IMG/VR virus record: IMGVR_UViG_3300020428_000060
Location: 1 to 28,731 of that record
Source of the DNA: a virus
DNA length: 28,731 nt
Direction: 5' to 3' (one strand)
Part shown: piece after piece, positions 1 to 28,731 of the stretch
Numbering within the stretch: the stretch's first letter is position 1
Layout: every line of letters starts with the position of its first letter
Translations under genes and position numbers: made by a program
Notes under the pieces: model-generated
Database searches by the model: none
Told to the model about the DNA's origin: nothing
Seen by the model: only the letters and a program-made list of their open reading frames with translations

Positions 1-665
1 ATTGCAGCAACAGTTGCAAGGTCAGAAGCAACAGTATTTACAGCTCCAATATTCGTAGCTGTTGTATTTACGTTGGCTATGCTGTTAGCAACAGTTGTTA
101 TTTCTGTTGTTTTTTCACCTAGTGTCGTTAAATTAGTAGAAGATAAAGTTGTTTCTGGTACGCCATTAGCGTCAAAAAATAAAACTTTAGACGCTCTAGT
201 TGCTTTTGCTGGCAATGTAACGTCAGCTACTATGCTATCAGTATCAGCTAATTTAACTGATCTATCTGTATGTGTATCGATATCAGCTAGTTTTGCATAT
301 ATTTTATCTAAATCTGTGTTAAGTGAGGTTATGTCAAATGAGCCAGTTGTTGGAAAATCTGTAGAGCGTTCTATCGAAATATCTCTAATAATAGTAATAA
401 TGTTCCCAGCAGTAGCTCCACTGCCACCCAAAGTAACAATACCCCCAGCCCCAAACTCATAAGCACTATCGCTAGCACTAGCTGTTCCTGAAATGCTGTA
501 CTTGTTAGCAGCACTCGGAGTTGCTTCATAAGTAAGTAAAGTTGTTCCATTGTATACCTTTATATCAGATGTACTAAAAAACTCAAAAGGGATAGTAAAA
601 GCAGTCTGGCTACCAGAAGCTGTGTAGGTTACTCTAGGCGTATTTTTAGCCGTTAATATAGTCAT
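1..665 (-). CDS. Tail fibre protein, N-terminal part (cut by window edge)
   Basis: This is the virion attachment and host-recognition fibre. The visible 221 residues start at the ATG at 665 and run off the left edge. The opening MTILTAKNTPRVTYTASGSQ, the segment IIRDISIERSTDFP and the following SFDITSLNTDLDKIYAKLAD are the usual pattern of the T7-type tail-fibre N-terminal domain, which anchors the fibre to the tail. From about residue 180 the sequence becomes repeats of T, A, N and V (for example VNTVASDLATVAA), typical of the trimeric coiled-coil shaft after this domain. It lies downstream of the gp16-like internal virion gene, which is the T7 gene order. The receptor-binding tip is not in the window. 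Confidence 0.85.
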   Translation of the reverse strand, partial: MTILTAKNTPRVTYTASGSQTAFTIPFEFFSTSDIKVYNGTTLLTYEATPSAANKYSISGTASASDSAYEFGAGGIVTLGGSGATAGNIITIIRDISIERSTDFPTTGSFDITSLNTDLDKIYAKLADIDTHTDRSVKLADTDSIVADVTLPAKATRASKVLFFDANGVPETTLSSTNLTTLGEKTTEITTVANSIANVNTTATNIGAVNTVASDLATVAA

Positions 666-679
666 AATTACCTCTTATC

Positions 680-3600
680 TTAATAGTCTGTAGACCAATT
701 GTAAATGGATTTAAACTTATCATCCCACCAAAGCAAGTTTTGTGTAGGTAATAAGTCTCTTACAGCCTTTTTTGTGTCTCTTGGTCCCAATTCGTCTGAT
801 GTCATAGCGTCATATAAATCGTAAAATTTGCTACCAGCAGGTCCCATCAATACTCTATATTTGTCATGAGGTCTTGCTCTATTGTTGTCTGGGTCAAATG
901 GGTCTGGCATTCCTAACATTGGTCTTAATCCATATTGATTATCTGTTGCATTTTCAATCATGCCCGGAACGTCACTAAATATTCCTAATACACCAGATCG
1001 TTCTACTCCAGATAAAAACTTTTCTTGATGTGATTTTCTAAACCACATTTCAGGAGCTTTTAAATAATCGCCATAAGCACCAAAAGCAATCATAGCCATT
1101 GCGCCTTGCATTAGATAAAAGTCTCTACCTGTTACACCAGCCATTAATAATTTTCTATTGGAAGCTACCATCCAACTCATAAATTGAAATGGCAGAGACA
1201 TAAAAGCATTTTGGAATTTAACACCATAGGCGTGTTCTTGAAATCCAAATTTTTGCAAAAGCTCATTACCAGCTACAATTTTTCTAAATGATTCTGACGG
1301 TATATCAACAACACCAAACATCATATTTATTTTATCTGCAGGGCTAGGAGTAATAATTGTTCTTTCTATATCCATTTGAACGGCTGCTCTAAATTTTTGT
1401 ATTGCATGATTTCCGTACTTTTTACTGCCCCATGCTTTTGTGTTTGCAAGTATTAACCCAGTTTTTTCTTTTTGCCACGGCATTTTAGCTATTAATTTAG
1501 CGTCATCTAAACTGATGTTATATGAATTTAATCTAAATATTTCGTCTTTAGTAGCAGTTCCATTTGATACTTTTATAATATCTTCTATAAACCTTTTCTG
1601 AGATATAATCCCAGTCCATCTTTTCATTAACAAAGTCCATGGCGTAAGACCATTAGCCCAGTACCAAGCACCTTGCGACCTTTGTAAAAGGTTAGAACCT
1701 ACTGGTCCAATTCCTGTAGTGTACCTTTCCATAGCACCCATGTTATTTGCTAACTCATGTGCATGGTAAAGAAAGTCATGGTCTTTTGCCATTTTAATAT
1801 ATGCTTGTTTGTTATTTATCATTGTGCCAAAAAACTCTGGAAACGCTCTAGACATTCCATTAACCATAATTGGTCTTCCAGCGTCTGCATATGCTGTGTA
1901 AAGAACCTTACCCATAGTATTAAACGATGTTAAATTACGAGCAAACTGTCCTAATACTTTATCTATAGCTGTAATATCCTTATTGTTATATGTTCCATAC
2001 ATTTTTTCTTTAGCACCATTTATAGCACCCAACCCTTTATTCATTGCTGTAATTTGTTTTTTAGTTTTTATATTACCTTTTGATAATATTTCTAATTCTG
2101 TCTTAATTAAAAAGTCATCCAAATGCCTGTCCCCAAAACTTCTTTGCATTTCAATAGCCATTCCCATTCTGTTTGCATACATTCTTGTTATTTGAGTTAA
2201 ATCAGTTTCTAAAAATTCTTCTATTTCTTTGCTTTCAATTCTTAGCGATCTTTCCATCAATGGTCTTGCACCTGATTTATAAGCACCACCCGTTCTCCCA
2301 AAAGCCATTAATCCATCAGCGTCATTTCTAGCTGATTGCTGTAATATGTTTTCAGTAATATCATCTACTAATTCATCTACATTACCGTTTCTTTTTTGCA
2401 ATCTACCAGCATATAAACCAGCATTATTTGTTATATGAGTTCTTATCTTGGTTTTAAAACCCTCTAAATTTTTACTAATTTTGTCAAAACTATAATACCT
2501 TGCAACGTATGTTTGTTTAAATTCATCGGTTAATGGATTTATTAAACCATCATCCATATCTTGTTTTTGTGATTTTGCTTTTCCTAACTGTGCATTTGTT
2601 CTAGTTTTTAACTCTTCAAATCTTGCTTTAGCTTCTGGAGTAAAATTTTTACTTTTAATATTTTTATCTAGTTGTTTTATAATGCCATCATAAAAATCAA
2701 TTTTGTTTCCTAGATTTCTTTGACTTACAAACATTCCTAATCTTGTAGCTTCTTTTTCAAATTTATCGAAAAACTTTCTTGATATATCGACTGCCCTAAT
2801 AAGATTTTTGTCAGTTAATGATTTATATATATCTTGATCTGATATAGCTTGAAACACTTTGCGACTAAATTCTGAATAAATATGAACAGGTTCTTGGCTT
2901 GGGTCTACTATTCCTTTTAAATTGTAGCCAAGTTTAAGTCTTGCAGATTCTAAATCTATATTACCTACAGTTCCAAGCAATCTGTTATCATCTCCTTTCG
3001 CAAAAGAAACAAAAGCGTCATCAAATTCTTTTTGAAACTCATCTAAAGTTTTTCCCCACCTATTCATTGACCTTGTGTGAACAGATGAATTTAAAACTAT
3101 ACCCTCTTTTTGAGCCCTCGTAACAATAGAACTGTCTCCATTTATTTCTAACATTGCTTTAGCTAGCGTGTTTGCTGATTCATCATCAATTCCTCTTAGT
3201 GCATTTGACACTTTTCCTTGGTCATAAAATTTATCAATTTGCTTCAACATAAAAGATAATACAGGTACATCTCCATAATCAGTTCTGTAGTCTCCAGTTT
3301 TGTTTTTTAATGCTTTGTTGTATGTATCGTAGTTTAAAGCTTGTTCATACTCAGCTACAGATTCGCCAGTATTTCTATCTCTAAAAGCCGTTTCTCTGTT
3401 TATTTCTTTTTTAATATAAAACTCTGTAAGTTGGTCTGAGTTTTTAAATTTATCTGCTATTTCTTTTGGCATTGTTGCTGGTGTTTGACTGTCTAAGTTA
3501 CCAGCTATATGTTTTTTAGAATCAAACATTCTTTGTATATACTCTGTATTAACTATTGCTTTGGTCTCATCTCCATCTTGCACAATTCTAATTGGTGCTT

Positions 3601-4621
3601 TTCTTGGTAGTCCTTGAACAGAATATACATCTGTGGTTCTGTCTATGTTTATTTTTTTTGTCACAGGTTTTTCTATCCAGTTAGTATTTTTTTTAGAAAT
3701 ATTAATTGCGTCGCTTTCTGGAATATGTTTTCCATTCATATCTTGAAATGTTTTTGTTTCTCCCTCTTGTACTCTTATTATTTTTACATCTGGATATTCT
3801 TTTTGTATGTTAATAAGTTCGCCGTCAAAGATTTTTTCACCATTTGTTTCTTTGGTGCCTTTTGCAATGTTATTTATTATTCCGTTTTCACCACCTTTGT
3901 CATCTACAATTTCTTTTTTTATAGATTTTTCTAATCCTCTTCTTCCTAAAAATCCATTAAATAATCCACCAAAAAGAAAAGAACTTCCTACATACATTAT
4001 GGTTTCATCGTCAGTAGCTGTTGGGTCAAAGTGTCTTCTTATAGGTTCTGTAGCACCTACAGATAAAGATGATATTGCTCCACCTTTATAAAATCTACTA
4101 CCAAATTTTACACCAGCGCCAAATAAACCTAGTGGTACAAAATTTTCTGGATTTAATAAATTACCAACTAAAGCTGGACCCATAACCCTATCTGACCTTG
4201 ACAACCTTTCTTTTCTATAAAGGTTTCTATCTATTCTTGCTTTAATGTTATCAGCTTCTTCTTGGTTTCTAGCATTAAGAAATTGATCTTCATAATCTTC
4301 ATAGCCCTCTAAATAATTATTTTGGTATGGATTAAAATTTAAATCTATTTCTCTACTGTAGCTACTATCATAAATGTAATTGTTTTCTATAGACTGTCCT
4401 ACCCAGTTAATCCAAAATTCATCAACAGTATCTTGCCAAAAAGTCCTGTCTTCTGGTTGATATTTTTTAAGATAAGACCCTACTGGTTTTTTTACATTAC
4501 CAGTTAACTGTATTGGTTCTTTTATTTCTTCTTGAACAATTTTTCTTTGCTCGTCAAACTCATTAAATTGTTCTTCTCTAGTCCTTGTTATTTCTATAGG
4601 GCTTATATATTTTTTACTCAT
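680..4621 (-). CDS. Large internal virion (DNA ejection) protein, T7 gp16-like
   Basis: This protein of about 1313 residues is the largest in the window and sits where T7-like phages place gp16, after the gp14- and gp15-like genes and before the tail fibre. Such proteins form the inner core and move into the cell envelope at infection to make the DNA channel. Hydrophobic stretches near residues 155-170 (NFVPLGLFGAGVKFG) and near 1170-1190 (LMQGAMAMIAFGAYGDYL) fit membrane contact. No lytic transglycosylase motif was recognised, so unlike T7 gp16 it may lack a murein-degrading domain. I chose the ATG at 4621 because it overlaps the upstream stop as ATGAGTAA. An ATG at 4651 is also open but has no ribosome binding site. 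The role is inferred from size and gene order. Confidence 0.7.
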   Translation of the reverse strand: MSKKYISPIEITRTREEQFNEFDEQRKIVQEEIKEPIQLTGNVKKPVGSYLKKYQPEDRTFWQDTVDEFWINWVGQSIENNYIYDSSYSREIDLNFNPYQNNYLEGYEDYEDQFLNARNQEEADNIKARIDRNLYRKERLSRSDRVMGPALVGNLLNPENFVPLGLFGAGVKFGSRFYKGGAISSLSVGATEPIRRHFDPTATDDETIMYVGSSFLFGGLFNGFLGRRGLEKSIKKEIVDDKGGENGIINNIAKGTKETNGEKIFDGELINIQKEYPDVKIIRVQEGETKTFQDMNGKHIPESDAINISKKNTNWIEKPVTKKINIDRTTDVYSVQGLPRKAPIRIVQDGDETKAIVNTEYIQRMFDSKKHIAGNLDSQTPATMPKEIADKFKNSDQLTEFYIKKEINRETAFRDRNTGESVAEYEQALNYDTYNKALKNKTGDYRTDYGDVPVLSFMLKQIDKFYDQGKVSNALRGIDDESANTLAKAMLEINGDSSIVTRAQKEGIVLNSSVHTRSMNRWGKTLDEFQKEFDDAFVSFAKGDDNRLLGTVGNIDLESARLKLGYNLKGIVDPSQEPVHIYSEFSRKVFQAISDQDIYKSLTDKNLIRAVDISRKFFDKFEKEATRLGMFVSQRNLGNKIDFYDGIIKQLDKNIKSKNFTPEAKARFEELKTRTNAQLGKAKSQKQDMDDGLINPLTDEFKQTYVARYYSFDKISKNLEGFKTKIRTHITNNAGLYAGRLQKRNGNVDELVDDITENILQQSARNDADGLMAFGRTGGAYKSGARPLMERSLRIESKEIEEFLETDLTQITRMYANRMGMAIEMQRSFGDRHLDDFLIKTELEILSKGNIKTKKQITAMNKGLGAINGAKEKMYGTYNNKDITAIDKVLGQFARNLTSFNTMGKVLYTAYADAGRPIMVNGMSRAFPEFFGTMINNKQAYIKMAKDHDFLYHAHELANNMGAMERYTTGIGPVGSNLLQRSQGAWYWANGLTPWTLLMKRWTGIISQKRFIEDIIKVSNGTATKDEIFRLNSYNISLDDAKLIAKMPWQKEKTGLILANTKAWGSKKYGNHAIQKFRAAVQMDIERTIITPSPADKINMMFGVVDIPSESFRKIVAGNELLQKFGFQEHAYGVKFQNAFMSLPFQFMSWMVASNRKLLMAGVTGRDFYLMQGAMAMIAFGAYGDYLKAPEMWFRKSHQEKFLSGVERSGVLGIFSDVPGMIENATDNQYGLRPMLGMPDPFDPDNNRARPHDKYRVLMGPAGSKFYDLYDAMTSDELGPRDTKKAVRDLLPTQNLLWWDDKFKSIYNWSTDY

Positions 4622-6914
4622 CTTCTTGTTCTGATTGTTCATATAAAGCATTTGCTACACCACTAAAATATTCTGGTCCGAATACAATAGGGTCACCAAA
4701 AGAATCTCTAACAATCATAGGGTCGTATTTATTTTTTCCTACGTGAAATAATGTATAGCTTACAGTTCCATCATTGTCTAAGTTTGGATAAAGTTTGTAA
4801 TTACTTTTAGCCCAATGCCCTCGTGCTGGTTCCGATAAACTTTCTAAAACTGGGTCTACTGGTAAGTCACTTTTTTGTATTCTTCCATCTTTTCCTGTTT
4901 TTAAATTTAAAGCAAAGTCTTGTAAACTACTATCAATAAGAGTTCTATCTTCAATTACTTTTAAAATATCTTCCCTTACAGTTCTTGCTAATAATAATCC
5001 ACCATCTGCAAAAGCTGGACCATAAACTTTTTCTGGTGCGTATTTCATTATTGTAGGTGGCAATTGGTCCATGTTTAATTGATTAGATACTTCTTCATAT
5101 CCAGTCAAAGAAAACCCAGCATATGTTTTCCCATAAGATTCTTTTTCTTGTAATGTGTTTATAGCATTTGCTATGTAAGTTTTTAATGTTGGTCTGTTAG
5201 GTGCCATTAAACTTTTAGATATGTCTGATAAAACTATATTTTTAATATCTGTATATGCCATAGCACCTATGACATCATAAGCTTGTGAATCAACTAATTC
5301 ATTTAAATCTTTAAACAAATCATTAGCAGTTTTATATGATTTATCTAAGCTAACAGTATTTGGATTATCTTGTAGAATTTTGTTTATACTCCCACTAAAT
5401 ATTTTTCTTAACTCAGTATCTCCCACATCTCTTTTTCTTTTTTCAAATGCTTGAGCTATAACTGCTGCAACATTGTTTTCACTTGCATTGTTAATTTCAG
5501 CATTTTGAGATATATAATTCATCATGTATCTGGCATTGTCATCAAACCCCATATCTGTATGAAATGCGTCAAGATCGTTTGCCATTTCAGATATCAAAGA
5601 CAGATGTTTTATTACTCCATCGACATTATATCCATTTAAATATCCATTTATTTCTGCAACCTTTGATGAGGGCAACGCTCTTATTCCTCTAGTTGTATAT
5701 GTCCAACGATGAAAGTCTATTATTTCTCCAGACCTTTCATATTCAGCCATGGTTCCTACTCTACTCTCGTCTTCTAAATATTCCTCAAATAATTCTGACG
5801 CAAATTCAGGGTCATCTAAAACTAAATTTCTATCTTTTGACGGTACAGCAGAAGCTGACTTTGATTTATAATCTTTTACCATTGTATTAAGATGTAGATA
5901 TCTTGTATTTAAAACATTAAGTGCGTTATGTTGTCCTGTGTAAAAATTTTTTAACCTAGTATATTGAGCTACTTTGTTTCCGTCTAAAGAAGCTACCAAT
6001 TGTTCTCTGGTAATTTCTTTATTTCCAATTTTTAATCCATCAGAAAAATTATTTTCAAAAGCTTGTTTTATTTTGTTTAATATATTTAGGTTGTTTCTAT
6101 TAATGTTATCTCTGTCAAACATTCCTCCCAAATTAATTCCTAATAATTCTTTTACATTTTTATTTGTAGTTAATGTACTTAACGCTTTTTCTCTTGCTGT
6201 TTTAATTTTATTGTTTGGGATAGTTCCCTCTCTAAATCGTATAGCGTCTTCTACATCTTGCTTTAAAATATCATAAGAAAGATTGTCTTCATTTAACAAA
6301 ACATCATCAGCACTAAACAATATACCCGTTATTTCTTTTCCTAATTCAGCAGTGTTTCTTGTAACTTCTGCTCTTTGATGTGTTTTATCAACATAAAATT
6401 TTGCATTTGTTATTTGATTTTCAGCAACAATTTTTGCTCTTCCTCTATCTTCTGGTGGTAGACTATCAAAAAATAATGATAGGTCTGCTCTAGTGCTTTT
6501 GTCAAAATCTGCAACAGATTCTTCCATTGATTCTGATTTGTTTCTATTGGTAAGGACAATTGATGAAGATACATTTTCAAGTTCATTCATTCTTTTTTTA
6601 TCCATTAACTCCCAATATTTTATATTTCCTGTCTTGCCTAGATCATTTCTTTGAACGTGTTTTATTGGTACCTTTACTTGCTGTCCACCAATATTTTTAG
6701 TCTCATATTGAAACTCGTAATTGTTTGCTCTATCTATTGCTTCTATTTTTCCAGATTCAACAGCTTTATCAAAAGCATTTTTAGACACAGTCTTAGTTAA
6801 ACTTGCTATTTGAGTAGCAATTTCGTCTTGTATCTGAGCAGGTTTAGCAGAACCTCTGCTAACTCCTATTCTGCTTTCATACAACGCACGTTGTTTTTCT
6901 TCTATTAATGCCAT
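4614..6914 (-). CDS. Internal virion protein, T7 gp15-like
   Basis: This 766-residue mostly helical, charged protein begins MALIEEKQRALYESRIGVSR. Its position between the gp14-like protein and the gp16-like protein matches the internal core protein gp15 of T7-like phages, which is ejected with gp14 and gp16 to build a trans-envelope DNA conduit. There is no signal peptide and no long membrane segment, which fits a soluble periplasm-spanning tube. The C-terminus is very acidic (YEQSEQEDE). Its stop overlaps the next start by eight bases, pointing to translational coupling and fixed stoichiometry. The assignment rests on order, length and composition and not on a recognised motif. Confidence 0.65.
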   Translation of the reverse strand: MALIEEKQRALYESRIGVSRGSAKPAQIQDEIATQIASLTKTVSKNAFDKAVESGKIEAIDRANNYEFQYETKNIGGQQVKVPIKHVQRNDLGKTGNIKYWELMDKKRMNELENVSSSIVLTNRNKSESMEESVADFDKSTRADLSLFFDSLPPEDRGRAKIVAENQITNAKFYVDKTHQRAEVTRNTAELGKEITGILFSADDVLLNEDNLSYDILKQDVEDAIRFREGTIPNNKIKTAREKALSTLTTNKNVKELLGINLGGMFDRDNINRNNLNILNKIKQAFENNFSDGLKIGNKEITREQLVASLDGNKVAQYTRLKNFYTGQHNALNVLNTRYLHLNTMVKDYKSKSASAVPSKDRNLVLDDPEFASELFEEYLEDESRVGTMAEYERSGEIIDFHRWTYTTRGIRALPSSKVAEINGYLNGYNVDGVIKHLSLISEMANDLDAFHTDMGFDDNARYMMNYISQNAEINNASENNVAAVIAQAFEKRKRDVGDTELRKIFSGSINKILQDNPNTVSLDKSYKTANDLFKDLNELVDSQAYDVIGAMAYTDIKNIVLSDISKSLMAPNRPTLKTYIANAINTLQEKESYGKTYAGFSLTGYEEVSNQLNMDQLPPTIMKYAPEKVYGPAFADGGLLLARTVREDILKVIEDRTLIDSSLQDFALNLKTGKDGRIQKSDLPVDPVLESLSEPARGHWAKSNYKLYPNLDNDGTVSYTLFHVGKNKYDPMIVRDSFGDPIVFGPEYFSGVANALYEQSEQEDE

Positions 6915-6917
6915 TTA

Positions 6918-7550
6918 TTAACCTAATAATTTTTTACTCAATGATTGACTGTCTGGAGTTTCAGCACTAATACTTGAATATGTAAGCATTCCTTTTGCTA
7001 TTGTTGTTAGTCCTGCTGCTTTGCCACCCTTTAAATTTGCTTCTTTATCTATTCTAGCTATGTTTTCTAAGTCTCTTGCACTTGTAATGTCATCAAGTCC
7101 TTTCAATGCAATAGCGTCTACATCTCTTAAATATTGGTCTCTTTGTGTAGAAAAAAAAGCTTTATATGATTCACTAGATAAATCAACATTAGAAAAAGCC
7201 ATAATAGATAAGTTCTTTTTATAGTTTTTATCGTATTCTCTTTTTCTATCAGCTTCTCTTAAATCTGTTTCTAGCTTTTTTCTTTGAGCGTCTCTTTTGT
7301 ATTGATCTATTTGGTATTGATTTTGTCTGGCACGAAGACCATAAGCATTTCTTTGTTGACCAGCACTAAATAAACTCATACCTAAAGATGTTAGTGGTGA
7401 AGTTATAACTCCTGAAACTGCTGATATTCCTTGACCTATAGCTACAGCTGTAGATGAGCCAGCCATAGTTGCAAATGTTGCAGCTGTTTGTTGAAACCCA
7501 AAGTTTCCAGCCATTGTACTTAATGCTGTTAATGTTGTAGGTTCACACAT
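6918..7550 (-). CDS. Internal virion protein, T7 gp14-like
   Basis: This 210-residue protein has a hydrophobic, Gly/Ala/Ser-rich N-terminal third (about residues 9-65, including VAIGQGISAVSGVITSPL) followed by a charged coiled-coil segment (about 70-130, RKKLETDLREADRKREYDK). This is the usual plan of gp14-like ejection proteins, where the hydrophobic part inserts in the outer membrane and the coil joins the core. The ATG at 7550 shares one base with the TAA of the tail tube B gene (TAATG), so the two are translationally coupled. The order tail tube B, gp14-like, gp15-like, gp16-like, fibre is the conserved podovirus order. Confidence is good for class, moderate for exact homology. Confidence 0.7.
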   Translation of the reverse strand: MCEPTTLTALSTMAGNFGFQQTAATFATMAGSSTAVAIGQGISAVSGVITSPLTSLGMSLFSAGQQRNAYGLRARQNQYQIDQYKRDAQRKKLETDLREADRKREYDKNYKKNLSIMAFSNVDLSSESYKAFFSTQRDQYLRDVDAIALKGLDDITSARDLENIARIDKEANLKGGKAAGLTTIAKGMLTYSSISAETPDSQSLSKKLLG

Positions 7551-10024
7551 TAAAAATATACCTCCGAAGTTATCCCCAATATTCTCAATGGCAATGGTAC
7601 TGACTGAGTAATATCAATAGCAGGCTCATTGTCATATCCTAAAAAGTATACATTCTTCTTTCCAGTATAACTAGAAATGGTTGAAGATGTATCAATAGTT
7701 GTTTCATTTATTAAAATGTCATTAGAATTAACAGTTAAGTTATAGGTACTCGATAATTCTAGTATACATTTTGCTATTTTTGTAGGGTTACCAGTTAAAG
7801 GATTTTGTGTGCCAGTAGCAGTAACTTTAGCATTAACAGGCAATGTTTTTATTTGCATAGTAAAATCCGTTCCAATGTCTACAGCAGAAGCTGGGGTATC
7901 TAAAACTACTACACCTCCTGACGTAACTGTTCCTTTTCCATAGTAATTAATATTACCTGATTCTGTGCTTCCAGATGTTCCATGTACTTCTAGTCCTCTC
8001 ATATCTGGATTGCTATTTAACGCAGAAAACGTTCTTGATGTTGTAAATTGTAAAGCTACTCCATCTGATTGAGAAACTGATTGATCTAAAACTATTACAT
8101 ACTCTCCGCTATTTGCTGTTGCTGTTACAGAATTTATTGTATAAACAGTACCTGTTCCAGCGAATTGAAATGATTCACCTATATTTGGTGCATTTGTAAA
8201 TCCATCTGCAATAAGAGTTGTAGAAGAAGATACTGCTCCATTTATTAATGGTGTGCCATGAGGTTGATAAGAACCTGATAAAGTTTTTGTAACCGTCATG
8301 TCTGTTGGCACATCAAAAGATGTCGAAGCAAACTGCTCTAAATAATAAACGGTTGCTGAATTTATAGTTCTTTTTACTGCAACATAAACAAAATCTGTTG
8401 AACAAGCTACTGACTGTATGATTCCAGTTGTAGACCATTGCACCCAGCCCTGTAATTCTTGTATCTTTTGTGATGAATAAACTCCTAATGTTCCGTCTGT
8501 ATTTACCAAAAAGTATAATTGTTCATCTCGATCTGCCAATGATTTTATTCTGTCTGCGTCTATTGGATTTGATACTAAATGACTAGATAATAACGAAATA
8601 GGAGCAGAAGCAAATTCTTCTGTAGAAGCATTGAAAGTGTATTCTCTTACTGTTTTACCGTTTGTTTGTATAAAAATTGTAGAGCCATCAAATATTTTTG
8701 CTCTTGCAGGAAGCTGACAACCTAAAGAACTTTGTCTAACTATCTGTAAATCGGTAGGAGTAAGGGGTTTTCCTATCTGTGGTTTAAGAAAAAACTCTGC
8801 TGTGTTTGTTAATATTTCTAAAACTTTGCCAGATATAATATGTCTTATTTCATTAATTTCATCAGAAGCTATTTGTATTTGTATTGAATCAGAATCAGCT
8901 GCTTCTCCTACATCAAACTTAAAAAACTGTCCTACGTTACTTCCTTGTATACCATCTGGTAATGATGGAACACCAGCAAAAAACAATCTTTGTTCATGAA
9001 ATGCTACTGTTTTAGGAAAGCCATTTGCACTAGATATAACCTGTTCTTGCCAGTCTCTGGTAGGTGCATGTGTTTTTATAACAACTCTAACACCACCACC
9101 ATCTACTGATTCTGTAGCTGTATCACTTGAACCAGCTGTATACGTATAATGATTGTCGTCTACTACTGTTATACTAAATGTGCCATTTAAGTTTGCAGTA
9201 GCTAAACCATTGCCATCATCATCAAATATATCTTCTGACCCAGATATTACTACTGAAGCACCTGTAGACAAACCATGATTTGCATGAGTTACCTTTACTG
9301 TTCCAGAACCTTGTTGCGTAGCAAATGGGTCATCATCTAGCTCAACAAATAGATCATCTTTTAACGTTACCGTTACTTGTGTTCCAGATGTATATCCAGT
9401 AACTGTAGCTTCTGTTCCGTATATTTTTAACGTTGTTCCTACATAGTCGTTTGTAAAATATGTAGCACTTGATGTAACTGTTACACCTGAACCAGCACTT
9501 GAAGAATTTGCGTCTAATGTAACTGTATTGTCAGCAAACTTAAAGTAAGGTTGATATATAATTTTTCCATTTAGACTACTTTCAAATGCAAAATCTGCTC
9601 TAGTAAAACTTGTTGCACCTGTTCTTTTTATAACTTGTGGAACAAAGTTTTCATTTACTGCAATTAATGTATCTCCTTGTTGAGACAAATTTATATTTTT
9701 TAATTGTGCAGTAGTCCATGGACAACTTGTAATGGTTTGTAATAATGTTCCATTTGTTGAATAAATTTTTAATACTGTGTTTTGAAATGCTAGTATGTAT
9801 TCTTGTTCTCCACTAAATATGAAAGGTTCAAGCCTTGATTCTGCTCCTAAATCGGCTCGCCAAAATGTCCCGCCCCTCCTTTCAATTGCCCCTTGGTTTC
9901 TGCATATTACGTTTCTAGCTTTGTCTAATGATTTGCCATAAGCGTTTAAATCGTTTCGTGAAATAAGATTGGGGTCTACTTCTCCTCCACTAAAATTTGC
10001 TTGATGAATTCTTGTTGTTGCCAT
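7550..10024 (-). CDS. Tail tubular protein B (tail nozzle, T7 gp12-like)
   Basis: This 824-residue protein forms the distal tail nozzle through which DNA exits. The N-terminus shows the family signature: FSGGEVDPNLISRNDLNAYG (11-30), then KARNVICRNQGAIERRGGT (35-53) and PFIFSGEQEYILAF (67-80). AFHEQRLFFAG near residue 341 is also typical. Between about 240 and 300 there is an inserted beta module with TVKVTHANHGLSTGASVVIS, LNGTFSITVVDDNHYTYT, which resembles the FCCH-type fold seen as an insertion in many phage tail proteins. Another Ser/Thr/Gly-rich beta segment lies around 160-220. The start shares one base with the stop of the tail tube A gene (TAATG). These insertions probably decorate the outer nozzle surface. 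Confidence 0.88.
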   Translation of the reverse strand: MATTRIHQANFSGGEVDPNLISRNDLNAYGKSLDKARNVICRNQGAIERRGGTFWRADLGAESRLEPFIFSGEQEYILAFQNTVLKIYSTNGTLLQTITSCPWTTAQLKNINLSQQGDTLIAVNENFVPQVIKRTGATSFTRADFAFESSLNGKIIYQPYFKFADNTVTLDANSSSAGSGVTVTSSATYFTNDYVGTTLKIYGTEATVTGYTSGTQVTVTLKDDLFVELDDDPFATQQGSGTVKVTHANHGLSTGASVVISGSEDIFDDDGNGLATANLNGTFSITVVDDNHYTYTAGSSDTATESVDGGGVRVVIKTHAPTRDWQEQVISSANGFPKTVAFHEQRLFFAGVPSLPDGIQGSNVGQFFKFDVGEAADSDSIQIQIASDEINEIRHIISGKVLEILTNTAEFFLKPQIGKPLTPTDLQIVRQSSLGCQLPARAKIFDGSTIFIQTNGKTVREYTFNASTEEFASAPISLLSSHLVSNPIDADRIKSLADRDEQLYFLVNTDGTLGVYSSQKIQELQGWVQWSTTGIIQSVACSTDFVYVAVKRTINSATVYYLEQFASTSFDVPTDMTVTKTLSGSYQPHGTPLINGAVSSSTTLIADGFTNAPNIGESFQFAGTGTVYTINSVTATANSGEYVIVLDQSVSQSDGVALQFTTSRTFSALNSNPDMRGLEVHGTSGSTESGNINYYGKGTVTSGGVVVLDTPASAVDIGTDFTMQIKTLPVNAKVTATGTQNPLTGNPTKIAKCILELSSTYNLTVNSNDILINETTIDTSSTISSYTGKKNVYFLGYDNEPAIDITQSVPLPLRILGITSEVYF

Positions 10025-10635
10025 TATGAAGATACTTTAGCTTTTACAGTCCCCAAACTTCCAGAGTTTCTTCTATTTCTAAACCTGTCCACATCTGCAC
10101 GTCTTGTTGTTTGTGCTTGTGAATCTTGTGATTTAGCAATAGATAGTTGCCCTTGTGCTTTTCTTTGATACAAAATAGATAATGAATCGTTTCTTGCTAT
10201 AGCTCCAGCAAATAATGAAGCTAATTCAAATACTAATGCGGATTTAAAATATGGTGGAAAGTCTGCTTCTGATGGTTGAAATGTATAATCTGCTATTACT
10301 ACATCAGTTGATGTAGCGTCACAAAAAATCTGATCGTTATATCTATCATACTGAATAACATTATCTGAAACAGTTATTGTATTCATTACCAAAGCGTCTG
10401 ATGGCAACGAATAAGCTGAAGAAAATCTTCCTAAAGGTTTATCGGTTTTTCTAGATAGTTGTTGTTGTTTAGTTGAAAATCTCCATCTACATCTGGTCAA
10501 CATAGTTTCTAAAGTCATGTTATATAATTGATTGCAGACTTTGGATTCAGTTGTATTTTCACTAAATGAGTTGATAGTGTTTGCTCCTACTAAAACTAGG
10601 GCTTGGTTACATATATCAAATTTACTATCTGTCAT
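10024..10635 (-). CDS. Tail tubular protein A (T7 gp11-like adaptor)
   Basis: This 203-residue protein matches the gp11-like adaptor that binds the portal ring and receives the nozzle. The family pattern is visible: FDICNQALVLVGANTINSF (6-24), then YNMTLETMLTRCRWRFSTKQ (38-57) and the PSDAL motif near residue 78. The C-terminus from about 165 is basic and polar (TTRRADVDRFRNRRNSG), fitting contact with portal or DNA. The gene is immediately before tail tube B and is separated from the small head protein gene by 55 bases that hold a strong hairpin (10647-10683), which may set its expression level relative to the capsid genes. Confidence 0.85.
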   Translation of the reverse strand: MTDSKFDICNQALVLVGANTINSFSENTTESKVCNQLYNMTLETMLTRCRWRFSTKQQQLSRKTDKPLGRFSSAYSLPSDALVMNTITVSDNVIQYDRYNDQIFCDATSTDVVIADYTFQPSEADFPPYFKSALVFELASLFAGAIARNDSLSILYQRKAQGQLSIAKSQDSQAQTTRRADVDRFRNRRNSGSLGTVKAKVSS

Positions 10636-10646
10636 AATGTTTGGGT

Positions 10647-10683
10647 GGGGCTGGGAATAATATGAGTGAAATAACCCAGCCCC
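10647..10683 (-). terminator. Hairpin after capsid genes, possible attenuator or processing site
   Basis: GGGGCTGGG at 10647-10655 is perfectly complementary to CCCAGCCCC at 10675-10683, giving a 9-bp GC-rich stem with a 19-nt AT-rich loop. It lies between the stop of the small head protein (10691) and the start of tail tube A (10635). T7 has a partial terminator at the same place, after capsid gene 10. No U-tract follows on the minus strand, so it is not a standard intrinsic terminator. Partial termination, RNase III processing or 3' end protection are all possible. Confidence 0.5.
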
Positions 10684-10690
10684 TAGAACG

Positions 10691-10939
10691 TTATGTTCCG
10701 TTAGTTGTCGTTACAGTTGTCGCTGCCGTTGCACTTGTTACAAATAATAAATCTCCAGTTGCAGTACCACCTGTGGTACCTACAGCTAAGATAATATCAA
10801 ATTGTTTCAAGTCAGCAGTTACTGAATTAAAGTAACCTGAGCCAGCAATAACTGCTGGTGCGTCAGTACTCTTATAAATAAAGAGATTTTGATCGCCTGC
10901 GCCAGCTACCTTTTTTAAGTTTGTTGCGTCTAAAGCCAT
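10691..10939 (-). CDS. Small head protein, possible capsid decoration
   Basis: This 82-residue protein (MALDATNLKKVAGAGDQNLF at the N-terminus) has a beta-rich composition of Gly, Thr, Ala and Val and ends SATAATTVTTTNGT. Proteins with this look occur directly after the major capsid gene in many marine podoviruses and are presumed head surface or decoration proteins. A strong ribosome binding site (AGGAGG, positions 10943-10948 on the minus strand) suggests high expression, as expected for a protein present in hundreds of copies. The role is inferred from position and composition. Confidence 0.6.
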   Translation of the reverse strand: MALDATNLKKVAGAGDQNLFIYKSTDAPAVIAGSGYFNSVTADLKQFDIILAVGTTGGTATGDLLFVTSATAATTVTTTNGT

Positions 10940-10949
10940 GTTATCCTCC

Positions 10950-11774
10950 TTATTCTGTTATCTGACATTCAATAGCACCATCGTTGTCAATCATGACAGC
11001 TCCTGCACTAAAGTATGATGTTATTAAATTACTTACTTTTTCTGGTAAATAGTTCATTTCAGTAGTAATGTCCTGTCCACTAGCCATCCCAACAGCTGTG
11101 TTGTGATATGCGTGACAGTCCCTAGTTGTACTTGAAATGGATAACCCAGAATGAGTAAACCATAAGAAACCTAACCAACGCTTGGCAGTCATTCCACCAG
11201 CATATGGTAAGTCTCCCTCTCCTACGTATTCTGCTCTGCTGAATTGATCTATTTGTAATAGGTCAGCCCAACCAGCAGGTGATACAACAAAGTATCTTTG
11301 TCCGTCATCAGGGATATCTGCTTCGCCAAATGCTTCATATACTGTTAAAGCTTTAGCTAGCGTCAATGCCGCTGAACCATGAACTACGTTGTTTGAGTTA
11401 GAGCCAGCGTCTAATACATCTATTATTAACTGGTCTACTTTACGTCCAAGAGCCGAAGCAGCTGATTGAGCTAATATTTGTCTTTCGTCAATATTTGTTT
11501 TTAGCTCATCAAGTTTGTCAACCATATCCGCAGCATAGAAATCACTTAATGTGACATCTACTGTAGAATGTGTTAACTCCATTGTTGGAACTTCACCGTG
11601 TCTAGATTTAGTAGACGCTGTGCCTGTTCCTACTTTTTGGAATCTTGCTTGGTTACCTTGAACATTTGATGTTTGTCTTACCGTATTCTTAAGCTTTGAA
11701 CCCATTCTTTGATAAGCCATGTGGACTTCGGATTCAAACTGCTTAATAAACGAATTTGTAATTTGAGTTGCCAT
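10950..11774 (-). CDS. Major capsid protein
   Basis: This 274-residue protein forms the icosahedral shell. It begins MATQITNSFIKQFESEVHMA and contains RMGSKLKNTVRQTSNVQGNQ, then ELTHSTVDVTLSDFYAADMV and DKLDELKTNIDERQILAQSA, patterns I recognise from major capsid proteins of marine podoviruses with an HK97-type fold. SPAGWADLLQIDQFSRAEYV near residue 165 fits the P-domain to A-domain region. A strong AGGAG ribosome binding site lies just upstream of the ATG at 11774. It follows the scaffold and gp13-like genes and precedes a small head protein, the normal head-gene order. There is no obvious N-terminal delta domain, consistent with use of a separate scaffold. Confidence 0.88.
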   Translation of the reverse strand: MATQITNSFIKQFESEVHMAYQRMGSKLKNTVRQTSNVQGNQARFQKVGTGTASTKSRHGEVPTMELTHSTVDVTLSDFYAADMVDKLDELKTNIDERQILAQSAASALGRKVDQLIIDVLDAGSNSNNVVHGSAALTLAKALTVYEAFGEADIPDDGQRYFVVSPAGWADLLQIDQFSRAEYVGEGDLPYAGGMTAKRWLGFLWFTHSGLSISSTTRDCHAYHNTAVGMASGQDITTEMNYLPEKVSNLITSYFSAGAVMIDNDGAIECQITE

Positions 11775-11800
11775 TTAACTCTCTCCTTAAAAATTATCAT

Positions 11801-12370
11801 TTAATGTTCTAACAGTTGTCCCTTATCTGCTTTTTCGGTTGTCCATACTGGACCGATATCATCAATAATGGGCTGCATTCTTTCAGATACACCCTGTATC
11901 TGCCTATAAAAATACAACATTTCAATATCTTTAACAAGCAAATGATTTCTTTTAAACAAAAAACCCTGCCATTTTAACCACTTTATTGTAGAAATATTAT
12001 GAATTGGTACGAAATTAAACACATAATCATAGTCAGATAAGAAGTAATCTGTCCATTTTTTATTTCTTTTAGCAAAATATAGTGATTGTTTTCTCGTAAA
12101 TTGCTTAGAAAGAAACCATACAGCTCCCTTTTTAGTTTCATTCATTAAAGGAATAACACCAAACATAGCAATAACTTCCTTGTCTGCAGTCATTACTGTG
12201 TACGTATTTATATTTTTTCTGTATCTATAACGAAAAGGAGAAAGCAAAGAAGTCAATGGGTCATTGCCCATAATTGCTAGCTCCTCTTTGTCTGATTGTT
12301 TTAGGTGAGGTGCCAGTTCATAGGAATGATCTGGCAATCCTCGTTCGACATAAAGTCTAGCTGTCTCCAT
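11801..12370 (-). CDS. T7 gp13-like protein with acetyltransferase-type fold
   Basis: This protein of about 189 residues resembles the gp13/DUF2833 group of podoviruses, which have a GNAT-like fold. Key parts are the N-terminal LKQSDKEELAIMGNDPLTSL, the central strand TYTVMTADKEVIAMFGVIPL and the C-terminal HNISTIKWLKWQGFLFKR. The last is the usual end-of-GNAT arrangement where the acceptor-side helix meets beta-6. In T7 gp13 is needed for virion assembly and is not known to be catalytic. I chose the ATG at 12370, inside the end of the scaffold gene, because GCTAGG lies a few bases upstream. The open frame continues to an ATG at 12391 that would overlap scaffold by 35 bases. Confidence 0.65.
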   Translation of the reverse strand: METARLYVERGLPDHSYELAPHLKQSDKEELAIMGNDPLTSLLSPFRYRYRKNINTYTVMTADKEVIAMFGVIPLMNETKKGAVWFLSKQFTRKQSLYFAKRNKKWTDYFLSDYDYVFNFVPIHNISTIKWLKWQGFLFKRNHLLVKDIEMLYFYRQIQGVSERMQPIIDDIGPVWTTEKADKGQLLEH

Positions 12371-13163
12371 ATAACCTAGCAAAGTCATCATCTACTTCCT
12401 TGATGTAAGCTGGGTCTTTATGTCTGGGGTCAAAATATTTAGGGTCTTTCATCTTCTCTCTTACTTTAGCAAGAGTTAATGGAGACTGTGGTTTTGCTAC
12501 TGCGTCTGCCATTACCCTAGTTGACTTCGTTAGATTCTGTACTTTTTCTAAAATATCAACGCCTAATGCAGATGTTCCTAAAGTATATTGAATTAACTGT
12601 GCTTCTTCTGGTGTAAAGTTTGCAGTTACAAAAGAATTTGCAGCGTCAAGTCGCTCAGGTCCATTGTCTCCAAGCTTTTTAGATTCTTCTTCAAAAGCTT
12701 TTTGTTGTGGATAGACAAGTTTATCCAAATACATGTTAACTAAGTTTTTAAATTGATCTGGTGATACCTTGTTTTCATGAGCATATTTTCTAAAATCTTC
12801 CATAATTGGGTTAGATTCTACCATTTCTTCATTGATTCCCTCTAGCAAATCAGGAAGCTCATACTTATCTGGCGATTCAGGAATAAGTTCTTTGCTCTCT
12901 AAATCCATTTTAGACTTAATTCTTTCTTCCCATGCTTCTTCTTTTCCAGAAATAAGCTGTTCTGCATTGCTATATGAGTGACATATATCTTGAAGTTTAA
13001 CTTCACCAGTTTCTTCATTCCAAAATTTTTCTGGTACAAAGTCTGGTCTATCTGCTAAAACTTCAGGTTCAGATGTTTCACGTGAAACATTTTCTGTTTC
13101 TTGTTGTACGGGTTCTTGTGTTGTTTGTTCAGTAGATTCTACTGCTTGTTGCTCTTCAGCCAT
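12357..13163 (-). CDS. Scaffolding protein
   Basis: This 268-residue acidic, helical protein precedes the capsid genes. The first 45 residues are rich in E, Q and T (EEQQAVESTEQTTQEPVQQE), after which come RPDFVPEKFWNEETGEV (about 39-55) and the short helix YSNAEQLISGKEE, both typical of podovirus scaffolds (T7 gp9-like). The C-terminus is charged (DPAYIKEVDDDFARLYGDS) and would interact with the capsid interior. It overlaps the upstream Bbp19-like gene by eight bases. It should form the core on which the major capsid protein assembles and then leave the prohead. Confidence 0.85.
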   Translation of the reverse strand: MAEEQQAVESTEQTTQEPVQQETENVSRETSEPEVLADRPDFVPEKFWNEETGEVKLQDICHSYSNAEQLISGKEEAWEERIKSKMDLESKELIPESPDKYELPDLLEGINEEMVESNPIMEDFRKYAHENKVSPDQFKNLVNMYLDKLVYPQQKAFEEESKKLGDNGPERLDAANSFVTANFTPEEAQLIQYTLGTSALGVDILEKVQNLTKSTRVMADAVAKPQSPLTLAKVREKMKDPKYFDPRHKDPAYIKEVDDDFARLYGDS

Positions 13164-13443
13164 TGTTATTCTCCTTAACTAATTTTTGACTAGTACCTTT
13201 GTTGATTCTTCTTTGTAATAAACCAACAATGTATCTTTGTCCCTCTAAATGTCTCAATTGTTCATTGGATATTTCTGGACCAGCTACTGCGTCTAACGTT
13301 AAGGATTTCAAGTACTTTAAGATTTCTTTTCCTGATACGGTGTTGAATACACCAAAACACAAAGTATTTAAGTTCTCCTCATCTTTAGATTCTCTGGTCA
13401 TACCATCTAATCCAATAAGTTTATTGGGCTTGTTCTCTGTCAT
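13156..13443 (-). CDS. Bbp19-like small structural-region protein
   Basis: This 95-residue protein has the segment FGVFNTVSGKEILKYLKSLT (about 30-49) followed by ISNEQLRHLEGQRYIVGLLQ (58-77). A conserved 'vF.t..G..vL.yL' then 'lrhlEGqR.lv..i..r' pattern is the signature of the Bbp19-like phage family found between portal and scaffold in many podoviruses. The function is unknown; position suggests a role in head or connector assembly. It begins with the ATG at 13443, follows a 31-codon basic ORF by seven bases, and overlaps the scaffold start by eight bases. Confidence 0.7.
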   Translation of the reverse strand: MTENKPNKLIGLDGMTRESKDEENLNTLCFGVFNTVSGKEILKYLKSLTLDAVAGPEISNEQLRHLEGQRYIVGLLQRRINKGTSQKLVKENNNG

Positions 13444-13450
13444 AAAGACC

Positions 13451-13546
13451 TCACTTTTTCTTTTTTTTCTTCTTCATGCTGTCCTTTTTCTTTTTCATTG
13501 GTGGACGACCAACCTTACTTCCATAAGTTCCTTTACCCATTGGCAT
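13451..13546 (-). CDS. Tiny lysine-rich protein MPMGKGTYGSKVGRPP...
   Basis: A 31-codon gene lies between the portal and the Bbp19-like gene. It encodes MPMGKGTYGSKVGRPPMKKK followed by KDSM and seven lysines. Small proteins starting with this MPMGKGTYGS.VGRPP motif and ending in lysines are a recurrent family in marine phages. The ribosome binding site is strong (AAGGAG, about nine bases upstream of the ATG at 13546). The net charge is strongly positive with no acidic residue but one Asp, so DNA or head-interior binding is likely, though not shown. It is below the length cut-off of most gene finders. Confidence 0.75.
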   Translation of the reverse strand: MPMGKGTYGSKVGRPPMKKKKDSMKKKKKKK

Positions 13547-13548
13547 AA

Positions 13549-15123
13549 TTATTCTCCTTGTGGTTCAGTTGATTGCTGTTGTTGAGCCATCATTTGTTGC
13601 ATTTGTTGAGCTGCGGCTTGCATTTCCTCTTCAGAACGCACCAATTCTTCTGGCACCCCTAGTTTTTTAGCTACATACTTAGCTACTTTCATTTGATCTA
13701 CTATCAAATTTGTAAGTTCTGGACCTACTCTGCCTTGTATCATTGCTAAAAATCTGTCTACTGTAGCTACATCTTGTTGGTATTGTGCCTGTGCTAGTGG
13801 GCTTGATGAAGTGACTTTTATTTCTCTGCCGTTTACTTTAGGTATTTTAATTCTTCCTTGTTTTTTAAGGATATAAACTACTCTTTGTAATACTGGTGTT
13901 ACTAATTCTGCTTGTAATCTTCCGAATGCTGCACCAATTTGACGTGATAAATCAGCTTGTCTTTCTGCTACTTCTGTTGCAGACATTGGTGTAGACTGAT
14001 TAGGCATTCCCAACATATCATTATATAAAGCTTTCTTAATATTGTTTCTTTGGTCTTTTAAAACTAAATCACTAACATTAAAGTTTCCAGCTTGTGGTAT
14101 TGGCTGTAGTCCAGATGACCCAGCAGCTTTAGGAATTATTGTTCCCGGAATCAATGAGATGTTATCTACGTTAACTACGCCATCGTCTTCAACTTGATAC
14201 ATGCCAGATATAGACATCTGTGCATTTTCTAAAACCATTTCAATAAGTAGGTTTGCAGTCTTAATAGCAGGTAAAGCGTTCATCAATGGTCCACGACCAT
14301 AGGTTTCTCCGCTACTTTTAGACCATCTGTATACAATAAATGGGTTAGCACCTAGCCCTTTATAGACTTCTTCGTATATTTTATGCTCATGTTCTGGTGA
14401 AATAGCACAATAATGGTACTCATCATCCTTTGTATTGGCATGATTTTTGTATACAACCTCTATGATTTCACACATTTTTTCAGGATTTTCTATCATATCA
14501 CGCTTCATATCGTCGCTAAGTTCCCCATCTGGGTAAGCAATCAACATGTCTTTTGCTCTAATTTGTCTTTCTCTAAACACATGATCGACCTTATCATCAT
14601 ATCCAGATGACAAATAAACCTGTGGTAATGGAATACTTTTGAAAACTATAGGGTTAACTGCGTCTCCCTCTTCTACTAAAAGCACTGCTGTGCCTAATGC
14701 TATATCTAAAAATGATTCATGTACTTCTTGTGAAAAGTTAGAGTTTTGCAATAACTCAAATACATATTCAGTTACTTCGTCTAGTAACAGGTCTACTTCT
14801 TTTTTATCTTCCTTTGGAATTTCATTACCAGCCCTGAATTCTGCCCATCTACTGAAGTTTGGTACGATTCCTGACTGTAATCTTGAAGCAAACTCTTGGA
14901 TTCCAACGACTGCTGTCTCATCAAAGATTCTATCTGTGCGTCTTCTACCCTGTGTTTCATCATAAAATGATTCTTTTTGTGGTAAAGCAAACTCATAGCA
15001 CTCTTCAAACGTGCCTTTCCATTGGTCTTTTACTGCTTTTGCAGATTCATAACGCTTCAATAAAGCATTAACAGGACTATCATGTTGGCTAATACTAGGA
15101 GCGTAAGTGTCTATTACAGCCAA
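13549..15123 (-). CDS. Portal protein (head-to-tail connector)
   Basis: This 524-residue protein belongs to the T7-like head-tail connector family. It forms the dodecameric ring at one vertex through which DNA is packaged. Family features are YESAKAVKDQWKGTFEECYE (25-44), ALPQKESFYDETQGRRRTDR (46-65), DETAVVGIQEFASRLQSGIV near 68-87, and GRGPLMNALPAIKTANLL near 275. The C-terminal 20 residues are Gln-rich (QQMQQMMAQQQQ). The start is a TTG at 15123: no ATG occurs near the family N-terminus, and AGGAG lies six bases before the TTG, inside the end of the 87-residue gene. This weak start codon with a strong ribosome site may limit expression to about twelve copies per virion. Confidence 0.88.
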   Translation of the reverse strand: MAVIDTYAPSISQHDSPVNALLKRYESAKAVKDQWKGTFEECYEFALPQKESFYDETQGRRRTDRIFDETAVVGIQEFASRLQSGIVPNFSRWAEFRAGNEIPKEDKKEVDLLLDEVTEYVFELLQNSNFSQEVHESFLDIALGTAVLLVEEGDAVNPIVFKSIPLPQVYLSSGYDDKVDHVFRERQIRAKDMLIAYPDGELSDDMKRDMIENPEKMCEIIEVVYKNHANTKDDEYHYCAISPEHEHKIYEEVYKGLGANPFIVYRWSKSSGETYGRGPLMNALPAIKTANLLIEMVLENAQMSISGMYQVEDDGVVNVDNISLIPGTIIPKAAGSSGLQPIPQAGNFNVSDLVLKDQRNNIKKALYNDMLGMPNQSTPMSATEVAERQADLSRQIGAAFGRLQAELVTPVLQRVVYILKKQGRIKIPKVNGREIKVTSSSPLAQAQYQQDVATVDRFLAMIQGRVGPELTNLIVDQMKVAKYVAKKLGVPEELVRSEEEMQAAAQQMQQMMAQQQQSTEPQGE

Positions 15124-15124
15124 A

Positions 15125-15388
15125 TTATGCTCCTAGTGTACGATTACTCATAAGTTCAGAGCCAACTTTAAAACCCTGTCCCCCTGTTCTACCAGTTAAG
15201 AGCGATCTTCTGCCTGTTGTCCCATACAAAGCGGCGATTCTATTTTCTAAATCATCACGTTTTTTCTCAGCCGTTTCTTTCTGCTCGTCTTCTCGCATTC
15301 TTTTACGAGCTTCTCTTGCACTCTCATCCTCGGGAGGAGGAGGGGGTGGTGCAGGAATACTTGGGCTACTAAATGGATTTCCACACAT
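15125..15388 (-). CDS. Small proline-rich protein upstream of portal
   Basis: This 87-residue protein starts MCGNPFSSPSIPAPPPPPPE, followed by a highly charged helix (DESAREARKRMREDEQKETA, about 21-40) and the ending RRSLLTGRTGGQGFKVGSEL. Small proteins beginning MCG with a polyproline run and ending in 'R.SLLTG..GG' lie between the terminase and portal genes in many podoviruses. Function is unknown. There is a good ribosome binding site (AAAGGAG) before the ATG at 15388, and its stop lies one base before the TTG start of the portal gene, so the two are probably coupled. The N-terminal Cys at position 2 is not preceded by a signal peptide, so this is not a lipoprotein. Confidence 0.7.
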   Translation of the reverse strand: MCGNPFSSPSIPAPPPPPPEDESAREARKRMREDEQKETAEKKRDDLENRIAALYGTTGRRSLLTGRTGGQGFKVGSELMSNRTLGA

Positions 15389-15390
15389 TT

Positions 15391-16896
15391 TTATTTTCTC
15401 CTTTCATAAATTGATTTTGATTTCAAATCAAACACATTAAAGTTTCTTTTAGCTACTACTGGTCTTGAATTAGATTGACCTACTGTCAAACTTCTTCCCT
15501 CTCCAGCACCTAGCAACATGTACTGTAATGCGTCATGTATATGCGAAAACCTATTCTTGTTAGGTTTTTCATCGTATCTTTCTCCTGATACTTGCATACG
15601 TCTGTAATGATAACCTCCATCAAAACCTTTTATAATGTTAACGCACTTAGGGTCTATTAATAAACCACTTTCGCCATCAATCATTCTCTGTAATGTAGCA
15701 TTGACACTTTCCAAACGCAACGAAACATCGTTGGAATGAGTTGGTCTTGCCATAATTCCTCTGCCTTTTAGTATCTGAAATGGCGTAGATTCGTCTGTCT
15801 GCGCCCTATGGTCACCTGCTGGGTCGCCAAATATTGTAAAATCTCTAGGTAAATACTCTGCCATTTTTTGTTTCATTAGATCGCTGAAACGTAATATACC
15901 CATATCTTCTGCTACAAGCTCATCAATGATAAGCCATCTACCTCTAAGTTTCTGCCCAAAGACACACGCTGGGGTTAATCCAAAGTCTATGCCTACGTAA
16001 ACTGGAGCTTGTGGCACTATAGCTATATCGCTTTTAGCTACATGCACATCTCTATTAAACATTTCATATACAGGTTTCCCATCTTCTACTTGACCTAATT
16101 TGTTTAAAACATAGACATCAATCCATGATTTGGTCTTACCACGTATAATATTTTCATAATAATTCTTAGTTAGATTCTTTCCATTTTCTTTGTTAGTATT
16201 GTCGTTATAGGTGTTCAATTCACCTCTATCATCGTACTGCTCTAACATAGCTGGGGGTTGATTAAAAAACCTCCAGTTATCAGGCTTCACTAACATCTTA
16301 GCTTCTTGCTTGGTTATATAATCTGGGATAACAGTTTCACCTGCAAGGATTGACCACCAATGGTCTGTATCTGGTGGGTTGGTATCACATATAACGCCAT
16401 ACCATGTAGGACCACCGTCACGCATACTAGGATATCTTCCAACCCTCATGGTACATGCGTCAACAATTGACTTAGGTATTTCTCTTGCTTCATTAATCCA
16501 TACACCTGTTAACTCCAATGATAGTAGTTTCTTCACATCTTCTGGTCTATCAAGGGCTAAAAAGATAACTTCCAATTCCAAATCGCCTTTTTTTATTTTA
16601 TGGGTATAGGGTACTGACCATGTAAACTTGCCCCACGTTTCTTCAGGAAACCAATCAAGCCACGTTTTTATTGTAGTTGTCTTCAATTGTGGGTTGGTAT
16701 TTCTTATCACAGCCCATCTTGATCTTTTGATTCCATCTTCCGATGGCTTTTGTTCTAAGGCACGTCTCAATATTTCAACACAACAAGAGACTGATTTACC
16801 ACTACCTACTGGTCCACGAAGCCCACGAAAAAAAGACGTGTCTTTCATGAATTGTTTGATTACGTCGCCGTCTGGCTTATAGGTTAACGATGTCAT
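15391..16896 (-). CDS. terL: Terminase large subunit
   Basis: This 501-residue packaging motor has an N-terminal ATPase and a C-terminal RNase H-like nuclease. Walker A is GPVGSGKS at residues 28-35. The Walker B-like acidic site is GVWINEA at 131-137, and DTNPP near 171-175 fits the coupling motif. The nuclease begins VGIDFGLTPACVFGQ at 301-315 with the first catalytic Asp at 304. The second acidic site is in FGDPAGD near 356-362, and the third in SHIHDALQYML near 451-461. The gene overlaps the 69-residue protein upstream by 20 bases. The protein hydrolyses ATP to drive DNA through the portal and cuts concatemers. Confidence 0.95.
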   Translation of the reverse strand: MTSLTYKPDGDVIKQFMKDTSFFRGLRGPVGSGKSVSCCVEILRRALEQKPSEDGIKRSRWAVIRNTNPQLKTTTIKTWLDWFPEETWGKFTWSVPYTHKIKKGDLELEVIFLALDRPEDVKKLLSLELTGVWINEAREIPKSIVDACTMRVGRYPSMRDGGPTWYGVICDTNPPDTDHWWSILAGETVIPDYITKQEAKMLVKPDNWRFFNQPPAMLEQYDDRGELNTYNDNTNKENGKNLTKNYYENIIRGKTKSWIDVYVLNKLGQVEDGKPVYEMFNRDVHVAKSDIAIVPQAPVYVGIDFGLTPACVFGQKLRGRWLIIDELVAEDMGILRFSDLMKQKMAEYLPRDFTIFGDPAGDHRAQTDESTPFQILKGRGIMARPTHSNDVSLRLESVNATLQRMIDGESGLLIDPKCVNIIKGFDGGYHYRRMQVSGERYDEKPNKNRFSHIHDALQYMLLGAGEGRSLTVGQSNSRPVVAKRNFNVFDLKSKSIYERRK

Positions 16897-17086
16897 GGTC
16901 TACTGCTAGTTTATAAAGCTTCTCTAGTGTAACTGGATTCAAAGCTTCTAATACCCTATCACACTCTCTATCTGTCAATCCCTCTTTAGGTAGGTCTTTC
17001 ATATGAGTTAATTTAACTGCAATTCGCAATTTTTTTAAAGCACCATGGTTGTATTTTCTTAATTTTTCTATGGAATGATAAGCCAT
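16877..17086 (-). CDS. Small conserved protein just upstream of terL
   Basis: This 69-residue protein is helical and charged: MAYHSIEKLRKYNHGALKKL at the start, then LTDRECDRVLEALNPVTLEK (37-56). I do not recognise a named family. Its ATG at 17086 shares one base with the stop of the 56-codon gene upstream (TAATG), and its end overlaps terL by 20 bases. It is therefore sandwiched in a translationally coupled chain leading to terL, and it may be expressed in step with it. A role in packaging is possible from position only. Confidence 0.6.
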   Translation of the reverse strand: MAYHSIEKLRKYNHGALKKLRIAVKLTHMKDLPKEGLTDRECDRVLEALNPVTLEKLYKLAVDHDIVNL

Positions 17087-17256
17087 TAGCTATCAATTAG
17101 TCCTGAACATAGCTTGGTAGCTTGTTCTAGTGAATGTCCTTTGAGCATTTTAACCTCCAAACATTGTTTCATTCTGGTGTTTCTGTACTCACGCTTTTCT
17201 TTTGCTAGATTTTTTTCTATTGCTTTTGCTCTTTTCTTGTTCTTTTCTAAGCTCAT
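17086..17256 (-). CDS. Small basic helical protein (56 aa)
   Basis: This gene encodes 56 residues, MSLEKNKKRAKAIEKNLAKE followed by KREYRNTRMKQCLEVKMLKG and HSLEQATKLCSGLIDS. The first half is a lysine-rich helix and the second half looks like a small folded segment with two cysteines. The ATG at 17256 is preceded by GGAGGAG, a strong ribosome binding site with short spacing. Its TAA overlaps the ATG of the next gene by one base. The overlap and ribosome site are the main grounds for calling it real. Function is unknown. Confidence 0.6.
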   Translation of the reverse strand: MSLEKNKKRAKAIEKNLAKEKREYRNTRMKQCLEVKMLKGHSLEQATKLCSGLIDS

Positions 17257-17335
17257 CTCTCCTCCGTTTAACTGCTACTTGTCGTTGAATTCTTAACATC
17301 TCATATAAAGCCCTTAAATAGGGTAAAATCGCTGT

Positions 17336-17467
17336 TTATTTTGAATCATGAGTATTGGTACTAGATGACTGTTGTTTCTTCTTTTTAAGGTCTTCTTTGT
17401 ACTTCTCAATCCTCTTATCCATTTCTTGTTGTTTTATCTTTCTGTTTATTCTTTTGATGTCTACCAT
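17336..17467 (-). CDS. Small basic coiled protein (43 aa)
   Basis: This 43-residue open frame encodes MVDIKRINRKIKQQEMDKRI, then EKYKEDLKKKKQQSSSTNTH and DSK. It is almost all charged helix with a Ser/Thr tail. The ATG at 17467 overlaps the stop of the upstream 81-residue gene (ATGGTAG), and GGAG lies about nine bases before the ATG. This fits the head-to-tail arrangement of the neighbouring small genes. No family recognised. It could bind nucleic acid or another virion component. Confidence 0.5.
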   Translation of the reverse strand: MVDIKRINRKIKQQEMDKRIEKYKEDLKKKKQQSSSTNTHDSK

Positions 17468-17706
17468 TTTTTACAACTCCAATATCTTGCTGTTAGTTTA
17501 TCTTTAGCAGTAGCACACTTATGCCTTGCTCTAAATGATTTCCTACGTGCTGGTTGATCTTTTTTAATTGTCATATTAGCGTCACCAAACCTAATCAATC
17601 TAATCTTACTGCCTACCTTGGCAAGCACAGCAAATTTTTTAGTTTTGGTTCTGGAACGTTTTGGCTTATTGTAGCCAGAAAATTTTTCACCTGCTCTTTC
17701 AATCAT
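17461..17706 (-). CDS. Small basic phage protein with RKSFRARHKCATAKDKLTAR motif
   Basis: This 81-residue basic protein has KIRLIRFGDANMTIKKDQPA (about 34-53) followed by RRKSFRARHKCATAKDKLTA and RYWSCKKW. I recognise this ending as a recurrent family in marine phages, where it carries two conserved cysteines and ends near YWSC..W. The function is unknown; the strong positive charge and location in the head/packaging block suggest nucleic-acid or head binding. Its ATG at 17706 overlaps the stop of the preceding gene (ATGA). The cysteines and conserved histidine could bind a metal. Confidence 0.7.
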   Translation of the reverse strand: MIERAGEKFSGYNKPKRSRTKTKKFAVLAKVGSKIRLIRFGDANMTIKKDQPARRKSFRARHKCATAKDKLTARYWSCKKW

Positions 17707-17942
17707 GTTCTAGCATATGAGGGTTTAGGTCCCTTGTTGGATTTGGCTTGTTTACGCTTTACAGCACCTCTGCGCTTGGAAGCTGACATGCTTCTAGCTT
17801 TAGCTAAAGGCACGCATTTTGGATACTTTGATCTTTTCTCACCCTTTGACCTGCCACAAGGTGGAAATGAACCATCAGAACGAGGGTTAGCAATGTCAAC
17901 CCACTTGTCTTTTACCCATTGTTTAAGACCTTTTTTTGCCAC
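17703..17942 (-). CDS. Small basic Cys-containing phage protein, GTG start
   Basis: This 79-residue protein starts at a GTG at 17942 and reads MAKKGLKQWVKDKWVDIANP, then RSDGSFPPCGRSKGEKRSKY and PKCVPLAKARSMSASKRRGA. The 'KWVDI....G...PCGR....R..YPKCVP..KA..M' pattern is a recurrent phage family with two conserved cysteines. A good ribosome binding site (AAAGG, eight bases before the GTG) supports this start. The open frame extends upstream to an ATG at 18056, but that part is the shadow of the 48-residue gene in another frame and does not look like family sequence. The two genes overlap by 20 bases, and the downstream stop overlaps the next ATG. Confidence 0.7.
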   Translation of the reverse strand: MAKKGLKQWVKDKWVDIANPRSDGSFPPCGRSKGEKRSKYPKCVPLAKARSMSASKRRGAVKRKQAKSNKGPKPSYART

Positions 17943-18069
17943 TCTTTTTACCTTTCGGTTTGATTCTACCAGAGCAAATACCAGCTGCATACATATTCGC
18001 ATAAGCAGACGGATATACTTTGAACTTCCTTTTCGCAGCAGCTTTGCCCTTTGCACATAGTTTAGCCAT
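17923..18069 (-). CDS. Small basic phage protein MAKLCAKGKAAAKRKFKVYP
   Basis: This 48-residue gene is hidden behind a longer open frame. It reads MAKLCAKGKAAAKRKFKVYP, then SAYANMYAAGICSGRIKPKG and KKSGKKRS. The pattern 'MAKLC..GKAAAKRKFKVYPSAYAN.YA...C.G' is very common among marine phage small proteins, which makes this frame clearly the right one. Two conserved cysteines and the YPSAYAN segment are intact. It ends at TAA 17923-17925, shortly after a run of seven A's where the GTG-started gene in the +1 frame begins. Function unknown; probably DNA-binding or head-associated. Confidence 0.82.
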   Translation of the reverse strand: MAKLCAKGKAAAKRKFKVYPSAYANMYAAGICSGRIKPKGKKSGKKRS

Positions 18070-18135
18070 AGACCAAATATATCATAACGAACCTTGAAAG
18101 GAAATATTGTGTGTAGAGGTGGTTATACTAACAGT

Positions 18136-18305
18136 CACGGCTGGTTTTTAAGACCCCCCTAGTCCCACAAGCCATAGACAGTACTATTATTCTCATGACT
18201 AGGTGCGGTCTGAAACCAGTCCGTGTCATACTAATGTGCGAAGCACATGCTATAGGGAAGCGAGGGGACATAACCCCGAGTATAAATGAGTGTACGCAGT
18301 ACGCT
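18136..18305. other. Structured non-coding region between terS and the small-protein cluster
   Basis: This block has no gene and is visibly richer in G+C than its neighbours. It holds one long interrupted hairpin: CACGG (18136-18140) pairs with CCGTG (18221-18225), CTGGTTT (18141-18147) with AAACCAG (18213-18219), AGACC (18151-18155) with GGTCT (18207-18211), and CCTAGTC (18158-18164) with GACTAGG (18197-18203). That is 24 pairs and a 32-nt loop. Three smaller hairpins follow: ATGTGC-GAA-GCACAT (18234-18248), GGGG-ACATAA-CCCC (18264-18277) and AGTGTAC-GCA-GTACGCT (18289-18305, one G-T pair). The location next to terS suggests a packaging site or an RNA in the late transcript. The rest of 18070-18309 holds nothing else that I see. 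Confidence 0.6.
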
Positions 18306-18309
18306 AATT

Positions 18310-18681
18310 CTAAGACAGGTCGATATTGATAGACAGTTCCCCAGCAACCAGATGTTGATGTTTGTCTGGTGCTTTGAATCCTGCTCTATCCAATATATCT
18401 TTACTTGCTTCTAGCTGTACGTATTCACTTCTAGCATTCGCACTAAGTGATTCTATCTTATGCAGTGCCTTAGTCCCACCCAATGCTATCTTCCGTCTCA
18501 GCTGTACCAGATAATATTCCTGTACCTTTGGATTCTGTAGCATTTTATGAGCTGTTACCCTTGCAGAGTTTCCCTTATATCCAGCCAGTTTAGAAGCTTC
18601 CGTAATACTGCAACCTTGTGATACTAGTATATCCACTAACTTCTTTGCTCTAGGTGTAATCTCTCTTGTAACTGTCTTCAT
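18310..18681 (-). CDS. Terminase small subunit (putative)
   Basis: This 123-residue protein opens MKTVTREITPRAKKLVDILV, then has SITEASKLAGYKGNSARVTA (26-45), a clear helix-turn-helix of the small terminase type. Next come MLQNPKVQEYYLVQLRRKIA and the C-terminal LDRAGFKAPDKHQHLVAGEL, where 'ILDRAG....' is common in TerS proteins. It would bind the packaging site and bring TerL to concatemers. The ATG at 18681 is my choice; a TTG at 18687 extends it by two codons. It is the first gene of the minus-strand late block, and structured non-coding DNA lies on both sides. Confidence 0.8.
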   Translation of the reverse strand: MKTVTREITPRAKKLVDILVSQGCSITEASKLAGYKGNSARVTAHKMLQNPKVQEYYLVQLRRKIALGGTKALHKIESLSANARSEYVQLEASKDILDRAGFKAPDKHQHLVAGELSINIDLS

Positions 18682-18713
18682 GTTCAATATATTATTCTAT
18701 TCGTTTTTATTAG

Positions 18714-18798
18714 TCCACCGCAGAAATTCTAGCGTCAGCGAATTTCGTGGAATCAAACGAAGTGCGATAGTCTATACAAGCATATCCATGCTTTTGTA
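18714..18798. other. Two stem-loops in the divergent intergenic region
   Basis: The first: TCCAC (18714-18718) pairs with GTGGA (18747-18751) and GAAATTC (18723-18729) with GAATTTC (18740-18746), a 12-bp stem with a four-base bulge. The second: ATACAA (18774-18779) pairs with TTGTAT (18794-18799 approx.) and GCAT (18780-18783) with ATGC (18788-18791), a 10-bp stem with a two-base bulge and a four-base loop. Neither is followed by a T-run, so they are not standard terminators. They stand between the terS start and the giant inverted repeat. Confidence 0.55.
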
Positions 18799-18842
18799 TT
18801 GCCACACTCTCTACTGTCTTATTAATTTTGTCCAGATGATTA

Positions 18843-18995
18843 TGCCAGTCGCTGTGCGTCCCGTTAAGTTAGAGAACCGTACAAACATAAGTTCAGCCGT
18901 GTCAAGTTCCTCCAAACCGACCGAGCCTAAACTTGCCACGGCTCTGACTTTGTTCGTATTTCGGTCTCACTTAACAAAACGCCAGCGATCTGGCA
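18843..18995. repeat. Large imperfect inverted repeat, two 66-nt arms
   Basis: The left arm 18843-18908 and the right arm 18930-18995 are imperfect reverse complements around a 21-nt centre. Matching blocks, written for the left arm, are TGCCAG, TCGCTG, GCGT, GTTAAGT, GAGA, CCG, TAC, AACA, AAGT, AGCCGTG and CAAGTT, about 54 paired positions with small bulges between them. The right arm ends at CTGGCA (18990-18995), immediately before the AGGA ribosome binding site of the gene at 19007. The bulges and scattered differences are more like an RNA or DNA hairpin under selection than a fresh duplication. Confidence 0.75.
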
Positions 18996-19006
18996 GGAAA
19001 ATAATA

Positions 19007-19441
19007 ATGACAAACATTAATAAAACAGTAGATAAAATACTAAGTACACATATTTCTAATGCTGAGATGATACTTCCACCAAGTTCATCCAAGCCAGAGA
19101 ATAACCCTATGAAATACTTCATAGACGGACAAGCTAGGACATTCTACTTTGCAAAACTTAAAATCGAGAAAGCTCAATCTAATGTATTGGCTGACTTGAA
19201 AGAAGAAAATGCTAAAGAGAAAGTAGATAGAGATAACGATTTAATCCAGATGTTGGATGAACGCTCTCAATACTACAAGCTATCAATTACTAATCATGAA
19301 CAGACAATTCAAAGATTAGGAAATGCTTATAAAGAAATGACTGGCGATACTTGGACAGCACCTAGACTTAAAGAAAAAGTCCAGATGAAGCGTCCTGTTT
19401 ATGGTTCAGTTCGTAATTATAAAGATGTAGCTTTAGCTTAA
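19007..19441 (+). CDS. First early-block protein, unknown function (144 aa)
   Basis: This 144-residue protein starts MTNINKTVDKILSTHISNAE, contains a charged coiled segment (about 55-110, AKEKVDRDNDLIQMLDERSQ and ITNHEQTIQRLGNAYKEM), and ends KRPVYGSVRNYKDVALA. I do not recognise a family. The ATG at 19007 has AGGA about eight bases upstream. The frame is open for 109 codons before this ATG, but that part overlaps the giant inverted repeat and does not look like protein. It is the first gene of the plus-strand block, divergent from terS, a position where many phages put regulators or host takeover factors. Confidence 0.7.
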   Translation: MTNINKTVDKILSTHISNAEMILPPSSSKPENNPMKYFIDGQARTFYFAKLKIEKAQSNVLADLKEENAKEKVDRDNDLIQMLDERSQYYKLSITNHEQTIQRLGNAYKEMTGDTWTAPRLKEKVQMKRPVYGSVRNYKDVALA

Positions 19442-19450
19442 ATATAACTT

Positions 19451-19549
19451 GATATCTGGATTATTAATTTAGTCCAGATATCTGTGTATTATAGTACAAG
19501 TTGTAGTATAATAAATTATGGTATCTGGGCAGATGTGTCCAGATATCTA
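19451..19549 (+). promoter_or_regulatory. Early promoter-like site bracketed by palindromes
   Basis: A perfect TATAAT stands at 19507-19512, without a convincing -35. It lies between two inverted-repeat pairs of the same word. GATATCTGGA (19451-19460) pairs with TCCAGATATC (19473-19482), and GTATCTGG (about 19521-19528) pairs with CCAGATAT (about 19539-19546). TCCAGATATCT thus occurs twice in direct orientation on both sides of the -10. This is the layout of an operator pair for a dimeric repressor or activator controlling the genes from 19574. The candidate protein in the window is the LexA-type winged-helix protein at 24882, but the link is guesswork. Confidence 0.5.
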
Positions 19550-19573
19550 ATAAAATAATATGAGGAATATAAT

Positions 19574-19921
19574 ATGGAAAAGTTACCAAACGTAAGCGTT
19601 GAGCGAATCGGTTTAAATAGTCACATCGTGACATTTAACGAGAATCAGACGCTATTATCATACAACCGAATTATCGGTGTCTGGAATAGTGAAAGCAATG
19701 TAGTGATATTGAATAGTTCAATATTCAGAGGTGCAAAGCTTTGGGAAAATTCAACGACAACATCGAAGCATAGAAACCAATGGCTTCAAATGACTACAAA
19801 AGAAATTCATGAAAGAATTTCATCTGGTCAATTTGTTGAAGTTGAATTGGGCAATGATGAAGCATTAGTGCCAAGCTTTGCAATGCAAGAAGCAAACATA
19901 CCACCGTATAATTTACACTAA
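19574..19921 (+). CDS. Small early protein with TTSKHRNQW motif, unknown function
   Basis: This 115-residue protein has TFNENQTLLSYNRIIGVWNS (20-39), then WENSTTTSKHRNQWLQMTTK near residues 57-76. Small early proteins of marine phages often show this 'T.yS....I.......i......+S.TTSKH.N.w' pattern; the function is unknown. The ATG at 19574 has GAGGAA about eight bases upstream (19562-19567). It sits just downstream of the palindromic promoter region and is probably the first gene of that transcript. Its stop is followed at once by the strong hairpin at 19928-19966. Confidence 0.65.
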   Translation: MEKLPNVSVERIGLNSHIVTFNENQTLLSYNRIIGVWNSESNVVILNSSIFRGAKLWENSTTTSKHRNQWLQMTTKEIHERISSGQFVEVELGNDEALVPSFAMQEANIPPYNLH

Positions 19922-19966
19922 AAAAAAGTCGCGGACGCGAGGAACAAAGTTCCCCGCGATCGCGAC
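19921..19966 (-). terminator. GC-rich hairpin with T-run on minus strand
   Basis: GTCGCG (19928-19933) pairs with CGCGAC (19961-19966), CGCG (19936-19939) with CGCG (19955-19958), and GGAAC (19941-19945) with GTTCC (19949-19953), with an AAA loop: 15 pairs and two small internal loops. Seven A's precede it on the plus strand (19921-19927), so a minus-strand transcript would read the stem followed by seven U's, the form of an intrinsic terminator. On the plus strand it ends two bases before the AGGAG of the next gene, so there it could instead control translation or mark an RNA processing site. Confidence 0.6.
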
Positions 19967-19977
19967 AGGAGAAAGAC

Positions 19978-20169
19978 ATGAAAGAATATATAGATGACGA
20001 AACTATAATTGAAATTGTAATACGTGAAAATACTAAATCATCTGACACACAGAGATTTGACGTATATCTAGACGGCAAATTTATTGACGGTGGAATTATG
20101 ACAGACACAAAAAACATTCCAGATGTTTTAGGATTTGTCAGTAGATTCATGAACGTTGGGAAGAGATAG
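19978..20169 (+). CDS. Small acidic early protein, unknown function (63 aa)
   Basis: This 63-residue protein reads MKEYIDDETIIEIVIRENTK, then SSDTQRFDVYLDGKFIDGGI and MTDTKNIPDVLGFVSRFMNV. It looks like a small alpha/beta domain with strands at 9-15 and 26-36. AGGAG lies just before the ATG at 19978, directly after the GC-rich hairpin. No family recognised. It is followed two bases later by a small membrane protein gene. Confidence 0.6.
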   Translation: MKEYIDDETIIEIVIRENTKSSDTQRFDVYLDGKFIDGGIMTDTKNIPDVLGFVSRFMNVGKR

Positions 20170-20171
20170 AA

Positions 20172-20351
20172 ATGACTAACGAAATTGTGTGTATGTATAT
20201 TGGCTTAGGTGCATTTTGTTTTTGTGCCTTAGTTACTGGGCTAGCTATCTATATCTATACCCTCTGGTCAATTGGCGAGCGTGAGTTTGTAATGGTTTGG
20301 GTTATGGGTTTGTTGATAGCTTTGACAATAACATTCTTAATATATTTTTGA
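20172..20351 (+). CDS. Small two-span membrane protein (59 aa)
   Basis: This 59-residue gene fits exactly between its neighbours. It reads MTNEIVCMYIGLGAFCFCAL, VTGLAIYIYTLWSIGEREFV and MVWVMGLLIALTITFLIYF. Two hydrophobic spans are obvious, about 7-30 and 39-58, with a short charged turn GERE between them. Three cysteines lie in the first span. An early inner-membrane protein in a phage can serve superinfection exclusion or inhibition of a host membrane process, but nothing shows which. The ATG follows the upstream stop TAG by two bases, and AAGAGA is a weak ribosome binding site. Confidence 0.65.
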   Translation: MTNEIVCMYIGLGAFCFCALVTGLAIYIYTLWSIGEREFVMVWVMGLLIALTITFLIYF

Positions 20352-20361
20352 GGTAAACAAA

Positions 20362-20628
20362 ATGAGAAGACCGACGATATACGAAATAAAAAGATTAACA
20401 ATAGATTCATCGCCTTATTATTTCAGCAAGGCAACTATGCGATTCTTTGGACAAAGGTTAAAAGATTTTAGAGTACATGCTCTGGACAAAGGAAAATATA
20501 AAATCACATGCGATTCAGTCAAGACTGGATATACAACTGTTAGGTATTTTAATCCAGAAACTAACACACTAGATAGAGGTGACGAATTTGCATTAGACAT
20601 TAAACTTAGAGGTGACGAGAATGATTAA
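20362..20628 (+). CDS. Small early protein with YYFSKATMRFFGQ motif
   Basis: This 88-residue protein contains IKRLTIDSSPYYFSKATMRF (9-28) followed by FGQRLKDFRVHALDKGKYKI and TVRYFNPETNTLD. Proteins with 'P.yFs..tmrfFgQ....f.V' are widespread in phages and other mobile elements as small unknowns. The ATG at 20362 is preceded by TGAGGTAAACAA with GAGG as ribosome binding site. Its end overlaps the next gene by eight bases if that gene begins at 20621. Confidence 0.65.
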   Translation: MRRPTIYEIKRLTIDSSPYYFSKATMRFFGQRLKDFRVHALDKGKYKITCDSVKTGYTTVRYFNPETNTLDRGDEFALDIKLRGDEND

Positions 20629-21097
20629 GAAATATTTAGAGGGTACGTTCTTAGAAATATATCGAGGACAAAAAGTTTGGCAGACTTATAGGTTTGACAA
20701 ATGTTATGAGGGCGACGTTAGATATTATTGTGGTAAATCTGGACACCCAAAAGACAGCATTGAATTTGGTAGTAAAGGGTATGAAGAATTCAGAAAAGAA
20801 GAATGTTATTTTTTATGGACTGCATTTCATTCTACAAATCCTCATGAAGATAGTCGGGATATCAATAACCTTATTCCGATTATCGACATAAGCGAGACTG
20901 GATATCATAGTAGTATTATGACATCTATACCGTTGGAATTGCCAGAGCGTTTAGAGTACATGCACGGATACATGATTAAGAAATTATCTATTCATAACAT
21001 AGAGGTTATGAAAGAAAGATTGCCAGCTTATAACCCATGGCATAAAAATCATGGCAAAGCAGAAACATCTGGACAACAAGATTTATTATTAATATAG
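20621..21097 (+). CDS. Early protein of unknown function (158 aa)
   Basis: This 158-residue protein has IKKYLEGTFLEIYRGQKVWQ at the start and a soluble mixed composition with several Tyr and Trp. Parts such as YFLWTAFHSTNPHEDSRDIN (about 62-81) and ERLEYMHGYMIKKLSIHNIE (near 108-127) suggest a folded alpha/beta protein. No family recognised. I chose the ATG at 20621 over a GTG at 20612 because AGAGG (20608-20612) is eight bases upstream. It overlaps the preceding gene by eight bases. The C-terminus (AETSGQQDLLLI) is short and flexible-looking. Confidence 0.6.
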   Translation: MIKKYLEGTFLEIYRGQKVWQTYRFDKCYEGDVRYYCGKSGHPKDSIEFGSKGYEEFRKEECYFLWTAFHSTNPHEDSRDINNLIPIIDISETGYHSSIMTSIPLELPERLEYMHGYMIKKLSIHNIEVMKERLPAYNPWHKNHGKAETSGQQDLLLI

Positions 21098-21105
21098 GAG
21101 TGACT

Positions 21106-21285
21106 ATGAGAAAACATGAGATAGAAGAGTACGGTTCGTTAGACCCACATACTTTGTATGTTGTATCTAAATGGATTGATAGCAATAAACCAGAGACAGT
21201 AAGAAAAAAAATATCTGAAGCTATGAATGTGACAGGTTATTTATTAGAACGACACTATGAGGAGAATATAAATGGGAAGACTTAA
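21106..21285 (+). CDS. Small early protein, unknown function (59 aa)
   Basis: The 59 residues read MRKHEIEEYGSLDPHTLYVV, SKWIDSNKPETVRKKISEAM and NVTGYLLERHYEENINGKT. The part at 29-50 (PETVRKKISEAMNVTGYLLE) looks like a small helical DNA- or protein-binding domain. AGGAG at 21096-21100 is five bases from the ATG at 21106; a GTG at 21100 would lie on top of that ribosome site. The stop overlaps the next gene by 14 bases. Function is unknown. Confidence 0.6.
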   Translation: MRKHEIEEYGSLDPHTLYVVSKWIDSNKPETVRKKISEAMNVTGYLLERHYEENINGKT

Positions 21286-21667
21286 AGACATGTTGATAGA
21301 TGAAATGGAAAATAAACAAATAGATCGCGAGATTAAACCAAATGATTTTTCTAATTTTCATAAGAACAATCTAAAAGTATTTGCTTTGATTGTTAGGTAC
21401 GCTGATGAATCTGCTAAGAAACGTAACAGATATTCTATTGAGGATATTTTGAGTATCATCAGGTGGCATAGAGATGAAGATACTGTTGGAGATATATTCA
21501 AATTAAACAACAACTACAAGGCGTACTATGGTAGAATGTATATGCAGTACAGAAACAAACCTAAATTTTTCGAGACACGGAATAGTCTTGCTGACGGCTA
21601 TGACTTTACTGCTGATATAGAAGTTTATGAAAACTACGTAGAGGTATATAGAACATATGAACTGTAA
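21272..21667 (+). CDS. Early protein of unknown function (131 aa)
   Basis: This 131-residue protein starts MGRLKDMLIDEMENKQIDRE and has a central helical part RNRYSIEDILSIIRWHRDED (51-70), followed by NNYKAYYGRMYMQYRNKPKF near 79-98. 'fe......a......fs...i...iR....' recalls small phage early proteins of unknown role that lie before replication genes. GAGGAG at 21259-21264 is about seven bases before the ATG at 21272. After its stop come 271 bases of structured non-coding DNA, so it is probably the last gene of this early sub-operon. Confidence 0.6.
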   Translation: MGRLKDMLIDEMENKQIDREIKPNDFSNFHKNNLKVFALIVRYADESAKKRNRYSIEDILSIIRWHRDEDTVGDIFKLNNNYKAYYGRMYMQYRNKPKFFETRNSLADGYDFTADIEVYENYVEVYRTYEL

Positions 21668-21675
21668 GTCTGAGA

Positions 21676-21921
21676 AGTAAGGTACCATTACTCAGCGTGT
21701 ATGGGATAGATGAGTATCGCCAAAGGCAGAGTGACGTCGTATCTAGGGTTACCTGTCTATCCTTAATGAATTGTCTAAGTTTATATGGCTATGTTCTTAG
21801 ACAAGGGATAGGTATGATAGGCGAACTGCAGTACCGATATCTTATCTATCCTTAATGAATTCTATACAGGGTGTATAGAAATAACGAGATGTTATATACC
21901 CATGTACTGACATACGTGGGT
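21676..21921 (+). other. Tandem structured element upstream of replication genes
   Basis: Two similar units follow each other. Unit A (21703-21804) and unit B (21805-21880) each open with GGGATAG and continue to an identical 17-mer, TCTATCCTTAATGAATT (21756-21772 and 21845-21861). GGATAG can pair with CTATCC in each unit. The unit then closes with a 9-bp hairpin: TTGTCTAAG/CTTAGACAA (21771-21779 with 21796-21804) in A, and TTCTATACA/TGTATAGAA (21860-21868 with 21872-21880) in B. Two more hairpins follow: ATAAC/GTTAT (21881-21895) and ACCCA.GTA/TAC.TGGGT (21898-21921). No ORF of note is present. It precedes the gene at 21939 and could be a leader RNA, replication origin or regulatory RNA. Confidence 0.65.
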
Positions 21922-21938
21922 GTTCATCTGGAGCAACT

Positions 21939-22295
21939 ATGAAAATTGATAGAGTAACTATGACGGAAGATTGGCAACCAACCGACAGAATAAAACAAGA
22001 GTGCGAAGATCGATTCGGACAGGAGATAGAGATTGAACATGAAGTCGAACAATTTAAAGACTATTACCTCTCAACTGGAGGAGCTTACGCTAACTGGAAT
22101 GTCAAATTCAGAGCGTGGTGCAGACAGAATGCAAAGTGGAATAGAGAAAGAAATAATAGAATCAATACCGAAACTGTTTCGGAACAAAGAAACCGTATGT
22201 CTGGAATCATTGACCAGAGAAATGGAAAAACAAATACAAAAGAGAAGCATAATAAAATTAGAATACAACACAAACATATCAAAAGTGTTTCATGA
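21939..22295 (+). CDS. DnaT-like replication protein
   Basis: This 118-residue protein has a 'W.P.........F......E...F..Y....G....NW...FR.W' arrangement: TEDWQPTDRIKQECEDRFGQ (9-28), then VEQFKDYYLSTGGAYANWNV (36-55) and KFRAWCRQNAKWNRERNN (56-73). That is the DnaT/primosomal C-terminal domain pattern common in phage replication proteins, where it binds ssDNA or helps load the host helicase. The remaining 45 residues are polar and probably disordered. GGAG lies about seven bases before the ATG at 21939. It is the first gene after the structured element and starts the replication and recombination set. Confidence 0.7.
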   Translation: MKIDRVTMTEDWQPTDRIKQECEDRFGQEIEIEHEVEQFKDYYLSTGGAYANWNVKFRAWCRQNAKWNRERNNRINTETVSEQRNRMSGIIDQRNGKTNTKEKHNKIRIQHKHIKSVS

Positions 22296-22296
22296 A

Positions 22297-22647
22297 ATGA
22301 AGAAACTACTGACTGATAAATCAGACGGACATATTGCTTTGTGTTTACAAACTGTCGCTGAGACATTTCAAGTAAAGATACCTACAGATTTAGGATTGCA
22401 TATGTACTTTGAAGTCTTAAATAAATATCCAAACTTTATTATGTCTGATGTTATGAGAGATGTTGTAGCTAATTATAAATATGCAAGGTTACCTATACCA
22501 AGTGAGTTTGTGCAAAAGTGTGAACCAATACACAAACAACATAGCTCATGGTACATATCTAAATTGCAGATTTTCTGCACATATGAAAATCATCTGGTCA
22601 ATGGGTTTCCAGAAAATAAATATTTAAAGGAGTATAACAATGGATAG
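22297..22647 (+). CDS. Possible helicase-loader-like replication protein, start uncertain
   Basis: The part without overlap is 116 residues from the ATG at 22297: MKKLLTDKSDGHIALCLQTV, AETFQVKIPTDLGLHMYFEV, then NFIMSDVMRDVVANYKYARL and PIPSEFVQKCEPIHKQHSSW. A helical domain with a 'f..d.v..A.....y...+lPtp.ef' rhythm resembles helicase-loader or replisome-organiser C-terminal domains, but the match is weak. The same frame is open back to a TTG at 22033 (204 residues), which would overlap the DnaT-like gene by 263 bases; AGGAG lies seven bases before that TTG. Its end overlaps the exonuclease gene (ATGGATAG). Context favours replication initiation. Confidence 0.5.
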   Translation: MKKLLTDKSDGHIALCLQTVAETFQVKIPTDLGLHMYFEVLNKYPNFIMSDVMRDVVANYKYARLPIPSEFVQKCEPIHKQHSSWYISKLQIFCTYENHLVNGFPENKYLKEYNNG

Positions 22648-23479
22648 AACAAAAGGCATAGGTGGGTCAGACGCTAACAAAATTTATAATGGCGACTGGC
22701 TTGATTTAAACAGAATCAAACGTGGCATAGCTGAACCTGAAGATTTGTCATGGGTTGTACCGGTACAGATTGGTATCGCTACAGAAAAACTAAACCTAGA
22801 TTTTATGGCACATGATTTAGGAGTTACATACAAACAATCAATTGATTTACCTCAACATGAATTTATGACAGGTCAGCTTGACGCTATTACAAAAGACGGC
22901 ATACCTGTTGAGTGCAAACACACACATGACAGGCGTGATATTTATTCTATTGCAGAGCAATATCATGCACAACTGAATCACTACATGATGTTATTTAATT
23001 ACATGATAGAAAAAGGTACACACCCTTTAGCTAAATGGTGTAAGAAAATTGACTACATGATATTAAGTGTAATCTTTGGTAATGCAAAACATGAATCAAT
23101 GACAGTAGATATTGATACTGCATTTTGTAATGAGCTTTACAAAAGAGAAAAAGCTTTTTGGTACTACGTAGAAAAAGATGAAGACCCAACAGGGTTTGAT
23201 ATCTTTGATGACAAGACACCAAAAAATATTATATTAAATGGCATGAGAACTATTGACTATACAGAAAATAAACAATGGGAATCAGTAGCTAGAGAATATA
23301 AAAAATGTAAGCAGCGTGTAAAAGAAGTAGAACTTAGCACACCAGAGTACAGAAAAACAAAAGAACTCAATGATGAGCTAAAGTCTATGATTGAAAACGA
23401 TGTAAGGAAAGTAACTGGTCATGGTATATCAGCTACTAGAAACAAAAGAAACTCAATAGTGATAACTATTGATAAATAA
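22640..23479 (+). CDS. YqaJ-type exonuclease (recombination nuclease)
   Basis: This 279-residue protein is a PD-(D/E)XK nuclease of the YqaJ/lambda-exonuclease group. GIGGSD (6-11) is the N-terminal family mark, IATEKLNLDF (46-55) holds the conserved Glu, TGQLDAI (78-83) has the catalytic Asp at 81, and VECKH (90-94) gives the E-x-K pair at 91 and 93. AEQYHAQLNHYMMLF (about 106-119) is the typical following helix. The C-terminal segment (from about 215) is a charged coil. It would digest the 5' strand of dsDNA to give ssDNA for the annealing protein encoded next. AAAGGAG lies about eight bases before the ATG. Confidence 0.87.
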   Translation: MDRTKGIGGSDANKIYNGDWLDLNRIKRGIAEPEDLSWVVPVQIGIATEKLNLDFMAHDLGVTYKQSIDLPQHEFMTGQLDAITKDGIPVECKHTHDRRDIYSIAEQYHAQLNHYMMLFNYMIEKGTHPLAKWCKKIDYMILSVIFGNAKHESMTVDIDTAFCNELYKREKAFWYYVEKDEDPTGFDIFDDKTPKNIILNGMRTIDYTENKQWESVAREYKKCKQRVKEVELSTPEYRKTKELNDELKSMIENDVRKVTGHGISATRNKRNSIVITIDK

Positions 23480-23498
23480 ATGTTAGGAGTATAATAAT

Positions 23499-24131
23499 AT
23501 GAGTAATCAAAATATTGAAAATATCATACTTGAACAAGTCATTCAACTGATAGATCAAGTAGACGCAAAAAGAAAAAGTAGTGGCGTTGACTTTCGTGGA
23601 AAGAAATATTCTATGGTTGTCGATAGAATAGCAACTTTTAGAAAATCATTTGGTTGGGAATATGGTATTGAAACCAGAGTAATCTCAGAACTAACTGGCG
23701 AAAACATGGTGGCTGTTGGTTGTTATGTCAAAAACTCAGAGGGTAGAATCGTTGGTAGTGGTCTTGCTTATGAGCATAAAGACAACGGACCTGTAAATAA
23801 AACATCAGCATTAGAAAACTGCGAAACATCAGCAATAGGTAGAGCATTAGCTTCTATGGGATTAGCTGGTGGAGAGTATGCTTCTGGAGATGAAGTTTAT
23901 GGGGTAGAAGATAAAGACCACGCTCTCTGGAGAGATGAGTTTCCTCTTGGTCTAATGAGTGTACTTACTGCTACGGAAGTTATGAGCGATAAAAACTTCA
24001 TGAAATTCAGCAATGACGGACAACAAAAAATATGGTTCTGCAAATACTTAGGCGAAAAAGAAAAAGAACATTACATAGATTATGCAGAAAAAAGAAAAGA
24101 AAAACTAATTGAACAACAGGAGAAAAAATGA
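23499..24131 (+). CDS. ssDNA-annealing recombinase (ERF/Rad52-like)
   Basis: This 210-residue protein contains the well-known phage annealase pattern KTSALENCETSAIGRALASM (101-120) followed by GLAGGEYASGDEV, with the N-terminal FRGKKYSMVVDRIATFRKSF (32-51) and the strand YVKNSEGRIVGSGLAYE (76-92). It should anneal complementary single strands made by the YqaJ-type exonuclease two genes earlier, giving a two-component recombination system for concatemer formation and repair. GGAG in TTAGGAG lies about ten bases before the ATG at 23499. Its stop overlaps the next start (ATGA). The exact superfamily branch (ERF or another Rad52-like group) is not certain. Confidence 0.8.
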   Translation: MSNQNIENIILEQVIQLIDQVDAKRKSSGVDFRGKKYSMVVDRIATFRKSFGWEYGIETRVISELTGENMVAVGCYVKNSEGRIVGSGLAYEHKDNGPVNKTSALENCETSAIGRALASMGLAGGEYASGDEVYGVEDKDHALWRDEFPLGLMSVLTATEVMSDKNFMKFSNDGQQKIWFCKYLGEKEKEHYIDYAEKRKEKLIEQQEKK

Positions 24132-24484
24132 AGATAAGTAAAAGTATAACAATACAAAACAGTAACTATAAAAACCAATCATATCTAATAAACTTTAAAT
24201 ACAGAGATGAAGATTGGGCTATTGTAGACGCACACTTTACATACGATACAGTTTATATAGAAGAATTAGAAAGACTAGAAACCGAATGGGACAATGAACC
24301 AATGTTGACCATTGTTCATCTAGAAAGTAAAACTTCATATCATGTGTATGTTGAAGATGTAGACGTATACGATAATCATTATGTAAACGCAGATAATTTA
24401 ATTGATTGTTTATTGACAAAATTGAATGATGAATGCTTTCAACATGTTGCATTAAATGTAGTAAAAAAGGAGGAAAGTAAATGA
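24128..24484 (+). CDS. Unknown protein between annealase and SSB (118 aa)
   Basis: This 118-residue acidic protein reads MKISKSITIQNSNYKNQSYL at the start, then YRDEDWAIVDAHFTYDTVYI (25-44) and LTIVHLESKTSYHVYVEDVD (about 60-79). It looks like a small beta-rich domain and has no motif I know. It is coupled to both neighbours by ATGA overlaps, so it is translated together with the annealing protein and SSB and may act in the same recombination or replication complex. A partner or modulator role is inference from position only. Confidence 0.6.
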   Translation: MKISKSITIQNSNYKNQSYLINFKYRDEDWAIVDAHFTYDTVYIEELERLETEWDNEPMLTIVHLESKTSYHVYVEDVDVYDNHYVNADNLIDCLLTKLNDECFQHVALNVVKKEESK

Positions 24485-24882
24485 GCTACGCTAAAATAAT
24501 ATTGAGTGGAAACATGGGCAAGGGTGCCGAGTTTAAAGAAACTAAATCAGGTACTGGTTATCTAAAGTTTAGTATTGCAGTCAATCAATGGGACAGTAGT
24601 GCTAAAGAAGAGAAACCCTCATGGTTTAATTGTCAAATGTGGGACAACAAACAAGGTAATAGACTTGATAGAATCAGACCTTATCTGGAGGGCGAATCTA
24701 ACAAGGGTAAGAAACTTGTAATAGACGGAACACCTAGTATCTGGCAAGACAAAGAGGGTAATAACGTATTGACTGTCAAGGTAATTGAAATAGATTTTGG
24801 TCCGAAAGATCAAACTAAAGAAGTCAAACAAGTTACTGAGAGTGTCAATGAAGTATTCAATGGAGAGGAGCCACCGTTCTAA
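24481..24882 (+). CDS. ssb: Single-stranded DNA-binding protein
   Basis: This 133-residue protein is an OB-fold SSB. GNMGKGAEFKETKSGTGYLK (10-29) and FSIAVNQWDS (30-39) form the first strands, PSWFNCQMWDNKQGNRLDRI (46-65) carries the aromatic DNA-contact region, and KKLVIDGTPSIWQDKEGNNV (77-96) the last strand. The C-terminal tail EVFNGEEPPF is the acidic tip that recruits replication and recombination partners. It sits in the recombination set and would protect ssDNA made by the exonuclease. The start overlaps the preceding stop (ATGA). Confidence 0.93.
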   Translation: MSYAKIILSGNMGKGAEFKETKSGTGYLKFSIAVNQWDSSAKEEKPSWFNCQMWDNKQGNRLDRIRPYLEGESNKGKKLVIDGTPSIWQDKEGNNVLTVKVIEIDFGPKDQTKEVKQVTESVNEVFNGEEPPF

Positions 24883-25112
24883 TGATAGAAATTAATGGAA
24901 AATGGCTTACGGAAAATCAAAACAAAGTATTGCTGTTTGTTAATGAATACATTGACAAGCATGGTTTTAGTCCAACAGTACTTGAAGTAGCCAAGCATAT
25001 GGATTTTAGATACAGAAGTCAGGCACAAATTGTTATAGATAGATTGTGTCATTATGGTTTTCTAGCAAAAAACAAAGACTTTAGTGTAAGAAATCTAGAA
25101 AAAGTTGAATAA
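24882..25112 (+). CDS. LexA-type winged-helix DNA-binding protein without protease
   Basis: This 76-residue protein matches the N-terminal DNA-binding domain of LexA: LTENQNKVLLFVNEYIDKHG (9-28), FSPTVLEVAKHMDFRYRSQA (29-48) and QIVIDRLCHYGFLAKNKDFS (49-68). The 'G.sPt..eia..l.f.s...v...l..L...G.l' rhythm is clear. The autoprotease domain is missing, so it cannot self-cleave in the SOS response. It may be a phage repressor or activator of early/late switching, or may compete with host LexA for operators. The ATG overlaps the SSB stop (TAATG); GAGGAG lies about eleven bases upstream. Confidence 0.75.
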   Translation: MIEINGKWLTENQNKVLLFVNEYIDKHGFSPTVLEVAKHMDFRYRSQAQIVIDRLCHYGFLAKNKDFSVRNLEKVE

Positions 25113-25122
25113 AAAGAAAGAA

Positions 25123-25413
25123 ATGCAAAACGTTTACAGACGCCAATCAGAGTATGGTTGTGTAGTCTGTAGGCGTTATGGTCTAACGCAGAAAACAAGG
25201 ACAGAAATACACCATTTAAGGGCTTCTATGGGTATGTCTCAGCGTAATGTGAAATGTATACCACTATGTACCGAACACCATAGGGGTAATACAGGTTTCC
25301 ATGGTATGGGTAGGCGTAGTTTCGAGAAAATGTTTTGCTCTGAATTAGAACTATTGAAATGGTATGAGCAAGAGACAGGCGACGTCGTTGACTGGACTAT
25401 TTTTGAAAAGTAA
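25123..25413 (+). CDS. Ref-like/HNH recombination nuclease
   Basis: This 96-residue protein has the zinc and catalytic layout of the Ref-type HNH family: CVVC at 13-16, EIHHLRA at 29-34, CIPLCTEHHRGNTGFHGMG at 45-63, where HH, Cys and the terminal HGMG...F residues line the active site. Ref of phage P1 is a RecA-dependent nuclease that enhances recombination; the small phage relatives usually lie near SSB or annealase genes, as here. I chose the ATG at 25123. A TTG at 25105 would add six residues and overlap the previous gene. This is the last plus-strand gene, ten bases from the convergent block. Confidence 0.75.
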   Translation: MQNVYRRQSEYGCVVCRRYGLTQKTRTEIHHLRASMGMSQRNVKCIPLCTEHHRGNTGFHGMGRRSFEKMFCSELELLKWYEQETGDVVDWTIFEK

Positions 25414-25423
25414 AAATCAAATT

Positions 25424-25648
25424 TTATCTTAAAGGGTTATCTGACCTAGCTTTAATTTCATCTACTTTAGCTTTCAATACTGCTATTTCTGCTTTGTTGA
25501 TAGCTATATCCTGTTCCAGAGGTTTAATGTCCGGCGCAGATTTAGCTTCAAGTACATCAATCCTTTGTATTAACTGACCTTGAAATACAAAAAGTGAACC
25601 GATAGTTATAACTAAACCTACGATTCCTGCTATTGTTTTAATATCCAC
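25424..25648 (-). CDS. Membrane-anchored coiled-coil protein (spanin-like), GTG start
   Basis: This 74-residue protein has an N-terminal span (IAGIVGLVITIGSLFVFQGQ, 6-25) and a coiled coil (about 26-70: IQRIDVLEAKSAPDIKPLEQ, then INKAEIAVLKAKVDEIKARS). That is the layout of inner-membrane spanin subunits and of other small phage envelope proteins. It starts at a GTG at 25648 with AGGAG five bases upstream, inside the end of the 560-residue gene. In a spanin pair the partner would be a short outer-membrane lipoprotein, and one is present two genes upstream at 27320-27448. The function is suggested by topology only. Confidence 0.55.
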   Translation of the reverse strand: MDIKTIAGIVGLVITIGSLFVFQGQLIQRIDVLEAKSAPDIKPLEQDIAINKAEIAVLKAKVDEIKARSDNPLR

Positions 25649-27320
25649 GTATTCTCCTTAAATGTTCTTCTGCTCTTATCCTTTCGTCAGTAGCTTCTTG
25701 AACTTTCTCTTGATATCTCTGTACGACGTCTTGATCGCCATAAGAAATGTCTGCATATATATCTCTAGTATCAATATAGTTTCTGGTTTCAAAGTATTCT
25801 CCACCGTCTATCTGCAATTGTTCATTAAATATATTCTTGTTTACATTAGAGTAATTGTCAAGGTTGTGGTTAGTTTGCATAGTTTTTGCCACGATAATTG
25901 ACGTAGCAACTAACCTCTGGTCTACCCTTTTTATTGTTTCATTTACCTTTTTTCTTATTTCTTCTATCGTAACAACTCTATTACTTCCTCCAGAAACTGT
26001 TTCATTCCTGCTTTCTTCCACCTCTTGATTTCCGCTTTCGATATTTTCTTCTGCTCCAGCAGTAGTTTCATTTCCAACATCTGAATCTCTATCTGCTGTT
26101 GCTTCTCTTTCTCCGTCAACTTCATTACGTTCACTATCTATTTCTTCAGATACGATAAGAGTTTCTGCTTCAGGTTGTCCAGATGAATTTTGATCTTCAT
26201 TTGAAATTTCTTCAACAACGGAAGTGGTGTCGTCGTTGACAATTGTGGTTTCGTTGTCTGCTGGTCGTTCAACGATTTCTTCTGGCTCTGGTTCGATGAT
26301 TGTTTCATCAATTGAGGTGTCGATTGTTTCATTACTGGCGACTTCTTCTGAGAAGTAGTCTTCGATAAGGGTTGTTTGAGCTTCAAAGTTTTCTCTTGTT
26401 TCAATAAACGTTTCGTCGATTTGGATTTCTGTTGGGATTTCCGTGAAGTTCTCTTGACTGTCATATGCTATCTCCATTTCTATTTCTGGTAGTTCTTCAA
26501 ACTGTTCTATAGTTGGAAGTTCTGTTAATTCTGAAAACTGTTCTGTTGCTAGTGGTACATTAAAAACATCTATAACGCCTGTATTAATTTCTTCTACTGT
26601 TGCTAATGGTTCAATATATATTTCTTCAATAGTTGTTAAAATTATTTCAGGAGTTTCATATAGTTCAAAGCTGTATTCTTCTGGTTCAAACTCTATTAAC
26701 TCTATATCAGTAGCTTCTTCTACAAACTCTACTGCCGTAGCTATATCTGTCTCTTGTTCTGTGCTTAAAAATATAGGATTAGGTTCATAGTCTATGACAA
26801 GGGTAGGGTTTTTTAAATCTACTGCTCTATGATATTGCGATTGTGAACTTTCTCTAAAGTCAAACTTAACGTTGATGTTATAATTTGTATTTACGTTCAT
26901 ACCCTCTATGTAGGTAGATGTATACGTTTGATAGGGCGTGATTTGGCTAAACGCTACTGTTCTTTTTTGTGTTGTAACTGTACCGTCACTAGCTGTAATG
27001 GTTTGAATCATGTCTGTTTCACTAGACAAGTTATTCCAATGCCATATGTCTGCGCCTAGTGTAGATGACCAGCCATATTGTATTTGATCTTCAGTTAAAT
27101 ACTCAGATAAACTTACATCTCTTTCAATGCTGTCACCATGATGTGCTGCGACAATACTGTTGCCATGATTATGAGATGGGTCATTACACGTCCACTCATT
27201 GTGATTAGAGTTATTATTAAAAAACTGTTGTGGTAATAAATTGTTTGTAGTTTCTGCATTAGCTAGTGTGCTAACAATTAACATTACTAAAAGAAAAATA
27301 TTTAATCTGTCTAAATCCAT
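25638..27320 (-). CDS. Exported protein with long acidic low-complexity region (560 aa)
   Basis: A signal peptide (residues 1-22, MDLDRLNIFLLVMLIVSTLANA, cut after LANA) leads a beta-rich domain (about 23-180, with YLTEDQIQYGWSSTLGADIW and QITPYQTYTSTYIEGM), a long region made mostly of E, I, T, P and V (about 180-470), and a C-terminal helical domain (about 460-560, IRKKVNETIKRVDQRLVATS and YADISYGDQDVVQRYQEK). Proteins with this order of parts are seen in marine phages without assigned role. It starts on the TAATG overlap with the lipoprotein gene. Export to the periplasm is unusual for a phage protein of this size. No enzyme motif was seen. Confidence 0.7.
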   Translation of the reverse strand: MDLDRLNIFLLVMLIVSTLANAETTNNLLPQQFFNNNSNHNEWTCNDPSHNHGNSIVAAHHGDSIERDVSLSEYLTEDQIQYGWSSTLGADIWHWNNLSSETDMIQTITASDGTVTTQKRTVAFSQITPYQTYTSTYIEGMNVNTNYNINVKFDFRESSQSQYHRAVDLKNPTLVIDYEPNPIFLSTEQETDIATAVEFVEEATDIELIEFEPEEYSFELYETPEIILTTIEEIYIEPLATVEEINTGVIDVFNVPLATEQFSELTELPTIEQFEELPEIEMEIAYDSQENFTEIPTEIQIDETFIETRENFEAQTTLIEDYFSEEVASNETIDTSIDETIIEPEPEEIVERPADNETTIVNDDTTSVVEEISNEDQNSSGQPEAETLIVSEEIDSERNEVDGEREATADRDSDVGNETTAGAEENIESGNQEVEESRNETVSGGSNRVVTIEEIRKKVNETIKRVDQRLVATSIIVAKTMQTNHNLDNYSNVNKNIFNEQLQIDGGEYFETRNYIDTRDIYADISYGDQDVVQRYQEKVQEATDERIRAEEHLRRIRGY

Positions 27321-27448
27321 TACTCGTATACTGGTGTTGGTACGCTTTGTTCGTTGCTACCATATATTTGTATAGGTCTTAACTCTATAGTTTTACTTGC
27401 ACATGAAACAATAACGCTAGTCATGATTATGATTGCTATGGTCTTCAT
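27320..27448 (-). CDS. Small lipoprotein (42 aa), possible outer spanin
   Basis: This 42-residue gene reads MKTIAIIIMTSVIVSCASKT, IELRPIQIYGSNEQSVPTPV and YE. Lys at 2 followed by a hydrophobic core and the lipobox IVSC, with Cys at 16, marks a lipoprotein signal peptide for signal peptidase II. The mature part is only 27 residues and Pro-rich at the end (PIQIYG, PTPV). Short Pro-containing lipoproteins in phage lysis regions are often outer spanins. Its start overlaps the end of the 227-residue gene by 32 bases, and its stop shares one base with the next ATG. Too short for most gene callers. Confidence 0.7.
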   Translation of the reverse strand: MKTIAIIIMTSVIVSCASKTIELRPIQIYGSNEQSVPTPVYE

Positions 27449-28100
27449 TTAAACTCTCTTTATACTTTCTGTATTGTTCTACCTTGTCATTAGTTTCTTT
27501 GCTTGAACTTCCTTTGTGTGCATATTCTTTTGTTCTATGGAATCCACCTACTTCTTCCCAGCGTTTTTCTGCTTGTTCAGAAATAAGTCCGTCAATTGGG
27601 CAGACTGAACCAGCAGATTTCATAGCATTCCAGACGTTTTCATCTTGGCACATCAATGATATGGCAGCGACTTTCATGCCAAGTTTTGCTAGTACCGAAG
27701 TAGCTTTGCGACGTTCACAATTTTTATCCACAATATAGGACCCAGCTGTAGCAGATATAGTCATGACGCTTACACCCGCAGCAAGAGGTATAAGGCAACT
27801 ATCCTGACCATAAGAACTCATCGACGGCGCCGACGACATAGAAACTGGATTGGATTTTGCTTCGTTGCTTGTAGAATTGCTGGTTGTGTTATTTGTGGTA
27901 TTGGAACTTCCACTTGAATAGGTCGTTGTAACATCTGAATTGTACCCTCCGGTGATTGCAGTTTGACTTCCAGAAGTCGATGTTTGAGAATTTGTAGTCG
28001 CCCCAGAGGAAGTAACATCACTAAGACTGGATTCTATACCTAGTAATAGAATAAGTATAGCGACTATAATTAAAGCGGGTTTTATTTTTGATCTATCCAT
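27417..28100 (-). CDS. Membrane-anchored Ser/Thr/Asn-rich protein with four cysteines
   Basis: This 227-residue protein has a signal anchor (ALIIVAILILLLGIESSLSD, 9-28), a low-complexity stretch of S, T, N and G (about 29-97), and a folded domain with SCLIPLAAGVSVMTISATAG, DKNCERRKATSVLAKLGMKV and AAISLMCQDENVWNAMKSAG, then CPIDG. Four cysteines in that domain probably form two disulphides in the periplasm. The C-terminus is His-rich (DHSNHNHD). Proteins with this 'GQDSCLIP...GV......G.Y..D.NCER.K....L...GMKVA..S..CQD..V..AM..AG..CP..G' pattern are frequent in marine phages and lie next to lysis-like genes. Function is unknown. Confidence 0.72.
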   Translation of the reverse strand: MDRSKIKPALIIVAILILLLGIESSLSDVTSSGATTNSQTSTSGSQTAITGGYNSDVTTTYSSGSSNTTNNTTSNSTSNEAKSNPVSMSSAPSMSSYGQDSCLIPLAAGVSVMTISATAGSYIVDKNCERRKATSVLAKLGMKVAAISLMCQDENVWNAMKSAGSVCPIDGLISEQAEKRWEEVGGFHRTKEYAHKGSSSKETNDKVEQYRKYKESLNEDHSNHNHD

Positions 28101-28104
28101 TGTT

Positions 28105-28542
28105 TCATTTACGTACTAAACTTCCGCCGAAGTATAAACCGATAATTGATGAGACAACATGAGTGTCTAATGGCGTAATAACCAATGCACCTGTCATTGG
28201 TTTCCATTGTGTCATGTCTGTGCTTGACGCAAATATCCACCAACCTTGCATAACTTCTTCTGTATAACCAACATAAATTGTTAAATCAGGATTTATAAAT
28301 GGTGCAAGTTTGGGTATAACTAATATAGACACTACTGCTATAAGGGCTATCCAACGTCTGGTATTTTTTGTAAATTGATCTGTAACATTTCTAGCTTTGT
28401 CAATTTGTTTGGCTGAAAATTCTGCTCGTTGCATAAACATCTTTTGTTTATCAGCTTCTGCTTGAGATTTTTGAGCCATGATAGATAACACCCCGCCTAG
28501 GATTGTGCTAGCTAGCATGCTGAGTAGCTCCATAGGTATCAT
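28105..28542 (-). CDS. Small multi-span membrane protein, holin-like
   Basis: This 145-residue protein has three hydrophobic spans: about 5-22 (ELLSMLASTILGGVLSIM), 61-78 (WIALIAVVSILVIPKLAP) and 122-140 (THVVSSIIGLYFGGSLVR), with a charged helix between the first two (SQAEADKQKMFMQRAEF, then KNTRRW). The GLYFGGS ending resembles phage three-span holins. The start at 28542 overlaps the previous stop (ATGA); a longer in-frame start at 28590 would cover most of the upstream gene. It may form the lethal membrane hole or be a membrane scaffold. Role inferred from topology. Confidence 0.65.
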   Translation of the reverse strand: MIPMELLSMLASTILGGVLSIMAQKSQAEADKQKMFMQRAEFSAKQIDKARNVTDQFTKNTRRWIALIAVVSILVIPKLAPFINPDLTIYVGYTEEVMQGWWIFASSTDMTQWKPMTGALVITPLDTHVVSSIIGLYFGGSLVRK

Positions 28543-28703
28543 GAGTTGTAGAAATAGCCCCCTACTATTGCAGCTATACCACCTAGCCATGCTATAAATG
28601 TAATAGCGCCTTTGCCTTTGTTAATAGCTTCTTCAAGCTTGGCGATTCTGTCTTCTAATGATTCGAGTTTATCTAATATTTGTGAATTGGTTACTGTTCT
28701 CAT
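28539..28703 (-). CDS. Small coiled-coil plus membrane-span protein (54 aa)
   Basis: This 54-residue gene encodes MRTVTNSQILDKLESLEDRI, AKLEEAINKGKGAITFIAWL and GGIAAIVGGYFYNS. A coiled coil (9-28) is followed by a single membrane span (33-50). Small proteins of this type (DKLE.LE.RI..LE..........A...GG.AA..G.....S) are common next to holin genes of podoviruses and may act as holin or antiholin partner. AAAGGA lies about seven bases before the ATG at 28703. Its TGA overlaps the ATG of the holin-like gene, so the two are coupled. Confidence 0.7.
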   Translation of the reverse strand: MRTVTNSQILDKLESLEDRIAKLEEAINKGKGAITFIAWLGGIAAIVGGYFYNS

Positions 28704-28731
28704 TTAAAAATCCTTTCTATAAAAAATGCAG

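What the first reader, a model, noticed from the sequence alone, without database searches (positions are those of the whole stretch)
21676..21921. Tandem structured element with competing pairings before the replication genes
Two units share GGGATAG and an exact 17-mer, TCTATCCTTAATGAATT, 89 bases apart. Each closes with a different 9-bp hairpin, so the pairing is kept while the sequence changes (TTGTCTAAG against TTCTATACA), a hint of selection on structure. GGGATAG of unit B can pair with CTATCC of unit A, extending its hairpin, or with CTATCC of unit B, so two folds exclude each other. TACTCA (21689-21694) and TGAGTA (21711-21716) would form a pseudoknot with the unit A stem. Two more hairpins lead to the start at 21939. 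This looks like a tandem riboswitch-like leader, a multi-hairpin non-coding RNA or a phage replication origin.
Basis: partly seen in the sequence, partly recalled or inferred. Interest (0 to 1): 0.8.

Follow-up and report, generated by a model that had tools for sequence, protein, structure and literature searches.

The report
Swappable RNA hairpin cassettes in phages
Between two early genes of a marine phage, probably one that infects SAR11 bacteria, lies a short row of folded RNA units, each with the same clamp and linker but an exchangeable inner part; unrelated ocean phages carry rows built from the same pool of parts, a kind of interchangeable RNA cassette that I could not find described before and whose job is still unknown.

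Summary
The 16-mer CTATCCTTAATGAATT occurs in 101 viral contigs, about two thirds of them as intergenic, often tandem copies. No genome record held the 20-mer. Each unit is a clamp stem (GGATAGATAGG/CCTATCTATCC) enclosing a payload, then a linker, UUAAUGAAUU. The clamp covaries strongly. In it G-U pairs outnumber A-C 32 to 1, so the folded molecule is sense-strand RNA. I found 75 distinct units with 46 payload types. Payloads recur in phages whose flanking genes are unrelated, and are swapped at orthologous sites with 80-97% identical flanks. A genuine tRNA-Asn fills one slot in four arrays. Arrays also occur in phages where the replication genes lie elsewhere, so this is neither a replication-gene leader nor an origin. 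Rfam has no match except the tRNA. No integrase, Y1 transposase or reverse transcriptase was found in 22 carriers. Best reading: an operon-embedded array of exchangeable RNA hairpin cassettes, cut at the AU-rich linkers, probably by RNase E. RNA structure and exchange are shown; cutting and function are inferred.

The parts
21670..21695 (+). 5' hairpin H1 (CTGAG..TTACTCAG), right after the stop codon of the upstream gene
   Evidence: MFE fold; perfect hairpin in L103 and L105
21704..21762 (+). Unit A: clamp arms 21704-21716 and 21750-21762 enclosing payload AGTATCGCC..GGGTTACC
   Evidence: Model R1 38.2 bits; unit list
21763..21772 (+). Linker TTAATGAATT of unit A (RNase E-like GA|AUU)
   Evidence: Exact in 59 of 87 clamp-following tails; RN|WUU consensus from PMC5222698
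21771..21804 (+). Hairpin H2, stem TTGTCTAAG/CTTAGACAA with conserved loop TTTATATGGCTATGTT (motif M1), the same loop seen on three other stems
21806..21851 (+). Unit B: clamp arms 21806-21819 and 21838-21851; payload GGCGAACTGCAGTACCGA also found in L040 and, at another gene junction, in L026
   Evidence: Model R1 56.7 bits, E 5e-11
21852..21861 (+). Linker TTAATGAATT of unit B
21860..21880 (+). Terminal hairpin TTCTATACA/TGTATAGAA, recurring after the last linker in many arrays
21896..21923 (+). Leader hairpin before the ribosome-binding site (GGAG, 21930-21933)
   Evidence: MFE fold
21939..22295 (+). Downstream gene, DnaT-like DNA-binding domain (PF17948 4.5e-8; phrog_1408 replication initiation 3.2e-9)
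21272..21667 (+). Upstream gene, phrog_13625 (unknown function)

Best explanation
The element is a tandem array of structured RNA cassettes transcribed inside an early (replication/recombination) operon. A cassette is a constant clamp stem (GGAUAGAUAGG/CCUAUCUAUCC) closing an exchangeable payload of about 20-110 nt, usually preceded by a variable hairpin and followed by a constant single-stranded linker, UUAAUGAAUU. Shown here: the sense-strand RNA fold, the covariation, gain, loss and swapping of whole cassettes between related phages, a pool of payloads shared by phages with unrelated flanking genes, and a true tRNA-Asn in one slot. Inferred: the linkers are cut by host RNase E (GA|AUU fits RN|WUU), as in tRNA clusters, so the transcript falls apart into compact RNAs and leaves the downstream mRNA with a fresh 5' end. 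The payload RNAs (or the mRNA ends they cap) are what is selected, most likely RNAs that bind phage or host factors. The constant arms and linker also give the homology by which co-infecting phages recombine cassettes, using their own RecE-like/SSB-type machinery.
For: Clamp covariation: 94.4% of cells paired against 88.7 +- 0.7 shuffled; 34 double changes against 12.8 +- 2.8; 0 of 500 shuffles. Own arms pair better than swapped arms: 245/300 against 213 +- 5. G-U 32 against A-C 1. Model R1 finds about 88 units at E<1e-4, all in array contigs. A search for the clamp without the linker returns almost the same contigs. 46 payload types, several shared across groups A, B, C and D. Orthologous-site swap: L022 and L026 are 97% identical upstream and 80% downstream but carry different payloads in one clamp; the window, L103 and L105 flanks are 94-98% identical with 2, 1 and 3 units. 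Loop M1 is near-identical on four unrelated stems. tRNA-Asn modules. The downstream gene is co-oriented in 36 of 36 arrays. No promoter or terminator inside the array. Exonuclease and SSB genes follow in the window.
Against: No transcript data. RNase E cutting rests on a 5-nt consensus measured in Salmonella, and AU-rich linkers are common in AT-rich genomes. Fold z-scores do not separate sense from antisense. In the window itself the cross-unit fold is 7 kcal/mol better than the own-unit fold. Some units (L107, L108, second sites in L010 and L026) lack the linker, so it is not essential everywhere. Diversity of payloads would also fit a purely structural role.
Confidence: 0.5

Rival explanations
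1. Cis-acting intercistronic mRNA elements only: the hairpins insulate, terminate decay or set segmental mRNA stability between cistrons, and payload identity does not matter.
For: Single clamp hairpins sit between a stop codon and a ribosome-binding site at a second gene junction in group C phages and in L153/L158. The window's own early operon has other strong hairpins at 19442-19573 and 19922-19977. 16 of 40 arrays run from the last linker straight into RBS plus start codon.
Against: Payloads are not random filler: near-identical payloads recur across groups, the M1 loop is kept while stems change, and a true tRNA is a module. Most junctions in these genomes have no clamp hairpin (one search finds one main cluster per genome).
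Confidence: 0.27
2. A DNA-level recombination or cassette-exchange system (integron-like): folded single-stranded clamp DNA plus TTAATGAATT is a recombination site, and the array is its cassette store.
For: Cassette boundaries coincide with the clamp and linker; a small-gene cassette bounded by linkers is shared between groups A, B and C (L067/L051, L032, L074); gain and loss at orthologous sites.
Against: No tyrosine recombinase (PF00589), Y1 transposase (PF01797) or reverse transcriptase (PF00078) in 22 carriers. Compensation through G-U pairs is RNA-specific. Orientation always follows transcription.
Confidence: 0.13
3. Riboswitch-like leader or attenuator of the downstream replication gene.
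For: Position before the DnaT-like gene; mutually exclusive folds in the window.
Against: Different genes follow in other phages, the payload is not conserved, there is no terminator, and Rfam has no match.
Confidence: 0.04
4. Phage replication origin.
For: Hairpins next to replication and recombination genes.
Against: No fixed position, RNA-type covariation, insertion at other junctions, and no GC-skew switch near 21.7 kb (the only clear switches are near 19.0 and 25 kb).
Confidence: 0.04

Closest known systems
Phage tRNA clusters that also hold non-tRNA stable RNAs (T4 type; own knowledge)
   Same: Structured RNAs in a row within one transcript, separated by AU-rich spacers; here one slot holds a real tRNA-Asn.
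   Different: Most modules are not tRNA; they share one clamp with interchangeable payloads; no tRNA cluster is present in the window.
T7 intercistronic RNase III hairpins (own knowledge)
   Same: Stem-loops between early genes, upstream of ribosome-binding sites.
   Different: Constant clamp plus payload pool and a conserved single-stranded linker; tandem rows; payload swapping.
T4-type PeSL (promoter early stem-loop) elements (own knowledge)
   Same: Mobile intergenic stem-loops shared between phages.
   Different: No promoter-like match inside the array; RNA clamp covaries; diverse payloads.
Integron attC cassettes (own knowledge)
   Same: Standard folded flanks around exchangeable content, arranged in tandem; some units carry a small gene.
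   Different: No integrase, the pairing signal is RNA-specific, and content is mostly non-coding.
REP/BIME elements moved by RAYT (own knowledge)
   Same: Repeated intergenic palindromes.
   Different: No Y1 transposase, strict orientation with transcription, payload inside the stem.

Membership tests
Known Rfam RNA family (incl. riboswitches) | Covariance-model score above the gathering cut-off | tested here: not met
   Window 0 hits; 13 array loci only tRNA; E-value scans only chance hits plus tRNA
tRNA gene | Cloverleaf with anticodon, ARAGORN/RF00005 | tested here: not met
   None in the window; met only by one module type, tRNA-Asn(GUU), in L040, L054, L058, L115
Riboswitch leader | Conserved aptamer upstream of the same or related genes | tested here: not met
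   Payload and downstream gene both vary
Riboswitch leader | Expression platform: terminator or RBS sequestration switching with a ligand | tested here: inconclusive
   No terminator-like site on the + strand; alternative folds exist in the window; no ligand test possible
Integron cassette array | Tyrosine recombinase (IntI) | tested here: not met
   PF00589 0 of 22 carriers, controls ring 14 of 14; some contigs are fragments
REP/RAYT or IS200/IS605-type mobile hairpin | Y1 HUH transposase in the genome | tested here: not met
   PF01797 0 of 22; a transposase acting from elsewhere cannot be excluded
Retron / DGR | Reverse transcriptase | tested here: not met
   PF00078 0 of 22
RNase E-processed RNA precursor | Single-stranded RN|WUU sites between stable folds | tested here: met
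   Linker contains GA|AUU; variants AATAAATT, AAAGAATT, TCAATGAATT and ATGGATT keep RN|WUU (PMC5222698). A necessary feature only, not proof
RNase E-processed RNA precursor | Mapped 5' ends at the site that depend on RNase E | not testable with these tools
   No transcriptome data
Type III toxin-antitoxin RNA (ToxI-like repeats) | Near-identical tandem repeats beside a ToxN-type endoRNase gene | not tested
   Payloads differ within an array, which speaks against it; toxin families were not scanned

The most novel reading that the evidence does not exclude
Marine phages share a population-wide pool (46 payload types seen, a crude Chao1 estimate of about 126) of standardised RNA cassettes, constant clamp plus swappable payload, collected into arrays by recombination and released as small trans-acting RNAs: an RNA counterpart of an integron, perhaps a store of RNA decoys or regulators against host factors or defences.
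Probability: 0.25. Interest if true: 0.93.

Novelty: categorically new. Interest (0 to 1): 0.78.

Why it matters
Phage non-coding RNA is poorly charted, and SAR11 phages are among the most abundant viruses in the sea. A standard RNA clamp that accepts dozens of payloads and moves between phages with unrelated flanking genes would be a new way for phages to store and trade functional RNA. It also makes a direct test possible: about 46 natural payload RNAs can be expressed one by one in a laboratory host and probed for partners. Even if the role turns out to be mRNA processing, it is a large, covarying, previously uncatalogued RNA element family with a clear search model.

Tried and rejected
Phage DNA database (INPHARED), distant mode: no related array in any named phage, with the window region or with two rich arrays. 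The nearest named relative, Pelagibacter phage EXVC031P Hodr (terminase 80% identical), lacks the core. Two exact-pattern scans of GTDB genomes gave nothing. Looking for other tRNAs joined to the linker gave only the tRNA-Asn modules L058 and L115 among arrays; the other hits lie in unrelated contigs and look like chance matches, though I did not inspect them singly. Sense against antisense folding z-scores did not separate the strands (26 arrays before the time limit). About a third of the 101 16-mer hits are inside genes and look like chance matches; these were set aside by hand. A first unit definition (nearest GG[AG]TAG) mis-assigned some 5' arms, corrected by a Watson-Crick-only choice, which is unbiased between G-U and A-C but does require at least 2 Watson-Crick pairs. 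The pseudoknot was rejected (not conserved). A search for more relatives at the same locus gave no new phages. Literature searches found no description, but subscription papers are not held. Relatives of a virus record cannot be drawn.

Full report
CHECKING THE OBSERVATION. They lie in a 271-nt gap between a phrog_13625 gene (ends 21667) and a gene with a DnaT-like DNA-binding domain (starts 21939). The gap folds far better than shuffles (z -4.3). Within the window two core copies at up to 3 mismatches are not by themselves beyond chance (mean 0.91), so the weight of the case comes from outside the window.

A REPEAT FAMILY IN VIRUSES. A scan of IMG/VR for CTATCCTTAATGAATT gave 101 contigs. About a third are single copies inside genes and look like chance matches. 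The rest are intergenic, and many contigs have two to five copies 70-260 bases apart. Searching for the clamp without the linker (GGGATAGRTAGG N8-38 CCTATCTATC) returned 17 contigs, 15 of them already found; the two new ones carry the one-base variant TTAATAAATT. Clamp and linker therefore belong together. Exact scans of 84,980 bacterial and archaeal genomes gave nothing (20-mer; payload M3), and no named phage holds an array.

ANATOMY. The repeating order is: hairpin H - 2-4 nt - clamp 5' arm GGATAGATAGG - payload - clamp 3' arm CCTATCTATCC - TTAATGAATT - next hairpin, or the ribosome-binding site and start codon of the next gene. In 16 of 40 arrays RBS plus start follow the last linker within 45 nt. 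The nearest downstream gene is on the same strand in 36 of 36, the upstream one in 35 of 38. Other stems can replace the clamp, with double compensatory changes, e.g. GGGAGTGCT/AGCACTCCC in L026 against GGAAGTGTT/AACACTTCC in L092.

STRUCTURE AND STRAND. On 49 distinct arm sets the clamp pairs in 94.4% of cells (shuffled 88.7 +- 0.7), 7 pairs change on both sides, with 34 double-change cells (shuffled 12.8 +- 2.8), 0 of 500 shuffles reaching any measure, and slid versions drop to 37-51% paired. The first six pairs are fixed by the way units were found; the free pairs 7-11 contain 202 Watson-Crick, 32 G-U, 1 A-C and 15 other cells. Because units were chosen on Watson-Crick pairs only, the G-U excess is direct evidence that the paired molecule is RNA of the coding strand, not DNA and not antisense RNA. 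A covariance model from 20 short units (R1) gives the window units 56.7 and 38.2 bits, and about 88 hits at E<1e-4, all in array contigs; control contigs begin to appear at E about 3e-4. Arrays as a whole are strongly structured on either strand (mean z -3.6 and -3.4).

COMPETING FOLDS. In one-unit relatives (L103, L107) only the own-unit clamp is possible, and covariation follows it. I treat the cross-fold as a by-product or a local rearrangement, but cannot exclude a switch. The proposed pseudoknot is not conserved.

PAYLOADS AND EXCHANGE. 75 distinct units hold 46 payload types. Fifteen types were seen in more than one unit, most of them in contigs of different groups, defined by unrelated flanking genes (A: window-like; B: MoxR-like ATPase downstream; C; D: SSB/RecT-like genes upstream by inspection of the sequences). 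Direct swaps: at a second gene junction in group C, L022 and L026 are 97% identical for 180 nt upstream and 80% for 300 nt downstream but carry quite different payloads in the same clamp. L026's payload is that of window unit B, and L022's is that of an L097 array unit. At the window's own junction L103, the window and L105 have 1, 2 and 3 units between flanks 94-98% identical; L107, L108 and L110 differ in the same way, L110 holding both modules of the others plus more. The loop TTTATATGGCTATGTT (M1) is near-identical on four unrelated stems; 13 of 15 exact hits in IMG/VR are such hairpins. Four arrays hold a tRNA-Asn(GUU) as a module after the linker; in L058 and L115 another linker follows it. 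A small gene (MEHINKYKYIVWVGG...INELPSDR) is another module; its last codons are the linker itself, and it or a close variant sits in arrays of groups A, B and C (L067/L051, L032, L074).

NOT A LEADER, NOT AN ORIGIN. In group C phages and in Hodr the homologues of the two genes that flank the window array are adjacent or nearly so without an array, while group C arrays sit about 3 kb away. There is no promoter- or terminator-like site inside the array, and GC skew changes sign near 19.0 and 25 kb, not at 21.7 kb.

WHO CARRIES IT. The window's terminase is 80% and its portal 73% identical to Pelagibacter phage EXVC031P Hodr, so the host is probably SAR11 (inference). No tyrosine integrase, Y1 transposase or reverse transcriptase is present in 22 carrier contigs, while controls ring. 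The window does carry a RecE-like exonuclease, an SSB and a RecA-dependent nuclease just downstream of the array, which makes homologous exchange through the constant arms the simplest route (inference).

MECHANISM. The best-supported reading is an operon-embedded array of RNA cassettes. The linker UUAAUGAAUU contains GA|AUU, the RNase E core RN|WUU measured in Salmonella (PMC5222698), in single-stranded AU-rich sequence between stable folds; AU preference also holds in the alphaproteobacterium Rhodobacter (PMC6238624). Its common variants keep the motif. A tRNA in one slot must be cut out to work, which fits processing. This step is inferred, not shown. Whether the released payload RNAs act in trans, or the hairpins protect and separate messages in cis, is open; the conserved loops and shared payloads favour payload function, the single hairpins at other gene junctions favour a cis role.

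COMPARISON AND NOVELTY. It works somewhat like a phage tRNA/stable-RNA cluster and, in its exchange of standard cassettes, like an integron, but it meets the defining features of neither. Rfam 15 has no family for it. I found no description in the papers held, with the caveat that subscription papers are absent. I rate it categorically new as an RNA element class, with the warning that its function may prove to be a variant of intercistronic mRNA processing.

LIMITS. All evidence is computational; most contigs are fragments; groups are operational; payload clusters depend on a similarity threshold, and the richness estimate is crude because contigs were collected by one core sequence.

Noticed in passing
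window 19922-19977: A very stable GC-rich hairpin (GTCGCGGACGCGAGG..CGCGATCGCGAC, -25 kcal/mol) fills the gap between a stop codon and the next ribosome-binding site in the same early operon.
   Followed up: partly
window 19442-19573: Three strong hairpins in tandem (two related arms, ATATCTGGA..TCCAGATATC) between two early genes; not of the clamp type.
   Followed up: partly
L067:731-906, L032:9190-9350, L074 (minus strand) about 11000-11160: A small gene (MEHINKYKYIVWVGG..INELPSDR or close variant) bounded by linkers on both sides, its C-terminus encoded by the linker and the next hairpin, present in arrays of different phage groups.
   Followed up: partly
L040, L054, L058, L115: Phage tRNA-Asn(GUU) sitting as a module inside the RNA arrays.
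   Followed up: yes
L022, L054, L110, L139, L140: Payload M3 (GTTACGGCTAAAACTTCC..GTTGAAAGCGAAGTC) on different stems with apparent compensatory changes; looks like a compact RNA domain of its own.
   Followed up: partly
window 25105-25413: RecA-dependent nuclease (Ref-like, PF16786) beside RecE-like exonuclease and SSB genes; its family is shared by many array-carrying contigs.
   Followed up: no
OQ414635.1 record: Locus tags of phage EXVC031P Hodr read 'EXVC032PBaldr', so the record's naming may be mixed up with another phage.
   Followed up: no
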